NCBI GenBank assembly: GCA_902802585.1
Contig: CADCMR010000002.1
Coordinates: forward strand, 1 to 64,000
Length of the DNA stretch: 64,000 nucleotides
Reading direction: 5' to 3'
From: an uncultured bacterium
GTDB taxonomy: Bacteria; Verrucomicrobiota; Lentisphaeria; Victivallales; UBA1829
Shown: positions 1 to 64,000 of the stretch, piece by piece
Position numbering within the stretch: position 1 is the first letter of the stretch
How the letters are laid out: every line of letters begins with the position of its first letter
Program-made: the position numbers and the translations under genes
Notes under the pieces: model-generated
Database searches by the model: none
The model's input: the letters and a program-made list of their open reading frames with translations, nothing else
What the model was told of the DNA's origin: nothing

Positions 1-106
1 GGTCGGCACCGTCATCTCCCTTTTCGACCAATGCCAAATCCACGGATTCAGCCGGACGCGCGTCCGGCTGGGGAGCAAACCGCATGAATCTGCCGCTCTT
101 CCCTGA
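1..106 (+). CDS. C-terminal end of an upstream gene, possibly ExbB/TolQ-like (partial)
   Basis: The second reading frame from base 2 is open, is rich in G/C at third positions, and stops at 104-106, inside the start of the ExbD gene (23-nt overlap). It encodes about 34 residues beginning GTVISLFDQ, which faintly recalls the LGTV segment of MotA/TolQ/ExbB channel proteins. An ExbB partner is expected just before ExbD. Against this, the next frame ends in an ATGA overlap with the ExbD start and is also open. The assignment therefore rests on composition and position only. Confidence 0.3.
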   Translation, partial: VGTVISLFDQCQIHGFSRTRVRLGSKPHESAALP

Positions 107-509
107 CCGCGACGGTCCGGAAATCTCCATGTCGCCGCTGATCGACTGCGTCTTCCTGCTGCTCATCTTCTTCCTGGTGTCGTCCATGACGAAGGTCAAA
201 AGCAGGGAGATCCCGGTCGACCTGCCCGCTTCCGAAGCGGCGGTCAAGCTGCGCCCCAGCGACAAACAGTCCGTCATCGGGCTCGACGCCGAGGGAAGAT
301 TCTACTGGAACGGGCAGCCGTGCACGACGAATTTCCTGCTGGAACAGCTCCGTGAACTCTGCATCACGGACCCTGGGCGGCGCATCCGCATCGACATGGA
401 CCGCAACACCCCGTTCGGTCGCTTCGCCGAGGTGATGGACGCCTGCCAGTTCTACAACCTCGGCAACATCGGAATCAGCGCGAATGAACAGACGCCCCCC
501 GAACAATGA
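84..509 (+). CDS. exbD: ExbD/TolR-family biopolymer transport protein
   Basis: This 141-residue protein has the family architecture: a short cytoplasmic N-terminus, one membrane segment at about residues 18-34, and a periplasmic domain. The motif SPLIDCVFLLLIFFL places an aspartate (about D21) in the membrane helix, where ExbD/TolR/MotB proteins carry the essential proton-path Asp. With an ExbB partner it would use the proton-motive force to energise outer-membrane transport or envelope maintenance through TonB or Tol. The stop overlaps the next start by 26 nt, so translation is probably coupled. The length is normal for the family. Confidence 0.88.
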   Translation: MNLPLFPDRDGPEISMSPLIDCVFLLLIFFLVSSMTKVKSREIPVDLPASEAAVKLRPSDKQSVIGLDAEGRFYWNGQPCTTNFLLEQLRELCITDPGRRIRIDMDRNTPFGRFAEVMDACQFYNLGNIGISANEQTPPEQ

Positions 510-2124
510 CAAGCCGCGTTTCGAGCTGATGCACAGCCTGGACGCCGGAAACGGAAGGAAGGGCGCGGGATTCCGCATCCTCTCCTGGGGAGTGCCCGTC
601 ACACTCACCGTCGCCGGACTGGTGTTCCTCTACGGAACAAACCGGGGCGGGCTGGCGCCGGGCGTGTCTCCGGGCAAAACAAACCAGGCGAAAAATGCCG
701 TGCGTCAGACGGATTCCCGGATACGACCGGACAACAAATTGAAGCAGGCGCAGGCGCGCCGCCCGCTCCCGCCGGACTACTCCGTCAAGCTCGTCGCACA
801 GTCCGAGGTTCTGGTCCGGAAGAATCTTTTCGCACAGCTTCAGGAGTTTCAGAAGATGTCGCGCAGGATGAAGTCGGACCGGGATTCCCTGCTGGATACA
901 ATCGAGCGCCGCCCGCTCCTGCCGACAAGTCCGAAGGACGCAAACGACACATCCGCCGCGCGCGCCCTCGCGGACGTCCCGCCGCCCGAATTGCGCTCCG
1001 ACACGCCGATCGATGCCTTGTACAATTATCTCCGCGACTACGAGGAGGAAATCCAGCGGAATCATATCGCCGTGAACGCGGCGCGCCAGGCGCTTTCCAA
1101 GGGGCTGTCCTTCCCCGAAGTCTACCGCGCCATGAAGCCCGGCGCCACGCGTATGCCGACGTTCGACGAGCTGATCCGGATGCAATCCCCGGACACACCG
1201 TGGGAACGCGACGCATCCGGCACTGCCGCCGCCTCGCTTTCCGTAAAAAGCACGGCGGAACTGGCACGCTACCGCGATCTTCTCGGCCAGTCCGTCCGGC
1301 AGACCGGGCTCGCCGCGACGCGTCTGGCAAGCCTTTTCGACGGCGGAAGACCCGCCCCGCCGATGTCAGGGCAGTCCGGCGGTTCGGGCGGACATGGTCA
1401 GGGCGGCGGCTCCGGCTCATCCGGGCACGGCGGTCCGGGCGGCGCGCCGGAGGCAATCCCGCTCACGGCATGGCGCGAGTACGACGGGGAACGTCTGGAC
1501 AAGGACATGGTCAAGGCGCAGGCGCTTCCGGGACGCAGGTTCACGCGCAATGCGGAGAACCGAGGCTGGCTTTACATCAATACCTGGTACATCATCGGGC
1601 CGTGGGAAAACTACGGGCGCGACGACTTCGCAATGATCCATCCGCCGGAGCTCGCCGTCGACCTGGACGCGACCTATACGGACGGGCAGAAGGGCATCGG
1701 CGTCGAGGAGACGGATTCCGACCCGATCAAGGTCGAAGGCCCGAAGGTCACGCTGGACGGCGTCCTGCGCTGGAAGTTCATGCAGAGCGAATCCATGCAC
1801 AACACCGTGCCGGTCACGACGGACCATTCCACATACTACGCATACACCGAGGTCTACTTCGACGAAGCCGTCTCCATGCTCGTCGCCATCGGCACCGACG
1901 ACGGCGGTCGCCTCTGGATCAACGGAAAGGACGTCTGGCAGGATGCCGGAACCAGCTGGTACAACATCGACGAGCATATCGAGCCGTTTGAATTCCGGCA
2001 GGGCTGGAACACCATCCTGGTCCGGCTGGAAAATACCGGCGGTTCCGCCGCCGGATTCAGCCTGATGATCATCCCCGCCGACCAGATTCCGTCCGCGGGC
2101 AGCCGGGATCGCGGGGAGAAATAA
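484..2124 (+). CDS. Membrane-anchored protein with Gly-rich linker and PA14-like C-terminal domain
   Basis: I do not recognise this 546-residue protein as a named family. One membrane helix near residues 33-50 (GVPVTLTVAGLVFLYG) follows a short charged cytoplasmic end. A helical, charged region runs to about residue 290, followed by a Gly/Ser/His-rich flexible linker at about 296-325. The last 200 residues look like a beta-sandwich of PA14/lectin type (WYIIGPWENYG near the start, then GTDDGGRLWINGKDVW and FRQGWNTILVRLEN). Such domains bind carbohydrate or act as adhesion modules in PVC bacteria. It overlaps exbD by 26 nt, so it is probably co-transcribed with the ExbB/ExbD system and may be a periplasmic partner. 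Function unknown. Confidence 0.7.
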   Translation: MNRRPPNNDKPRFELMHSLDAGNGRKGAGFRILSWGVPVTLTVAGLVFLYGTNRGGLAPGVSPGKTNQAKNAVRQTDSRIRPDNKLKQAQARRPLPPDYSVKLVAQSEVLVRKNLFAQLQEFQKMSRRMKSDRDSLLDTIERRPLLPTSPKDANDTSAARALADVPPPELRSDTPIDALYNYLRDYEEEIQRNHIAVNAARQALSKGLSFPEVYRAMKPGATRMPTFDELIRMQSPDTPWERDASGTAAASLSVKSTAELARYRDLLGQSVRQTGLAATRLASLFDGGRPAPPMSGQSGGSGGHGQGGGSGSSGHGGPGGAPEAIPLTAWREYDGERLDKDMVKAQALPGRRFTRNAENRGWLYINTWYIIGPWENYGRDDFAMIHPPELAVDLDATYTDGQKGIGVEETDSDPIKVEGPKVTLDGVLRWKFMQSESMHNTVPVTTDHSTYYAYTEVYFDEAVSMLVAIGTDDGGRLWINGKDVWQDAGTSWYNIDEHIEPFEFRQGWNTILVRLENTGGSAAGFSLMIIPADQIPSAGSRDRGEK

Positions 2125-2193
2125 TCCAAAACAACAGATTATATCCTGCTGATTATCCCGATGTGGCTGAAATCGGCAAGGGCTGAGGGGGAA

Positions 2194-4791
2194 TCACTTT
2201 TCCCCGCGTCTCTCCTGGCGGCGTATCAGCTCGACTTTGCCGATATAATCCTTTGCTTCCGGATCGTCAGGGAAATAGATCAGGAGGAACTTGGCGTTCT
2301 CCATAGCCGGGTCATAACGCCCCGCGTCATAATCAGCCTTAATCTGTTTCCGGATGGCTTTTCCCCAGAGCTCGAGAATCTCCTGCGGGAAACTCGACCT
2401 GTACTGCGGGAATTTGAGTATGGCTACAACATCCGAATATTGTCCGGCATCGAACAGAATCTTTGCATAAAGGTACCGCGCCTGAAGGTTGTCAGGATCC
2501 GCCTGCCAGGCGGTCCGGGCGCATTCGAACGCGTTTTCCGCATCGCCCATTTTGGAATAAAGCTCCGAAAGATTGAGATAAACAAGGACTTTTTCCGGAT
2601 ATGTCTCCCGAATGGAAAGGAACCGTTTGACCGCGGCGTCGTTCCGACCGGACTCGGCAAGGCGCGTTGCCGCATGGAACACGAAACGAGGATCGTCCGA
2701 CGGCGATTTTTCAAAAAGGGAGAGCGCCTGATCCGATTTCCCCTCGGCGAGCAGGATTTCCGCGCGGACGAACGGCAGGGCGGCACGGTTCACGGAATCC
2801 TTCGGCAGACTTCCCAGCCATTCCGAAAGAGAATTCAGGGCGTCGACATACTTGTTTTCGGTGCAGTAATCATAATACAGATAAAGCAGAAGTCCATCGC
2901 CCTCCCGCTCCACAAGCCGACGGAATTCCTTTTCCGCATCTTCCTTGCGTCCCAGCTGGTCCAGCGCCAGGATATGGATCACGTCGATGGCGGTACTGTG
3001 CCCGATGCCGTCCAGCGAATGATACTCATTGAGGTATGACATGGCACGCGAGGGTTGGCGCCGTTGCAGGTAATACTCCGCGGCAATCCGGAGCAGGACA
3101 GGATCGCCGGGATACTTTCTGATTGCATCCAGAAGGTCGTCTTCCTTCATCAGATTCCGTTTGAACCGGTCAAGCAGGATAAAGCGCCGCAGGAATGACA
3201 CATCGTCGTCCGGAGTCTCAATCAGCGCCGCGATTTCGGCACAGGCGGTCAGGGTGTCCGGATTGGAAAGGAGGTCCGTGTCAGCCTTTCCGATCAGGTA
3301 ATCCAGAGCCAGGGATCTCGCCCGCTGAGGGAAATCCCAGAAGGACTCCTCCTTCATGATTTTTTCCAGATTGTGCAACAAATCCACCGGGGAATCGACA
3401 TTAATCGCGAGCTGAAGGCGCATGAGCATGGCAAGCGGCGTTTCGATGGAGGATCCGGCTTCCATCAACGATGCGCGGAGACCGGTCTCGTCATCCCGGC
3501 TGAGTGCGTTCAACGCGTCCAGATACGACGCGATGATTTTCGACTGGCGCCCGCGCAGATTGCGGACCGCTTCGGCAAGGTCCGATATCTTTTCCGGGTG
3601 GCCGCCCAGGACGCAGGCTTCGCCGTAAAGGATCGGGAGGACGGCGTTCATCTTAGTCTTGAAATACTCTTCGCAGATTTCGATCGTCTCTTCGAACCGG
3701 TAGTGAGAGAACAGATAATTGGCAAGCAGCGGAATTCCGGCAAATGCATTCAATTCGGCGGATTCGCGCAAAAGCTTCTCCATCATCTCGTCCGATTCCC
3801 GGTCCTCCCGTTTGGAAAGGAAATACAGAAGGGTATTGATCGTTTCAAACCGGATCTGTTCGTCCTTGATGCCGGGGAGAGATTCAATGAGACTCCGTAC
3901 CTTTTCGAGGTTTAAATCGTATGCGTTCAGCAGGAGCTCCGCATAACGCCCATATTCCGTATCGGAGAAATATTTCGGATTGTTTTTTGTTCTTGCGTTA
4001 TAAAACAGTTTCCCGTTCGACACATGGTTGGAATGCAGAGCCGAAATCAGGTACAGCGCCCCTTCCTCCGGAGGCAGGTCGGGATTCTCCATGACCTTCA
4101 GGTTGAGGTGGGAATATATGGAAGCGAAGTTTCTGGCGCGGAATGAGGTTTTCAGATAATTCTGAAAATACTCCTCGTTCAGCGGATTCAGGCGCATCAG
4201 CCGCTGCCGGAAAAATGCCTCGTTGCCCCAGTCCCCGAAGTGGTGATAGATATCCGCCAGCGCTTCCAGGGCGTCCTCCTTGTTCGGATCAACCCCGACG
4301 ACCCGGATGAAAAGCTCCTTTGCTTTTTCATAATCGCCGGACGCGTACACCTCGCGGGCCTCCAGATAATCCTTGTATTTTCCGACATCCCGGAATGCAT
4401 AAAAGAAACTGCTGCCAAGGCAAAGCAGAATCACGAATGCAAACCCGGAAAGGATCAGGATGCGTTTCGGCGTCAGACGGATGCCGCCGACCCGGATATA
4501 GTTCGTCTTGCGTTTCTTTCCCTTCTTCTTCTCGTGGGCGAAAAGCATGTCAAACCGGGGATCGTTCCGGTATTTGTTTTCCAACTCCTCGCGAGTAAGA
4601 TGTTCGCCGGACGGAGGAAGCGCTCCGTTCGGTTCGTTTCCCGAAGCTTCCTCACCTTTTTTTTCTCCGGCGGAGGAACCGCTGTCATCCGGCAATGAAC
4701 GAACAGAGTACCGGCCCTCATTCCGGTACTCTTCGTTTATTCCGGACGGATTGGCTCCGCCGTTATTGTCGGGATCCTGCCCTTCGATCAT
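2194..4791 (-). CDS. Large TPR-repeat membrane protein
   Basis: This 865-residue protein has a polar, Gly/Asn/Glu-rich N-terminal tail (about 1-90), a basic patch, one membrane helix at about 111-132 (ILILSGFAFVILLCLGSSFF), and then an all-helical region of tetratricopeptide-like repeats to the end. TPR signatures such as ASGDYEKAKELFIRVVGVDP and YSKMGDAENAFECARTAWQ are visible. TPR solenoids scaffold protein complexes; this one would face the periplasm. Its ATG overlaps the stop of the upstream gene by four bases (4788-4791), so the two are translationally coupled. No enzymatic motif is visible. A role in surface-protein assembly is inference from the neighbour. Confidence 0.75.
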   Translation of the reverse strand: MIEGQDPDNNGGANPSGINEEYRNEGRYSVRSLPDDSGSSAGEKKGEEASGNEPNGALPPSGEHLTREELENKYRNDPRFDMLFAHEKKKGKKRKTNYIRVGGIRLTPKRILILSGFAFVILLCLGSSFFYAFRDVGKYKDYLEAREVYASGDYEKAKELFIRVVGVDPNKEDALEALADIYHHFGDWGNEAFFRQRLMRLNPLNEEYFQNYLKTSFRARNFASIYSHLNLKVMENPDLPPEEGALYLISALHSNHVSNGKLFYNARTKNNPKYFSDTEYGRYAELLLNAYDLNLEKVRSLIESLPGIKDEQIRFETINTLLYFLSKREDRESDEMMEKLLRESAELNAFAGIPLLANYLFSHYRFEETIEICEEYFKTKMNAVLPILYGEACVLGGHPEKISDLAEAVRNLRGRQSKIIASYLDALNALSRDDETGLRASLMEAGSSIETPLAMLMRLQLAINVDSPVDLLHNLEKIMKEESFWDFPQRARSLALDYLIGKADTDLLSNPDTLTACAEIAALIETPDDDVSFLRRFILLDRFKRNLMKEDDLLDAIRKYPGDPVLLRIAAEYYLQRRQPSRAMSYLNEYHSLDGIGHSTAIDVIHILALDQLGRKEDAEKEFRRLVEREGDGLLLYLYYDYCTENKYVDALNSLSEWLGSLPKDSVNRAALPFVRAEILLAEGKSDQALSLFEKSPSDDPRFVFHAATRLAESGRNDAAVKRFLSIRETYPEKVLVYLNLSELYSKMGDAENAFECARTAWQADPDNLQARYLYAKILFDAGQYSDVVAILKFPQYRSSFPQEILELWGKAIRKQIKADYDAGRYDPAMENAKFLLIYFPDDPEAKDYIGKVELIRRQERRGEK

Positions 4792-5408
4792 ACCCGGCCG
4801 ACTTGGACAGCACGCTGCTGTCTGCGGTTTTTGTAGAGCAGGAAGAGCGCCCCGGCGGCAAGCGCAATAATCAGCGTCACGGCGGGAGCGGGCAGAGGCT
4901 CGCCGACGACGAGGATTTCAATCATGCCGCTGAACGGATCTTCCGAGAAGTCGAGCTGATAGAAGCTGTCAGGATTGTATCCTCCGTAATAACCGGGGTC
5001 GCTCTCGACTCTGAACGGGGAATACGGATGGAAAACGTTGTCTTCACCTTTATATCCGAACTGGATCGTGTCGTCCTGTTCGAACGAACCAAGATTGATC
5101 GCAGTGACATTCGCATCCCCGTCGGACACCACTTTGGCCTGGCTGACGGCTTCCGCCAAAGAGACAAACTCTCCGTTCTTCTTGTAGCCGAACGTCTTGT
5201 TGCCATCCGAAGAGGAAATTTTGGAAAGGGTTTCGCCCAATTTCACATCGGACGAGGTCGCGACAAGAAGGGTCAGGTCCTTCGTCACGTTCGACGTGAA
5301 AACCTTTGTCGTTTCATCAAAGCTTGCGGCCTGTTCCTGTGCGGACGCTACAAAACCGAAGAGGCTCAGAGTGCATGCGAGAGCGGCTGTTAAAAGTGTT
5401 TTCTTCAT
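4788..5408 (-). CDS. Secreted protein with PEP-CTERM-like C-terminal anchor
   Basis: I chose the ATG at 5408, not the in-frame one at 5483, because AGGAGG lies six bases before it and a clean signal peptide (MKKTLLTAALACTLSLFGFVASA) follows. The mature part, about 180 residues, is acidic and beta-rich with no family I recognise. The C-terminus has a tripartite sorting-signal look: PLPAPAVT, a hydrophobic helix (LIIALAAGALFLLY), then the basic tail KNRRQQR. PEP-CTERM signals, cut by exosortase in Gram-negatives, have this layout, but the usual Pro-Glu-Pro is replaced here by Pro-Ala-Pro. A TTGACA promoter lies upstream, and the gene overlaps the TPR gene by ATGA. Confidence 0.65.
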   Translation of the reverse strand: MKKTLLTAALACTLSLFGFVASAQEQAASFDETTKVFTSNVTKDLTLLVATSSDVKLGETLSKISSSDGNKTFGYKKNGEFVSLAEAVSQAKVVSDGDANVTAINLGSFEQDDTIQFGYKGEDNVFHPYSPFRVESDPGYYGGYNPDSFYQLDFSEDPFSGMIEILVVGEPLPAPAVTLIIALAAGALFLLYKNRRQQRAVQVGRV

Positions 5409-5494
5409 TTTTTCCTCCTGGTTGGGGTTGCCCGAAATGTACGCATTCAGCAAGTCCGCGCTTTCCGGGTGGTCTGATTTCATTTTTTCTATCT

Positions 5495-5524
5495 ATAAGA
5501 TAACTCTTTTTTTCTGATTGTCAA
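5495..5524 (-). promoter_or_regulatory. Sigma-70-type promoter for the PEP-CTERM-like/TPR operon
   Basis: Read on the minus strand: TTGACA (5519-5524), an 18-nt spacer, then TCTTAT (5495-5500). It lies about 90 nt before the start at 5408 in an AT-rich gap. Assigned from sequence similarity only. Confidence 0.55.
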
Positions 5525-5649
5525 GCCTTTTCTTTAGTTTTTTATGAAAAACGTGAATTTTTTATCCTTTTTTCAATTCTCCATTGACCTTTTTGCGGTT
5601 TTCCGGCTCATTTCGCAAAACACTCCAGTGCCGGAAAAGAGGCAACGGT

Positions 5650-6552
5650 TCATTCACAGAAAAATTCAAGCCGGAGAAACACCGGACCGTCATCGCCGGA
5701 CGAGGATTCCCCGTGCATCAGGAAAAGTTCGAACAGACCGTCCGTCTTCGTCACGCTCATGTCGAACATATCGGCGGATTCCAGCCGGATGGTCGTAAAC
5801 AGCGAGTTCCCGCGGCTTTCCGTATCGACGGAAACACCCGGCACATCAAGTGCGGCAAGGTCGCGCCGGATCGACTCCAGCATCCGCATGGCGTCGGACG
5901 CAGGATCGCCATGCAGCGGAATCCGCCGCATCGCGCCATCGTCCGTACCGAAAAAGAACGGGACCGGGATGCGCCCGTCTTCGGGAATGCCCCCGAACTC
6001 AACGGGGACCAGCGCCGGATCAATGTCGATCGCATAGTTCCGTTCCGTCGGGGAATTTGAAACGACCCGTGCCCGGACGAAATCGCCGACGCCGGGTTCC
6101 GCGGCAAGCGCGCTTGCGGGTCGCACGGAGGACGGACGGGCGGTCTCGACCGCGGCGGTATGCGGTCCGTTTCTCCGGATCTGGTTCGCGTGCATCTGGT
6201 CCGCCAGAAGGTACACGAAAAATGCGCCCAGGATGAACAGCGCGGCGATGCGGAATACCCAGGCGGTGCGGGAATCGGAGGAATCGCGTTGGCGCGGGGC
6301 GGAATACGCGAATCCGGCGGATTCCGCGCGGACATACGCCGCGATCCGGGCGTTCATGCCGGGATCAGGCTCGGACGCGACGGCTCGCGCCAGGACGCCG
6401 CGGATCGTTTCGTAATCCGACAGGCGCCGGACGCATTCCGGGCACGAGCCGAGGTGCGCGCGCACGGTCTCGCCCGGCTCTAGTTCGCCGTCGAAGGCCG
6501 CCGAAATCGTTTCCAAATCCGGGCAGCCGGGGGAAGTCGCCTGGTCGTTCAT
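5650..6552 (-). CDS. Anti-sigma factor with zinc-finger N-terminus and membrane helix
   Basis: This 300-residue protein begins with a ZAS-type anti-sigma domain: H-x3-C-x2-C at H33, C37 and C40 (HLGSCPEC), with C10 as a possible fourth ligand. A single membrane helix follows at about 97-117 (WVFRIAALFILGAFFVYLLA), then a periplasmic sensor domain of about 180 residues. The gene sits 49 nt downstream of an ECF sigma gene on the same strand, the classic arrangement in which the cytoplasmic finger holds the sigma factor until an envelope signal triggers release. The periplasmic domain is not one I recognise, so the signal is unknown. Confidence 0.82.
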   Translation of the reverse strand: MNDQATSPGCPDLETISAAFDGELEPGETVRAHLGSCPECVRRLSDYETIRGVLARAVASEPDPGMNARIAAYVRAESAGFAYSAPRQRDSSDSRTAWVFRIAALFILGAFFVYLLADQMHANQIRRNGPHTAAVETARPSSVRPASALAAEPGVGDFVRARVVSNSPTERNYAIDIDPALVPVEFGGIPEDGRIPVPFFFGTDDGAMRRIPLHGDPASDAMRMLESIRRDLAALDVPGVSVDTESRGNSLFTTIRLESADMFDMSVTKTDGLFELFLMHGESSSGDDGPVFLRLEFFCE

Positions 6553-6601
6553 ATATGGTTTCGCCTCAAATGGGGGGTTGCGGTTGATGAAGCTGTTGAA
6601 A

Positions 6602-7225
6602 TTATTGCCGAGCGCCTCCGGCGGAGGGGAAGATCCCGACGGCGGCGAGGTAGTCGCGGAGCATTTCCCGGCCGCGGGACAGCCGGGACTTCACGGTCCC
6701 GACCTTGCAGTCGAGTTTCTGCGCGATCTGCTCGTACGGCATGTCGTTTACATGCCGCAGCAGCATGGTCTCGCGGAGGTTGTCGGGCAGACGGTTCAAT
6801 GCTTTCATGATGTTCGTTCCGATTTCGTCCTGTTCCATGACCAGGTCCGGCTCCATGCGCCGGTCCGGCACGTCCTGTTCGTTTTCCGCCCCGGAGTCGC
6901 CGTCGTCGTCCGCGGTCAGGCTTACGTTCAGACCACTTCCGCGCCGGTGGTTCCACTGGTACTTGTTCCGGGCAAGGTTCAGGGCAATGCGGTGAAGCCA
7001 GGTCTCAAGGCTCGATTCGCCGCGGAACGCCCGCAGTGCGCGGTACGCACGCAGGAAAGTGTCCTGCACGACCTCCTCGGCGTCCTGGCGGGAGCCGAGC
7101 AGCGCGTAGGCGACTTTGTACAGCTTCGCGGAGTACATCCCGATCAGGTCGTCGAACGCGGCGGCGTCGCCGCTCCGGAACGCCATCAGGATCGCCTCTT
7201 CACGAGTCTTTTGTTCCTGTTCCAT
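6602..7225 (-). CDS. ECF-type RNA polymerase sigma factor (RpoE-like)
   Basis: The 207 residues contain region 2 (about 20-90, with AYALLGSRQDAEEVVQDTFL and FRGESSLETWLHRIALNLARN) and region 4 (about 145-195, with LPDNLRETMLLRHVNDMPYE and the helix-turn-helix GTVKSRLSRGREMLRDYL). A Gly/Asp-rich linker of about 50 residues joins them. This is the two-domain layout of extracytoplasmic-function sigma factors. The gene is followed by its presumed anti-sigma factor. The start at 7225 is preceded by AAGGAC. A weak ECF-like promoter just upstream hints at self-regulation. Confidence 0.92.
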   Translation of the reverse strand: MEQEQKTREEAILMAFRSGDAAAFDDLIGMYSAKLYKVAYALLGSRQDAEEVVQDTFLRAYRALRAFRGESSLETWLHRIALNLARNKYQWNHRRGSGLNVSLTADDDGDSGAENEQDVPDRRMEPDLVMEQDEIGTNIMKALNRLPDNLRETMLLRHVNDMPYEQIAQKLDCKVGTVKSRLSRGREMLRDYLAAVGIFPSAGGARQ

Positions 7226-7242
7226 CGCTGTCCTTATGTTCT

Positions 7243-7270
7243 ACAGACAAACCGTTTTGTGTTTTGTTCC
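7243..7270 (-). promoter_or_regulatory. Possible ECF-type autoregulatory promoter
   Basis: On the minus strand, GGAAC (7266-7270) is followed after 17 nt by GTCTGT (7243-7248), resembling the GGAACTT...TCTAA pattern of sigma-E promoters. The leader to the start at 7225 would be only about 10 nt, which lowers confidence. Confidence 0.3.
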
Positions 7271-7320
7271 GCGGATTCTGCGATTTTTCCGTATTTTCCG
7301 GCGGAAAAACCGCCGCATGG

Positions 7321-7926
7321 TCATCGCCGCTTCATTTCGCGGCGGTACTTCCGGATCTTCTCCAGCACCTCGTCGCGCATCTTGAACGCGTCCTTCAGGA
7401 AGACGTCGCGGATGCTGTCCGGGAACTTCTCGTATTCGCCGATCAGCTCGTTGAGGTCGGCGAGGAACCGCTTCGTGAGCGCGATGCGGAACGCGATGAG
7501 TTCGCCGTCCTCCAGGCGCAGCACGTCCAGAGAACGCGCCATCAGTTTCCCGAGCAGCGTCAGCGCGCGCATCATGGCGCGCGCGGCGGCCTGGTCCTTC
7601 TCCACGGCGAAATACTCGGTCAGGTCGATCGCCATCTTGGACGCCGCCGTGTACACGTCGCTCCCGTCGCGGCGACGCACGAAATCCTCCTCCGGCACGT
7701 CGTCGTAATCGTCGTCGTAGTCGTCGGAGGGCGGCGCGTCGTAGTCGTCATCCCACGCCGTCCCGCGCCTGCGGATGCGCTTCGAGATGACCTTGTCCTC
7801 GTCCGGGAGGTCGATGTAGCGCGGCAGCTCGACCAGATAGTCGTGCACCCGGTCGTCGTCCTTGCGGATCTCCTTCTCCCATTCGAATTCGTCGCGGCAG
7901 TCGCCGTCGCGGAAGGGGTCGGTCAT
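7321..7926 (-). CDS. Acidic 201-residue protein of unknown function
   Basis: The start at 7926 (MTDPFRDGD) overlaps the stop of the upstream rsfS gene by four bases (ATGA); the same frame is open further upstream, but only as antisense-like, Arg-rich sequence. The first third is extremely acidic, with runs of Asp and Tyr such as DDYDDDYDDVPEEDF. The rest is helical and charged (ALTLLGKLMARSLDVLRLED ... VLEKIRKYRREMKRR). No signal peptide, membrane segment or catalytic motif is visible. It lies last in a nadD-rsfS operon. Not a family I recognise. Confidence 0.6.
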   Translation of the reverse strand: MTDPFRDGDCRDEFEWEKEIRKDDDRVHDYLVELPRYIDLPDEDKVISKRIRRRGTAWDDDYDAPPSDDYDDDYDDVPEEDFVRRRDGSDVYTAASKMAIDLTEYFAVEKDQAAARAMMRALTLLGKLMARSLDVLRLEDGELIAFRIALTKRFLADLNELIGEYEKFPDSIRDVFLKDAFKMRDEVLEKIRKYRREMKRR

Positions 7927-8393
7927 TCGTCCGCTCCGGATCCGATGCCCTTTTCCGCCTGTTTCCGGCGGGCGGCGGCCATCTTTTCGTGTTCCGCGTC
8001 CAGTTTCGCCATGGCGTCGTAGCTCGGCACGTCGCCCCAGAGCTGTTCCAGCTGGTAACGGTCGCGCGTATCGTTCGTCATGATGTGGATCAGCAGGAAT
8101 CCGTAGTCCACGATGATCCACTGGCTCTGCGGCGTCCCGTCGACCGTGATCGGGTGGATGCCGAAATCCTCGCGTACCGCCCGCTGAATGCGTTCCGCGA
8201 TGGCGCCGATGTGCGGTTCGGAAAGACCGGTGCAGATCAGGTAATAGTCGCCGATCGCGCCGTCCTGCTTGGTCATGTCGAGCCGGAGGATGTGTTCGGC
8301 TTTGTGGTCGTAGGCTTCCTTTTCGCACAGCTCGATCACGTCCGTCACTTTGAAATTCATTCTCGGCTTTTTGGTTTCCTGTTCGTCGTTCAT
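7923..8393 (-). CDS. rsfS: Ribosome silencing factor RsfS (Iojap family)
   Basis: The 156 residues contain the Iojap fold, with the typical segments AEHILRLDMTKQDGAIGDYYLICTG (read in parts), SQWIIVDYGFLLIHIM and YQLEQLWGDVPSY. RsfS binds ribosomal protein L14 (uL14) and blocks subunit joining, lowering translation when nutrients run short. The pairing with nadD directly upstream (four-base overlap) is common in bacteria and supports the call. A Lys/Ala-rich tail of about 30 residues extends past the conserved core. Confidence 0.92.
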   Translation of the reverse strand: MNDEQETKKPRMNFKVTDVIELCEKEAYDHKAEHILRLDMTKQDGAIGDYYLICTGLSEPHIGAIAERIQRAVREDFGIHPITVDGTPQSQWIIVDYGFLLIHIMTNDTRDRYQLEQLWGDVPSYDAMAKLDAEHEKMAAARRKQAEKGIGSGADE

Positions 8394-9037
8394 GTGGTGG
8401 TATCTCCGTTTCTTTGAGGATAGAGTTTATGTTCTTTGATGTAGTTCAGCACGGGCTCCGGCAGCAGGTCCCGGCACGCGTCCGCGCCCTGTTCGGACAA
8501 GCGCCGCCGCACCGCGGTCGAGCTGAGGTCGAATTCCGGCGCGCCGGTCAGGATCGATGTTGACAGCTTTTCGAAAAGCTCCGGCGGCCAGACGGATTTC
8601 AGCAACTCCAAATCCGCCTCCGCGCCCGGTCTCGGATACGCCAGAAACCGGTTCTCGCGCACGAGGCGTTCCGCCTCGTACCACAGGTGCAGCTGGTTCA
8701 GCGAATCCGACCCGACCACCCAGACGAAATGCTCCGCCGGATACCGTTGTTTCAGGACGTCCAGCGTGTCGACCGTGTAGGACGGACCGGGGCGTTCCGC
8801 CTCGATCTCGCTCACGCTCATCCCCGGATGTCCGGCGACCGCCGCGCGGAGCATCGCCGCGCGGTCCGCGAACGGCGCGGGCGCAAGTCCGTCTTTATGG
8901 GGCGGATGCGGCGCGGGCAGGAAGACGATGCGGCTCACGCGACCGGTTTTCAGCAGGAAATCCGCAAGTCCGACGTGTCCGGCATGAACGGGATCGAACG
9001 TGCCGCCGAAGACGGCTGTCAGTTTTTCTTCAGGCAT
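8390..9037 (-). CDS. nadD: Nicotinate-nucleotide adenylyltransferase NadD
   Basis: The protein transfers AMP from ATP to nicotinate mononucleotide, giving deamido-NAD, the step before NAD synthase. It has the nucleotidyltransferase motif GGTFDPVHAGH (residues 11-21), with the T/HxGH-type ATP-binding His, and the C-terminal SSTAVRRRL motif at about residues 175-183. Its 215 residues are normal for NadD. The gene overlaps rsfS by four bases. The NAD-forming partner NadE is encoded about 9 kb away in this window. Confidence 0.93.
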   Translation of the reverse strand: MPEEKLTAVFGGTFDPVHAGHVGLADFLLKTGRVSRIVFLPAPHPPHKDGLAPAPFADRAAMLRAAVAGHPGMSVSEIEAERPGPSYTVDTLDVLKQRYPAEHFVWVVGSDSLNQLHLWYEAERLVRENRFLAYPRPGAEADLELLKSVWPPELFEKLSTSILTGAPEFDLSSTAVRRRLSEQGADACRDLLPEPVLNYIKEHKLYPQRNGDTTT

Positions 9038-9112
9038 TCGGGCTCTTGGATTCGGGGTTCTTTTTACGGAAATCTCTCATGCGCGCTTGCATTCAGGCAA
9101 ACCCGCGCGTAT

Positions 9113-9131
9113 TTTAAATGCACCATTTAAA
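9113..9131. repeat. Perfect 8-bp inverted repeat between nadD and cca
   Basis: TTTAAATG-CAC-CATTTAAA forms a symmetrical AT-rich site in the 138-nt gap between the divergent nadD and cca genes. It could be an operator or a melting site for divergent promoters. Only the symmetry is observed. Confidence 0.5.
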
Positions 9132-9175
9132 CATAGCAGGTTCCGCAAAAAAGACAAGCCGCAATCCGTTTTTTC

Positions 9176-10531
9176 ATGAAAATCTCTTCTTTCCCCGGAG
9201 ACATCCCGCAAACACCGCTCTTCGCCGCAGCCTCGAAAGCCGCCGCCGTGCTCCGCGCCGCCGGACACAAGGCGTATTTCGTGGGCGGAGCCGTCCGCGA
9301 CCTCCTGCTCGGACGCACCCCGGACGACGTCGACGTCACCACCTCCGCGCGCCCGGAGCAGATCCAGGCGCTGTTCGACAAGGCGATCCCCATCGGCGCG
9401 GCGTTCGGCATCATCACGGTCGTCGTCGACGGCATCCCCATCGAGGTCGCGACGTTCCGCGCGGAACGCGGCTACAGCGACGGACGCCGCCCCGACCATG
9501 TGGTCTATACGGACGACGAGGTCCTGGACGTGACCCGGCGCGACTTTACAATCAACGGTCTGCTGTTCGACCCGGCGGAACACACCGTGGTCGACTGCGT
9601 GGACGGGCTCGACGACCTTCGCGCCGGCGTCCTCCGCACCATCGGCGACCCCGTGGTTCGCTTCGGCGAGGACCATCTCCGGATCCTGCGCCTCGTCCGG
9701 TTCGCGGCGCGGCTCGGATTCGAGGTCGATCCCGCCTCGAAACAGGCAGCGGCCGACGCGGCGGAAAAGCTCCGTCTGATCGCCGCCGAACGCGTCCGCG
9801 CCGAACTCGAAAAGATCCTGCTCTGTCCGCACCCGGCGGAAGGCTTTGAAATGCTCGCCGAACTCGGCATCCTGCGGGTCGTCCTGCCGGAAGTCGACGC
9901 CATGCGCGGCGTGGAGCAGCCGAAGCAGTTCCACCCCGAAGGCGACGTCTTCGTCCACACCATGCTCCTGCTCCGCCACGCCGCCTGGCGCACCCCCGAC
10001 CTCATGTGGGCCGCCCTGCTCCACGACGTCGGAAAGCCCGGCACGCAGACGTTCAAGGACGGCGTGCCGCATTTCTACGGACACGAAGCGCGCGGCGCGG
10101 ACATGGCGGCGGACATCCTCGCGCGCCTGCGCTTCTCGTCGGCATCCATCGACGCGATCACCGCCGCCATCCGCAACCACATGCGGTTCGCGTCCGTCCA
10201 CGCCATGAAGAAATCCAAGTGGATGCGCATCATCGCCGATCCGAACTTCCCGCTCGAACTTGAGCTCCACCGCCTCGACTGCATCGCGTGCCACGGGATG
10301 CTCGAAAACTACGTCCTCATGCTCGACCGGATGCGCGAATACGCCATGCTCCCTGCCCCGAAAAAACCGTTCCTGAACGGCAACGACATCATCGCGCTCG
10401 GCGTCAAGCCCGGCGCGGTTTTCAGCCGCATCCTCCGCGAGGCGGAAGATCTCCGGCTGGAGGGCGAACTACAATCGCGCGAACAGTCGCTCGAATGGCT
10501 CCGCGCCCGCGTCGAACACCTCGACCTCTGA
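9176..10531 (+). CDS. cca: CCA tRNA nucleotidyltransferase / poly(A) polymerase family
   Basis: This 451-residue class II nucleotidyltransferase has the signature GGAVRDLLLG (about 38-46), followed by the metal-binding DVDV (about 51-54) and FTINGLLFDP further on. An HD phosphohydrolase motif, LLHDVGKPG, lies near residues 281-289. The combination of nucleotidyltransferase head, RNA-binding domain and HD domain is that of bacterial CCA-adding enzymes, which build or repair the 3' CCA of tRNA. A poly(A) polymerase role cannot be excluded from sequence alone. No Shine-Dalgarno-like motif is seen directly before the ATG. Confidence 0.88.
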   Translation: MKISSFPGDIPQTPLFAAASKAAAVLRAAGHKAYFVGGAVRDLLLGRTPDDVDVTTSARPEQIQALFDKAIPIGAAFGIITVVVDGIPIEVATFRAERGYSDGRRPDHVVYTDDEVLDVTRRDFTINGLLFDPAEHTVVDCVDGLDDLRAGVLRTIGDPVVRFGEDHLRILRLVRFAARLGFEVDPASKQAAADAAEKLRLIAAERVRAELEKILLCPHPAEGFEMLAELGILRVVLPEVDAMRGVEQPKQFHPEGDVFVHTMLLLRHAAWRTPDLMWAALLHDVGKPGTQTFKDGVPHFYGHEARGADMAADILARLRFSSASIDAITAAIRNHMRFASVHAMKKSKWMRIIADPNFPLELELHRLDCIACHGMLENYVLMLDRMREYAMLPAPKKPFLNGNDIIALGVKPGAVFSRILREAEDLRLEGELQSREQSLEWLRARVEHLDL

Positions 10532-10551
10532 CGCGGGCCATCCATAAGGAA

Positions 10552-10592
10552 ATCCCCTTCGGAGCAGCTCAGCCCGGAGGGGATCGTTTTTT
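10552..10592 (+). terminator. Rho-independent terminator of cca
   Basis: ATCCCCTTCGG (10552-10562) pairs with CCGGAGGGGAT (10574-10584) with one G-U pair, and is followed by CGTTTTTT. It lies in the 82-nt gap between the convergent cca and PL11 genes. Confidence 0.75.
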
Positions 10593-10613
10593 CAAAACAT
10601 CTTTTTTCCGTGC

Positions 10614-12539
10614 TCAGCGCACGTACACCCGGAGCATGGTCCCGCGGAACAGCACCCCGCGGTCGGGTTTCGCCGCCTTGAAGATGAGGTCGGGTCCAAA
10701 ATAGAATCCGGGCTGCGTCGGCTGGTTGTACGCCACGTTCTGCGTCGCAAGGCTGATGCGGTACACCGGGTCCTCCAGGAACGTGTGGAACCGGTACGCG
10801 GTCGGAATAGTCGACACATACAGGCGGAGATGGCTGTTGTCGTTCGTGCGCATGAGCACTTCCTCGCGCCAGTCGCCGAAGAGGTCGCCCTGGATGCACG
10901 GCGTGGACTTCGTGCCGTTATTGGACGAACACCCCTCGAAGCGCATCAACGGCTCGCACGTCCCCTGCGCGGCGTTGTACTTCGTGACCGTATTGCCGTC
11001 GAGCAGTTCGCGGCACAGGTCGCCGTCCCACCATACCGCCATGTTGATGGAGAGTCCGCGCGGATTGCCGCCCAGCGCCTCACCCTTCACGGTCTGCGGC
11101 GGGATGGAGGACGCCCACATCTCGACGCCGGGGTTGGTCGGGTCGATATCGGCCGCCATGCAGCGCCCGACATCGGTGTTGTGCCGGACCTGATGCAGGA
11201 TCTTCCCGGTGGCGGCGTCGCGGAACGTCGCGCCGTCGCGCTTGTTTTCGTGACAGCACCAAACCTGAAGGCCGGGCATATCCCAGGCGAACTGTGTCAG
11301 GTGCATGGCGTCGCCGTGCCCGAGCCCGGTCGTGTACAGCCCCTTGCCGTCATGGTCGATCGTGCAGGATCCGTACACGATCTCGTCCTTGCCGTCGCCG
11401 TCCACATCGCCCACGCGCAGGTTGTGGTTGCCCTGCCCCGCGTAGCCGCGGTTGTCCGGCTCGTTGGAATCGAACACCCAGCGTTTCCTGAGGTGCTGGC
11501 CGTCCCAGTCGTACGCCGCGAGATACGCCCGCGTGTAGTACCCGCGGCACATGATCACGCTCGGATGCTCGCCGTCCAGATACCCGACCGCCGCCAGGAA
11601 CCTGTCGCAACGGTTGCCGTAGTTGTCGCCCCAGTCGCGCATGTTGCCGCGCGGCACGTCGTACGGGATGGTTTCGAGCGCGGTCCCGGTCTTGCCGGAG
11701 AACACGGTTAAGAACTCTGGACCGGTCAGGATGCGCCCCGCCGGGGTGCGGTAGTCCGCGGACGCGTCGCCGATAACCTTGCCCGTGCCGTCGACCGTGC
11801 CGTCGGCGGTCTTGCAGACGACTTCCGCGATGCCGTCGCAGTCGAGGTCGTAGACCATGAACTGCGTGTAATGCGCCCCGGCGCGAATATTTTTTCCGAG
11901 GTCAATGCGCCACATTTTTTCAGGACGTCCAAGCTTGTAGCAGTCCAGATACACGTTTCCTGTGTAGCCGTCGTGCGCGTTGTCGTGCGCGTTCGAGGGA
12001 TCCCATTTCAGGATGATCTCGAACTCGCCGTCGCCGTCCACGTCGCCCACTGAAGCGTCGTTCGGCGAATACGTGTACGCCTCGCCGTTCGGCGCTTTGC
12101 CGTCCGCAGGCTTGTCCAGCGGGATGTCCACGTACCCGGCGGGGGCGTTCTCCGGCAGGGTGTACGACGCAGACGCCTCGTCCAGCTCCTTCCCCTCGGC
12201 GACCGGCTTCACCGTGTACACGCCGCCGCCCTTGTTCTTATCAACGAAATACGTCACCTCATTGACAGGGTATTCATTGAGCTTCTTCCCGTCGCGGTAG
12301 ACATTAAAAGAGGTCTGTCTGGCGTCCTTCGAAAGATAACGCCAGGTCACGAACACCTCGTCGGCGTTCATGCGGACCGCGATCACGCCGCGTCCGAACT
12401 TTTCGCGTTTGAGCTTCGTGAAATCGTACTTGGTCGGCGGTTCGATCACTTGCGGCTCTCGCTGGGCAAAAAGGGGCTGCGCGGGGACCGCCAGCGCGAT
12501 TGCCGTCGCGGCGGCAAACAAAAATCGGTGTAACATCAA
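10614..12539 (-). CDS. Secreted rhamnogalacturonan lyase, polysaccharide lyase family 11
   Basis: The 641-residue protein starts with a signal peptide (about 1-26, ending LFAQ). The rest matches PL11 enzymes such as Bacillus YesW/YesX: an N-terminal beta-domain with FGRGVIAVR and WRYLS, then an eight-bladed propeller carrying many calcium-loop repeats (DVDGDGEFEII, DLDCDGIAEVV, DVDGDGKDEIVYG). PL11 enzymes cut the alpha-1,4 rhamnose-galacturonate bond of rhamnogalacturonan I by beta-elimination. It lies 19 nt downstream of a second PL11 gene and probably shares its promoter. No carbohydrate-binding module is appended. Confidence 0.92.
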   Translation of the reverse strand: MMLHRFLFAAATAIALAVPAQPLFAQREPQVIEPPTKYDFTKLKREKFGRGVIAVRMNADEVFVTWRYLSKDARQTSFNVYRDGKKLNEYPVNEVTYFVDKNKGGGVYTVKPVAEGKELDEASASYTLPENAPAGYVDIPLDKPADGKAPNGEAYTYSPNDASVGDVDGDGEFEIILKWDPSNAHDNAHDGYTGNVYLDCYKLGRPEKMWRIDLGKNIRAGAHYTQFMVYDLDCDGIAEVVCKTADGTVDGTGKVIGDASADYRTPAGRILTGPEFLTVFSGKTGTALETIPYDVPRGNMRDWGDNYGNRCDRFLAAVGYLDGEHPSVIMCRGYYTRAYLAAYDWDGQHLRKRWVFDSNEPDNRGYAGQGNHNLRVGDVDGDGKDEIVYGSCTIDHDGKGLYTTGLGHGDAMHLTQFAWDMPGLQVWCCHENKRDGATFRDAATGKILHQVRHNTDVGRCMAADIDPTNPGVEMWASSIPPQTVKGEALGGNPRGLSINMAVWWDGDLCRELLDGNTVTKYNAAQGTCEPLMRFEGCSSNNGTKSTPCIQGDLFGDWREEVLMRTNDNSHLRLYVSTIPTAYRFHTFLEDPVYRISLATQNVAYNQPTQPGFYFGPDLIFKAAKPDRGVLFRGTMLRVYVR

Positions 12540-12558
12540 TCAGTCTCCTTCGGGTGGT

Positions 12559-14571
12559 TCATTTGGGGACAGGGGTGAGTTTCGGAAAATAGGTGCCGCG
12601 GAAGAACGCGCCGGACCCGAAGAGGTCGGGTCCGAAGTAGAATCCGGGCTGCGTCGGCTGGTTGTAGCAGATGTTCTCCAGCGCGAGGCTGATGCGGTAC
12701 ACTGGCTCCTCCAGGAACGTGTGGAAACGGTACGTGGTCGGGATGGTCGAAACGTACAGCCGGAGGTTGCGGTTGTCCGTGGTGCGCATCAGCACCTCCT
12801 CGCGCCAGTCGCCGAAGAGGTCGCCCTGGAGGCACGGCGTCGCCTTCGTGCCGTTGTTCGAGTCGCAGTTTTCGAACGTCATCATGGTGACGAACGCGCC
12901 GCTGTCGTAGTCGTACTTGGAGACGCGGTTCTTGTCAAGCAGTTCGCGGCACAGGTCGCCGTCCCACCACACCGCCATATTCACGGAGATCCCGCGCGGA
13001 TTCGCCGCCACGGTCTCGCCCTTCACGCTCTGCATGCCGATGCCGGACCACGCCCACATTTCCAGGCCGGGATTCACGGAATCCACGTCAGCCGCCATGC
13101 AGCGCCCGACGTCGTTGCTGTTCTTGATCTGGAAGATGATCTTGCCTGTTGCGGCGTCACGGAGCGTCACGCCGTCGCGCTTGTTCTCGTGGCAGCACCA
13201 CACCTGGAGCCCCGGCATATCCATCGCGAACTGCGTCATCTGCATGGCGTCGCCGTGTCCGAGCCCGGTCGTGTAGAGTCCGGTGCCGTCGTGGTCGATC
13301 GTGCACGATCCATACACGATCTCATCCTTTCCGTCGCCGTCCACGTCGCCCACGCGCAGATTATGGTTGCCCTGCCCCTCATAGCCTTTCCAGCGCGGGT
13401 CCTTCGCGGTGTCGAAATTCCACCGCATCTTCAGGTCCTTTCCGTCCCAGTCGTAGCACGCCAGCGCGGCACGGGTGTAATACCCCCGGCACATCACCAC
13501 GCTCGGGCGTCCGTCGTCGGAGAAGAACCCCATCGCGGCGAGGTAACGGTCGCTGCGGTTGGCGTAGTTGTCGCCCCACGTCATGCCGTCGCCGCGCGGC
13601 GGTTCGTAGTCGATTGTCTTCAACGCGGCACCGTCCTTGCAGGAGAATACGGTCAGGTATTCCGGCCCGCTCATGATGCGGCCGCGGTTGTGCGTCCCGG
13701 CAGGATTCGCCCCGGTCTTGCGGAAATCGACCTCAGGGAGCTGGACCATGTCGCTGCCTTTCTCGCGCCAGTCGGCGTTCGCGTCGCCGATGACCTTGCC
13801 CGTGCCGTCGACCGTGCCGTCGGCAGTCTTCATCACAATCTCTGAGATGCCGTCACCGTCGAGATCGTACACCACGAACTGGGTGTAATGTGCCCCGGCA
13901 CGGATGTTTTTGCCCATGTCGATGCGCCACAGCTTCGTGCCGTCGAGCTTGTAGCAGTCGAAATACACGTTGCCGGTATACCCGTCGTGCGCGTTGTCGT
14001 GCGCGTTCGAGGGATCCCATTTCAAAATGATCTCGAACTCGCCGTCGCCATCCGCGTCGCCCACGGACGCATCATTCGGCGAATACGTGTACGCCTCGCC
14101 GGACGGTGTCACGCCGTCGGCGGGCTTGTCGAGCACGATGTTGATGTAGCCTTCCGGCGCCTTGTCCGGCAGCGTGAAAGCCGCGCTCTTTTCGTCCTTC
14201 TCGCGTCCGTTCACGACCGGCTTCACGCTGTACGTGCCGCCGCCCTTGTGGGAATCAATAAAAAATGTGGTCAGGCCTACAGGCGCGGGGTTGATGCGTT
14301 GCCCGTCGCGGTACACATTGAACGCGACATCGGCGGGGTCGCTCGAGAGATACCGCCACGAGACGAACACTTCGTCCTTGTTCCGGCGGACCGCGATCAC
14401 GCCGCGTCCGAACTTTTCCGTTTTGAGCTTCGAGAAATCGTATTTTCCCTGCGACGCGGGCAGGATTACGGCGTCGGCCGGGATGGCGGAAGGCGTTTCG
14501 CGGGCGGAATCGCAGGAGACAAGCCCGGCGAACGGCAGGGCGGCGAGCAGAAGCAGTCGGTTCAGTTTCAT
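12559..14571 (-). CDS. Lipoprotein rhamnogalacturonan lyase, polysaccharide lyase family 11
   Basis: A 670-residue paralogue of its downstream neighbour, with the same domain order and calcium-loop repeats (DADGDGEFEII, DLDGDGISEIV). The N-terminus ends in the lipobox LVSC (Cys20), so it is probably lipid-anchored at the cell surface or outer membrane rather than released. It has an insertion relative to the neighbour near residues 280-300 (around QLPEVDFRKTGANPAGTHN). A strong promoter precedes it. Two PL11s with different destinations suggest surface capture combined with soluble depolymerisation, which is inference. Confidence 0.92.
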   Translation of the reverse strand: MKLNRLLLLAALPFAGLVSCDSARETPSAIPADAVILPASQGKYDFSKLKTEKFGRGVIAVRRNKDEVFVSWRYLSSDPADVAFNVYRDGQRINPAPVGLTTFFIDSHKGGGTYSVKPVVNGREKDEKSAAFTLPDKAPEGYINIVLDKPADGVTPSGEAYTYSPNDASVGDADGDGEFEIILKWDPSNAHDNAHDGYTGNVYFDCYKLDGTKLWRIDMGKNIRAGAHYTQFVVYDLDGDGISEIVMKTADGTVDGTGKVIGDANADWREKGSDMVQLPEVDFRKTGANPAGTHNRGRIMSGPEYLTVFSCKDGAALKTIDYEPPRGDGMTWGDNYANRSDRYLAAMGFFSDDGRPSVVMCRGYYTRAALACYDWDGKDLKMRWNFDTAKDPRWKGYEGQGNHNLRVGDVDGDGKDEIVYGSCTIDHDGTGLYTTGLGHGDAMQMTQFAMDMPGLQVWCCHENKRDGVTLRDAATGKIIFQIKNSNDVGRCMAADVDSVNPGLEMWAWSGIGMQSVKGETVAANPRGISVNMAVWWDGDLCRELLDKNRVSKYDYDSGAFVTMMTFENCDSNNGTKATPCLQGDLFGDWREEVLMRTTDNRNLRLYVSTIPTTYRFHTFLEEPVYRISLALENICYNQPTQPGFYFGPDLFGSGAFFRGTYFPKLTPVPK

Positions 14572-14625
14572 GGAAAAATCCCGTTTTCTGGCTGAAAAGA
14601 TACGCGTTACAATGCGGACGGGGCA

Positions 14626-14654
14626 AATATAGCATGGTTCCGGCGGATTGTCAA
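14626..14654 (-). promoter_or_regulatory. Promoter of the PL11 lyase pair
   Basis: Minus strand: TTGACA (14649-14654), 17-nt spacer, TATATT (14626-14631), about 55 nt before the ATG at 14571. A perfect -35 with the -10 form that recurs in this window. Confidence 0.75.
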
Positions 14655-14710
14655 GGTTTTTTTGGCGTTTTCTTTGCCTTTCCGGATTGATTTCCGCTGT
14701 TCCCGCTGTA

Positions 14711-14719
14711 TGTTATTAT
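14711..14719 (+). promoter_or_regulatory. Extended -10 promoter of the ABC ATPase gene
   Basis: TGTTATTAT fits TGn-TATAAT with one mismatch in the -10. It lies 26 nt before the ATG at 14745; a poorly spaced TTGATT is at 14687. Confidence 0.45.
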
Positions 14720-14744
14720 AGTGTTTTTATCCCGGAGACCAGCC

Positions 14745-15764
14745 ATGCCTTTGCTCGACGTAAAAAACCTTTCCGTTCAGTTCCGATCCGACGGCAAGCT
14801 CCTGCCCACCGTCACAGACGTCTCGTTCACGCTCGAACGCGGCGAAATGCTCGCGCTGGTCGGCGAAAGCGGCTGCGGAAAAAGCGTCACCTGCATGTCG
14901 CTCGCGCGTCTGCTCCCGGAACCCCCGGTCGTGCTTTCCGGCGAAGTCATGCTCGACCGCGGACCCGCGCTCGGCGGCGTAGCGGACGTGCTCCGGCTCA
15001 ATGACCGCGGTCTGCGCCAGGTGCGCGGCGGCTGCATCTCGTATATCTTCCAGGAACCGTCCGTGTCCCTCAACCCGGTCTTCCGCGTGGGCGACCAGAT
15101 CGCCGAGGCGGTCAGGCTCCACCGCAAGGACGTCTCCGACCCGTTCGCCGAGGCCGTGGAGCTGCTGCGGCAGGTCGGCATCCCCGATCCCGCCAACCGC
15201 GCGAAACAGTATCCGCACGAGATGTCCGGCGGGATGCAGCAGCGCGTGATGATCGCCATGGCGCTCGGATGCGCGCCGAGCATCCTCGTGGCGGACGAAC
15301 CCACCACGGCGCTGGACGTGACGATCCAGGCGCAGATCCTTGACCTGCTGCTCTCGCTCAAGAAGGACCGCGGCATGGCGGTGATCCTCGTCACGCACAA
15401 CCTCGGCATCGTCGCCGAACTCGCAGACCGCGTCGCCGTCATGTACGCCGGACGCATCATCGAGACCGCGCCCGTCGCCGAGCTGATTGCGCATCCTAAG
15501 CATCCGTACACATCCGCGCTCATCCGCGCCGTCCCCGTGCTCGGCGGCGAACATAACCGCCTGAACACCATCCGCGGCACGGTCCCCTCCCCCGACAAAT
15601 TCGGGCGCGGATGCCGTTTCTGCGACCGTTGCGAACACGCCGACACGCTCACGCCGGAACAGCGCCGCCGCTGCTTGGAGGAGCCGCCGGTCCTCCGCGA
15701 ACTCGTCCCGGGTCACGCCTGCGCCTGCCATTATCCACCCTGCATGACGGGGAAGGAGGCGTGA
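14745..15764 (+). CDS. Oligopeptide/dipeptide-type ABC transporter ATP-binding protein (OppD/DppD-like), orphan
   Basis: I place the start at 14745 (MPLLDVKNLS), preceded by GGAGA; the ATG at 14721 has no such site. The 339 residues show Walker A GESGCGKS (40-47), the ABC signature MSGGMQQR (about 160-167), Walker B ILVADEPT (about 181-188) and the H-loop VTHNLG. The C-terminal Cys-rich oligopeptide-ABC extension (CRFCDRC) is typical of OppD/DppD and is often linked to an iron-sulfur cluster. No OppF, permease or binding protein is encoded nearby; the next genes are a small membrane protein and mutL. It must pair with subunits encoded elsewhere. Confidence 0.88.
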   Translation: MPLLDVKNLSVQFRSDGKLLPTVTDVSFTLERGEMLALVGESGCGKSVTCMSLARLLPEPPVVLSGEVMLDRGPALGGVADVLRLNDRGLRQVRGGCISYIFQEPSVSLNPVFRVGDQIAEAVRLHRKDVSDPFAEAVELLRQVGIPDPANRAKQYPHEMSGGMQQRVMIAMALGCAPSILVADEPTTALDVTIQAQILDLLLSLKKDRGMAVILVTHNLGIVAELADRVAVMYAGRIIETAPVAELIAHPKHPYTSALIRAVPVLGGEHNRLNTIRGTVPSPDKFGRGCRFCDRCEHADTLTPEQRRRCLEEPPVLRELVPGHACACHYPPCMTGKEA

Positions 15765-15765
15765 C

Positions 15766-16314
15766 GTGCCCTCCGCAACCGTTCCGGCAGCGACCGCGAA
15801 GACAGACAGCCCCGCCGGCGACATGTCCCCGTTCATCATCTTCATGGCGTTCGTGATCCTCACGACCGTCATCATCATGTCCATCTACAGGATGAACGCC
15901 GAGGAAGACGCGGTCATCGACCCGGGCAATTCCGGCTTCACGATCGCGCTGGACGCCCGCGAACCGGTCGTATTCTCCGACGATTTCCTGTTCCCCGGAT
16001 TCTACCCCATCACGCGCGAGGCGGCGCAGTCGTCGCGTCCGAGCATCCAGCGGAACGTCGTCGAGGCGCGCCGCCTGATGACCGACGGCGAATATGAGCG
16101 CGCCGAGGACATGCTCCGCACGCTGCTCCTCTTCTATCCCGACGACATCGAGAGTGTCTATCTGCTGTCCGGCATTCTCCGCGCCTCCGGGCGCAACGAC
16201 GAGGCGGACTACTACGACGAACGCATGTCCTTCCTGCTTCCCTCGCCCATGCCCGACGCCATCCCGGTCGGCGCGGCAAATGCGCCCGAACCGGAGAAAC
16301 GGACCGCGCCATGA
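15766..16314 (+). CDS. Small membrane protein with TPR-like tail
   Basis: A GTG start at 15766 sits one base after the previous stop, with GGAGGCGTGAC as ribosome-binding context. The 182 residues have one membrane helix near 22-42 (PFIIFMAFVILTTVIIMSIY) and a helical region with one TPR-like pair (RRLMTDGEYERAEDMLRTLL, then DDIESVYLLSGILRASGRN). Its last codons overlap mutL by ATGA. I do not recognise a family. The tight spacing implies co-transcription with the ABC ATPase and mutL, but no functional link is evident. Confidence 0.65.
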   Translation: MPSATVPAATAKTDSPAGDMSPFIIFMAFVILTTVIIMSIYRMNAEEDAVIDPGNSGFTIALDAREPVVFSDDFLFPGFYPITREAAQSSRPSIQRNVVEARRLMTDGEYERAEDMLRTLLLFYPDDIESVYLLSGILRASGRNDEADYYDERMSFLLPSPMPDAIPVGAANAPEPEKRTAP

Positions 16315-18263
16315 GCAAGATACGGCAGCTGAGCGACGAGGTCTGCAACAAGATCGCGGCGGGCGAAGTCGTCGAACGCCCCGCGTCCATCGTGAAGGAG
16401 CTTGTGGAAAATTCGCTCGACGCGGGCGCGCGGAAGATCACCGTCACGATAGAGGACGGCGGACGCCGCTCCATCTCGGTCGCCGACGACGGCGAGGGCA
16501 TGGACGCCGACGACGCCCTGCTCTGCCTCGACGCGCATTCCACCAGCAAGATCGCCTCCGAGGCCGACATCTTCGACATCGCCTCCTTCGGATTCCGCGG
16601 CGAGGCGATCCCCAGCATCGCCGCCGTCACGCGCCTCACCATCCGCACGCGCCGCCGCGAAACGCCCGAGGGCGTCGAAGTCTTCATCGCGGGAGGCAAG
16701 GCGCTCTCCGAGAAGCCCGCCGGATGCCCGCCCGGCACCGAAGTCACGGCGCGCGACCTCTTCTTCAATGTCCCGGCGCGCAAAGGATTCCTCCGCACAG
16801 TCGCGACCGAGGAACGCCACATCGTCGAGATCCTCTCGAACATCGCCCTGGCGCATCCCGACGTCGCCTTCATCCTGAAAGCAGACGGACGCATCCTGCT
16901 CTCCACCCCGTCCGCGCCGTCCATCCTCCCGCGCATCAGCGAGTTCTTCGGACGCGAATATGCCGGCGCACTCCTGCCGTTCTCGCGCACGGAACGCGGC
17001 ATCACCGTGAACGGTTTCATCGCGCGGCGCGGCTTCACGCGCAATTCCCGCGCTGAACAGCGCATCTTCGTGAACGCGCGCCCCGTCGAGTCCGCCCCAG
17101 TCTACCGCTCCATCAAGGAGGCGTGCGGTCCCATGCTCGAACGCGGCCGCTTCCAGCCCGCCCTGATCTACCTCACCATGCCGCCGGGAACCGTCGACGT
17201 GAACGTCCACCCGACCAAACGCGAGGTGCGCTTCCGCAACGAATTCGACGTAATCGCGGCGGTCCGGACCGCCGTGTCCGCCGCGCTCCGCACCAACGAT
17301 GCCGTGATCCCGGTCACGTCGGAGGGTATGAACGACCCGGCGGAGACCTCCGCGCGCCTCTTCCCCGATTTCGCGCCGGACATCCAGGCGCGGGACACAC
17401 CGCGGGAACTCGCCGACAACACGCACCCATCCGACGACGCCCCGGTCCCCGCGTCCGGCATCGTCACAAGCGTCGATTCCCTGCTCGAATCCGCCCGCGT
17501 CGGATACCGCGTCCTCGGTCCCATGCTCCATGCACCGTTCGGCACCCCACAGTCTCCACAGAACACAAACGGCTCCGCACCTCAACCGGAGGACGCCGAA
17601 CTCCCGATTCCGCCTGAACAGCCGCAGAATCCGCCCGAAAATGAACCGCATCCCGATTTCCGCCTCGTGGCGGAGGACGCACCCGCGACCGATTTCGGCG
17701 GCACCGGGCTGCGTCTGCTCGGCGTACTGGAAAACTCCTACATCGTGGCGGCGATCCCCGGCGGACTCGTGCTGATCGACCAGCACGCGGCGCACGAACG
17801 CGTCCTCTTCGAGCGCATCCTGAACGGCATCGACGGCACGCTCTCGCAGAAGCTCCTGATGCCGATCACCATCGAACTGTCGCCCGCCGACATGGCGTAC
17901 GTCGCCCGCAACCTGCACGAATTCGAGAACATCGGGTTCGAGATCGAGCCATTCGGACGCAACACGATCAAGCTCAACTCGATCCCCGCCGCCATCAAAC
18001 AGGAAAACGTCGGCGGGTTCTTCCACGACATGCTCGCGCGCATCGGTGAGTTCGGCGCGGGCCAGCGCCTCGCCACAGATACCCTCGCCCGCGCCGCATG
18101 CAAGGCCGCCGTCAAGGCGCACGACCGCCTCTCGCTCCAGGAGGCCGCCGCGCTCATCGAACAGATGTCCCACTGCGCCCTGCCCTATTCCTGTCCGCAC
18201 GGACGCCCCACCATGCTCAACATCTCCCTCTCCGAAATCGAACGCCGCTTCGGACGGAAATAA
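16311..18263 (+). CDS. mutL: DNA mismatch repair protein MutL (endonuclease type)
   Basis: The N-terminal GHKL ATPase has ELVENSLDAGA, DDGEGM and FGFRGEAIPSI. The 650 residues end with the dimerisation/nuclease domain. The metal-binding motif DQHA-x2-E-x4-E is present (from about residue 489), together with ACKAAVKAHD (about 596) and CPHGRP (about 628). These three motifs mark MutL proteins that nick DNA themselves, as in bacteria without MutH. A Pro/Gln-rich linker lies between about 400 and 450. MutS is not in this window. The start overlaps the previous stop by ATGA. Confidence 0.95.
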   Translation: MSKIRQLSDEVCNKIAAGEVVERPASIVKELVENSLDAGARKITVTIEDGGRRSISVADDGEGMDADDALLCLDAHSTSKIASEADIFDIASFGFRGEAIPSIAAVTRLTIRTRRRETPEGVEVFIAGGKALSEKPAGCPPGTEVTARDLFFNVPARKGFLRTVATEERHIVEILSNIALAHPDVAFILKADGRILLSTPSAPSILPRISEFFGREYAGALLPFSRTERGITVNGFIARRGFTRNSRAEQRIFVNARPVESAPVYRSIKEACGPMLERGRFQPALIYLTMPPGTVDVNVHPTKREVRFRNEFDVIAAVRTAVSAALRTNDAVIPVTSEGMNDPAETSARLFPDFAPDIQARDTPRELADNTHPSDDAPVPASGIVTSVDSLLESARVGYRVLGPMLHAPFGTPQSPQNTNGSAPQPEDAELPIPPEQPQNPPENEPHPDFRLVAEDAPATDFGGTGLRLLGVLENSYIVAAIPGGLVLIDQHAAHERVLFERILNGIDGTLSQKLLMPITIELSPADMAYVARNLHEFENIGFEIEPFGRNTIKLNSIPAAIKQENVGGFFHDMLARIGEFGAGQRLATDTLARAACKAAVKAHDRLSLQEAAALIEQMSHCALPYSCPHGRPTMLNISLSEIERRFGRK

Positions 18264-18278
18264 CAAGGAATCCCCACC

Positions 18279-20045
18279 ATGCCAGCAAGAAAGATCACGA
18301 AGAAATCCCCGGCGAAAGCCGCCGTCCTCCCGAAATCCAAACGCATCAAAGCCGCCGCGGACGTCTCCGGCGCGGGATTCCGCCTCGCCGATCCCATGTG
18401 GAACGCCCACGAGATCCTCGCCGCGCTCGAAATGTACGCGTCGTTCGGCGTCGGTGCGGTCGTCTTCCCCGAGCTCTGCGTCACCGGCGCGTCCTGCGGC
18501 GACCTCTTCCGCCAGGACATCCTCCTCGACGCCGCACAGAAGGCGGTCAAGTTCCTCCTGAAGGAGACAGCCAAACTCCCCGTCACGTTCGTCGTCGGCG
18601 TCCCTGAACGCTCCAAATCCGGCGCGCTGTACGCCGTCACGCTCTGCATCCGCGCCGGAAAAATCATCGCGCGCAACAAAAAGCCGCTCGACGCCCCCGC
18701 CACGGTCTTCGCACCCATCGAACTCGTCTCCACGCTCCGCAAACGCAACCCCGAACGCCTCATCCTCTGCCCGTCCGCGGTTCCGTCCGCCCTCATGACG
18801 CCCTCGGATTTCCGTTCGTTCGCGCTCGCGGCGGCGAAGGAGCACCAGGCGGATTTCATCCTCGCCGCGCCGAAATCCGGCGAATCCGTGACAGACGGCT
18901 TCTACGGGATGCCCGTCTGCTGCAGCGTGATGGTCCACAGCGGCGAACCGGTCCTCGCCGAACTCACCGACCCGTGCCCGTCGCTGGAATTCGCCTCGGA
19001 ATTCGAGCCTGCGAAAACGCAGTATCTCCTCACGTTTGAGGAAGACCCGAAAAAACTCGCCGCTCTCGGACGCGACCCGCTGCCCTTCCTGCCGAAGGAC
19101 CGCACGGACACCATCTGGATCGCCGCCGCGCTCGAATCCGCCCTGGCGCACCGCATGGCGTCCGCGCACGCCGACAAGCTCGTGATCGGCGTTTCCGGCG
19201 GGCTCGATTCCACGCTGGCGCTCCTCGTGTCGCACGAAGCCGTCGCCGCGCTCAATCTCCCCGCGAGCTCGGTCATCGCAATCTCCATGCCCGGATTCGG
19301 CACCACGAAACGCACGAAGAACAACGCCGCGCGTCTCGCCGAACTCCTCGGCTGCGACTGCCGCACGGTCGACATCCGCCCAGCCTGCCTCCAGCATTTT
19401 GCCGACATCGGGCACGATCCGGAGGTCGCCGACGTGGTATTCGAGAACGCCCAGGCGCGCGAACGTACCCAGATCCTGATGGACATCGCGAACGGCTCGA
19501 ACGCGCTGGTCGTCGGCACGGGCGACCTCTCCGAAATCGCGCTCGGCTGGTGCACCTACAACGGCGACCACATGAGCATGTACGCGGTCAATTCAGGCGT
19601 CCCGAAGACGCTTGTCCGCCACCTCGTTTCGTTCTACGCGGGCGAACACGGCGGAAAGATCGCGCCCGTGCTGAAGGACATCCTCGACACGCCCGTTTCG
19701 CCGGAGCTCGTCCCCGCCTCCAAATCCGGCGAGTCCGGACACAAGACCGAACAGATCCTCGGCGCATACGAACTGCACGATTTCTATCTCTTCCACCTCG
19801 TCCGCCTCAACGAATCCCCGCGCGTGATTCTCCGAAAAGCCAAAAAGATCTTCGCCGGGAAATATCCCCCCGAGGAGATTCGCCGCACGCTCGAACTCTT
19901 CCTCCGCAGGTTCTTCACCCAGCAGTTCAAGCGCTCGTGTTCGCCCGACGGTCCCGCCGTCTCCCCGCTCTCCCTCTCGCCGCGCGCGGGCTGGCGCGTC
20001 CCGTCCGACGCCTCCCCCGACCTCTGGCTCGACGACCTGAAATAA
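18279..20045 (+). CDS. nadE: NAD+ synthase, glutamine-dependent type
   Basis: The C-terminal half has the ATP-pyrophosphatase P-loop GVSGGLDST (about 304-312) and typical NAD-synthase segments (TGDLSEIALGW, KTEQILGAYELHDF). It amidates deamido-NAD to NAD. The N-terminal nitrilase-type domain resembles the mycobacterial form (FPELCVTGASCGDLF, Glu65), with candidate Lys134/135 and Cys164. The Lys-Cys spacing is about 30 residues, against about 55 as I recall for the mycobacterial enzyme, and the usual CED motif is missing, so glutaminase activity is uncertain. The protein has 588 residues, on the short side. It follows mutL by 15 nt. Confidence 0.9.
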   Translation: MPARKITKKSPAKAAVLPKSKRIKAAADVSGAGFRLADPMWNAHEILAALEMYASFGVGAVVFPELCVTGASCGDLFRQDILLDAAQKAVKFLLKETAKLPVTFVVGVPERSKSGALYAVTLCIRAGKIIARNKKPLDAPATVFAPIELVSTLRKRNPERLILCPSAVPSALMTPSDFRSFALAAAKEHQADFILAAPKSGESVTDGFYGMPVCCSVMVHSGEPVLAELTDPCPSLEFASEFEPAKTQYLLTFEEDPKKLAALGRDPLPFLPKDRTDTIWIAAALESALAHRMASAHADKLVIGVSGGLDSTLALLVSHEAVAALNLPASSVIAISMPGFGTTKRTKNNAARLAELLGCDCRTVDIRPACLQHFADIGHDPEVADVVFENAQARERTQILMDIANGSNALVVGTGDLSEIALGWCTYNGDHMSMYAVNSGVPKTLVRHLVSFYAGEHGGKIAPVLKDILDTPVSPELVPASKSGESGHKTEQILGAYELHDFYLFHLVRLNESPRVILRKAKKIFAGKYPPEEIRRTLELFLRRFFTQQFKRSCSPDGPAVSPLSLSPRAGWRVPSDASPDLWLDDLK

Positions 20046-20074
20046 CCGGAAAGAGAACGGTATAAAACGCGGAC

Positions 20075-21154
20075 ATGGAATCCTCACCCAACAGCATCCT
20101 GACCTTTTTCCAGGACCTTTTCGCGGATGCCCCCGGGATCGCGGTCTTCGATCCGTATGTCTTCTCCGAAGCCATCCTCGAATATCCGGTCTTCTTCGCG
20201 TTCGTCGCGTTCTGGTTCGGGTGCTGCATCGGGTCGTTCCTGAACGTCTGCGTGTACCGTCTGCCGCTCGGCATGAGCCTGGTCTCGCCGCCTTCGCACT
20301 GCACGGTCTGCGACCATAAGATCTCGGTCTGGGAGAACATCCCGATCTTCAGTTATCTGTGCCTGCGCGGGAAATGCCGCTGGTGTCACGCGCCGATTTC
20401 TCCGCGCTACCTGATCGGGGAAATGGCCGTCGGGCTCATGTACATGGCATCGTTCGTGTACGTCCTGCGATTCCACCTCCCGCTCCCGACCATGTTCGTG
20501 TACTTCCTGACCATCTCCGTGGCGTATCCGGCGGCGCTGATCGACATGAAGGTGCGCCTGATCCCGAACGAGCTGACCTATTCGCTCCTGCTCCTCGCGC
20601 CGCTGTACCATCTGGTCCACGGCGTAGGGCTCCCGCCGCATCTGCTCGACTGGCGCGGATTCCTGATCTCCATCGTGACCGCCGGGCTCTTCGGCACGCT
20701 CCTGACGCTCTTTGCATGGCTTGGCGAAAAAGCCATGAAACGCGAGGCATTCGGGCTGGGCGATGTGAAGCTGATCGCCGGACTGTCCGCCGCGCTCGGT
20801 GCGCTCCCCGCGCTCTGGATCATGCTCTCCGGTTCCCTGATCGCCGTCGTCTTCATGCCCATCTACTCGTTCAAGCACCCGAAATTCCGCCGCCGGGGAT
20901 TCGCGTTCGGTCCGTTCCTCGCCATCGGGCTGGGCCTCTGGCTCCTCTTCGGGATCCCGTTCACGGACGCCCTGCTCTATCCCGACATGGGACTCGACAT
21001 TTCCGCAATCTCGTTCGTCAACGACCACCATGTGAACCACTACGACCGCTACCGCGAACATGTCCGGGCGGTTCTGAGGGAACGGGAACTGGAAGAAGAA
21101 CGGAAACTGGAAGAAGAATCGAGTTCCATAACAGACCCTGATACAGAGTTTTAA
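20075..21154 (+). CDS. Prepilin peptidase / N-methyltransferase (A24 family, PilD-like)
   Basis: This 359-residue polytopic membrane protein has the N-terminal methyltransferase segment GCCIGSFLNVCVYRLP, then two zinc-binding pairs (CTVC at about 76-79 and CRWC at about 102-105). The catalytic aspartates lie in ALIDMK (about 156) and FGLGDVKL (about 228). It would cut and methylate type IV pilin and type II pseudopilin leaders at the cytoplasmic membrane face, so the two pseudopilin-like proteins in this window are likely substrates. The C-terminal 35 residues are a charged Glu/Arg tail. It follows nadE by 29 nt. Confidence 0.93.
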   Translation: MESSPNSILTFFQDLFADAPGIAVFDPYVFSEAILEYPVFFAFVAFWFGCCIGSFLNVCVYRLPLGMSLVSPPSHCTVCDHKISVWENIPIFSYLCLRGKCRWCHAPISPRYLIGEMAVGLMYMASFVYVLRFHLPLPTMFVYFLTISVAYPAALIDMKVRLIPNELTYSLLLLAPLYHLVHGVGLPPHLLDWRGFLISIVTAGLFGTLLTLFAWLGEKAMKREAFGLGDVKLIAGLSAALGALPALWIMLSGSLIAVVFMPIYSFKHPKFRRRGFAFGPFLAIGLGLWLLFGIPFTDALLYPDMGLDISAISFVNDHHVNHYDRYREHVRAVLRERELEEERKLEEESSSITDPDTEF

Positions 21155-21246
21155 TCCGCGGAGCAAAGTACCATCCGAGGGAAACGGTGAATGATACAGC
21201 AGGCTTTGCGACTCCGTTCCCGTAAAACATTTTTGCGCCTTTTTGC

Positions 21247-21275
21247 TTGACTTTCTTTTCCCAATACGATATATT
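21247..21275 (+). promoter_or_regulatory. Promoter of the glycosyl-1-phosphate transferase gene
   Basis: TTGACT (21247-21252), 17-nt spacer, TATATT (21270-21275), about 58 nt before the GTG start at 21334. Confidence 0.7.
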
Positions 21276-21333
21276 AACAGACTGTACGGAGCTTTGACCG
21301 CTCCTTTTCCAATTCAAGTTTGAGGCTTTTATC

Positions 21334-22494
21334 GTGAACCGTTATCTCTGGCTGTATGCCGCGGCATTCGCGGCGTCGTTTCTGGTCTCGCTGCCGGTCG
21401 TGCCGCTCTGCCGGGTCCTCGCGCGCCGCACCGGGATCATGGACGTGCCGAAATCCGAGGGGCACAAGCTGCACGGGAAGGCGACTCCGCTGCTGGGCGG
21501 CGTGGCGATCCTGATCGCGTGGCTGGCTCCGGTCCTTGCCGGTTCGCTCGCGCTGATCGTCGCGCCGCATATTTCCGACTTCCCCCTGAAACAGGCCATG
21601 AAGGAGCCAGCGATCTTTCCGGAAGAGCTCACCGGCGGCTTCCGCAACATCTCCGGCGAACTCGCGATGATCTGCGTCTGCGCCGTCGCGGCGGTTGTGC
21701 TGGGCGTAATCGACGACAAGCACGCCATGCGCGCCTCGTTCAAGTTTGCCGGTCAGTTTCTCATCGCGTTCGCCATGGTCTTTTTCGGCGGCCTGCACAT
21801 TACGCTCTTCATCCCGACCCCGTTTCTCACGGTCCCGATCTCCGTCTTCTGGATCGTCTTCATCATGAACGCCATGAATTTCTTCGACAACATGGACGGG
21901 CTGTCCGTCGGCACGGCGGCGATCGCGTTCCTCTTCTTCACGGTCGCGGCGTGGATTAACGGACAGTTCTTCGTGGCGGCGCTCTCGGCGTGTTCGGCGG
22001 GCGCGTGCTGCGGCTTCTGGCTCTTCAACAAAGCCCCGGCGTCGATCTTCATGGGCGACGCGGGCAGCCATCTGGTCGGATTCCTGCTTGCTGTCGTCAG
22101 CGCCCGCGTAACCTACTACAATCCCGGCGTCGCCGCGGGGAAATACGCCGTCCTGATCCCGTTCTTCATCCTCGCCGTCCCCATCTTCGACGCCTTCGCG
22201 GTCGTGCTCATCCGCCTGCATAACCACAAGCCGTTCTACGTCGGCGACCACAACCATATCTCGCACCGGTTCGTGCGGATGGGTCTCACCCGTCCGCAGG
22301 CCGTCCGGATCATCCACCTGCTGTCCGTCGTGGCGGGGCTGGGCGCGATCCCCCTGCTCTGGGGCGACGCCCGCACGTGCTTCGTGCTGCTGGCGCAGGG
22401 CGCGGTGATCCTGCTGATCCTGACATTGCTTCAATTTCAAACGATACAGAAACCAACCGAACCCCAGGAGACACCCCACCATGAACAATCCTGA
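21334..22494 (+). CDS. Polyprenyl-phosphate GlcNAc-1-phosphate transferase family protein (WecA/TagO-like)
   Basis: A GTG start at 21334 opens a 386-residue protein with about ten hydrophobic helices. Family motifs are present: the substrate loop DVPKSEGHKLHGKATPLLGG, the paired aspartates in GVIDDKHAM (about 126-127), NFFDNMDGL (about 183), and a His-rich loop (HNHISHRFVRMG). These enzymes start O-antigen, teichoic acid or other surface glycans by moving a sugar-1-phosphate to undecaprenyl phosphate. The motif set is closer to WecA/TagO than to MraY. It overlaps the next gene by 14 nt. Confidence 0.88.
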   Translation: MNRYLWLYAAAFAASFLVSLPVVPLCRVLARRTGIMDVPKSEGHKLHGKATPLLGGVAILIAWLAPVLAGSLALIVAPHISDFPLKQAMKEPAIFPEELTGGFRNISGELAMICVCAVAAVVLGVIDDKHAMRASFKFAGQFLIAFAMVFFGGLHITLFIPTPFLTVPISVFWIVFIMNAMNFFDNMDGLSVGTAAIAFLFFTVAAWINGQFFVAALSACSAGACCGFWLFNKAPASIFMGDAGSHLVGFLLAVVSARVTYYNPGVAAGKYAVLIPFFILAVPIFDAFAVVLIRLHNHKPFYVGDHNHISHRFVRMGLTRPQAVRIIHLLSVVAGLGAIPLLWGDARTCFVLLAQGAVILLILTLLQFQTIQKPTEPQETPHHEQS

Positions 22495-24637
22495 AACAGT
22501 CAACGAGACCAGCATGAAGTTCCGCCGCATCGGCGGCTCCTCCCAGCTCGTCATCGAATCCGCGAACGATTTCCGCAACGCCTACGAGCTCGATCCGGCG
22601 CACTGGACGCTCACCAGCATCCCCGCCAAGAACCTGCTCTGCCCGGCAGACTTCCTCGCACTCATCCCGCAGGACGCCTCCGGACGCATCCATGTGAAGG
22701 ATGTTCGCGCCCTCCTGAAGTGGGTCATCTCCACCGTCGCCGACCTCTCCGACTTCATCACCGCCGCGCCCGCGCTCCGCCTCGCCGCGCTGAATGACAA
22801 GGATGCCGACGGGCTCCGCGCAAAGGAGACCGCCAAGCTCGCGCTGAAGCGCATCGGCGCGAAAACGGAGTCCGAGATCACCATCGAACAGATCAACGAG
22901 TTCAAGACGCTCGTCTCCAACGCCCTCCAGAACGGCGACGGCATCATTCCCCCCGAACCCGTGAAGGACGCGGTCACAGCCGAATGCATCAAGTTCGCCA
23001 TGGCGGCCGTCGGCTCGCAGAAGGACATCTCCGGCGCGGACGGCATCGGCGCCGCAGAGCTCGACGCGTTCGAGACCATGCTGAAGGCGTTCCTCGATTG
23101 GACCGACGAGGGCGTCGCCCGCAAGAAGGAGCTCTTCCCCTACGCCGACGCCACCGCCGGGCTCTGGGGCAAGTATTCCGCGGTCGCCTCCGACGTCGAC
23201 GACTATTTCGACAGCTGCCACGCACTCGTCTTCGCCGGTTCGCACGATTCCGGCTCCCGCGTCCCGAAGAACACCTTCGACCCGAACGATTCCTCCTCCG
23301 TCGAGGACTTCTTCAAGAAAGCCCCGCTCGCGCCCGCCGATCCGGCATGCGTCCTGCACCTGAACGAACGCGTGAATCCGAACCGCGCAAGCGACCTGAC
23401 CGCGTTCTTCGAGGCGTTCCGCGCCTCCGTCCCCGGCGACAAATCCGCCATCACCGAAGCCGAGTGGACCGCGTTCAAGGCAGCCATCACGCCCTACGGC
23501 GACTGGACCGGCCGCAAGAACACCGACAAGCTTGACGGTCTCGACCTCGCCCGCCTCCGCGCCGTCGCCGCGTCCAAGGCGTTCGAGAACATCCGAGCCA
23601 TGATCGCGGACGACACCGAGGTTTCCAACAACGTCACCTGCTGCGACCTCGTCCGCAAGGTCATCATCTGCCAGACCAACCTCCGCGAGTTCCTGAACAA
23701 CTTCATCAACATGGAGGCGCTCTTCTCCCCCGAAAAGCGCTCCTTCATTCTCGCGGGCAAGCTCGTCATGAACGGCTTCAACTTCCACATGTGCATGATC
23801 GTCCACGACGTCGCCGCGCACAAGAAGATCGCCGCCACCAGCAACGTCTGCGTGATGTACATCAACGCCACCACAGGCACCGCGCCCGCCGTCAAGTCCA
23901 TGACGCTCGCCGTCGCCGTCACCGCCGGCACCATGCGCCGTCTCTTCGTCGGCAAGTCCGGCGTCTTCTACACCCCGGACGGGCTCATCTGGGACGCCGT
24001 CATCACCGACCTCATCCAGCAGCCGGTCTCCCTGAAGGAAGCCATCCTCATGCCCTTCTACCGCATCGGCGACATCATCTCGAACCAGGCGGAAAAGCAT
24101 TTCGCCGCCAAGACCAACGCGTTCGAGGCGGACGTCACGAAAAACGTCGATTCCAAGCTCGCGGGCGGCGAACAGCCGAAGAAGGAAGGCGGACTCAACA
24201 TGCCCATGCTCATCATGGGCGGCGGCGTCGGCATCGCCGCGTTGGGCAGCAGTTTCGCATTCATGGCGAAGAGCCTCCAGGGCGTCTCCATCTGGCGCAT
24301 CCTCGCCGTCCTCCTCGGCATCTTCATCATCATCTGCGCACCGTTCGTGATCCTCTCGCTCCTGAAGCTCTTCCGCCGCAGCCTCACCCGCTTCCTCGAA
24401 GCCAACGGCTGCGCCCTGAACCGCGAAATGCGCCTCACGCTCGCACTCGGACGCATCTTCACCTACGTCCCGCGCATCCCCGGCAAGTTCTCGCTCTACA
24501 CGCTGAACACCGCCTCCGCTGGCGACGATCCCGACGCGGTCAAATCCCCGCTCCTGAACATCGTCTACAAGCTCCTGATCCTCCTGCTGGTCATCCAGGT
24601 CATCCTGCTCGTCTGGGTCAAGTTCTTCCTCAACTGA
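22481..24637 (+). CDS. 718-residue membrane protein of unknown function
   Basis: I do not recognise a family. The first 560 residues are soluble and mostly helical, with many Asp/Lys-rich stretches that loosely resemble EF-hand-like segments (ISGADGIGAAELDAFE, AITEAEWTAFK). Two adjacent hydrophobic helices lie at about 572-592 and 604-630, and a third ends the protein (about 692-716). With no signal peptide, the large domain is probably cytoplasmic. The codon pattern is strongly C-biased and the reading frame is certain. The start overlaps the upstream transferase by 14 nt, suggesting a surface-glycan or envelope role, which is only inference. Confidence 0.7.
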   Translation: MNNPETVNETSMKFRRIGGSSQLVIESANDFRNAYELDPAHWTLTSIPAKNLLCPADFLALIPQDASGRIHVKDVRALLKWVISTVADLSDFITAAPALRLAALNDKDADGLRAKETAKLALKRIGAKTESEITIEQINEFKTLVSNALQNGDGIIPPEPVKDAVTAECIKFAMAAVGSQKDISGADGIGAAELDAFETMLKAFLDWTDEGVARKKELFPYADATAGLWGKYSAVASDVDDYFDSCHALVFAGSHDSGSRVPKNTFDPNDSSSVEDFFKKAPLAPADPACVLHLNERVNPNRASDLTAFFEAFRASVPGDKSAITEAEWTAFKAAITPYGDWTGRKNTDKLDGLDLARLRAVAASKAFENIRAMIADDTEVSNNVTCCDLVRKVIICQTNLREFLNNFINMEALFSPEKRSFILAGKLVMNGFNFHMCMIVHDVAAHKKIAATSNVCVMYINATTGTAPAVKSMTLAVAVTAGTMRRLFVGKSGVFYTPDGLIWDAVITDLIQQPVSLKEAILMPFYRIGDIISNQAEKHFAAKTNAFEADVTKNVDSKLAGGEQPKKEGGLNMPMLIMGGGVGIAALGSSFAFMAKSLQGVSIWRILAVLLGIFIIICAPFVILSLLKLFRRSLTRFLEANGCALNREMRLTLALGRIFTYVPRIPGKFSLYTLNTASAGDDPDAVKSPLLNIVYKLLILLLVIQVILLVWVKFFLN

Positions 24638-24652
24638 CCGGCACGGTTTTTC

Positions 24653-24748
24653 AGGATAGGACAGATAGGACCGATAAGTCCGATAAAACCATCGTATATT
24701 TTGGGTTTATTGGTCCTATTGGTCCTATTGGTCCCATTCGTCCTATCG
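24653..24748. repeat. Imperfect 9-10-mer tandem repeats forming a long inverted repeat
   Basis: The left arm (24653-24690) repeats ATAGGACCG-like 9-mers. The right arm (24704-24748) repeats TATTGGTCC-like units about four times. The arms are near reverse complements around a short AT-rich loop, so RNA or DNA could form a hairpin of 30-40 bp. It is in the 427-nt gap after the 718-residue gene. The rest of that gap holds a terminator (24803-24839), AT-rich sequence and a promoter. Confidence 0.7.
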
Positions 24749-24802
24749 AGCCTTTGCAAAGCTTTTTGTGTCTGATTCCCTGTCGGACGCAGCCAAAGCT
24801 CT

Positions 24803-24839
24803 GCCGCGGTGAAGGTCTTGTTCTCCCCGCGGCTTTTTT
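24803..24839 (+). terminator. Rho-independent terminator
   Basis: GCCGCGG (24803-24809) pairs with CCGCGGC (24827-24833), followed by TTTTTT. It would end transcription from the glycosyltransferase and 718-residue genes. Confidence 0.75.
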
Positions 24840-24925
24840 CTGCCCGGAATCATAGGACAAAATGTAACTTTCTAAAAGATAAGAAAATTTTGCCGGAAAA
24901 TCTAATACAAACCATGCTTTCCGCC

Positions 24926-24953
24926 TTGTTTTTTACAGGATGGATGGTATATT
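24926..24953 (+). promoter_or_regulatory. Promoter of the DUF805 gene
   Basis: TTGTTT (24926-24931), 16-nt spacer, TATATT (24948-24953). The leader to 25065 is about 105 nt; I see no riboswitch in it. Confidence 0.65.
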
Positions 24954-25064
24954 ATTTTCAGGCATACGCGCGGACGTTCTTCCGGATGGAAACGCCGCCT
25001 GTGCGTTCTGAAACGAACTTCAACCTACCACATAAACCACAAACAACATAAAGGTATTTTCACC

Positions 25065-25421
25065 ATGGCAGCAATTACCGCGAACGAAATCATCGACAAC
25101 TTCAAGAAAGTCGTCACCACCCAGTACATCTGCTTCGACGGCAGAATGAGTCTGCGCGAATACTGGCTCTTCGCCCTCCCCGTGTACATCCTCGGTTTTG
25201 TCCCGGTCGTCGGACAGCTCCTCCTCCTCGCGCTCCTGCTCCCCACCATCGGCGCCACCACCCGCAGACTCCATGACACGGGCAAGACCGGCTGGTTCCA
25301 GCTCTGCGTCTTCATCTGCGGTATCGGCATCCTCATTCCGCTGTTCTTCTGCATCCAGGCCGGCGACCCCGGCGAGAACCAGTACGGTCCCGCCCCCTCC
25401 GGAACGGATTCCGCCGAATAA
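25065..25421 (+). CDS. DUF805-family small membrane protein
   Basis: The 118 residues follow the DUF805 pattern: an N-terminal FDGRMSLREYWLF, membrane helices (ALPVYILGFVPVVGQLLLLA; FQLCVFICGIGILIPLFFC), the conserved ATTRRLHDTGKTGW between them, and a short polar tail (GENQYGPAP). The molecular role of the family is not established. The gene is flanked by its own promoter and terminator, so it is a single-gene unit. Confidence 0.85.
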   Translation: MAAITANEIIDNFKKVVTTQYICFDGRMSLREYWLFALPVYILGFVPVVGQLLLLALLLPTIGATTRRLHDTGKTGWFQLCVFICGIGILIPLFFCIQAGDPGENQYGPAPSGTDSAE

Positions 25422-25452
25422 GCGGTTCCCGTACTGATACAAGTACATTCCG

Positions 25453-25488
25453 TCCGCGTCCGCCTTCCCCGGCAGGCGCGGATTTTTT
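25453..25488 (+). terminator. Rho-independent terminator of the DUF805 gene
   Basis: TCCGCG...CGCGGA stem (25453-25458 with 25477-25482) with an inner CCGCC/GGC pairing, followed by TTTTTT. Confidence 0.75.
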
Positions 25489-25498
25489 CATTTTCCGC

Positions 25499-25526
25499 TT
25501 GTTATTTCCGCATCCGCGTGTATATT
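25499..25526 (+). promoter_or_regulatory. Promoter of the TM1266-like gene
   Basis: TTGTTA (25499-25504), 16-nt spacer, TATATT (25521-25526), 63 nt before the ATG at 25589. Confidence 0.65.
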
Positions 25527-25588
25527 ATCCGCAGGCGCTTTCCGGTTCGCGGACGCCAACGCTCAAACCGCACGAAAGGACATCCACC

Positions 25589-25840
25589 ATGAACGACTCC
25601 AAACGCATTTCCCTGCTCGGCGTCATCGTCGAGGACAACGCCGCTTCCGACCAGATCAACAAGATCCTGCACGCCTACAGCCAGTTCATCGTCGGACGCA
25701 TGGGCATCCCGTACCATTCCCGCGGCGTGAGCATCATCAGCGTCGTCCTGGACGCCGCCCCGGAAACCGCCGCCGCGCTCGCCGACGAACTCGGCAAGAT
25801 CGCAGGCGTCTCCTGCAACATCGTTTCCGCGAAAAACTGA
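25589..25840 (+). CDS. TM1266-family ACT-like regulator (iron-only hydrogenase system regulator)
   Basis: I take the start at 25589 (MNDSKRISLLGVIVED), downstream of the promoter; longer in-frame starts lie in the promoter region itself. The 83 residues match TM1266 proteins in length and pattern: SLLGVIVEDN near the start, NKILHAYSQFIVGRMGIPY in the middle, ISVVLDAAPETAAALADELG and a final GVSCNIVSAK. The family has an ACT/ferredoxin-like fold and is usually encoded beside [FeFe]-hydrogenase maturation genes. No hyd genes are seen within this window, so the partner is elsewhere or the role differs. Confidence 0.8.
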   Translation: MNDSKRISLLGVIVEDNAASDQINKILHAYSQFIVGRMGIPYHSRGVSIISVVLDAAPETAAALADELGKIAGVSCNIVSAKN

Positions 25841-25857
25841 TCTCCGCATCACAATCC

Positions 25858-25895
25858 GCCGCCGCGCGCTCGAACCCTTTCTGAGGCGCGGCGGC
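25858..25895 (+). terminator. Strong GC hairpin after the TM1266-like gene
   Basis: GCCGCCGCGC (25858-25867) pairs perfectly with GCGCGGCGGC (25886-25895). There is no U-tract, so it may be an attenuating or 3'-protecting hairpin instead of a full terminator. Confidence 0.5.
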
Positions 25896-25926
25896 TGTTC
25901 AACACTGATTCGGAGCCTCCCCGTCC

Positions 25927-26253
25927 ATGCAACTCTTCCGCACGAACCTGACGCCAGGGATGGTCGTCCTGCTGGTCATCCTCGCGATCCTTTTCGCGTT
26001 CATCGTGGTGCCCGTCATGCTGATCGGCGGGTTCTGCTGGTTCGTATGCAACGCAATCACGGGATGTTCTCCGCTCGAACTCTACCTCCGCCGCAAGGCG
26101 CGCCGCCAGCCCGGCGGCTATGAGGAACCCTACGCGCAGGACGGCTCCGCGCAGGACGATGCCGACGAGACCGCCGCGTCCAACGACGACACGATCGAAT
26201 GCGAGGTCATCAGCGCCCGCACGTTCGACGAAAACGGGCAGGAAATCCGCTGA
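25927..26253 (+). CDS. Small single-pass membrane protein
   Basis: The 108 residues carry one strong hydrophobic segment at about 11-38 (GMVVLLVILAILFAFIVVPV), then basic (LRRKARRQPGG) and acidic (DGSAQDDADETAASNDD) stretches. This gives one membrane anchor and a disordered acidic tail. No family recognised. Codon use matches the neighbours, supporting a real gene. It follows the TM1266-like gene by 86 nt. Confidence 0.55.
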   Translation: MQLFRTNLTPGMVVLLVILAILFAFIVVPVMLIGGFCWFVCNAITGCSPLELYLRRKARRQPGGYEEPYAQDGSAQDDADETAASNDDTIECEVISARTFDENGQEIR

Positions 26254-26308
26254 TCCGCCCCCTGCCCTTCCGCCGGTCTTTTTTTTTCGGCTTTTTTGAT
26301 TGCCGCGC

Positions 26309-26337
26309 TTGCATTTTTATGGTTTAGGTTTTATAGT
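26309..26337 (+). promoter_or_regulatory. Promoter of the GH30 gene
   Basis: TTGCAT (26309-26314), 17-nt spacer, TATAGT (26332-26337), about 49 nt before the ATG at 26386. Confidence 0.55.
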
Positions 26338-26385
26338 ATCGCAAACGAGCTACAAACCTCCCCTTTCATAGAAAGAAACACTGCC

Positions 26386-27939
26386 ATGAAAGCATCCTCC
26401 GTCCGCCGCATCCTCGTCCTCGCCGCAGCCATGCTCTGCACGGTCCTCTCCGCCCAGTCCAACCGCCGCACGCCTTCGACCGTCGTACTCGACCCGGCAA
26501 AGGGATCGCCGTTCAACGACGGCGTGTTCGAGGGCTGGGGCACCTCGCTCTGCTGGTGGGCGAACCGCGTCGGCTACAGCGACAAGCTCACGGACCTCGC
26601 CGTGGACGCGTTTTTCGACCAGACGAAGGGGCTGAAACTCAACATCGTGCGCTACAACATCGGCGGCGGCGACGATCCCTCGCACCGCCACATCACGCGG
26701 TCCGACTCGAACATGCCCGGATTCGCCCAGCCGGTCCGCAGCGCGGACGGGGCGTTCGAGGTCGACGACGACGGCATCGTGATCTACCAGTACGACTGGG
26801 ATCGCGACAAGAACCAGATGAACGTCCTCACGAAGCTCCTCAAGCGCAATCCCGACGCACTCGTCGAAGTCTTCTCCAACTCCCCGCCGTACTTCATGAC
26901 CTGGAGCGGGTGCTCCAGCGGCGGCGTCGGCGAACACAGGGGAAACAACCTCAGGCCCGAATACATCCCCGTTTTCGCGGAGTTTCTCGCCGACGTCGTC
27001 AAGCACATGCGCGAAGACCTCCACATGAAGCTGAACAGCATCGACCCGTTCAACGAACCCTCATCCAACATCTGGGGAGCATACAGCAACAAGCAGGAAG
27101 GGTGCAACATCGGGGACAACAAGGTCAAGAGCAGCATCATCGTCGAGCTCGACAAGGCGCTCCGCAGGCGCGGCGTCCGCGACGGCATCCTCCTCGCAGT
27201 CGCCGACGAAACCTCCATCGACCTCGCCATCGACACCTTCAAGGCCCTCTCCCCCGAGGCGAAAAAGGTTTCGGACCGCATTAACACCCACACCTACGGA
27301 GGCAGCCGCCGCGCAGAACTCCAGGCGTTCGCCAAAGAACAGAAGAAACACCTCTGGATGAGCGAAGTCGACGGCACCGGAACGCTCGGCGGCCAGGCCG
27401 CCGGCGACATGGGAAGCCCGCTCTGGCTCGCATCGCGCATCATCACAGACGTGAACGGCATGATGCCTTCCGCCTGGGTCATCTGGCTCGTCATCGACCG
27501 CCACCGTTCCGATTTCAACGACGCGGAGCGCAACAACACTTCCCTCAAGGGCGTTTACTGGGGAACCGGTATCTGCGACCATATCGAGGAAAAACTCCTC
27601 CTCGGAAAGCGATACTACGCGTTCGGACAGTTCACCCGCTACATCCGCCCCGGCGACCGAATCATCGCCTCCTCGCCTTCCACCCTCGCCGCATACAACC
27701 GCGAATCCGGCAAGATCGTGGTCGTCGCGGTCAACAGCGCCGCGGACGAACGTCCCATGACGTTCGACCTCGCCGCCTTCGGCCGCATCCCCGCCGCCTC
27801 CGCGAAGGTCATTCGCACCAGCGGTCCCGTGAACGCCGGCGAAAACTGGAACGAGGACATCCCGGCGGTCCCGGTCCGCGACAAAAAGCTCGCCGTCAGA
27901 CTCGCCCCGTTCTCCATCACCACGTTCGTGATCGAGTAA
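26386..27939 (+). CDS. Secreted glycoside hydrolase family 30, probable endo-beta-1,6-galactanase
   Basis: The start at 26386 gives a signal peptide (MKASSVRRILVLAAAMLCTVLSAQ). The mature enzyme begins with FEGWGTSLCWWANR, characteristic of GH30 galactanase-type enzymes. The two catalytic glutamates are visible: acid/base in DPFNEPSSN (about residue 224) and nucleophile in LWMSEVDGTG (about 326). A C-terminal beta domain completes the 517 residues. Known relatives cut beta-1,6-galactan side chains of arabinogalactan; a glucanase specificity is possible. It fits the pectin theme of the PL11 and L-galactose genes. It lies between its own promoter and the next gene's. Confidence 0.85.
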   Translation: MKASSVRRILVLAAAMLCTVLSAQSNRRTPSTVVLDPAKGSPFNDGVFEGWGTSLCWWANRVGYSDKLTDLAVDAFFDQTKGLKLNIVRYNIGGGDDPSHRHITRSDSNMPGFAQPVRSADGAFEVDDDGIVIYQYDWDRDKNQMNVLTKLLKRNPDALVEVFSNSPPYFMTWSGCSSGGVGEHRGNNLRPEYIPVFAEFLADVVKHMREDLHMKLNSIDPFNEPSSNIWGAYSNKQEGCNIGDNKVKSSIIVELDKALRRRGVRDGILLAVADETSIDLAIDTFKALSPEAKKVSDRINTHTYGGSRRAELQAFAKEQKKHLWMSEVDGTGTLGGQAAGDMGSPLWLASRIITDVNGMMPSAWVIWLVIDRHRSDFNDAERNNTSLKGVYWGTGICDHIEEKLLLGKRYYAFGQFTRYIRPGDRIIASSPSTLAAYNRESGKIVVVAVNSAADERPMTFDLAAFGRIPAASAKVIRTSGPVNAGENWNEDIPAVPVRDKKLAVRLAPFSITTFVIE

Positions 27940-28001
27940 GCCACGCCGTTTCGGCCCCCTGTTAATGACGGACAAAAGGGGAAACTTTTCGGTTTTATTG
28001 T

Positions 28002-28030
28002 TTGATATTTCGGGATTTGCATGATATATT
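28002..28030 (+). promoter_or_regulatory. Promoter of the giant repeat protein gene
   Basis: TTGATA (28002-28007), 17-nt spacer, TATATT (28025-28030), about 100 nt before the ATG at 28134. Confidence 0.7.
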
Positions 28031-28133
28031 ACGCAAATAGAAATGTGGACGCGCCCGAAAAGCGCTCCGTTTTCCAGAATTCTGAACTCAAAACAACATA
28101 GCATATAACACAAACACGAAAGGCTTCCGAACC

Positions 28134-31100
28134 ATGGCTGTTATCAATGTCAGCAGCGGCGTGACCAGCACCGGAATTATGCTGGACACCCATGATTCCA
28201 TGTTCGTTTCTTCCGGCGGCACAGCGAACAGCACTACGGTCTACGGCGGAAAGATGACCGTTCTTGCCAAAGGCATGGCGAACAGCACCACGGTCAGTTC
28301 CGGCGGCAGGATGATGATCGAAGGAACGGGCGTGGCGAACTATACCATGGTCACAATCAACGGTGAGTTTTACGCCTCCAGCGGTGGAACGATGAACCAC
28401 ACGACTGTCAATGGGCTTGTCGCCGTTCTCGACTCCGCCGGTGCAGCAAACGACACAACCGTCTTGTATGGGGGGCGTTTCCGCGTCAGCAAAGGCACGG
28501 CGAACAGCACCACGGTCAACTCCGGCGGCGAAATGGAGGTCTCCTCCGGCGGCACGGCGACCAGCACCACGGTCAACTCCGGCGGCAAAATGGAGGTTTC
28601 TTCCGGCGGCACGGCCGCGGTGATCCGGGAAGACGGCGGATATATTGATGTGAAAAGCGGCGCGGTCGCAACGTTCGTTTCGAACACAATGGAGGACCTG
28701 GTGTTTTCCGGCACCACCGCCAGCCTGCATTCCGGCACGACCGCGAATAACACCCAGGTAAAATATTCCGGCAAACTTTATGTTTGTGGAGGGAGGGCGA
28801 GCAACACCACCGTTTCCCTGGAAGGTTCCATAGTTGTGAGCGGCGGTGCGGCGAACGGCAATACGGTCAACTTCGACGGCAGAATGTATGTCTCCTCCGG
28901 CGGCACGGCAAACAGAACCACGGTCAACAGCGGCGGCTCGGTCGACGTCCGTTCCGGCGGCACGGCAAACAGTACCACGGTCACCAGCGGAGGCTCGGTC
29001 GCTGTCCGTTCCGGCACGGTGAACAGCACCACGCTCTATGCCGGTGGCAGTATAGCGCTTTACGACGGTGTGGCGAAAAACACCGTCGTCAGTTCCGGCG
29101 CTTATTTCTGCATCTTCAACGATGGCGACATCGCATCCAACACCACGGTCTGCGAAGGCGGCACTTTGCGCGTTTCCCATGGCGCCACAGTGGATACTGC
29201 CACGCTCAACGCCGGATACATGACCGTCGCCAGGAACGGCGTTGCGAAGGACGTCCTGGTCAATGCGGATGGCGAACTGATTGTCCAAATCGGCGGTGTA
29301 GCGACCGGTGCAAAGGTCGACTCCAGGGGGACCATGATTGTCTCTTCCGGCGGGACCGCAATGAACACCACGATCCGTTCCGGCGGCATGGCAAGGGTCT
29401 ACGGACCGGTCTTCGTCTCCGAGTTCGTCGTCGACGGCGAACTTCAGGTCATGAGCGGCGGCGTGATGTCCCAGGGCATAGGCGGTCTCACAATGGGGGA
29501 CGGAGGCAGGCTCACGATCATGGACAGCGCCACGGTCTGCGGCACCGTCGTCAAAAACAGCGCGAGCGTCGTGGTCGAATGGAAAGGCTCGTTCGCAATG
29601 GCGGGCATTTCGGGCGGCCGTGTCACAGCAAGTGACGGCGCGATCCTCGACAGCGTGTTTCTGAACAGCGGCAGCCTTCTGGAGGCGGCATCCCGCGCGG
29701 TCATCAAGGATGTCTGCGTCAGTTCGGGCGCGGTCCTCACGGGCGTCCTGCGGAACGCCACGGACCTTGTCTTCTCCGGCGGCACGCTCGACCTCAACAT
29801 CGCCAAGTTTGCCATGGACGACGCCTACATCGTCGACGCCGCTTCGTTCGCCTGCATCAAGGCGGGGACGTACGGCTGTACGCTCACGGTCTCCAACAAA
29901 CAGGAGAACGGAACGTACAAGCTCATCGAGGGCGCGACGGGATTCAACGCGACCGTCACCGTGCAGAATGTTGTCGGCGGAAAGCTCGGCACGATCACGG
30001 TCGGCGGCGGCCCCACGGAAGTCCTCGGCGGTGTCTTCTATGACCTCAAACTGAGCGGAAACAACCTCATTGTCACCGTGACCGGCGGTGCGGTCCCGGA
30101 TCCTCTCTTCACTGGAGACCTCATCAACGAACGGAAAAACATTACATCCGGCATGTCCGCGCTCGGCGTCAACGTCATGTCCGGCGGCGAGCTGTACATC
30201 AGTTCGGGTGGCGAGGCAAGCATCACGACGGTCAGCTCCGGCGGCCTGTTCAAAGTCTGCTCCAAGGGCGATACGGAGGACACCAACGTGGAATCCGGCG
30301 GCACCATGTTCATCTACGACGATGTCATGGCGAAGAATGTGGTCGTCGACGGCGGCGTGTACGTGATCGAAAGCGACGGCTGGGCGTATCAGGAGTCCAA
30401 GGGGAAACTCGTGTCCAGCAACACCATCGTGAAGAACGGCGGCACGGTCATCGTAAGCGGCGGCGGTCACTGTGGCGGCGTGATTGTTTCCGACGGCGGC
30501 CATGTCATCGTCGAAAGCGACGGACATCTCGGATCCGCCTTTATCACCTCAGGCGACGTCACGGTGAAGGCCGGCGTGGAGTCCGCGGGGGCGTCCCTGC
30601 TGGACGGCGGCGTCATGGTCGTGGAATCCGGCGGGACCGCGGGATGCACCGTCAGCTCGGGCGGCGTCGTGGAAGTGGAATCCGGCGCCTATCTGAGGGC
30701 GCTTACAGTCAGCACGGGCGGCGTCGTCACGGGCGTCCTGCACGATATCTTTACGGTCTTCAGAATGTACGGCGGCACGCTCGACCTCGACATCGCGAAC
30801 GCCGCCCCGGACGGCGAATACCTGATAGACGACGATGCGAACTTCGATCCGAATGAGGATTTCAACTGCACGCTTACGGTGAGCGACATGCTGACGAACG
30901 GCACGTACAACCTCATGGAATATGCCTACGAATTCGACACCAAGGTCATCACCGCCGAAAGTCCGCTCACAGTGAAGAGCACCTCCGGCGCGACGCTCGG
31001 CACGCTCACGGTCGGCCAAACGGCGGAGATCAATGGCGTGACCTACACGCTGAACCTGAGCAACGACAACCACCTTACCGTCACTGTCTCGGGAAGCACG

Positions 31101-32006
31101 CCTCCGCCCACGCCTCCGCCCACGCCGGAAGACAAGCTGTTCTTCTCTGGCGACTTCAACGGCGACCACTTCGACACGCTCGCCGTGCAGAAGGACAGCA
31201 CGGTCACGATCTACCAGAACGGCGAAGCGTGGGGCCTCGGGCTCACGCTCGATCCGGGCTGGACTGTCGTCGGCACGGGCGACTTCAACGGCGACAACCT
31301 CGACGATTTCCTCCGTGTGAACACAGAGGGCTATGTGGTCGGCGAAATGTCGAACGGAAACGGCACGTTCACGCCGCAAGTCCTGAACCTGAAGAATGCG
31401 GGTTGGAACATCCTCGGCACAGGCGATTTCAACGGAAACGGCACATCCGACGTGCTGATCGCGAACCCCACCGGAGCGTCCGACACCGTCGGATTGCTCG
31501 GGTATTGGGAAAGCGGCGTGACCTGGACGCTCATCAACGGGTATTCGCCGGAGTGGGAATGCGTCTCAACCGGCGATTTCAACGGCGACGGCAAGTGCGA
31601 CATGCTCTGGCGCAACAGCTTCATCGGCGAAGGCGGATTGACCTACAACGCGTACTGCACGTGGATCATGGATAATCCGGTCGACTGGCGCATGGTCAGC
31701 GTCGCGAATCCGAAGGAGTGGAATTTCCTCTGCTCGGGCGACTTCGACGGCAACGGCTCGCACGACATTGCCATGATCAACGACGTGGGCGTGGTGGGCA
31801 TCTGGGGCGTCACGGACGGCTACCTGAGCTCGTGGTCCATCCTCAGCGCCGTCACGAACGAATGGAAGCTCGCGGGCGTCGCCGACTTCAACGCAGACGG
31901 CACCGACGACATCGCCTGGAGCAACGCCGACACCGGTCTGACCGGCTACTGGCAGATCAACGACAAAACCCTAACCACCTGGCAGAACATCGCCACCCTG
32001 TCGTAA
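28134..32006 (+). CDS. Giant AIDA-repeat surface protein with FG-GAP/VCBS C-terminus
   Basis: The 1,290 residues are built of many copies of a roughly 20-residue AIDA-type repeat (core SSGGTANSTTVNSGG), which folds as a beta-helix in adhesins. The order is: repeats (about 1-540), a conserved non-repeat block (about 543-653), more repeats (about 670-875), a second copy of that block (about 876-988), a Pro/Thr linker, then six FG-GAP-like repeats (DFNGDxxxD) to the end. No signal peptide, lipobox, autotransporter barrel or PEP-CTERM anchor is visible, so secretion could be type I or unconventional. Adhesion to host or plant material is inferred. The repeats make length variation likely. Confidence 0.85.
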   Translation: MAVINVSSGVTSTGIMLDTHDSMFVSSGGTANSTTVYGGKMTVLAKGMANSTTVSSGGRMMIEGTGVANYTMVTINGEFYASSGGTMNHTTVNGLVAVLDSAGAANDTTVLYGGRFRVSKGTANSTTVNSGGEMEVSSGGTATSTTVNSGGKMEVSSGGTAAVIREDGGYIDVKSGAVATFVSNTMEDLVFSGTTASLHSGTTANNTQVKYSGKLYVCGGRASNTTVSLEGSIVVSGGAANGNTVNFDGRMYVSSGGTANRTTVNSGGSVDVRSGGTANSTTVTSGGSVAVRSGTVNSTTLYAGGSIALYDGVAKNTVVSSGAYFCIFNDGDIASNTTVCEGGTLRVSHGATVDTATLNAGYMTVARNGVAKDVLVNADGELIVQIGGVATGAKVDSRGTMIVSSGGTAMNTTIRSGGMARVYGPVFVSEFVVDGELQVMSGGVMSQGIGGLTMGDGGRLTIMDSATVCGTVVKNSASVVVEWKGSFAMAGISGGRVTASDGAILDSVFLNSGSLLEAASRAVIKDVCVSSGAVLTGVLRNATDLVFSGGTLDLNIAKFAMDDAYIVDAASFACIKAGTYGCTLTVSNKQENGTYKLIEGATGFNATVTVQNVVGGKLGTITVGGGPTEVLGGVFYDLKLSGNNLIVTVTGGAVPDPLFTGDLINERKNITSGMSALGVNVMSGGELYISSGGEASITTVSSGGLFKVCSKGDTEDTNVESGGTMFIYDDVMAKNVVVDGGVYVIESDGWAYQESKGKLVSSNTIVKNGGTVIVSGGGHCGGVIVSDGGHVIVESDGHLGSAFITSGDVTVKAGVESAGASLLDGGVMVVESGGTAGCTVSSGGVVEVESGAYLRALTVSTGGVVTGVLHDIFTVFRMYGGTLDLDIANAAPDGEYLIDDDANFDPNEDFNCTLTVSDMLTNGTYNLMEYAYEFDTKVITAESPLTVKSTSGATLGTLTVGQTAEINGVTYTLNLSNDNHLTVTVSGSTPPPTPPPTPEDKLFFSGDFNGDHFDTLAVQKDSTVTIYQNGEAWGLGLTLDPGWTVVGTGDFNGDNLDDFLRVNTEGYVVGEMSNGNGTFTPQVLNLKNAGWNILGTGDFNGNGTSDVLIANPTGASDTVGLLGYWESGVTWTLINGYSPEWECVSTGDFNGDGKCDMLWRNSFIGEGGLTYNAYCTWIMDNPVDWRMVSVANPKEWNFLCSGDFDGNGSHDIAMINDVGVVGIWGVTDGYLSSWSILSAVTNEWKLAGVADFNADGTDDIAWSNADTGLTGYWQINDKTLTTWQNIATLS

Positions 32007-32046
32007 GTCGGGATAAATAAGACAGGTCTTATAGGGCCTGTGGATT

Positions 32047-32081
32047 GCCCCTGTACCGAATTGCCGGTTCGGGGGCTTTTT
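32047..32081 (+). terminator. Rho-independent terminator of the repeat-protein gene
   Basis: GCCCC (32047-32051) pairs with GGGGC (32072-32076), with an inner CCGAA/TTCGG stem, followed by TTTTT. Confidence 0.75.
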
Positions 32082-32198
32082 CGTGCTTGAGCGTTAGCCC
32101 GGCACTACATCAGTGGACTTGTCCTCCCGGGTTCGCCTCGCTTTTTGTTGAAACGGAGCCCGTTTCACGTTAAGTTCACGTTATTTTTTAACTCTTGT

Positions 32199-32227
32199 TT
32201 GTTTTTTTCGCGTTCCGCATATATAAT
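32199..32227 (+). promoter_or_regulatory. Promoter of the L-galactose operon
   Basis: TTGTTT (32199-32204), 17-nt spacer, consensus TATAAT (32222-32227), 55 nt before the ATG at 32283. No obvious palindromic operator lies next to it. Confidence 0.7.
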
Positions 32228-32282
32228 ATTTTCCATCAGAGTTTTTTCTTTTTGCATCCAACCAGCGGAAACGGCATCGCCA

Positions 32283-33281
32283 ATGACAACATACCTGACA
32301 AGAGACGGACTTGAGATCACGCCGGTCATTTTCGGGACCAGCTGCCTCGGCAATCTCTACCGCGTCCTGCCATACGAAACGAAACTTGAGCTCGCACGGG
32401 CGTGGTTCCGCACCGCCGCGAAACCGGCGATCGACTCCGCCGGAAAATACGGCGCCGGGCTCGCGCTCGAATCCATCGGACGCGCGCTCCGCGACCTCGC
32501 GGTCCCCGCCGACGGCATCACGGTCAGCGTGAAGCTCGGCTGGCGCAGGAAACCGCTCACGACGCCGGAACCGACGTTCGAGCCGGGCGTGTGGGCGGGG
32601 CTCGAATACGACGCGGAACAGGACATCTCCTACCGCGGCATCATGCGCTGCTACGAGGAGGCGGAGGAACTGCTCGGCGGAGCCTGCGGCATCGACCTCG
32701 TTTCCGTGCACGATCCCGACGAATTCCTGGCCGGCGGCGGCACGGCGGAGGACATCCTCGGCGCATACCGCGCGCTGTTCGAGCTGAAGAAAGCCGGACG
32801 CGTCCGAGGCGTCGGCATCGGCGCGAAGGACTGGCACTTCATCCGCAACCTCTACCAGGACATCAAGTTCGACTGGGTCATGTTCGCCTGCGCCCCGACC
32901 ATCCTGCGCCATCCGCGCGAACTCCGCGAGTTCATGGAAAGCCTCAAAGCCGACCGGGTCGGCATCATCGACTCCGCGCTGTTCAACGGCGGCTTCCTCA
33001 CCGGCGGCTCCATGCTCGACTACCGAAAGGCTGATCCGGTCCGCGACGCAGCGCTGTTCCAAAGGCGCGCCGACTACCTCGCAGTCTGCAAGGACTTCTC
33101 CCTCGATCCCGCGGCCGCCGCCGTCGAATACGGATTCCGCCAGCCCGGCGTCGTCGCGGTCTCGCTGAACACCTCCGATCCCGCCCGCATCCCCGTGAAC
33201 GCCTCCTACGCACAGCACAGGTCGCCAGCCGAATTCTGGGCTGAGCTCATCCGCAGAAAGGTCATCGACGATGAAAATTGA
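32283..33281 (+). CDS. Aldo/keto reductase, L-galactose (or L-fucose) 1-dehydrogenase
   Basis: I start at 32283 (MTTYLTRDG), downstream of the TATAAT promoter; the longer frame to 32145 runs through promoter sequence. The 332-residue aldo/keto reductase keeps the catalytic tetrad pattern: Asp/Tyr in DSAGKYGAGLALESIG, Lys in VSVKLGW and His in DLVSVHDPD. This subgroup oxidises L-galactose or L-fucose at C1 to the lactone using NAD(P)+. The following genes (lactonase, C5 dehydrogenase, UxaB, UxaA) favour L-galactose, because L-fuconate would need a dehydratase that is absent here. It overlaps the next gene by 11 nt. Confidence 0.85.
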   Translation: MTTYLTRDGLEITPVIFGTSCLGNLYRVLPYETKLELARAWFRTAAKPAIDSAGKYGAGLALESIGRALRDLAVPADGITVSVKLGWRRKPLTTPEPTFEPGVWAGLEYDAEQDISYRGIMRCYEEAEELLGGACGIDLVSVHDPDEFLAGGGTAEDILGAYRALFELKKAGRVRGVGIGAKDWHFIRNLYQDIKFDWVMFACAPTILRHPRELREFMESLKADRVGIIDSALFNGGFLTGGSMLDYRKADPVRDAALFQRRADYLAVCKDFSLDPAAAAVEYGFRQPGVVAVSLNTSDPARIPVNASYAQHRSPAEFWAELIRRKVIDDEN

Positions 33282-34104
33282 CGCGCACCACCATTTCTGG
33301 CACTACAACACGCAGGACTACGGCTGGATCTCCGACGAGATGGCGGTGCTCCGCCGCGACTTCCTCCCCGCCGACCTCAAATCCGAACTCGACCGCGCCG
33401 GGATCGACCGCGTTGTATCCGTGCAGGCGCGCCAGTGCGTCGAGGAAACCGAATGGCTCCTGAAGCTCGCAGAGGAAAACGAATTCATCGCGGGCGTCGT
33501 CGGCTGGCTCCCGATCGCCTCGCCGGACTTCCCCGCCCTGCTCGAACAATTCGCCGCGAACCCGAAACTCCGCGCGATCCGCCATGTGGTGCAGGACGAG
33601 CCGGACGACCGGTTCATCCTCGGCGAGGCGTTCAACCGCGGCATTGACCGTCTGCTCTCCGCGCACCTCGTGTACGACATTCTGATCTTCGAACGCCACC
33701 TGCCCTATGCGATCGAATTTGTAAAGGACCACTCGCCGGAACAGGTTTTCGTGCTCGACCACATCGCCAAGCCGAAGATCGCCGCCGGGGAAATGCAGCC
33801 GTGGGCGGACAATCTGCGAAAGCTCGCGGCGTTCCCGAACGTCTACTGCAAGCTCTCCGGTCTCGTGACCGAAGCCGACATCCATAACTGGACGCCCGAC
33901 CAGCTCCGTCCTTACGTCGAAACCGTGCTGGACGCCTTCGGACCCGGTCGCGTCATGTTCGGCTCCGACTGGCCCGTCTGCACCTGCGCCACCACATACT
34001 CCGCCTGGCGCGGCCTCGTCGGGGAGTTCATCTCGCGCCTCAGCGAACACGAACAAGCTCAGATCATGGGCGAAACCGCCCTGAAAGCATATTTTGGAGG
34101 TTAA
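33271..34104 (+). CDS. Amidohydrolase-family sugar lactonase (L-galactono/L-fucono-1,5-lactonase type)
   Basis: The 277 residues belong to the amidohydrolase lactonase group (COG3618-like). They show IDAHHHFWH at the N-terminus (HxH metal motif), the conserved YGWISDEMAVLRRDFLP, a metal-binding His in LDHIAKPKI, and the terminal FGSDWPVC with the catalytic Asp. They would open the lactone made by the previous enzyme to the free aldonate. The length is typical. The gene begins 11 nt inside its neighbour and ends 6 nt before the next gene, so it is part of one operon. Confidence 0.88.
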   Translation: MKIDAHHHFWHYNTQDYGWISDEMAVLRRDFLPADLKSELDRAGIDRVVSVQARQCVEETEWLLKLAEENEFIAGVVGWLPIASPDFPALLEQFAANPKLRAIRHVVQDEPDDRFILGEAFNRGIDRLLSAHLVYDILIFERHLPYAIEFVKDHSPEQVFVLDHIAKPKIAAGEMQPWADNLRKLAAFPNVYCKLSGLVTEADIHNWTPDQLRPYVETVLDAFGPGRVMFGSDWPVCTCATTYSAWRGLVGEFISRLSEHEQAQIMGETALKAYFGG

Positions 34105-34110
34105 CTCATC

Positions 34111-35133
34111 ATGCGTGCATTTTCCATCACCGCGCCGTTCCAGACCGGCTACCAGGAAATCCCCGAACCCGAACTCACGCCCGGCAGCGTCCTGCTTGCC
34201 GTCAAGTTCGTCGGTCTCTGCGGGAGCGACCTCAACACCTTCCGCGGCAAAAACCCGCTCATCACCCTGCCCCGCATCCCCGGCCACGAGATCAGCGCCG
34301 TGATCGAGGCGAAGGGCCCCGGCGTCCCGGACTGCTGGCGCGTCGGACAGAAAGTGACCGTCTCCCCGTACACCAACTGCGGCGTCTGCCCCAGCTGCCT
34401 CGCCGAACGCCCCAACTGCTGCCAGTTCAACCAGACGCTCGGCGTGCAGCGTGACGGCGCGCTCACGAAGCACATCGTCGTGCCGTGGACCAAGCTCTTC
34501 GACGCCGACGCCATGAAGCAGGAGGAGATCGCCCTCATCGAGCCGCTGACCGTCGGCGGACACGCGTCTGACCGTTCCGGCGCGACCGAGGACAGCATCG
34601 CCGCCGTGATCGGCTGCGGCGCAGTCGGGCTCGGCGCTGTACTCGGTCTCGCACGCAAGGGCGTCCGCAAGATGATCGCAATCGACGTCGATCCGGAAAA
34701 GCTCGCGCTCGCCCGCGAGTTCGGCGCGACCGACACCATCGACTCCTCGAAGACCGATCTCCACCAGGCACTCGCCGACCTCACCGGCGGCCGTGGCCCG
34801 AACGTCGTGATTGAGGCGGTCGGACTGCCTCAGACCTTCCGCGCCGCTGTCGACGAAGTCGCGTTCGCCGGGTGCGTCACCTACATCGGCTACGCGAAAG
34901 CGCCCGTCGAATACGAGACCAAGCTCTTCGTGCAGAAGGAACTCGACATCCGCGGCTCCCGCAACGCCATGCCCTGCAACTTCCGCCGCGTGATCGACTT
35001 CGCCGCCCGCGGGCTCTTCCCGATCAGCAAGATGATCTCCCGCGTCTACAGTTTCGACCAGGCCGGGCAGGCGCTCCAGGACTGGCACGACGCCCCCGCG
35101 AAAGTCTGCCGTTACCTCGTCTCGCTGGACTGA
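34111..35133 (+). CDS. Zinc-binding medium-chain dehydrogenase, probable L-galactonate 5-dehydrogenase
   Basis: The 340 residues have the catalytic zinc ligands in LCGSDLNTF and PGHEISAVIE, the structural zinc loop CGVCPSCLAERPNCC, and a Rossmann motif VIGCGAVGLGAVLG. In the known L-galactose route (Bacteroides vulgatus) and in E. coli L-galactonate use (YjjN/LgoD), an enzyme of this family oxidises L-galactonate at C5 to D-tagaturonate. The neighbours UxaB and UxaA take exactly that product. Other alditol or aldonate substrates are possible from sequence alone. Spacing to the lactonase gene is 6 nt. Confidence 0.82.
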   Translation: MRAFSITAPFQTGYQEIPEPELTPGSVLLAVKFVGLCGSDLNTFRGKNPLITLPRIPGHEISAVIEAKGPGVPDCWRVGQKVTVSPYTNCGVCPSCLAERPNCCQFNQTLGVQRDGALTKHIVVPWTKLFDADAMKQEEIALIEPLTVGGHASDRSGATEDSIAAVIGCGAVGLGAVLGLARKGVRKMIAIDVDPEKLALAREFGATDTIDSSKTDLHQALADLTGGRGPNVVIEAVGLPQTFRAAVDEVAFAGCVTYIGYAKAPVEYETKLFVQKELDIRGSRNAMPCNFRRVIDFAARGLFPISKMISRVYSFDQAGQALQDWHDAPAKVCRYLVSLD

Positions 35134-35143
35134 CCTGATTTCC

Positions 35144-35176
35144 CGCTCCGGCGGCATGGTTTCCCGCCCCGGAGCG
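35144..35176 (+). terminator. Intra-operon hairpin between dehydrogenase and uxaB
   Basis: CGCTCCGG (35144-35151) pairs with CCGGAGCG (35169-35176); TTCCCCCTT follows instead of a U-run. It probably tunes expression of the downstream uxaB-uxaA pair and does not end the transcript. The gap is 117 nt, the longest in this operon. Confidence 0.45.
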
Positions 35177-35250
35177 TTCCCCCTTCCCCGTCGTCTCAAA
35201 TAATGGCGCGGGGCTTCCATTTTCCGCGTTTTCCATAAGGAGTTTACCGC

Positions 35251-36558
35251 ATGAAACAGATGACCCGTGAAACCCCCCTGACCCGCCCCGTCCGCGTCCT
35301 CCAGTTCGGCGAGGGCAATTTCCTGCGCGCGTTCGTCGACTGGATGGTCGACCGCATGAACAAAGCCGGCGTGTTCGATTCCGCCGTCCAGATCGTCCAG
35401 CCGCTCCCGCAGGGCATGTGCGACGTGATCAACGCCCAGGGCGGACTCTACCATGTGATCCTGCGCGGCGTGAAGGACGGACAGGTGGTCGAGCAGATCG
35501 AGCAGATCGACTGCGTGAAGGGCTGCCTCAATCCCGCCACCGACTGGGACAAGGTCGTCGAGGCGGCGCTCAACCCCGATCTGCGTTTCGTCTTCTCGAA
35601 CACGACCGAGGCGGGCATCGAATACCGTCCCGACGCCGACACGTTCCCCTCGAAGGTCGCGAAGCTCGTCACCGCCCGCGCGAAAGCCGGTCTCGGCGGT
35701 CTCATCTTCATCCCCTGCGAGCTCATCGAGCACAACGGGCAGAAGCTCCGCGAATGCGTCCTGAAGTACATCACCGATCCGGAAGTCATCCGCTACGTCG
35801 AGGAGAAATGCATCTTCTGCAGCACGCTCGTCGACCGCATCGTGGCGGGCTATCCGCGCTCCGACGCCGCGAAATACTGCGAAAAGCTCGGAATCGAGGA
35901 CAAGCTCCTCGACTGCGGCGAACCGTTCTTCTTCTTCGTAATCGAAGGACCCGCCGAGGTCGAAAAGGAACTCCCGGCGAAGGCCGCCGGACTCAATGTC
36001 CTCTTCACCGACGACCAGACCCCGTACCGCACGCGCAAGGTCCGCTTCCTGAACGGCGCTCACACAGCCAGCGTACTCGGCGCGCACATGGCGGGATTCA
36101 CGTTCGTGGACGAGATGGTCCGCGACGAAAAGTTCGGCAAGTTCCTGCGCACCGTCCTCTTCGAGGAGGTCATGCCGACCGTGAACCTGCCCGAGGCGGA
36201 AAAGAAAGCCTACGCGGAATCCGTGCTCGAACGCTTCGCGAACCCGTACGCCCAGCACAGGCTGCTCTCCATCGCCCTGAACTCCGTCTCCAAGTGGAAA
36301 GTCCGCGTCCTCCCGACGCTCCTGGACTACCTCAAGCTCACAGGCAAGCTCCCCGCCTGCCTCACGCAGTCCATGGCGTACCTCATCGACTTCTACCGTT
36401 CCTGCGAGATCAACGACGCCCCCGAGGTCAAGGCGTTCTTCGCCTCGAAGCCCGACGTGAAGACGATCCTCGGCAAGGCGGAGTTCTGGGGCATGGACCT
36501 GAACACCATCCCCGGCTTCACCGCCGCCGTCGAACAGGGAGTCACCAAGCAGCCATGA
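35251..36558 (+). CDS. uxaB: Tagaturonate reductase (mannitol dehydrogenase superfamily)
   Basis: The N-terminal VLQFGEGNFLRAFVDWM is the signature of UxaB/UxuB-type reductases, and NTTEAGIEY and a C-terminal helical domain fit the family. It reduces D-tagaturonate to D-altronate with NADH. Its 435 residues are about 50 fewer than E. coli UxaB. The ATGA overlap with uxaA pairs the two steps of the galacturonate (Ashwell) branch. AGGAG precedes the start. A fructuronate reductase role is less likely given the uxaA partner. Confidence 0.88.
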   Translation: MKQMTRETPLTRPVRVLQFGEGNFLRAFVDWMVDRMNKAGVFDSAVQIVQPLPQGMCDVINAQGGLYHVILRGVKDGQVVEQIEQIDCVKGCLNPATDWDKVVEAALNPDLRFVFSNTTEAGIEYRPDADTFPSKVAKLVTARAKAGLGGLIFIPCELIEHNGQKLRECVLKYITDPEVIRYVEEKCIFCSTLVDRIVAGYPRSDAAKYCEKLGIEDKLLDCGEPFFFFVIEGPAEVEKELPAKAAGLNVLFTDDQTPYRTRKVRFLNGAHTASVLGAHMAGFTFVDEMVRDEKFGKFLRTVLFEEVMPTVNLPEAEKKAYAESVLERFANPYAQHRLLSIALNSVSKWKVRVLPTLLDYLKLTGKLPACLTQSMAYLIDFYRSCEINDAPEVKAFFASKPDVKTILGKAEFWGMDLNTIPGFTAAVEQGVTKQP

Positions 36559-37907
36559 TCATCCATCCGCTCGACAACGTGGAGGTCCGCGACGACGGCC
36601 ACAAGTACGCCATCCGCCCCATTGCGCCGGGCGAAAACGTGATCAAATATGGCATGCCCATCGGGCACGCCAAAGTCCAGATCAACCCCGGCGAGCACGT
36701 CCACACGCACAACCTGGCGTCCAACCTCGCCGGACTCCTCGAATACACCTACAAGCCCGATTTCAAGCCGCTTGAGATCCGCACCACGCGCACCTTCAAA
36801 GGATACCTCCGTCCCGATGGACAGGCGGGCGTCCGCAACGACCTGTGGGTGATCCCGACCGTCGGCTGCGTGAACGACCTCGCGCGGCGTCTCGCGGACG
36901 CCGTCGGCGGCATCGCGCTCACGCATCCCTACGGCTGTTCCCAGCTCGGCGGCGACCACGAATGCACGGCGAACCTGCTGGCGGCGTTCGCGCACCACCC
37001 GAACGCGGGTGGCGTGCTGATCGTCGGGCTGGGCTGTGAGAACAACACACTCGACAGCTTTAAAGAACGCCTCGGCGACATTTCCAAACTCAACATCCGG
37101 TTCCTGCGCGCGCAAGACGACGGCGACGAATACGCCCGCGGTCTGGAACTCCTCGCCGAACTCGACATGGCGCGCCCCCTCGAACGCACGGACATCCCCG
37201 TCTCCGCGCTCCGCATCGGCCTCAAATGCGGCGGCTCCGACGGTCTCTCCGGCCTCACTGCGAATCCGCTCGTCGGGCGTTTCTCCGACTGGCTGGCTGC
37301 GCAGGGCGGCACGACCGTCCTGACCGAAGTCCCGGAGATGTTCGGCGCGGAAACACTCCTGATGAACCGTTGCGTCTCGCGCGAGGTCTTCGACAAATGC
37401 GTCGCCATGATCAACGGGTTCAAGAGCTACTACGAGCGCCACGGTCAGCCCATCGACGAAAACCCGTCCCCCGGCAACAAGGCGGGCGGTATCTCCACGC
37501 TCGAAGACAAATCCCTCGGATGCGTCCAGAAGGGCGGCTCGTCGCCCGTCGTCGATGTCCTCGAATACGGACAGCGTCTGAAAACGCCCGGGCTCAACCT
37601 TCTCGCGGGCCCCGGCAACGACCTCGTCGCGTCGTCCGTGCTCGCCGCCGCCGGATGCCAGCTCGTTCTCTTTACCACCGGACGCGGCACGCCGTTCGGC
37701 ACCGTGGTCCCGACCGTAAAGGTCGCCACGAACACCCGTCTGGCGCAGTCCAAGCCTCACTGGATCGACTGGGACGCCCAGGGTCAGCCCGACACCTGCG
37801 CGTTCGTCGAGTTCGTCCTGAAGACCGCTTCCGGCGAAATCGTCACGAAGAACGAGAAGAACGACGCGCGGGAGATCGCCATCTTCAAGGACGGCGTGAC
37901 GCTCTGA
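36555..37907 (+). CDS. uxaA: Altronate dehydratase
   Basis: The start is the ATG overlapping the uxaB stop (36555-36558). The 450 residues contain an N-terminal SAF domain (about 1-75, with GEHVHTHNLAS), then the UxaA catalytic part (GYLRPDGQAGVRNDLWVIPTVGC in pieces, HPYGCSQLGGD, LKCGGSDGLSGLTANPL). It dehydrates D-altronate to 2-keto-3-deoxygluconate with a metal ion. Both halves are in one chain, as in E. coli. KDG kinase and aldolase are not in the window. It closes the operon and is followed by a perfect terminator. Confidence 0.93.
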   Translation: MIIHPLDNVEVRDDGHKYAIRPIAPGENVIKYGMPIGHAKVQINPGEHVHTHNLASNLAGLLEYTYKPDFKPLEIRTTRTFKGYLRPDGQAGVRNDLWVIPTVGCVNDLARRLADAVGGIALTHPYGCSQLGGDHECTANLLAAFAHHPNAGGVLIVGLGCENNTLDSFKERLGDISKLNIRFLRAQDDGDEYARGLELLAELDMARPLERTDIPVSALRIGLKCGGSDGLSGLTANPLVGRFSDWLAAQGGTTVLTEVPEMFGAETLLMNRCVSREVFDKCVAMINGFKSYYERHGQPIDENPSPGNKAGGISTLEDKSLGCVQKGGSSPVVDVLEYGQRLKTPGLNLLAGPGNDLVASSVLAAAGCQLVLFTTGRGTPFGTVVPTVKVATNTRLAQSKPHWIDWDAQGQPDTCAFVEFVLKTASGEIVTKNEKNDAREIAIFKDGVTL

Positions 37908-37926
37908 TTTTCCGCTTCATCCGTGC

Positions 37927-37966
37927 ACAAAAAATGCTTCTCCGCCCCAGGAGAAGCATTTTTTGT
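37927..37966 (+). terminator. Perfect 17-bp bidirectional terminator
   Basis: A 17-bp perfect inverted repeat (37927-37943 with 37950-37966) with a 6-nt loop, carrying A6 on one side and T6 on the other. It can stop the L-galactose operon and the converging PEGA lipoprotein gene. Confidence 0.9.
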
Positions 37967-37991
37967 GGAGATCTGATCCGGAATCGTTCCG

Positions 37992-38017
37992 GGAATCAAT
38001 TCCCGGAATCAATTCCC
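37992..38017. repeat. Two perfect 13-nt direct repeats, each palindromic
   Basis: GGAATCAATTCCC occurs twice head to tail (37992-38004, 38005-38017), and each copy is a hairpin in itself. The second is followed by GGACTTTTTT and overlaps the last codons of the PEGA lipoprotein gene. It may be a back-up terminator for the operon. Confidence 0.6.
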
Positions 38018-38395
38018 GGACTTTTTTGTCAAAGAGACATTGACGGTATGCTCGTCCAGCGTGTAGGCTCCGGCAGAGAACAGACCAATGGCGGGGACCA
38101 GAAAAAAGACTGTGCCCACAATGTCCATGATGCCGCACGTCCCCAAATGCCGTCCGACCTTGTAAAGTTGCGGATCGTATCCGGCTTTCTTGACCATGAT
38201 CTCCCCCCCCTTGCAGGACATGGGGACATTGCACGGGGTCGTTCCCTTGAAGTCGTTGTTCACATACACCTCCGCTCCGGCGGGCACGGTGTTGACCGCG
38301 ACCTCCTCGGTTTTCGGCGCGAAAAAGGAACATCCGTTCGCGGTCAGCAGGATGAGAGATGCCATAACGAGATTTGCGATTTTTGATTGTTTCAT
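38009..38395 (-). CDS. PEGA-domain lipoprotein
   Basis: The start at 38395 (MKQSKIANL) gives a lipoprotein signal with lipobox LTANGC (Cys22). A PEGA domain follows at about 30-75: VNTVPAGAEVYVNNDFKGTT, CNVPMSCKGGEIMVKKAGY. A hydrophobic, Gly-rich segment near the C-terminus (DIVGTVFFLVPAIGLFSAG) may be a membrane hairpin. PEGA modules occur in surface or S-layer-associated proteins. The 128-residue product stands alone, with its own promoter and a converging terminator. Confidence 0.78.
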   Translation of the reverse strand: MKQSKIANLVMASLILLTANGCSFFAPKTEEVAVNTVPAGAEVYVNNDFKGTTPCNVPMSCKGGEIMVKKAGYDPQLYKVGRHLGTCGIMDIVGTVFFLVPAIGLFSAGAYTLDEHTVNVSLTKKSGN

Positions 38396-38468
38396 GATCG
38401 TCCTTTCCTGAAAGAATGCGGCGTCCTTCATATTCCGGGAGCAACCGAGGTAAAAAAAACGGGAACTG

Positions 38469-38567
38469 TTTGTGCGTATGCTATACTATATTCCACTTTT
38501 TGAAAAAAGCAAGAGAAAAACACAAGAGTTTTTCAGATAAAAAGCACTGAATGTGTGTACGCACAAA
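38469..38567. repeat. 10-bp inverted repeat flanking the PEGA gene promoter
   Basis: TTTGTGCGTA (38469-38478) and TACGCACAAA (38558-38567) are perfect reverse complements that bracket the predicted minus-strand promoter (38485-38512). This is suggestive of a paired operator; the right copy also lies beside the symporter terminator. Only the symmetry is seen. Confidence 0.5.
38485..38512 (-). promoter_or_regulatory. Promoter of the PEGA lipoprotein gene
   Basis: Minus strand: TTGCTT (38507-38512), 16-nt spacer, TATAGT (38485-38490), about 90 nt before the start at 38395. Confidence 0.5.
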
Positions 38568-38597
38568 TGCCGCCGCCCGATTGCTCGGACGGCGGCA
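38568..38597 (-). terminator. GC-rich hairpin after the symporter gene
   Basis: TGCCGCC pairs with GGCGGCA, with an inner CCGA/TCGG stem. Downstream on the minus strand comes only a short T-stretch, so termination strength is uncertain. Confidence 0.5.
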
Positions 38598-38630
38598 GGA
38601 TAAACCAAATACTATCTCGGTTCTGTCAGA

Positions 38631-40496
38631 TTACTGCAGGAACTGACCCGCCTGGTCGGCGAGGTCCTGGGCAGCCTGGACGGCCGCGGGTTCGTGGCCG
38701 ACGGTCCAGAACGAGAAGTAGAGGTAGATGGTCAGGATCGCGGCGACCACGATAAGCGTGGTGACGATGTCGACCGGGTGGATGGAGGCGCGGACTTCTT
38801 CCTTGTTGATGGAGGAGAAGGTGAGCCCCTTGATCTGCTCGGGATCCTGCGCCTTGGTCGCCAGGGAGACGACGATCAGGACGATCGCGGTGGCGAGGAA
38901 GAGCACGCCGCAGGCGTAGTAGGCGTTGAATGCGCCAATCTTGTAGAGGATCGCAGGATTTTCAAGCTTGCCGGGGCCAAAGAAGGTCTGGACGGTGAGC
39001 TTGCCCATGCCGAGGATGAAGCCGACGGCGAGGCCCCAGACGGCGCCCTTGGCGTTGATGCGGGACCAGAAGATGCCCAGCAGGAACGTGGCGGTGATGG
39101 CGGGAGCGAGGAAGCTCTGGACGTTCTGCAGGTAGTCGTAGAGACCGCCGCCGCCCTGGGCGACCTGCTTCATGATCGGGATCCAGATGAGACCGCAGAC
39201 AACGACCACGGTCGTGGCGATCTTGCCGACGAAAACCAGTTCCTTCTCGGACGCGCTCTTTTTCAGTTTCTGATAGATGTCAACCGTGAAGAGGGCGGCG
39301 GAGGAGTTGAAGAGGGAGGAGAGGGAGCTCATGAGGGCTGCGAGCAGACCGGCGATGACGAGACCGCGGAGACCGGGAGGAAGCAGCTGGGTCACGAGGG
39401 TCGGGAACACTCTGTCGCCGTCGATGCCAGTACCCTTGATCGGGAGCTGGATGACGCCCTGCTTGTGGAGGGCGGCGCCGATGAGACCGGGGATGAGGAA
39501 GATCATGACGGGCATGACTTTAAGAGCCGCGCCCCAGATCGTGCCGCGGCGGGCGATCGTGAGGTTCTTGGCGGCCAGCGTACGCTGCACGATGTACTGA
39601 TCGGTGCACCAGTACCAGATACCGATGATCGGGGAGGCGATGCAGATGGCAAGCCACGGGAAATCCTTGTCGGACAGCGGGTGCCAGAGGGCGTACTGGG
39701 AAGCGTTCGTGGCGGTGAAGTCACGGAGTCCGCTCCAGCCGCCGTCGAGCTTGGAGAGACCGAAGTAGAGGATGAAGATGGAGCCGAGGAGCAGGATGAT
39801 CGCCTGGCAGGCGTCGGTGTAGAGAACCGCGCGGAGACCGCCGAACACGGAGTAGAGACCGGTCAGGATGATGGTCAGGAGCGCGCCGCACCAGAAGGCG
39901 TCGAGGCTGCCGAGGTGGAAGTCCGGGAAGAGGACGTTGAACACGAGGGCGCCGGCGTAGACGGTGACGGACACCTTCGTCAGCACGTAGGCCGCGAGGG
40001 AGATGATGGAGAGGATCCAGCGGGCGGTCGGGCTGAAACGTTTCTCAAGGAATTCCGGCATCGTGAAGACCTTGGAGGTGTAGTAGTACGGGACGAAGAC
40101 CCAGCCGAGCATCAGGAGCACCCATGCGTGGAGTTCCCAGTGCGCGAGGGAGAGACCGGTGTTCGCGCCGGAACCGGCGAGACCGACGATATGCTCGGAC
40201 CCGACGTTACTGGCGAAGAGGCTGCCGCCGATGGCGAACCAGCCGATGTTGCGACCGCCGAGGAAGAAGTCGGAGGAGGTGTTCTGGCCTCTGGACGACC
40301 AGATCGCCACGCCGGCGATGATCACGAAGTAGCCGATGATCACGACCCAGTCGAGCGCGTTCAGGGAGACGGAGGTCGATCCGGTCGCGTTGGCGACGGC
40401 CTCGGTGACCTCGGCGGGGGCGGATTCCACGGCGGAGTTCACCGCTTCGGCGATGTCGGCCTGCGCCATCAGAATCCAGTTGAGAGTGCTAACCAT
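38631..40496 (-). CDS. Sodium/solute symporter (SSS family, SGLT-like)
   Basis: The 621-residue protein has a 45-residue Ala/Glu/Val-rich N-terminal part, then about 14 hydrophobic helices. SSS hallmarks are visible: SSRGQNTSSDFFLGGRNIGW early, GGSLFASNVGSEHIVGLAGSG, and YTDACQAIILLLGSIFILYF with GGLRAVLYTD. These proteins import sugars, amino acids or other solutes with Na+. The sequence has the SGLT/galactose-transporter look, so a sugar from the adjacent L-galactose operon is a plausible but unproven substrate. It is a single-gene unit with its own promoter. Confidence 0.9.
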   Translation of the reverse strand: MVSTLNWILMAQADIAEAVNSAVESAPAEVTEAVANATGSTSVSLNALDWVVIIGYFVIIAGVAIWSSRGQNTSSDFFLGGRNIGWFAIGGSLFASNVGSEHIVGLAGSGANTGLSLAHWELHAWVLLMLGWVFVPYYYTSKVFTMPEFLEKRFSPTARWILSIISLAAYVLTKVSVTVYAGALVFNVLFPDFHLGSLDAFWCGALLTIILTGLYSVFGGLRAVLYTDACQAIILLLGSIFILYFGLSKLDGGWSGLRDFTATNASQYALWHPLSDKDFPWLAICIASPIIGIWYWCTDQYIVQRTLAAKNLTIARRGTIWGAALKVMPVMIFLIPGLIGAALHKQGVIQLPIKGTGIDGDRVFPTLVTQLLPPGLRGLVIAGLLAALMSSLSSLFNSSAALFTVDIYQKLKKSASEKELVFVGKIATTVVVVCGLIWIPIMKQVAQGGGGLYDYLQNVQSFLAPAITATFLLGIFWSRINAKGAVWGLAVGFILGMGKLTVQTFFGPGKLENPAILYKIGAFNAYYACGVLFLATAIVLIVVSLATKAQDPEQIKGLTFSSINKEEVRASIHPVDIVTTLIVVAAILTIYLYFSFWTVGHEPAAVQAAQDLADQAGQFLQ

Positions 40497-40535
40497 TTGT
40501 TTCTGGTCCTTTCTTAGTTTAATTAGTATGTTGGG

Positions 40536-40564
40536 AGAATACGTGTTTAAAATAATTTGTCTAA
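40536..40564 (-). promoter_or_regulatory. Promoter of the symporter gene
   Basis: Minus strand: TTAGAC (40559-40564), 17-nt spacer, TATTCT (40536-40541), about 40 nt before the ATG at 40496. Confidence 0.5.
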
Positions 40565-40701
40565 AACATACACCGCGGATGCGTAAAAATCAACCCCGGA
40601 ACACACAAAAAAGACGTTTTTTCCGTTTTTCTTTCCTTATTTTCTAAAGGATGTACGCGATAAGCTCAAAAAAGCATCATTCTCATCGTGTACAACCGAG
40701 G

Positions 40702-41706
40702 TCATCTTCGGCTTGAATACGGGTGTTCCTTGCTCCACAGGCGCAAATCCAGCTCCATCACGTCGAACACGCTCAGTATCTCACGCAGTTCCTCCAGCGT
40801 CCGCTGCGCCGTTTCCGCGCCCAGGTCGCCGTGCGAGGGCATCTCGAAGAGGTCGCGTCCGCCCTCAATCGGAATCGCGATGTAGACGTTCGAGTCCATA
40901 AACGCGAATCCGATCTTCGAGACGCCCTTGCGGAAACGTTCCGTCAGGGTCAGCATCGTGTGCATGAGTTTCGGCGTCAGAATATACCGCGCCTCCACGT
41001 CGTCCTCCGTGTACACCACGAACTTCTTCTCGAACGCCGGGTCCTCCATGCGGGTCATGTGACCGCGCCCGGGAAGGCTGAGCTTCTGGAAGAAATTGCC
41101 GACGACCTGCCCGAACGCCGCCTCGGCGGTATCGGGCAGCACCCAGTGGCTGTACTTGAAATCCTTGTTGAAGTCGGCGACCATGAAAACGCCGTTGAAA
41201 AACGTGTGGTACGACGTGTTCTTGCCGTCGGAGTGCTTCTCCTGCACCTTCAGCTCGCTGAACCGGACCGGGATGCCCTTGTACGAGCCGAACACAAGGT
41301 CTTCGCCATGGTAGGAGTCCGCGCTCTGGGAAAAGATCTTCGACCTGCGGAACTCCTCCCTCGGGATATACCCAGCCGGATTGTAGGACAAGCCGGGGTC
41401 TAGCTCCTTCAGGAGCGATGGCACGACAATCTTTTTGTACAGGAGCTTCACGCCGTGCATCATGTGCGTGTACACGGTCACGGCGATGATGATGCCGGGT
41501 ACCAGCACGAATGGCAGATAGTCCCCGGCCATGACAATCACGCCGAGCGACAGCATCAGGGTCGCGCCGACGATGACGGCGGCGATCGTCAGGGCTTTTT
41601 TCCGCGTGGCGTCGCGGAGCCCGCGCAGACCGGCAAGCGACTCGTCCAGCCCCGCGATGGAGCGAGGATGGACATCGTTACTTCGGTCGGGTTCTGGGTC
41701 TTTCAT
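40702..41706 (-). CDS. DUF3137-family membrane protein
   Basis: The 334 residues have a basic N-terminus, two adjacent membrane helices at about 38-85 (ALTIAAVIVGATLMLSLGVI; FVLVPGIIIAVTVYTHMM), and a cytoplasmic domain typical of DUF3137 (EEFRRSKIFSQSADSYHGED, IPVRFSELKVQEKH, FFNGVFMVADFNKDF). DUF3137 proteins are often encoded beside LemA, as here with a 20-nt gap. The biochemical role is not known to me. The gene is probably transcribed from the LemA promoter. Confidence 0.82.
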   Translation of the reverse strand: MKDPEPDRSNDVHPRSIAGLDESLAGLRGLRDATRKKALTIAAVIVGATLMLSLGVIVMAGDYLPFVLVPGIIIAVTVYTHMMHGVKLLYKKIVVPSLLKELDPGLSYNPAGYIPREEFRRSKIFSQSADSYHGEDLVFGSYKGIPVRFSELKVQEKHSDGKNTSYHTFFNGVFMVADFNKDFKYSHWVLPDTAEAAFGQVVGNFFQKLSLPGRGHMTRMEDPAFEKKFVVYTEDDVEARYILTPKLMHTMLTLTERFRKGVSKIGFAFMDSNVYIAIPIEGGRDLFEMPSHGDLGAETAQRTLEELREILSVFDVMELDLRLWSKEHPYSSRR

Positions 41707-41726
41707 CTCGGCTCGCTTTGTAATGA

Positions 41727-42284
41727 TTACTTGAAGAGGTCGCCCACGTTCGGGTTCGCACGCTCTTCCGGCGCGGCCTCGAACAGTGTGGACTCCGTGA
41801 ATCCGAACATGCCCGCGAGGAGGTTGTTCGGGAAGATGCGGATCGCGAGGTTGTAGTCCGTGACGGCGGAATTGTACGCGCGGCGCGAGGCGGAAATCTG
41901 CTCCTCGATCTCGTTGAGTGACCGCTGGAGCTGGACCACGTTCGCGGAGGACTTCAGGTCGGGGTACGCCTCGACCTGCACAAACACGTTCTTCAGCGCG
42001 CCGGACAGCTCCCGGTCCAGGCTGAGACGTTCGGCGGGGTCGGTCGCCGCCGCCGCACGGGTGCGGAGCTCCGTGAGCTTCTCCAGCGTGCCCGCCTCAT
42101 GCTTCATGTACGCCTTCACGCTCGAAACGAGGTTCGGGACCAGGTCGCAGCGCTTCTTCAGCTGCACGTCGATCCCGGCGAACGCGTTCTGCACGTTCGC
42201 CTTTTTCGCCGCGAGGCTGTTGTACACGATGATGACGAAAATGACGATAACAACGGGAATGATCAGAAGGGCAAGCAGGGGCAT
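41727..42284 (-). CDS. lemA: LemA family protein
   Basis: The 185-residue protein has an N-terminal membrane helix (LLALLIIPVVIVIFVIIVYNSL), followed by the LemA helical bundle with its conserved segments KANVQNAFAGIDVQLKKRCD, LVPNLVSSVKAYMKHE, AYPDLKSS and VTDYNLAIRIFPNNLLAG. LemA proteins are membrane-anchored helical proteins of ill-defined envelope function. It is the first gene of a two-gene operon with the DUF3137 protein and has a good promoter. Confidence 0.95.
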   Translation of the reverse strand: MPLLALLIIPVVIVIFVIIVYNSLAAKKANVQNAFAGIDVQLKKRCDLVPNLVSSVKAYMKHEAGTLEKLTELRTRAAAATDPAERLSLDRELSGALKNVFVQVEAYPDLKSSANVVQLQRSLNEIEEQISASRRAYNSAVTDYNLAIRIFPNNLLAGMFGFTESTLFEAAPEERANPNVGDLFK

Positions 42285-42340
42285 GGCGGAAAACCTTTCT
42301 CAGGGAATTGTTTTTTCAGCGGGAAATCCCGGATGCAATC

Positions 42341-42368
42341 AATATAGCACCAAACGCCCGCAAATCAA
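42341..42368 (-). promoter_or_regulatory. Promoter of lemA
   Basis: Minus strand: TTGATT (42363-42368), 16-nt spacer, TATATT (42341-42346), about 55 nt before the ATG at 42284. Confidence 0.68.
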
Positions 42369-42391
42369 GGCGAAACACCCCGTTTTTGCGG

Positions 42392-42440
42392 AAAAAAAGG
42401 AGCCGGACCGCGGGGGGATTCCCATGCCGCGCAATCCGGC
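42392..42440 (-). terminator. Rho-independent terminator of the pseudopilin gene
   Basis: On the minus strand, GCCGGA...CGCGG pairs with CCGCG...TCCGGC (42402-42440), followed within three bases by a run of seven Ts. Confidence 0.8.
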
Positions 42441-42510
42441 GGGAAAGCAGGCTGTTTCCCACACGCTCAAGCGCAAACCGCGCACTTCCGCAGGGGAGGT
42501 CCTGCCCGCC

Positions 42511-43299
42511 TCATTTCTTCAGGGCGCGGTCGTCGGACCAGCTGCCGCCGTTCGCGCGTTCGTTGAACATATGCATGGATTTCATGTCGCGCGTGCGGAC
42601 GGTCTCCAGGATGTTGCCGTGTTTCACATGCCCGTCCAGGTACAGCAGCGGGATGTTGCCTTTGTGAATCGTGTTCCAGTCCTCGCCCGCGGCGTCCTGG
42701 TCGGTGCGGTTGCCGCGCAGATGGAACGGCGCGCAGATTTCATACTGCTGGTCGCTGTTCGTCGCAACGTTTTTGAAATTGCTCCAGCGTTCCCCGAGGA
42801 TGATCAGGTCGGACGGCGCGTCGATGTCCGGGATGCGGCTGCAGACGACGCGCTTGCTGTGGTCCTTCATGGTCCAGAGCCCGTAGGGGTCGTTGCGTCC
42901 GTAGCTCTGCGCGCCCCTCGTGATGTCGGCGGGGCAACGCGCGATCTTCAGGATGCTTCGGGCGATGGAATCGATCTTTTTTTCCTCGAACCGCGCAAAA
43001 TCGTCGGCGGAAAAATCGTACGTGCTGCCCGCCATCTTCGCAATATTACCGAGCCATTTTTTCCAGTTCCCGATCAGTCCGTTGAGGTCGCCCCTGTTGT
43101 TCGTCGCATAACTGTGCATGTATTCCCCGAAATTCTTCTGGTTGCCGATGCAGGTGGCGCGTTTCGCGGTCTCGCGGGCGGAACGCAGCGCCGGCAGGAG
43201 CAATGCCGCCAGGATTGCGATAATGGCGATGACGATCAGGAGTTCGATCAGGGAGAAACATCTGCGTGTGCGGAAACCGGATGCGAGGCATGTATTCAT
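42511..43299 (-). CDS. Pseudopilin-like protein (type II secretion G-like/DUF1559 type)
   Basis: The 262 residues begin with a basic leader (FRTRR) and the class III signal [19 protein letters not shown]. Cleavage would occur before the Phe, with Glu at +5, and be done by a prepilin peptidase such as the one encoded at 20075. The remaining domain has the pattern of the large PVC family ([20 protein letters not shown], a C-terminal [12 protein letters not shown]). These proteins are greatly expanded in Lentisphaerota and Planctomycetota; most are solitary genes like this one. The precise role is unknown, but a surface location is likely. Confidence 0.88.
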
Positions 43300-43360
43300 A
43301 GGTTCAGATTCCTCATCTGTAGATTTTTAGAGGGAAAGCGGAATCATCCGTCAATGCACT

Positions 43361-43388
43361 AATATACTTCATTCCGAAAGAAAAACAA
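43361..43388 (-). promoter_or_regulatory. Promoter of the first pseudopilin gene
   Basis: Minus strand: TTGTTT (43383-43388), 16-nt spacer, TATATT (43361-43366), about 60 nt before the start at 43299. Confidence 0.65.
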
Positions 43389-43437
43389 GTCCGAAAAACA
43401 CAAACTTCTGTTTTTTCTTAACAATTTAATCATAAAA

Positions 43438-44451
43438 TCAGCTCCAGCGGGCGCGAAGCGCGGTCCAGTCGCTCCCGCGGGCGTCCCTGAACTCGGCGGA
43501 CTCCGCGCCGTACGTCATCTTGACGCATTCCAGGAACCAGTTCCGGCCGCGTTTCGTGGAGTCCGTGCCAGCCATCAGCAGACGCAGGAACGCCGCCTTT
43601 TCCGCCTCGGACGCGGGATTCGCGTCGCAGGAGAGAATACGCCGCACCAGCCACGGATCGGACAGGAAGCCGCGTCCCACGGCAACGCCCGCGCATCCGG
43701 TCGATTGCACAAGCTCATCGGCATCCGCGTAACTGACAATGTCGCCGTTTCCGAAAACGGGGACATGTCCCGCCACCTCCACGGCACGCGCGATCCGCCG
43801 GACGCGTTCGGACGCATCGACGGGGCAGTACGCCTCCGCCGCGGTCCGGTAATGAAACACGATCCAGTCCGCCCCGGCGTCGCACACGGCGCGGATGTTT
43901 TCTGCGATCCGGTCCGGCGAATCCCATCCGGCGCGGAGCTTCACGGACACGGAAACGCCCTCCGGGACGGCTTCGACGACCGCCCGCGTAAGTTCAAAGA
44001 GCGTTTCCGGCGACCTCAGCAGATACGCGCCGTTCCCGCTCGCCGTGACGGTCTTGCTCGGGCAGGCGAAATTCAGGTTGATGCCGTGCACGCCGTGCTC
44101 GCCGAATCCCGCCGCGGTCGCCGACAGGGAACGCGCCTCGTGACCGATCAGCTGGAAGACGAGCGGGAGGTCAGGGCGCACACGGTACGGCGCGAGTTTC
44201 CGCAGGATCGCGGCGCGTTTCGGCACGGAGACGCCGCCAGTGCTGAAAAACGGCGTGAACCACAGCGGGATCAGGTCGAGGCGCGCGGCGGCGTGCATGA
44301 AAGTCCGCGTCATGACGCCCTGAAGCGGAGACAGCACGGCGCGTCCGGGAAGTGTGAGGCGGCTGGAAAGGCGCAGAGGCGCGCGGAAACAGAACGGAGC
44401 TTTCTCCGTCTTATCCGCCGGGGAATGAAGGTCAGCCGATTCGGACGACAT
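43438..44451 (-). CDS. tRNA-dihydrouridine synthase (DusC-like)
   Basis: The 337-residue FMN enzyme reduces uridines in tRNA. It has LSPLQGVMTRTF at the start of the TIM barrel, the catalytic cysteine in NFACPSKTVTASGNGAYLL (Cys130, where most relatives have GCP), VSVKLRAGWDS, an FHYRTAAE segment and VFGNGDIVS near the phosphate site. The pattern is nearest to DusC. It is the last gene of the eight-gene minus-strand operon and overlaps the deacetylase gene by 20 nt. About 25 extra residues precede the domain. Confidence 0.88.
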   Translation of the reverse strand: MSSESADLHSPADKTEKAPFCFRAPLRLSSRLTLPGRAVLSPLQGVMTRTFMHAAARLDLIPLWFTPFFSTGGVSVPKRAAILRKLAPYRVRPDLPLVFQLIGHEARSLSATAAGFGEHGVHGINLNFACPSKTVTASGNGAYLLRSPETLFELTRAVVEAVPEGVSVSVKLRAGWDSPDRIAENIRAVCDAGADWIVFHYRTAAEAYCPVDASERVRRIARAVEVAGHVPVFGNGDIVSYADADELVQSTGCAGVAVGRGFLSDPWLVRRILSCDANPASEAEKAAFLRLLMAGTDSTKRGRNWFLECVKMTYGAESAEFRDARGSDWTALRARWS

Positions 44452-45232
44452 CGCCGGACGGAATCTCGAAGGCGTTCTTTCCGCGCATCAGCCAGACAGT
44501 CCGGGCGGAGGGATTCTGCACGTAGCAGCAGTCGGCGGTGAACCGGAGCATGCGGAACGCCTGGTTGTAGTCGAAAATCTCCATGTTCGTGGCGTACCAC
44601 AAGGAGTTCCTGCCCGCCATCTGGTCGGCGAACCGTTCGATGATGTCCCAGTCGTTGTTGCGGTCGAACTCGAACGAATGCCCCCAGATGTAGCAGACCG
44701 TGCCGCGCGGATACCGGTTGTTCAGGAACCGCTCGCCCAGCTCGGCGATGTTCTCGCGGTGGTGCGCGGTCGGGTTCCACTCCAGGAAATCATCCGGCAG
44801 GCGGAACGAGTGCGTGCTGTTCACGGTGCGCGAATACAGGATGCCAAGCTCGCGGAGCTGGCGTTTCAGGTCGGACGTGAACGTCCCGTAGGGGTACGCC
44901 ATGCCCTTCACCGGTGCGTGCGTGATCGCCTCCAGGCACTTCCGGTTTTCGAGAATGTCGGCGATCACCGCCTCGGTCGGCATCATGTCCTCGAACGCGT
45001 GCTCCGCGCCGTGGACGGCGATCTCGTGCCCGTGCTTCAGATAGACTTCGTTCACGTCGAACGACGGGAACGATCCGTCGTGCGGACCGTTGTCCGCGCA
45101 GATATTGAACGTGCATTTCAGCCCGTGGTCGGAGAAGATGCCCGCGAGGCGGATGTCCGCGTCCAGGGCGTCGTCGTAGCTGAACGTCAGGGCGCGTTCC
45201 AGCCCGCCGGGAAACAGGGGATAGATCATCAT
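44432..45232 (-). CDS. Polysaccharide deacetylase-family protein (NodB-like), cytoplasmic
   Basis: The 266 residues carry NodB-type motifs: TFSYDDALDAD (motif 1 Asp pair), HEIAVHGAEH (metal-binding His pair) and KGMAYPYGTF. Such enzymes remove N- or O-acetyl groups from glycans with a divalent metal. No signal peptide or membrane helix is visible, so it either acts in the cytoplasm or on a lipid-linked or small substrate. The C-terminal part is a beta domain not typical of NodB. It overlaps both neighbours (four and 20 nt). Confidence 0.85.
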   Translation of the reverse strand: MMIYPLFPGGLERALTFSYDDALDADIRLAGIFSDHGLKCTFNICADNGPHDGSFPSFDVNEVYLKHGHEIAVHGAEHAFEDMMPTEAVIADILENRKCLEAITHAPVKGMAYPYGTFTSDLKRQLRELGILYSRTVNSTHSFRLPDDFLEWNPTAHHRENIAELGERFLNNRYPRGTVCYIWGHSFEFDRNNDWDIIERFADQMAGRNSLWYATNMEIFDYNQAFRMLRFTADCCYVQNPSARTVWLMRGKNAFEIPSGDVVRIG

Positions 45233-46857
45233 TGTCCGGCGGCCTCCTGGTCCGCCCCGGAACCGCCCGCGTTCTCCGCGGCCTGTTCCTGTTTCTTCAG
45301 GTCCTCCTCAAGCTCGGCGCGAATCCGGTTCGACACTTCGGGAGGATAGTTTTCGATAATGGCGCGCGCGGTGCGCGCCTTCATTTCGGAGAACGGCGGA
45401 AGCGCCACGCGGTCGAGGTCGGCGTGCTGCCGCACGTATGCGTCGTAGACGCGCTTCGCGAGCGCGAGGTGGTCCGCGGCGGCTTCGCGGTCGCCGTAGC
45501 CGATGAGCATGCAGGACGTGAAGAGCAGCCCCTCAAGCTCGTTTCCGATCTGCTTGAAATCGCCGCTCACGAGGTCGTCTTCCCATTCGTTCAGCACGAA
45601 CTGGTCGAGCGTCATGGTCCGCGAATTGCCGTTTTTCGTCTCGGTGCGGAGCTCCTGGTACAGGTTCGCCGCCGCCTCTTTCTGCGAGTACGTGTACAGC
45701 GTCACGATGGAGTCGATGAGGAAGTTTTCGTACAGCGCCTCGAACGGCGAGTGGGCGTATTCGTCCGAGCTCATGACTTCCTTGTACAGCTTGCGCGCGG
45801 CGTCGATCACGCCCGTGTTTGGCACGAGCAGGAAGAAGCTGCTGACCTCGTTTTCCTTCGGCAGCAGCATGCGCCCGTAGTTGAACGTCGCCACGAGGGA
45901 CTGGAGCGTCATGCGTGTGAGCGGCAGCTGGTCGCGACCCTCGGTGTGTTTCAGCCCGACGTACGCCCAGTAGATCGCATAGGATTCCGGCAGCAGCCAG
46001 TCGAGTTCGCCGTATTCCCTGTTCACTGCAAGGATCGTTTCAGGCTCCACGTTCCAGTCGGCTTTCAGCCATTTGCGCCGGAAATAGTAATCCAGCACGT
46101 CTGCGTCTTCCGGCTTCAGCTTCTCCTTCAGCTCCTTCGGCAGGCCGCCGTTCAGGCGGAACTCGCCGAACAGGCGTTCCAGGTCGCCCTGGTTGTACTC
46201 CATAATCGCGAGCCACGCCGGATGGACGGCGGGGAACAATTCGCGGAGCGTCTCCTCCGTGGCGGGCGACGCCGCCCAGGCTTCCCAGTCGGGGTAGTGC
46301 TTCCCGTACAGGAACATCAGTTCGCGCGCCATGGTCTCTTTGTAGTAGCGCTGCGCGTCGTCCAGCACGTTGCCGAGCTTATGCTGGTAGATCCAGCCGA
46401 GTTCGTGGTATACGTTCGGGTCGTTCGGGTTCATGGTCACGGCGTCCTGCATCAGCTGGATGCCGCGCCGGACCCAGCGCCAGCGGTCCTCGGGGCGCTT
46501 GCACGCCACGGAGACGTTGTACGCCATGTTCCACCCCATGTGCGAAGCGGCGGCGGAGAATTTCGGCTGGAGCTTCAGGATCCAGTCGGAGAGCTGCACC
46601 AGCTCGTAGTATTTGCCCTTCTGCTGCAGGTCGCCCGCGCGAATCCACAGGATGTCCGCGATGAGCCCGCGGAATCCGCCCAGCGCCATCGTGGAGAACG
46701 CCACGATCGGCGGCGTGCCTTCGGCGGCGAACGTCTCGTCCACCAGCTTGTTCTCCTTCACGACCGCCGCCATGCGCTGCTGCACGAACACGTTCGCAAA
46801 AAGTATGATCACAGTCCCGGCGAGCAGAGCGAAAAACAAGGTATAACGGTTCTTCAT
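45229..46857 (-). CDS. Membrane-anchored TPR-like protein of the ABC/SPFH operon
   Basis: The 542 residues have an N-terminal membrane helix (YTLFFALLAGTVIILFANVF) and an all-helical periplasmic part. TPR-like segments include WILKLQPKFSAAASHMGWNM and DPNVYHELGWIYQHKLGNVL. A Glu/Ala-rich tail of about 30 residues ends the protein. I do not recognise a named family. Ten bases separate it from the ABC permease gene upstream, and it overlaps the deacetylase gene downstream by four bases, so it is likely to be a partner of the exporter. Confidence 0.7.
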   Translation of the reverse strand: MKNRYTLFFALLAGTVIILFANVFVQQRMAAVVKENKLVDETFAAEGTPPIVAFSTMALGGFRGLIADILWIRAGDLQQKGKYYELVQLSDWILKLQPKFSAAASHMGWNMAYNVSVACKRPEDRWRWVRRGIQLMQDAVTMNPNDPNVYHELGWIYQHKLGNVLDDAQRYYKETMARELMFLYGKHYPDWEAWAASPATEETLRELFPAVHPAWLAIMEYNQGDLERLFGEFRLNGGLPKELKEKLKPEDADVLDYYFRRKWLKADWNVEPETILAVNREYGELDWLLPESYAIYWAYVGLKHTEGRDQLPLTRMTLQSLVATFNYGRMLLPKENEVSSFFLLVPNTGVIDAARKLYKEVMSSDEYAHSPFEALYENFLIDSIVTLYTYSQKEAAANLYQELRTETKNGNSRTMTLDQFVLNEWEDDLVSGDFKQIGNELEGLLFTSCMLIGYGDREAAADHLALAKRVYDAYVRQHADLDRVALPPFSEMKARTARAIIENYPPEVSNRIRAELEEDLKKQEQAAENAGGSGADQEAAGQ

Positions 46858-46867
46858 GGTCCGGCTC

Positions 46868-48301
46868 CTATCCGCGTTTCGACACCAGCGCCAGTTCGCG
46901 GCGCGTGTAAATCCATGCCCCGAGCAGGAACACCGGAAGCATCCTCAGCACGAAATCCTTCGCGAACAGCATCCCGATGAACGGGAAATCAATCAGTTCG
47001 CCGTTCGCCAGATGCCCCGTCACGAAGAAATCCTGCAACGGCACGATCAAGTTCAGCATCAGGTCGCCGAACCGGTAACCGAACGTCCCGGTGTATTCCG
47101 CCTGGTAGTCGATCGAATCCGGGATCGACGTCACCAGGTAGTTCGCCAGTCCGCCGGTGAGCATGTACGCCGCCGAGAAGAAGATCGCGATCGGCAGGGA
47201 CATGCAGGCGGCGACCGCGGCGGCGAGCAGCGTGACCGAGAGGATCCCGATCGCCAGCACCAGGATCGCGCGGCAGTAGTTGGAGAAGAACCCCGCCTCG
47301 CGGATCAGCAGGAACGGCCCCCTGCCCTCCTCGAAGTTCAGTTCGCTCGTCTTCGTGTCCTTGTTCAGGAAGCCGACCTCCGCCTTTCCGTCGTACACGA
47401 AATAGGAATTCCGGATCGGGACTGCCGTTTCGTTTTGCGAGGCAGTGAGGTAATCATCCTCCGGAATCGCCATCAGGTCGGTGACGACCGTTTCGCCGCC
47501 GTTGTCGTCCGGGCGCTTGTAGTTCGCGGCGAAAACCCAGTGCCCGCGGACGGAATTCTGGTCCTGGACGTAATAGCGGTTCACGTAGATCGTGAATCGC
47601 AGGAAGACAATGTCGTCGTCGGTCAGGTCCTTCGGCAACCCTTCGAACTGCCAGTAGATGGATTCGCCCTCGGAAATCAGCCCGTAGGTCGCGATCAGCT
47701 CCTTGCGTATCTCCAGGAACGCCTCCTGGCGCATCTGGTCGTCCTGGAACCGGAAGGTGTCCTGACCGTGCTCCTTCGCCAGCGCGATGCGGCGGTCGAG
47801 CTCCGCCTGAGCCAGCGCATTGAAATCAGGTCGCACGGGCTTGTAGACCGCGCGCGCCGTCAGAACCTGTTCGTCCAGCATCAGCCGGTCTCCGTCGGAC
47901 ATCTCGGTCGATGCCAGGCGGAACGACAGGAATGCGTAAACTGTAACCGCGGCGATCAGCAGCAGCGCCAGGTGGATCAGCACCACGCCGGTGTATTTGC
48001 CCAGCAGGATAACCACGCGCCGGACAGGCTTCACCACGATCATGTGGATTTGCGCCGTCTCCACGTCCGAGCTGACTTCCGAACACGCCAGCCACACGGA
48101 CGAAAGACACAGGATGAACCCGACGAACCCGAGGCAGTATTGCAGGAATATCTGCACCTCGCCCTTCGGCGTGCCGTCGCCCAGCAGGGTGAACGGCAAC
48201 AGGAAGATGCTCAGGAGCAGCAGAAGCAGGAGCAGACGGAAGATGTGCGACCGGACTGCCGATCGGCACGTCAGCTTCACTATGGCAAGGAACGCGGTCA
48301 T
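46868..48301 (-). CDS. ABC-2-type transporter permease with a large extracytoplasmic domain
   Basis: The 477 residues start with three helices (about 20-38, 52-72, 100-125), then a soluble domain of about 200 residues (about 126-335), then three or four more helices (FFSNYCRAILVLAIGILSVT; LPIAIFFSAAYMLTGGL; LRMLPVFLLGAWIY). The motif DVETAQIHMIVVKPVRRVVI in the first cytoplasmic loop is typical of ABC-2 permeases. The substrate cannot be told. It follows its ATPase by 6 nt. The large outer domain is unusual for ABC-2 permeases and may contact the TPR protein. Confidence 0.82.
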   Translation of the reverse strand: MTAFLAIVKLTCRSAVRSHIFRLLLLLLLLSIFLLPFTLLGDGTPKGEVQIFLQYCLGFVGFILCLSSVWLACSEVSSDVETAQIHMIVVKPVRRVVILLGKYTGVVLIHLALLLIAAVTVYAFLSFRLASTEMSDGDRLMLDEQVLTARAVYKPVRPDFNALAQAELDRRIALAKEHGQDTFRFQDDQMRQEAFLEIRKELIATYGLISEGESIYWQFEGLPKDLTDDDIVFLRFTIYVNRYYVQDQNSVRGHWVFAANYKRPDDNGGETVVTDLMAIPEDDYLTASQNETAVPIRNSYFVYDGKAEVGFLNKDTKTSELNFEEGRGPFLLIREAGFFSNYCRAILVLAIGILSVTLLAAAVAACMSLPIAIFFSAAYMLTGGLANYLVTSIPDSIDYQAEYTGTFGYRFGDLMLNLIVPLQDFFVTGHLANGELIDFPFIGMLFAKDFVLRMLPVFLLGAWIYTRRELALVSKRG

Positions 48302-48307
48302 CGTGCG

Positions 48308-49462
48308 TCAGTCTTTCCCGTCCGTCGGATTCGTCAGCAAATCCTTGAGTTTGCGGTTCGCCTCCGACATCTTCGCCTCGATTTCCTCCTGTTCCCGGCG
48401 GGATTTCTCCTCCTCGGGAGCGGGCGCCGACGCCTGAAGCTGGGCGAACAGGTCGTCCTGACGTTTCTTCGCGGCGTCCTCGGCGGCCTTTGCGGCATCC
48501 TCCTCCATCTTCTTCGCGAGCGTCCGCGCCGGAGTCTCCTCCTCGCGAGTGAGCGAATCAAGCACGGCCTTCGCGTCCTGCGCCTTGTCCCCCGTGAGGT
48601 ATTCTGCGATAGCGCCGCCCGAACGCGACCCGGAGGTCTCCAGGCTTTCCTTCTTCGCCTCATTCACGATGTCCACGAAGAAGTCCTCCAGCGACATGTG
48701 CGGATGCGCCACGGACATTTCCCCGTCCGGGACGCTCTCGCGGACGATCTGGCGGATGCGTTCGAGCGCCTCCTCCGGCAGGCGAGGCACGGTGATGGTG
48801 TCGTTCGTGCGGATGGTGAGCAGGTCCTCCATGCCGCCGTTGGCGCGGATGCGTCCGCCGTACAGCACGATGATGCGGTCGCAAACCTCCTCCACGTCAC
48901 TGAGCAGGTGGCTGGTCACGATCACGGTCTTTCCGCGTCTCTTCAGAAGTTTGATCAGGTCCTTCACCTCGCGGCAGCCGAGCGGGTCCAGACCGGATGT
49001 CGGTTCGTCGAGAATCAGGAACGCCGGGTCGTTGATCATCGCCTGCGCCAGTCCGATGCGGCGCGCCATGCTGCGCTCCTCCTTCGACAGGCCGAACAGC
49101 GAGGCGAAGAAATCCAGCGTTTCAAACGCGGTCAGGTATTTGTACAGGTATGTTTCCTCGGGCAGATACCCGATAAGTCTCTTGTTCTCCACGTCGCGCG
49201 GCGACTTGCCGAACACGGTCAGGCGGCCGCCGGTCGGGTACAGCAGTCCGAGGAGCATTTTCACGGTCGTGGACTTGCCGGACCCGTTAGGACCGAGCAG
49301 ACCGACCACTTCCCCCTCGCGGACCTCGAAGTCGATGTCGTTGACCGCCTTCGCCTTCGGGCGGTTCCAGAAATCGCGGAAGACCTTGGTCAGACCGACC
49401 GCGCTCACCACCACGGGGCGCTCCGACGCGGATTGTTCCGCCGTTTTCACTGCATCCGCCAT
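48308..49462 (-). CDS. ABC transporter ATPase lacking the signature motif, with charged C-terminal extension
   Basis: Walker A GPNGSGKST (57-65), Walker B FLILDEPTSGLDP (about 148-160) and the H-loop VTSHLLSDVEE are normal. The stretch between them is short: the Walker A Lys and Walker B Asp are 89 residues apart, against 114 in the other ABC-2 ATPase of this window. Where relatives have about 25-40 residues ending in YSKGM or LSGGQ, this one runs directly from GLSKEERS into MARRIGLAQAM. The ABC signature is therefore missing. About 110 charged residues (Glu/Ala/Lys) follow the domain. ATP hydrolysis by the usual sandwich dimer is doubtful. Confidence 0.85.
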   Translation of the reverse strand: MADAVKTAEQSASERPVVVSAVGLTKVFRDFWNRPKAKAVNDIDFEVREGEVVGLLGPNGSGKSTTVKMLLGLLYPTGGRLTVFGKSPRDVENKRLIGYLPEETYLYKYLTAFETLDFFASLFGLSKEERSMARRIGLAQAMINDPAFLILDEPTSGLDPLGCREVKDLIKLLKRRGKTVIVTSHLLSDVEEVCDRIIVLYGGRIRANGGMEDLLTIRTNDTITVPRLPEEALERIRQIVRESVPDGEMSVAHPHMSLEDFFVDIVNEAKKESLETSGSRSGGAIAEYLTGDKAQDAKAVLDSLTREEETPARTLAKKMEEDAAKAAEDAAKKRQDDLFAQLQASAPAPEEEKSRREQEEIEAKMSEANRKLKDLLTNPTDGKD

Positions 49463-49465
49463 GGC

Positions 49466-51568
49466 TTATTCCTCTCCGCCGGACGCGGACGTCTTCCGCA
49501 CAGCGGCGCCACTGTCCGAAGTCAGGTCTTCGCCCGTGCGGACCAGGCGCGCGCTGTTGAAGATGACGATCAGCGTGCTGACCGTGTGCAGCGCCGCGGC
49601 GGCGATCGGGTCCATGCGACCGAAGACGGACAGGATGATGCCGCAGAGCACGAAGATCAGACCGAACGCCAGGTTCTGGTACATGATCGCGCTCGTCTTT
49701 CGGGAAAGGACGATCAGGAAGGGAACGCGGCGCAGGTCGTTGGTCATCAGCGCGATGCTGGCGCTGTTGATGGCGATGTCGCTGCCGATGGCGCCCATGG
49801 CGATGCCGAGGTCGCCGGCAGCCAGCGCGGGCGCGTCGTTCACGCCATCGCCGACCACAGCCACAGTCGAAGTCTTCTTGACGTCTTCCACGTAGGCGAC
49901 CTTGTTTTCAGGCAGGCAGTCGCTGCGGATGTCGTCGATGCTGAGCTGCGCTGCGATGGACACGGCGACGCTGGCGCGGTCGCCGGTCACCATGGCGCAG
50001 CGCGTCACGCCGATGGACTTGAGTTCGTTGATGGCTGCGGCGGCCTCGGAGCGGATCTTGTCCTTGAAGCCGATCCAGCCGATCACCTTGTCCTCGACCG
50101 CCACATACACCACGCTCATCGTCTCGGTTTCTTTCGAGTCAAGCGCGGGAAGCGACACGCCGACGCTTTCCAGCCAGGCGGCACGCCCGACCAGCACGCG
50201 TTTGCCGTCCAGCATGGCGATGACGCCCTTGCCGGGGACTTCCTGGAATCCGGAGACCGGTTTTGCCGGGATGCCGACTTCGGCGGCGAGGCGCTGGAGC
50301 GCCTGTGCGGTCGGGTGGTTGCTGTGGGCTTCCAGCGAGATCGCCGTCAGCAGGAGTTCGGCGGGCTCGACGCCCTCCGCCACGGGGTTCAGGCGCGCCA
50401 CGGAGAGCTCGCCCTCGGTCAGCGTGCCGGTCTTGTCGAATACGACCGTGCGGATTTTCCCGGCAAGCTCCAGGTGGTTGATGTTCTTGATGAGCACGCC
50501 GAGGCGCGCAGCGGCGGCGACGGCGGCGACGATGGTCGTCGGAGTCGCCAGTACCACGGCGCACGGACAGGAGATCACGAGCAGGGAGATCACGCGGTCC
50601 ATGCTCCCGCCGGGGAGCCACCACGTGATGATCGCCAGCATCAGGATCGTCGGCGTGTAGTAGCCCGCGTAACGGTCGATGATGCGCACGAACGGCGTCT
50701 TGTTGCGTTCCGCGGACCGGATCATCTGCTCGACCTTGCCGAGCGTGGTATCCTTGCCGAGCTTCGTCACACGCACTTCGAGGCTGCCGGAGATGTTCAG
50801 TGTGCCGGCGTACACCTCGTCGCCCGCGTTCTTGTCCTCCGGCATGGATTCGCCTGTGATGGACGCCTGGTTCACGGCGCTTTCGCCGCGGACGATCACG
50901 CCGTCCACCGGGAAGTTTTCGCCGGGACGCACACTGATGACGTCGTCCAGCGCCAGGTCCTTCACGGAAACGTCCGTCTCGCCGCCCTCGCCGACCTTGT
51001 GCGCCGTGCGCGGCGTCAGGCGGATCAGTTCCTCGATGGAACGCTGCGCGCCGCTGGCGGTGTGGGATTCGATGATGATCGTGATGAGCAGGAAGAACGC
51101 CACGATGCCCGCCGTGCGGAAGTCGCCGGACGCAAACGCCGCGAGGATCGCCAGCGCCACGAGTTCGTTCATGTACACGCGCCCTTCGATCAGGTCGCGG
51201 ATCGCCGTCACGACGATCGGCAGCGCCAGCGTGACCGCGCCGATCGCGGCGCTCAGGTTCGACGCGAACGTTTCGTCCGGGAAGAGCCAGGACAGCAGAT
51301 ACGAGTTCACGATCAGGAAGCCGCCGACGAACGCGAACGACGCCCGCCCCATGGAACGGGAGTGTCCGACGCCCTCGCCGATGGGCGCACCGCAGGAGAT
51401 GCAGCGGGTCGGCTCGTCCGGATCATGGTCATGCTCGCATCCGCAGTCGCAATCGTGGTCGTGATGATGACCGTGGTGGTCGTGGTCGTCGTGGTCGTGA
51501 TGATGGCCGCACGCGCAGACCTCCTGCGCTTCCACGGCTGGATTCTCTATTTTCAGTTCGTCAGCCAT
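49466..51568 (-). CDS. Heavy-metal translocating P1B-type ATPase with His-rich N-terminus
   Basis: The 700 residues begin with a remarkable metal-binding tail (about 15-50) of His, Asp and Cys (CACGHHHDHDDHDHHGHHHD), followed by a CISCG pair. No HMA domain is visible. Core P-type motifs are intact: the membrane SCPCAVVLATP (about 330), phosphorylation site DKTGTLTEG (about 376), the HP motif AHSNHPTAQ, and GDGVNDAPAL (about 572). The CPC class moves Zn/Cd/Co or Cu out of the cytoplasm; the His-rich tail favours zinc-type ions. It lies between SPFH and ABC genes with gaps of 2 and 3 nt. Confidence 0.92.
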   Translation of the reverse strand: MADELKIENPAVEAQEVCACGHHHDHDDHDHHGHHHDHDCDCGCEHDHDPDEPTRCISCGAPIGEGVGHSRSMGRASFAFVGGFLIVNSYLLSWLFPDETFASNLSAAIGAVTLALPIVVTAIRDLIEGRVYMNELVALAILAAFASGDFRTAGIVAFFLLITIIIESHTASGAQRSIEELIRLTPRTAHKVGEGGETDVSVKDLALDDVISVRPGENFPVDGVIVRGESAVNQASITGESMPEDKNAGDEVYAGTLNISGSLEVRVTKLGKDTTLGKVEQMIRSAERNKTPFVRIIDRYAGYYTPTILMLAIITWWLPGGSMDRVISLLVISCPCAVVLATPTTIVAAVAAAARLGVLIKNINHLELAGKIRTVVFDKTGTLTEGELSVARLNPVAEGVEPAELLLTAISLEAHSNHPTAQALQRLAAEVGIPAKPVSGFQEVPGKGVIAMLDGKRVLVGRAAWLESVGVSLPALDSKETETMSVVYVAVEDKVIGWIGFKDKIRSEAAAAINELKSIGVTRCAMVTGDRASVAVSIAAQLSIDDIRSDCLPENKVAYVEDVKKTSTVAVVGDGVNDAPALAAGDLGIAMGAIGSDIAINSASIALMTNDLRRVPFLIVLSRKTSAIMYQNLAFGLIFVLCGIILSVFGRMDPIAAAALHTVSTLIVIFNSARLVRTGEDLTSDSGAAVRKTSASGGEE

Positions 51569-51570
51569 GA

Positions 51571-52755
51571 TTACTCCTCCTTCGCCGGACCGCCGCCTGC
51601 GCCGGCGGGCGCGGTCGGGGCGCGCTGCTGCAGGGGTTCCTGATTGACCTTCAGCCAGAGTACGGACTGGCCGCCGCCCTTCGCATCCACGATGAACTTG
51701 TCCTGCACGGGCGCAATGGCTTCGGCAAGGGTGTCGGAGAAGAGCGACACGAGCGTCGCCTTCTTGTTCTTGCTGTACTGGGCATAGATTTCATCGAAGT
51801 ACGACGCGTCGGCGGCGACTTCCTTCACCACGCGGAGCTTGTACGCGCCGGCGTCCGCCAGGATCTTCGCGGATTCGGATTTCGCCAGGTTCTCCTGCTC
51901 CACGCTGTACGTACGCGCCTCCTCCACCACGCGTTCGGCGTCGGTCTCGGAGAGCAGCAGCTCCTGGAACGACGGGATCGTGACGATCGGCGGAGCGGCG
52001 ATCTTGAGCGTGAGGTTTTCAAGCGTGATGCCGAAATCAACGGCGGCGATGCGCTCCACGAGCGCCTGCTTCACCGTCTGCTCATACTTCGCGCGGTCGT
52101 AGTAGGTCGTCTCCAGGTTCTGCACGGCGCTGGCGGAAATCACCACGTCGTCGAGCAGGTTCTTCAGCATGACGCGCGCCGTGCCGAGCGACGCCGTCTG
52201 CCCCTTGGTCGTGTCGGACTCCGCCGGGTTCTCGGTCGCGTCCGTGCTCAGGCAGGTCAGGTAGAATTTCTGCGGATCGGTCACGCGGTAGGTCATCACC
52301 CATTCACAGTGCAGGATGGAGTTATTCCCCAGCAGCACATAGCCGTCGGCGCCCGGGACGAGCTTCTCGTTCACTTCCGAAGGCTCGGACCCGTCCGCCT
52401 TCACGCCCTGGTAGTACAGGAACTCCGCGTCCATCGGCATGAACGCCAAGCTGGTGATCTCCTGCTTGTTGATCGGAATACGCACGATGCGGTTCACCGG
52501 GGAAGGCAGGAACCAGTGCCAGCCTTCCTTGCACTCCTGCTTGAACTTGCCGAACTGGAGCACGATCACGCTCTCCGTAGTCGTGTCCACGATGAACGAA
52601 CCGCCGAAAACCAGGAACCATCCCAGCGACACGATGATGAACGCCGCCAGGATGCCGAAAAACATCTTCAGCGCACGGGACAGGAAGTCCACGCCAGTCT
52701 TGAGCTGGCCTTCCCCCGGTCCGCCGGATATTGCTTGTTTCAGTTCTTCTGCCAT
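51571..52755 (-). CDS. SPFH/HflK-like membrane protein
   Basis: The 394 residues have one N-terminal membrane helix (ALKMFFGILAAFIIVSLGWFL) and a band-7/SPFH domain (VDTTTESVIVLQFGKFKQEC, WHWFLPSPVNRIVRIPI, VMTYRVTDPQKF). A coiled-coil stretch (DAERVVEEARTYSVEQENLA) and a Gly/Ala/Pro tail follow. HflK/HflC pairs form large rings in the inner membrane that regulate FtsH and organise microdomains. It is the second gene in the operon, after the HflC-like gene, which reverses the common hflK-hflC order. No FtsH gene is near. Confidence 0.82.
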   Translation of the reverse strand: MAEELKQAISGGPGEGQLKTGVDFLSRALKMFFGILAAFIIVSLGWFLVFGGSFIVDTTTESVIVLQFGKFKQECKEGWHWFLPSPVNRIVRIPINKQEITSLAFMPMDAEFLYYQGVKADGSEPSEVNEKLVPGADGYVLLGNNSILHCEWVMTYRVTDPQKFYLTCLSTDATENPAESDTTKGQTASLGTARVMLKNLLDDVVISASAVQNLETTYYDRAKYEQTVKQALVERIAAVDFGITLENLTLKIAAPPIVTIPSFQELLLSETDAERVVEEARTYSVEQENLAKSESAKILADAGAYKLRVVKEVAADASYFDEIYAQYSKNKKATLVSLFSDTLAEAIAPVQDKFIVDAKGGGQSVLWLKVNQEPLQQRAPTAPAGAGGGPAKEE

Positions 52756-52767
52756 GCCGGGCGCTCC

Positions 52768-53721
52768 TTACTTCTTCTCCGAGGAGGTTTTCTCCACGGC
52801 GAACGAATCGGACGTGCCGTTCAGGACGTCGAACGGCGCGGACTCGGTGCTGAGAATCAGCGTGGACTTCGAGGACAGGATCTTCTTCATCGCCTGGAGC
52901 TTGCGGAGGAACGTCGCGAGTTCGGGCTCCTTCGTGAACACGGCGTAATAGGACGCGGCTTCGGCGTCGCCTTCCGCCATCAGCGCTTTCGCTTTTGCCT
53001 GGGCCTGCGTGATCATCTTGCTCTTCTCCGTGTTGGCGAGCGTGCGGATCTCCTCCGCCTTTGTCTTACCCTCGTCGCGCTTGCGGGCGGCTTCCGTCTC
53101 GCGTTCCTGCTTCATGCGGCTGGCGATGGCGGCAGCGGTCTTCTCCGGGACGCCGATGGACGAGAACAGCACGTCGCTGACCTCAAGTCCGTATTTCTCC
53201 ATCACGTCGGGCGCGATCATTTCGAGGATTTCGGCGCGCATCTGCTCGATCTTCATCAGCTCGGGATCGGTGTTGATGAGCTGGTCGTAGTCGTACTTGC
53301 CGACGACCGCCGCTTTCGCCGTGCGCATGCGGCCGCCGAGGTACCCCAGCGCGGTCTCAAGCTTCGGCGCGGCTTCCTTGAAGCGTTTCAGGTCCTTGAT
53401 CCGGTAGATCACGTTCAGTCCGATCACGACCTGCTTCTGGTCGCGCGTGGTCGTCTCCTCAAGATGCCCGATGTTGCCGTCGAACGGGCGTTTGCGGATG
53501 TCGTAGCGGATCACCTGCTGGAAGGGAAGCGGCAGGCGCAGGTGAAGACCCGGCTCCGCCTCCTTCGTGATTTTGCCCATGGTCAGCACCAGTGCGCGCT
53601 CCGTGGCGGGCACCTGGTAGGTGAAAATCGCCAGCAGGAAAATAGCCGCCACGATAATGCCGAGGAGGATGGTGGGAAGATAGTAGCCTTTTTTCTTTTC
53701 AGGCTTCGGTGCATCTTTCAT
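52768..53721 (-). CDS. hflC: SPFH/HflC-like membrane protein
   Basis: The 317 residues comprise a membrane helix (about 14-34, LPTILLGIIVAAIFLLAIFTY), an SPFH domain (VPATERALVLTMGKIT, LPFQQVIRYDIRKRPFDG, QVVIGLNVIYRIKD), and a helical stretch rich in Glu/Lys/Ala (MKQERETEAARKRDEGKTKA) with the HflC-type AEGDAEAASYYAVFTKEPEL. It would assemble with the HflK-like neighbour into a membrane cage. It heads the eight-gene operon. The next start is 12 nt away. Confidence 0.85.
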   Translation of the reverse strand: MKDAPKPEKKKGYYLPTILLGIIVAAIFLLAIFTYQVPATERALVLTMGKITKEAEPGLHLRLPLPFQQVIRYDIRKRPFDGNIGHLEETTTRDQKQVVIGLNVIYRIKDLKRFKEAAPKLETALGYLGGRMRTAKAAVVGKYDYDQLINTDPELMKIEQMRAEILEMIAPDVMEKYGLEVSDVLFSSIGVPEKTAAAIASRMKQERETEAARKRDEGKTKAEEIRTLANTEKSKMITQAQAKAKALMAEGDAEAASYYAVFTKEPELATFLRKLQAMKKILSSKSTLILSTESAPFDVLNGTSDSFAVEKTSSEKK

Positions 53722-53750
53722 GATCCGGATCTCCGTTTCAAGTTGTTGTT

Positions 53751-53779
53751 ATGTAATCAGTTGCAATTCATATTGTCAA
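53751..53779 (-). promoter_or_regulatory. Promoter candidate of the SPFH/P1B/ABC operon
   Basis: Minus strand: TTGACA (53774-53779), 17-nt spacer, TTACAT (53751-53756), 30 nt before the ATG at 53721. A second AT-rich candidate, TTATAG near 53820, lies further upstream. The 319-nt gap 53722-54040 otherwise holds only a terminator and AT-rich DNA. Confidence 0.5.
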
Positions 53780-53980
53780 TCCGCCGCAAGGGCACAATGC
53801 GCCCGCGCACACGAATACATCCTATAATGTAGCTCATTTTTCCTTTTTTTCAACTTCCCCTGCCCCTTTTTTTGAAAAAAAACGTCAGAAAAACGATTCA
53901 AACACAATAGGTTTTTGCATTTTCGATTATGGAGCGATTCAAAATGTCTAAAGGAATCAGGGTTGTTTGAACGGAAAGAA

Positions 53981-54010
53981 CGCCCCGCCGGAACATGCCG
54001 GAACGGGGCG
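53981..54010 (-). terminator. Terminator hairpin after the lipoprotein gene
   Basis: CGCCCC (53981-53986) pairs with GGGGCG (54005-54010), with an inner CCGG/CCGG stem. The following minus-strand sequence is only moderately T-rich. Confidence 0.55.
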
Positions 54011-54040
54011 TGAAAACATCTATTCAAAAAAGATTCGCCG

Positions 54041-54745
54041 TTATTTCCTGTCAGGCTTAGCCTCGGCTTTTTCCTTTGGCAGGAATGTCAGTTTCGTGGA
54101 GACTTCGTAGTTCTTCGGATCTTTCAGCATCTCCAGGACTTCGGCGGGCGGATTCAGCACCGTGCCGTCCTTGTCGATTTGCGCCTTGTCCGTCACTTTT
54201 TTGACCTCAAGTCCGGTCGTGGCGAACTGCACGAACCCGACTTCCCAGCCGTCGTCCTTCGGCTCCGCCTTCAAAATGTACGAATACGGCTTCATCATGA
54301 AGACATACTCTGGGTTGAGCTTGGTCTGTTCCATAATGTACAGGTTGTCGAGCGCCATGAAGAAGAACAGCGTCCCCCCCTGCCGGAACGGCACGACGAC
54401 CACGGGCAGCCATGTCTCGGTCGGGGCTTTGTCCTTGTCGCCGCTGTCGGTCATCGTCACCATGCCGCGCAAGGCACACCCCTCGAAACTCTTTTTCACG
54501 ACAGTTTCGAGGTCTTTCGATTCCGTCTTGTACTCGCTGAACACGACTTTGATGTCGTCGTCGCTCGCCTTGAGCGTCCCGGCTTTCAGCAGCGCGGCGC
54601 TGACTTCGGCATCGAACATCTCCGCCTTGCTGTTGTCGTCGACTGGCGGATAGTACAGCGGGGTGATTCCGCAGGACGCGAAAAATAATACGGCACAGAT
54701 AGATGCGGCGAGGATGCGTCCGCCGCGGAACAGTGATTGCAGCAT
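54041..54745 (-). CDS. Lipoprotein of unknown function
   Basis: The start at 54745 (MLQSLFRGG) gives a lipoprotein signal with lipobox LFFASC (Cys25); the longer frame to 54823 adds Cys/Arg-rich sequence without a signal. The mature part of about 210 residues is mixed alpha/beta, with segments such as KVVFSEYKTESKDLETVVKK and TWLPVVVVPFRQGGTLFFFM. I do not recognise a family. It is transcribed alone, with a hairpin downstream and the predicted small RNA upstream. The 166 nt between RNA and gene contain AT-rich sequence but no promoter I would defend. Confidence 0.65.
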   Translation of the reverse strand: MLQSLFRGGRILAASICAVLFFASCGITPLYYPPVDDNSKAEMFDAEVSAALLKAGTLKASDDDIKVVFSEYKTESKDLETVVKKSFEGCALRGMVTMTDSGDKDKAPTETWLPVVVVPFRQGGTLFFFMALDNLYIMEQTKLNPEYVFMMKPYSYILKAEPKDDGWEVGFVQFATTGLEVKKVTDKAQIDKDGTVLNPPAEVLEMLKDPKNYEVSTKLTFLPKEKAEAKPDRK

Positions 54746-54911
54746 GGTCAAAACCTTTCTCCTGAATGGGGGTTCGTTCCGGCGGAAACAGAATCGGGGA
54801 GAGCATTCCGCCGTACATGACAATAGACCGTCTTTCCTCGAAAAAGTTCCATCTTTTCAGAGGTCTTTCCGGGAAAAAGAGATGCGGCGGCTCACACATC
54901 GCGTATTAGGA

Positions 54912-55017
54912 CAAAAAAGGTCAAGGCAGTGATTGCCAGCCTCCGAGGCACTGTTGAAAACACCTCTCAACCGGGGACCAATCCCCCGGCGGTTCTACGC
55001 AATCTAAACCTTGACTC
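54912..55017 (-). ncRNA. Predicted structured small RNA with own promoter and terminator
   Basis: On the minus strand, a roughly 105-nt transcript would start at about 55017 and fold into a closed three-way structure. Outer stem: GTCAAGG (55009-55015) with CCTTGAC. Second stem: GATTGC with GCAATC. Inside are two hairpins: CCGGGG...CCCCGG, and GAGG-TGTT...AACA...CCTC. The outer stem is followed by CTTTTTT, a terminator. A TTGCAT-16-TATATT promoter lies just upstream so that initiation falls at the base of the first stem. It does not match tRNA, 4.5S, tmRNA or RNase P RNA as I know them. There is no open reading frame of note. It lies in the 355-nt gap 54746-55100. Confidence 0.6.
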
Positions 55018-55024
55018 ATTTCTT

Positions 55025-55052
55025 AATATAGCCGTAATTATCGGGGATGCAA
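55025..55052 (-). promoter_or_regulatory. Promoter of the predicted small RNA
   Basis: Minus strand: TTGCAT (55047-55052), 16-nt spacer, TATATT (55025-55030). The expected start is about 55018, at the foot of the RNA's closing stem. Confidence 0.65.
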
Positions 55053-55100
55053 GCCTTTACCGGAAAGAAAAACTCCAAAAAAGTTAAGTTGAGACCGCGC

Positions 55101-55982
55101 TCAGTATTCCTTGATATTCAGCACCACCACCGGGGTCGCGACGCAGACGGACCAGTAGATGCACATCACGGCGAACGATTTGATGATGCTGTCCCAGTTG
55201 ACGGCGTCGATGGTGAACATCTGCGAATACCCGTCCATCACGCGGGTGATGAGAAACGGCCTGATCTCCTCCGTGAATTGCGAAAACGCGACCTGCATGA
55301 TGAAGCTCACGAAGAAGAACACGAGTCCGCCCGTCGCCGCCACGGTCATGCGCTTCACGAAAACCGAGATCATGAACGACACCGAGCTGATCGCGGACAG
55401 CGCGAACGCGGAGTAAAGCGTGGCAAGGAAATAGGATGCTATGGCCTTGTTCGCCGAGACCAGACCCGCCGTGGGAAATTCCCCCGGCACGCCCATGAAC
55501 AGGGTGATCTGCACTTTCGAGTAACCGAAGAACACGAGACCGATCAGCATCGTCAGCGTCGCGAAAAGCATCGAATAGAACAGAATGACGAGAAACACGG
55601 CGATGAACTTCGCGACCACGAACTGCGTGCGGGAGAACCCGCGCGACAGATACGCACGCAGCGTCCCGTCCTGCTGTTCACATGCGATGGCCTCGCCCGC
55701 GAACATGAACGCGAAGATAGGCATCACGACCCAGAACAGGATCTGGCAGGAGAAACGCGCGAACATCAGGCCGTCGCAGAGCGTGAGCGGTTCCGATGCC
55801 ATCATCCTCATGAGATAGGGCATCCCCTGCACCATCCCGTCGGCCGCTTCCGAAAACTTGTCCTGGAATTTCCAGTAGACAAAGACCATCATGACCATCA
55901 GGAACGCAAAGCCGATGAGCATGATGTAATGCTTCTTCTGGGACGCCATCTTCACGATTTCATGGTAGATCGACAGAATCAT
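55101..55982 (-). CDS. ABC-2-type transporter permease
   Basis: The 293 residues have six hydrophobic helices, beginning YIMLIGFAFLMVMMVFVYW and ending FAVMCIYWSVCVATPVVVLN. The loop GEAIACEQQDGTLRAYLSRG is typical of ABC-2 permeases. Its ATG overlaps the ATPase stop by four bases, so the pair is translationally coupled. Substrate unknown; drug, lipid or glycan export are the usual options. The gap after it contains no clear terminator before the small RNA. Confidence 0.85.
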   Translation of the reverse strand: MILSIYHEIVKMASQKKHYIMLIGFAFLMVMMVFVYWKFQDKFSEAADGMVQGMPYLMRMMASEPLTLCDGLMFARFSCQILFWVVMPIFAFMFAGEAIACEQQDGTLRAYLSRGFSRTQFVVAKFIAVFLVILFYSMLFATLTMLIGLVFFGYSKVQITLFMGVPGEFPTAGLVSANKAIASYFLATLYSAFALSAISSVSFMISVFVKRMTVAATGGLVFFFVSFIMQVAFSQFTEEIRPFLITRVMDGYSQMFTIDAVNWDSIIKSFAVMCIYWSVCVATPVVVLNIKEY

Positions 55983-56929
55983 GATTTCACCTCGTTTCTT
56001 ACGCCGGATTCCTTCCCGGTCAGCTCCAGGAAGAGACGTTCCAGGCGGTCCGGCTCGTTTTCGAGCATGGAGACCGCGAATCCGTTTTTCACCAGCGTCT
56101 CGTTCAGCTCGGCGGCGAATTCCGACTCCGTTTCCACGCGGAGGACGCCGGGCGCATCCTCTTTCCGCCGGATGGAGAGGATGCGCGGACCGAACGACTC
56201 TTTCAGGAGGGCTTCGGCGCGGTCGGGATCGTTGGCGCGGATGAGCGTCACGGGCGAACGCCGCAGGATGTCCTCCATATTTCCCTGGGCGACGATTTTG
56301 CCGTGGTTCAGGATGGCAATGTTGGAGCAGATCTTTTCGATCTCGCCGAGCATGTGGCTGGTGACCAGCACGGTCGTGCCGAGGTCGGCGCCGAGGTTAC
56401 GGATCAACGTCCGGATGTCCACGATGCCGTTCGGGTCAAGCCCGTTCGTCGGCTCGTCCAGGATCACGAACTCCGAATCCGGCAGCAGCGCCAGCGTGAT
56501 CGCGAGGCGCTGTTTCATGCCGAGTGAAAACTCGCGCACGCGGTGGTTCAGCCAACTCGCGATGCCGGTGTATTCCGCCAGCTCGGCGCGGCGCGCCTTG
56601 TAGCGTTTGCCCGTGCCGCGCGACAGGATGTCGAGGTTCTGGCGCGCGGTCAGGTCGGGGTAGAACGCCGGCGAATCCACGATCGCACCGGTCCCCTTCA
56701 GCGCCTTTTTCGGATATGCCTCCACGTCGATCCCGTTGACCGTCACGTGTCCCGAATCCGGGTGCGCCAGCGAGGTCACGATGCGCAGGAGTGTGCTTTT
56801 CCCGGCCCCGTTCGGACCGATGATTCCGAAGATGGTTCCTTTCGGGATGGACAGCGACGCGCCGTCGAGCGCGCGGAACTTCCCGAACGATTTCACCACG
56901 TTCTCTACCGTCAGTACATTTTCACTCAT
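55979..56929 (-). CDS. ABC transporter ATP-binding protein
   Basis: The 316 residues contain a full ABC domain: Walker A GPNGAGKST (38-46), signature FSLGMKQRL (about 134-142), Walker B FVILDEPTNGLDP and the H-loop VTSHML. A C-terminal domain of about 80 residues (RADDPDR-like and VRVETESEFAAELNETLVKN) is common in the drug/antibiotic-export class. It partners with the permease at 55101. Unlike the ATPase at 48308 its signature motif is intact. Confidence 0.9.
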   Translation of the reverse strand: MSENVLTVENVVKSFGKFRALDGASLSIPKGTIFGIIGPNGAGKSTLLRIVTSLAHPDSGHVTVNGIDVEAYPKKALKGTGAIVDSPAFYPDLTARQNLDILSRGTGKRYKARRAELAEYTGIASWLNHRVREFSLGMKQRLAITLALLPDSEFVILDEPTNGLDPNGIVDIRTLIRNLGADLGTTVLVTSHMLGEIEKICSNIAILNHGKIVAQGNMEDILRRSPVTLIRANDPDRAEALLKESFGPRILSIRRKEDAPGVLRVETESEFAAELNETLVKNGFAVSMLENEPDRLERLFLELTGKESGVRNEVKS

Positions 56930-56941
56930 AATGCGGCTTTC

Positions 56942-57631
56942 TCAGCATCCGGCGGCGTTTTGCGCGTCCGGCGCTGCGTTCAAATGGAAAAACCGGAGAA
57001 GCGTTCTGTTTTTCTCCGGGGAAACCCGTCTCGGGTCGGAAAGATAGATTTCGCGGTGCGCCTGCTCCGTCCGGACCAGTCCGTGTTCCTTCATAAACGC
57101 GTTCATGGCGGCGAACGTCTCCGGCTCCGTGTCGTAGGGACCGACGTGCAGCATCTGGACGGACGCGCCGTCGACGGACGATTCAAACGAGGCGCGTTCA
57201 AGCAATTCGGCGGGCGCCTTCTTCCGGGCGGATTCCATCGCGCGCGCCGTCACGTCCGGCGTCACGAACCACGGCTGGCGGATCATCAGCCGGTATTTGA
57301 GCTTCGTCTTGTCGAGCGCGCCGCCCCGCCAGGCATCCGTGTCCATCCGCCATACGCCCTCCAGCGGGAATACCGTGTACTCCTGATATTCCGGGGGCGT
57401 CCAGCCGCTTTTCGGCATCATGCGGATGGTGTAGGAGAGCGTGTAGAGGAGACCAACCAACGCCTGGAATTCCTCGCTGTCGGGCGAGCCCGCGCCCTCG
57501 ACGGCAAAGAACTTCATCTCCGGCACGTCGATGCGGACCGGACCGTTCTCCTTCGGCAGATAAAACGCCTTTTCCGTCTTGCGCCACTCGTATTTCGCGG
57601 CGGCGGGCTTCTTTTCCGTTTTCTTCGGCAT
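56942..57631 (-). CDS. GyrI-like small-molecule-binding domain protein
   Basis: The 229 residues fit GyrI-like proteins of the type found in Bacteroides and clostridia: VDVPEMKFFAVEGAGSPDSE-like opening (residues about 33-52), FQALVGLLYTLSYTIRMMPK, YTVFPLEGVWRMD, RLMIRQPWFVTPDV, and QMLHVGPYDTEPETFAAMN. The fold binds amphipathic small molecules, and such proteins often accompany multidrug exporters; here an ABC exporter follows 12 nt downstream. No DNA-binding domain is fused. The N-terminal 15 residues are Lys/Ala rich. I see no good Shine-Dalgarno site. Confidence 0.85.
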   Translation of the reverse strand: MPKKTEKKPAAAKYEWRKTEKAFYLPKENGPVRIDVPEMKFFAVEGAGSPDSEEFQALVGLLYTLSYTIRMMPKSGWTPPEYQEYTVFPLEGVWRMDTDAWRGGALDKTKLKYRLMIRQPWFVTPDVTARAMESARKKAPAELLERASFESSVDGASVQMLHVGPYDTEPETFAAMNAFMKEHGLVRTEQAHREIYLSDPRRVSPEKNRTLLRFFHLNAAPDAQNAAGC

Positions 57632-57656
57632 GGAAGTGTTTATTTTGAGGGGGGAA

Positions 57657-58292
57657 TCACTTTTTCGGGATCTTGAGCTTCTGACCGACCTGGAGCATGT
57701 CGCTCTTCAGGTTGTTCGCCTTCTTGATCTCCTGCACGGTCACGGTCTTCCCGTATGCCTCGCTGTACGCCTTCGCGATCACGGACAGCGTCGCGCCCTT
57801 CTGCACCTCGTAGATGTCGTAGTCGTCCGCGGCGGAAACGGGCGCGGGTACGGTCGCGACGGGCACCGGGGTGGCGGCGAGCTTGTCGATCTTGTTGAGG
57901 ATCGCCTTCATCTGCGCTTCACGGGCGTCGGCATCCGCGGCGGACTGGCGTTTCACGACCGCGATCTCATTCAGGAGCTTCTGGTTCGTCTCCTGGAGCT
58001 CCGCGATCTTGCGTTCCAGCGCGATCAGGCGCGTTTCGAGCTCGGCGTTCTCGTCCTGCACGGCGCGGAGCTGCGCCGCGGTGTTCCCCGCGAGCTCCTC
58101 CACGTAGGACACGATGTCGCGGCGGGTCCCAGTCGAGGCGGTCCGGTTCGTCGCGGAGGCAGTATTGGTCGCGCCGGACGCGGCGGACACGGGCTGGGGC
58201 GTCGCGCCCGCGGCTGGCTGCACGGTCTGGGCGGAAACGAAAGGCGCGGCGAGCGCGGCCGCGGCGAAAAGCGATATGACGGAAAATCTCAT
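57657..58292 (-). CDS. Secreted coiled-coil protein with C-terminal LysM domain
   Basis: A signal peptide (MRFSVISLFAAAALAAPFVSA) precedes an Ala/Thr/Ser-rich linker, a coiled coil at about 65-120 (AVQDENAELETRLIALERKI), and a LysM domain at about 163-210 (YEVQKGATLSVIAKAYSEAY ... MLQVGQKLKIPK). LysM binds peptidoglycan, so this is probably a periplasmic wall-associated protein. It heads a four-gene same-strand cluster (25 nt to the GyrI-like gene). The Ala-rich linker may be glycosylated, which is speculation. Confidence 0.88.
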   Translation of the reverse strand: MRFSVISLFAAAALAAPFVSAQTVQPAAGATPQPVSAASGATNTASATNRTASTGTRRDIVSYVEELAGNTAAQLRAVQDENAELETRLIALERKIAELQETNQKLLNEIAVVKRQSAADADAREAQMKAILNKIDKLAATPVPVATVPAPVSAADDYDIYEVQKGATLSVIAKAYSEAYGKTVTVQEIKKANNLKSDMLQVGQKLKIPKK

Positions 58293-58467
58293 GGAAAAGC
58301 TCCTTCAGTTCGAGGGTGGACAAGAATCATGCACTATACTTTAATCCGTAAACGCGAGAATGCAACCCGTTTTCCGCTTTTTTCGGGCGTATTTTCGGAA
58401 AATGATTTGATTTTCGGAGTTTTCGCGTTAAGGTAAATCACTTACTTTTCACATGGAGACAATGCTT

Positions 58468-58884
58468 ATGTACGACCGCATTATCAAATTCTTCAACGAC
58501 AACGACCATTTCGCCAAGGAAAACGGCATGGTCATCACCCGCCTCGAAGAAGGCGCCAGCGAGGCGGTCCTCACCGCCACAGAACGCCATTTCAACGGCA
58601 TGGGCATCATCATGGGCGGCGCGCTCTTCACGCTCTCCGACTTCGCGTTCGCCGCCGCGATCCATTCGTTCGGGTTCTGCGCGGTGGGCATGAACACCAC
58701 CACGGCGTTCCTGAAACCCGGAAAAGGCGTCCCCGGCGCGAAATTCACCGCCCGCGCCACGGTCGTCTCGAAGACCCGCCGCACCGGCGTCTTCGACGTG
58801 AACGTCTACGACGACGAAAACCGCCTGCTCGCCCACAGCCTCATGACCGGATTCATCACCGAAAAACCGCTCTTCGACGACTGA
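58468..58884 (+). CDS. PaaI-family hotdog thioesterase
   Basis: I start at 58468 (MYDRIIKFF), because GGAG lies nine bases before it; ATGs at 58453 and 58462 are too close to or upstream of this site. The 138 residues have the hotdog fold pattern HFNGMGIIMGGALFTLSDFA, in which the (N/H)G...GG..F..D motif of PaaI-type acyl-CoA thioesterases is recognisable. AVGMNTTTAFLKPGKG and TGVFDVNVYDDENRLLAHS complete the fold. It hydrolyses acyl-CoA; the substrate is open. The next gene is 37 nt downstream. Confidence 0.88.
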   Translation: MYDRIIKFFNDNDHFAKENGMVITRLEEGASEAVLTATERHFNGMGIIMGGALFTLSDFAFAAAIHSFGFCAVGMNTTTAFLKPGKGVPGAKFTARATVVSKTRRTGVFDVNVYDDENRLLAHSLMTGFITEKPLFDD

Positions 58885-58921
58885 TCCATCAACCTCAACA
58901 TTCACACCACCGGAGCACACC

Positions 58922-60220
58922 ATGACACCGTTCGATTATCTCCACCCCGCCGAACAGATCGTCGCCATCATGAACCGCATCTACGAAAACGGCATGACCA
59001 CGACCAGCGGCGGCAACCTCTCCGTACTCGACTCGGACGGCAACATGTGGATCAGCCCGTCCGGCATCGACAAGGGCACGCTCCGCCCCTCCGACATCAT
59101 GCTCGTGCGCCCGGACGGCTCCATCGAGGGACCGCACAAGCCCTCCTGCGAATACCCCTTCCACAGCGGCATCTTCAAAATGTGCCGCGACGTGAAGGCG
59201 ATCCTGCACGCACATCCCCCGGCGCTCGTGTCATTCAGCATCGCCGGGCTGATCCCGGACACCGCCGTCTTCCCGCGCACGAAACGCCTCTGCGGCGACG
59301 TCGGGTTCGCGCCGTACGACGTGCCGGGCAGCGATGCGCTCGGGCGGAAGATATCCGCCGTCTTCGCGCAGGGACCGCGCACGGTTGTGCTGGAAAACCA
59401 CGGCGTGTGCCTCGGCGGCGAATCTCTGCTGGAAGCCTATCTGCGCTTTGAGACGCTTGACTTCTGCGCGCGCACCATCTATCAGGCGACGCTCCTCGGC
59501 GGCGCGAAACCGCTCACGGACGCCCAGATTGAAGCATACTCTGCAAACAAAAACGCCGCGTTCTCCGCGTTCACCCCGGGACCGCGTTCCAGCGCCGAGC
59601 TCGAACTCCGCGCCACGACCGCCGCGCTCGTCCGCCGCTGCGTCCGCCAGAGGCTTTTCACCGGCGCGTCCGGAGCCTACGCGGTCCGAATCGAGGGAGA
59701 AAAGTTCCTGGTCACGCCCGCGGGCTGCGACCGCGCGAACCTCCGCCCCGACGAGCTTGTGCTCATCGACGGCACGAAATTCGAGGCGGGAAAGACGCCC
59801 GATCCTCGCACGTGGTTCTTCAAGGCTGTGTTCGACGCCCAGCCCGCGCTGAACGCCGTCTGCGCCGCGAATCCGCCCGCCATCGGGGCGTACCTGGTCT
59901 CTCACGTCGAGTTCAATCCGCGCGTAATCCCGGAAAGCTTCATCCAGCTCCGTGAAACGCCCGCGTTTACGTTCGACGAAGCCCTCGCCGCGCCCGAAAC
60001 GGTCGCCCGCACGCTCTCCATGCGGCATCCGGTCGTGCTCGTGCGGAACGACGCTGTGCTGACCTGCGGACGCACCCCGCTGGAGGCGTTCGACCGCCTC
60101 GAAGTCACGGAATACAGCGCCGTCGCGGCAATCGCGGCGCGTTCCTTCGGCGGACTCCGCCCGATCACCGACGCCCAGGTCGAAGACCTCGTGACCGCGT
60201 TCAATCTGCCCAGAGAATAA
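58922..60220 (+). CDS. Tandem class II aldolase/adducin protein with degenerate second domain
   Basis: The 432 residues are two class II aldolase domains in a row. The first (about 1-195) has the metal site intact: Glu in SCEYPFHSG, the His pair in ILHAHPPA (about 97-99) and His in VLENHGVCLGG (about 160), as in fuculose- and rhamnulose-phosphate aldolases. The second (about 225-430) repeats the pattern but replaces the His pair (AVCAANPPA, about 312) and the third His (VLVRNDAVLTCG, about 372). It is probably structural or regulatory. Substrate unknown; a sugar-phosphate aldol is likely, with rhamnose or fucose use possible given the pectin genes. Confidence 0.85.
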   Translation: MTPFDYLHPAEQIVAIMNRIYENGMTTTSGGNLSVLDSDGNMWISPSGIDKGTLRPSDIMLVRPDGSIEGPHKPSCEYPFHSGIFKMCRDVKAILHAHPPALVSFSIAGLIPDTAVFPRTKRLCGDVGFAPYDVPGSDALGRKISAVFAQGPRTVVLENHGVCLGGESLLEAYLRFETLDFCARTIYQATLLGGAKPLTDAQIEAYSANKNAAFSAFTPGPRSSAELELRATTAALVRRCVRQRLFTGASGAYAVRIEGEKFLVTPAGCDRANLRPDELVLIDGTKFEAGKTPDPRTWFFKAVFDAQPALNAVCAANPPAIGAYLVSHVEFNPRVIPESFIQLRETPAFTFDEALAAPETVARTLSMRHPVVLVRNDAVLTCGRTPLEAFDRLEVTEYSAVAAIAARSFGGLRPITDAQVEDLVTAFNLPRE

Positions 60221-60359
60221 CGCCCGCGCCGGGAACGACCCTCCTCCCATCAAGAATCGGACGTATGGGGCCCATACGACTTATCCTGTGCGGTCGCGTC
60301 AGCCGCCGCGCACTTCCTTAAAAGAGACTTATCCCCAATCCCCCCCGATAAAAGTGAAA

Positions 60360-60393
60360 CGCCCGGAGAACTCGGGAAAGAGGACTCCGGGCG
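60360..60393 (-). terminator. Terminator of gdhA
   Basis: CGCCCGGAG (60360-60368) pairs perfectly with CTCCGGGCG (60385-60393). On the minus strand TTTCACTTTTATC follows. The 240-nt gap also holds the short palindrome CGTATGGG-G-CCCATACG near 60261-60277. Confidence 0.65.
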
Positions 60394-60460
60394 GAGATTT
60401 CTTTGCAGTCGCGCGGTCGAATGCTCGACCGTCCGACCGTTCGGAACGTATGACCGACGA

Positions 60461-61825
<1,365 letters not shown>

Positions 61826-61862
61826 TTACTCCTGTTTTGAGTTTAGGATTAAGTTATCCAAT

Positions 61863-61891
61863 AATATACTACCGTTTTCCTCCATTTTCAA
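61863..61891 (-). promoter_or_regulatory. Promoter of gdhA
   Basis: Minus strand: TTGAAA (61886-61891), 17-nt spacer, TATATT (61863-61868), 40 nt before the ATG at 61822. Confidence 0.75.
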
Positions 61892-61966
61892 AAAAAACGC
61901 GCGGAAAAATACAAAAAAAGCGTTTTCCCCCATGAACCGCGGCTGCCGCCGTCGTGTCCAGGCACG

Positions 61967-62006
61967 AAAAAAACTCCGGCGGACCTTTTGGAAGGTCGCA
62001 CCGGAG
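61967..62006 (-). terminator. Rho-independent terminator of the second pseudopilin gene
   Basis: On the minus strand CTCCGG...GACCTT pairs with AAGGTC...CCGGAG (61974-62006), followed by seven Ts (61967-61973). Confidence 0.85.
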
Positions 62007-62068
62007 CGGATGTCTGATTCGGAACACCGCCCGTTCAGGGGGACAGGTTCAAACCGGAAAGGTGGCGA

Positions 62069-62935
62069 TTATTCCTCACCCCAGGTTTTCTGGTTCCAGG
62101 TCCAGTAGCCGCTGGGTTCGCGGGAATTGACGTTTTTGCCCTTCAGGACAGTCTGTTCGGGGCGGAGATCCTGTGCATGACCGTCGATGAAGGAGTAGTT
62201 CCAGGACTGGCTCACGTGCCAGGGCTTCGCCCAGTAGGTCGAGTCGCCGGCGGAGATTTCTTTCTTCGCCACGAACTCGCCGCCGAGACCGTTCTGGTCC
62301 CAGTGGTGGCACAGGCTGCCGATCGTGATGGAGGAATAGGAAAAATGCTTCTGGTCGTTGAAGATGTATCCGGGGGCGCTGGAGCCGTTGGCGCCCGTGT
62401 TCCAGGAGGAGTCGCAGACATAAATCATCTGGGACGGGATTTTGAACTTGGTGGTCTTCAGGACCGGACCGGTCGGGATGGACGTGGCGTTGCTCGTGCC
62501 CTTCACGGAATAGACGGCGGAACGGTTGATGCCATAGGAGATTTTGGGCATGTCGAGATTGACCGCCTTCGAGTATTCGTCCGCGGGGCATTCGAACAGC
62601 TTCGTGGTCATCACGCTCTTCGCCCATTTGTCTTTGTTTTTCTTATAGTCGGAGTACGGCATCTCGGCGGCGCCGCCGATCTGGTTCCAGATGATGGCGG
62701 GCCAGATGTTGACGCGGTCGGACCACGCAATCGGGGTCACGTACGCGTTGAACGAGGCTGCGTACAGGTGGTTCGACTGCGCGAACTGTTTGCAGTTCGA
62801 GGTGCACTGCGCCATCTTCGCCGTTCTTCTGGCGCTCTGCAGCGCGGGCAGAAGCATCGCGGCGAGGATCGCGATGATCGCGATGACGATCAGCAGCTCG
62901 ATCAGGGTGAAATGTCTGGAGTAACGGGTTTTCAT
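62069..62935 (-). CDS. Pseudopilin-like protein (type II secretion G-like/DUF1559 type)
   Basis: A second solitary pseudopilin of 288 residues. The leader MKTRYSRH precedes [18 protein letters not shown], with Glu at +5, then [20 protein letters not shown]. The outer domain has Cys and aromatic positions seen in the PVC family ([18 protein letters not shown], a [13 protein letters not shown] near the end). It resembles the protein at 42511 in layout but little outside the N-terminus. It has its own promoter with a roughly 110-nt leader, and its own terminator. Confidence 0.9.
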
Positions 62936-63053
62936 GATGCCGTCCTTTCAAGTTGGTATTGAAAAAAATGGAATGCGCAGGAACAAGGCAAAACCACCTC
63001 GAAATCCGCCTTTCGGCAAAGATAAGGACATAGTTTGCGAATTTGTTTGCTGT

Positions 63054-63082
63054 AATATAATATTCGCATTCGCATATTTCAA
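63054..63082 (-). promoter_or_regulatory. Promoter of the second pseudopilin gene
   Basis: Minus strand: TTGAAA (63077-63082), 17-nt spacer, TATATT (63054-63059). Confidence 0.72.
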
Positions 63083-63144
63083 GCGGGTTTCAAAGTTTTT
63101 TAACGTAAAATCGGATTTTTTCTAAATTACTTTCCCGACGCCGG

Positions 63145-63329
63145 CACATGAGATGCCCCTGCCAAAAGTCTGTGAAGCCCCAAAAACCGCAGAAGTTTCC
63201 ACAGACTCCACGCTCAAAAATGGGAACAAATCTGTTGAAAAAATGCTTGCACCCGACCCACGCTCAAAAATGGGAACAAATCTGTTGAAAAAATGCTTGC
63301 ACCCGACTTTTGGCAGTTCTGTCACATGA
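63145..63329. repeat. Nested repeat element in the 621-nt gap before dprA
   Basis: Two exact tandem copies of a 50-bp unit (63208-63257, 63258-63307) lie inside a 12-bp perfect inverted repeat (CTGCCAAAAGTC at 63159-63170 and GACTTTTGGCAG at 63305-63316). Direct copies of CACATGA (63145-63151 and 63323-63329) lie outside. A further 8-bp inverted repeat (AGTCTGTG/CACAGACT, 63167-63207) is on the left. The form is reminiscent of a small transposon relic, but could be a structured RNA or a protein-binding array. The remaining part of the gap 62936-63556 holds the pseudopilin promoter and no gene that I can support. Confidence 0.6.
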
Positions 63330-63556
63330 CAGGTAAATAGTACAAACTTGATCATCTTGAAAAGACCGGGCTCTGCCGCTGAACCGGATGTCGGGGACAG
63401 GACGGTTGACCGATGACACGGGACGCGGTCAGCTCCAGCGGACCATTGACCGTCTCAATGCCGACACTCCGCGCGTTCGCGGAACAAAAGAAGGTTTCTT
63501 CCGTTTGCAAAACAGCCCATCCGGATGTATTGTATAGAACCGGAGGTGAAACGACT

Positions 63557-64000
63557 ATGAACGACCATGAAGCCTGCATCATTCTCAACCTGCTGATCGG
63601 GCTCGGCGGCCTTTCCGCATGGAAGAAAAACCGTGGCCTGTACATCAATAAACTCATCGATGCCATCGGCAATGCTTCATCTGTTTTCGAACTGGACGCT
63701 GCCACACTTTGCCGTGCGGAGGGCATCCGCGCAGAACATGCGGACCTCATTTGCCGCTGGCGCGAATTCGTTGACCTCGACCGAGAGCTGAAAACAGCGG
63801 AGGATGAAGGCGTAACCATTTTGTGCCGTTCCGATACCGGATACCCGTCGTCTCTGCGCAAACTCGCCAATCCCCCTCTTTGCCTCTACGTGCGCGGGAG
63901 GCTGCCTTCCGGCATCGCCGGCAGATCCGTCGCCATCGTCGGCACACGGACTCCATCGGATTCCGGCGTTCGGATGGCACGCCGGTTCTCGGAGGCGGCG
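63557..64000 (+). CDS. dprA: DNA-processing protein DprA, N-terminal part (runs off the window)
   Basis: The ATG at 63557 has GGAGG ten bases upstream. The 148 codons present encode an N-terminal helical domain (ILNLLIGLGGLSAWKKNR) with a helix-hairpin-helix-like region, then the beginning of the Rossmann-like DprA core: YPSSLRKLANPPLCLYVRG and SVAIVGTRTPSDSGVRMA. DprA loads RecA on incoming single-stranded DNA during natural transformation. The frame is open to the last base. The catalytic core continues outside the window. Confidence 0.9.
   Translation, partial: MNDHEACIILNLLIGLGGLSAWKKNRGLYINKLIDAIGNASSVFELDAATLCRAEGIRAEHADLICRWREFVDLDRELKTAEDEGVTILCRSDTGYPSSLRKLANPPLCLYVRGRLPSGIAGRSVAIVGTRTPSDSGVRMARRFSEAA

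Follow-up and report, generated by a model that had tools for sequence, protein, structure and literature searches.

A candidate lineage-specific small RNA gene beside an ABC transporter operon in an uncultured Victivallales bacterium

The 64,000-nt stretch of contig CADCMR010000002.1 analysed here (the window) carries, on its minus strand, a 105-nt element that on balance probably represents a stand-alone, lineage-specific gene for a non-coding small RNA (sRNA), predicted to be transcribed independently. The first-pass annotation had left open a regulatory RNA or a leader of the downstream lipoprotein gene. An independent non-coding structured RNA of ~105 nt is the better reading because the element combines a promoter of the lineage's own type, non-coding codon usage, no match in Rfam, and a fold that outperforms its shuffles; the leader proposal is unsupported. 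Also counted in favour of an sRNA are the near-unit pairing of the outer stems, a nested layout unique in the window, a separate promoter-like site for the lipoprotein gene, and the ~150 nt of extra DNA in the gap. Counted against it are the lack of any homologue found, a terminator stem with a large loop, the failure to detect Hfq or CsrA, and the lack of a convincing target. Coordinates of the element and its surroundings are collected in Table 1.

Table 1. Features of the permease–lipoprotein interval, in the direction of minus-strand transcription.
Feature	Position	Strand	Basis
ABC-2 type permease, upstream gene	55101..55982	-	Pfam PF12679, 6.4e-13
Promoter TTGCAT, 16-nt spacer, TATATT	55025..55052	-	Sequence match; TTGCAT 55052-55047, TATATT 55030-55025
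Candidate structured RNA, 105 nt	54912..55016	-	Fold against shuffles, Rfam null, non-coding ORF score
Closing stem, 5' arm GTCAAGG	55009..55015	-	Pair probabilities 0.98-1.0 with 54920-54926
Second stem, 5' arm GATTGC	54999..55004	-	Pair probability ~1.0 with 54931-54936
Internal hairpin CCGGGG-GATTGGT-CCCCGG	54971..54989	-	Pair probability ~0.6; one of two rival interior folds
Second stem, 3' arm GCAATC	54931..54936	-	Second stem of 6 bp, pair probability ~1.0
Closing stem, 3' arm CCTTGAC	54920..54926	-	Partner of 55009-55015, pair probabilities 0.98-1.0
T6 run, presumed transcription end	54913..54918	-	Sequence; one C (54919) separates closing stem from T6
Remnant of ancestral terminator hairpin: loop, right arm and T5	54871..54903	-	Alignment with L003, L006 and L012 gaps
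ECF-sigma-like promoter of lipoprotein gene, GGAAC-N16-GGTC	54826..54850	-	Conserved motif, downstream of element and T6
Lipoprotein-like protein (FASCG), downstream gene	54041..54745	-	No Pfam family

Read along the minus strand from 55052 to 54912, the layout is TTGCAT-16 nt-TATATT-AAGAAATG-AGTCAAGG...CCTTGACC-TTTTTT-G. The promoter proposed in the first-pass annotation is confirmed as a motif on this strand, and it matches the promoter type of the lineage. Allowing at most three mismatches, TTGCAT-N16-TATATT occurs 22 times in the window against 9.7 expected, and GCTATATTA with at most one mismatch occurs nine times against 1.2. On a rough gene map based on codon usage, in which intergenic DNA makes up 12%, ten other matches are intergenic, each preceding a called gene start on its own strand by 54-119 nt. 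A matrix built from these ten sites, excluding that of the element, places the element's site 18th of ~128,000 positions, at 14.7 bits versus 22-34 for the training sites; the latter were chosen by their likeness to the element's own site, and the rank is no gauge of promoter strength. Judged by this recurrence, promoters of this type are real in the window, and the element bears a fair copy of the motif. The housekeeping promoter of the lineage appears to resemble TTG...-16-TATATTA; copies ahead of genes are easily found, for example at 24926-24953 (+), 43361-43388 (-) and 28003-28030 (+).

The 105-nt segment has a minimum free energy of -41.4 kcal/mol (z = -2.98), and none of 200 dinucleotide shuffles is equally stable. 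The 7-bp closing stem and 6-bp second stem described earlier are both present with pair probabilities near 1, the former extended by one T-G pair. The two internal hairpins described with them are not firmly predicted: the CCGGGG hairpin is of intermediate probability, and GCCT-CGG-AGGC is missing from the minimum-energy fold. For the GC-rich interior, the prediction does not settle between two competing folds, both of which leave the closing stem intact. The T6 run likewise exists, not directly adjacent to the closing stem as had been stated but one nucleotide beyond it. A scan for hairpin terminators does not list this site, because the closing stem spans a loop of ~80 nt; a loop of this size closed by the terminator stem is unusual for intrinsic termination. 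Perfect stems of 7 bp or more with T5 behind them occur seven times in the window versus 1.95 times per shuffle. The nested arrangement, in which T5 follows a closing stem (minimum 7 bp) that encloses an inner one (minimum 6 bp), occurs once, versus 0.03 times per shuffled window, an optimistic figure whose true odds are weaker because the definition was set after the element had been seen.

An ATG at 55019, where transcription is expected to begin, opens a frame of 32 codons that crosses the element and stays open up to a TGA inside the closing stem, an arrangement that could denote a leaderless mRNA for the peptide MSQGLDC...QSLP (55019-54921). The codon score of this frame is -19, however, below all 563 gene windows of equal length (5th percentile, +2.6), and the peptide has no convincing homologue in the family, its weak matches falling in unrelated sequence and mostly containing stops. 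By codon usage the element is non-coding, and a peptide-encoding message is a most improbable explanation.

Searches for relatives of the element yielded none that is convincing. The covariance models of Rfam release 15 give no match at the gathering score or up to E = 10. BLASTN against 61 relatives finds the element alone, in a single copy in its genome. A covariance model of the element (R1), run against 36 genomes of the family, 137 of the order and 388 of the phylum, retrieves the element and otherwise one chance-level match; R1 was built from a single sequence and loses strongly diverged relatives, so the absence holds for moderately similar ones. The one other match, in G031 (23.8 bits, E 0.068), is accompanied by neither a promoter nor a T-run and was dismissed as chance. 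No conserved sequence or homologue was found in the genus, family, order or phylum sample, an absence that fits a recent gene. Missing from all related genomes searched, the element is probably not a new RNA class of wide distribution but an sRNA that was gained recently, at species level. There is a rather small chance that it is instead a structured RNA of a new kind, whose interior can switch and which may bind a protein or ligand; it would have originated in this species or been taken up by it, with relatives in unsampled strains or genomes.

Several partial likenesses were examined and set aside. The best BLASTN match in the phylum sample (86% over 43 nt, E 2.8e-6) comes from a single genome of the 388, G150 (L046 1501-1542), in which a cas5 gene (Pfam PF09704) has a start region resembling the promoter and 5' end of the element. 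Because the match is a cas5 start and the window's genome yielded no Cas5, this likeness is taken as probable chance between two AT-rich start regions. Matches of 19-20 nt from the same 388-genome search were read as starts of ribosomal protein L27 genes, the AHKKGQG reading being presumably the start of that protein, and taken as unrelated, as were the remaining short matches of this search. The sequence concerned, CACAAAAAAGGTCAAGGCAG (L048-L050, L052), is by coincidence the complement of the 3' end of the element over 19-20 nt. A stem-pattern search of a collection of genome contigs returned four matches representing one shared Bacteroidota sequence, which shows no sign of the RNA and was taken as a coding segment. 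The ends of the element do not fit the attC consensus of integrons (RYYYAAC/GTTRRRY), and a retron RNA was discarded, no reverse transcriptase being seen beside the element.

The genomic site offers a direct comparison with the element-free state. The permease, accompanied by its ATPase gene upstream of the element, has orthologues in 12 of 12 genomes of the same genus, and the lipoprotein gene adjoins it in 11. The gap between the two genes, stop codon counted, measures 134-215 nt in these relatives versus 359 nt in the window, an excess of ~150 nt over the nearest gaps. Alignment shows the element to be missing from all 11 same-genus gaps flanked by this gene pair. A search of the 12 syntenic loci with filters off yields weak matches of at most 19.1 bits, those inside the gap being short terminator hairpins. 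In the three gaps most like that of the window (L003, L006 and L012), a T-rich run follows a terminator hairpin, GCGGCGG...CCGCCGC. The window has the end of the element in place of the left arm of this ancestral hairpin, and an old stretch of ~45 nt has been replaced, not interrupted. The arrival of the element thus went along with an exchange of the gap's first half, and, with the left arm gone, the T6 run may now end the ABC operon as well.

These observations bear on two further explanations. The segment could be replacement intergenic DNA that acts only as a terminator of the ABC operon, its promoter and fold being chance features and no functional RNA being made. The gap is highly variable between species and often contains some terminator hairpin, the left arm of the ancestral hairpin is lost precisely at the end of the element, and the element is conserved nowhere among the genomes searched, all of which would suit a mere exchange of terminators. 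A terminator, however, needs neither a promoter at the foot of its closing stem nor a nested second stem, and the large loop would make a poor hairpin terminator; this account is given a minor, though substantial, share of the probability. The extra DNA relative to relatives could also point to a fragment of a mobile element or phage. Such an origin is very unlikely, given that the segment is present only once in its own genome and finds no match among phages, plasmids or viral contigs, and that the alignment shows replacement of the old DNA and no recognisable target-site duplication.

The position of the element on the same strand as the lipoprotein gene and upstream of it, together with its fold and terminal T-run, would be expected of a 5' leader acting as a riboswitch or attenuator; a leader of this gene had also been considered in the first-pass annotation. 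The comparison of gaps speaks against this proposal: eleven relatives keep the lipoprotein gene without the element, and a conserved promoter-like site lies downstream of T6. Of 12 gaps, 11 have GGAAC-N16-GGTC at 64-78 nt ahead of the ATG of the lipoprotein gene (77 nt in the window), and the twelfth (L009) has a near form, GGAAC with TAGTC. In five genomes of the genus, the stricter form of this motif occurs once per genome, always in this gap. A GGAAC element paired with GTC is the layout of promoters recognised by ECF sigma factors of the RpoE-like type. Its conservation between T6 and the ATG makes it very likely, on sequence grounds, that the lipoprotein gene has its own stress-type promoter and that the element is a separate unit. 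The alternative interior folds, moreover, leave the closing stem undisrupted, and a leader is thus left with only a slim chance. The occurrence throughout the genus (L003-L013) of an ECF-type site and a Pfam-less lipoprotein-like gene beside an ABC transporter may mark an envelope-stress unit.

Among known systems, protein-sequestering sRNAs of the CsrB/RsmZ type are similar in size to the element and carry GGA in or near hairpin loops. In the element, two hairpins have GGA in the loop or close to it, but the RNA has only these two motifs, and CsrA was not detected in the genome. Hfq was likewise not detected; the assembly is 93% complete, and either protein could have escaped the search or be encoded in the remainder. 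No convincing target emerged from a scan for pairing with 49 start regions of the window, 7 of 200 shuffles scoring equally well. 6S RNA (RF00013) is also non-coding and shares with the element ends that pair and an open region between them, but its model has 187 positions versus ~105 nt, and the element is neither matched by it nor conserved among relatives. The RF00013 model, which works in control genomes, has no match in the window or in any of 36 family genomes; 6S RNA may be absent from this family or strongly diverged. Closest in kind are orphan sRNA genes of the SIPHT class, which are intergenic and have a promoter and a Rho-independent terminator, and whose prediction leans on intergenic conservation (PMC2527527). 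The element is likewise intergenic, ~100 nt long and non-coding, with its own predicted promoter and a T-run end. It differs in lacking any of the intergenic conservation that such predictions require, and in ending at a long-range closing stem rather than a short terminator hairpin. Gains and losses of sRNAs particular to lineages have been described (PMC8557413).

For the favoured sRNA gene, a mechanism can be outlined. RNA polymerase with the housekeeping sigma factor would start at ~55019-55016 and produce a 105-nt RNA whose ends would pair as a stem of 7-8 bp enclosing the second stem of 6 bp, and transcription would stop at the T6 run. Pairing of its ends would protect the RNA, and the GC-rich interior, switchable between two folds, would be its active part. 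By analogy with sRNAs in general, the interior would most likely pair with target mRNAs in trans, independently of Hfq. The same T6 run would probably also stop readthrough from the ABC-transporter operon, whose ancestral terminator lacks its left arm.

The element is a credible candidate, as far as its sequence can indicate, for an orphan sRNA gene of an already known kind, which alone is a modest finding. If it is transcribed, it would provide a clean case of sRNA gene gain, with the element-free state preserved at the same site in eleven relatives. The gain would have taken place in a lineage in which Hfq, CsrA and a recognisable 6S RNA were not found, and the locus would be useful for studying the origin of sRNA genes.
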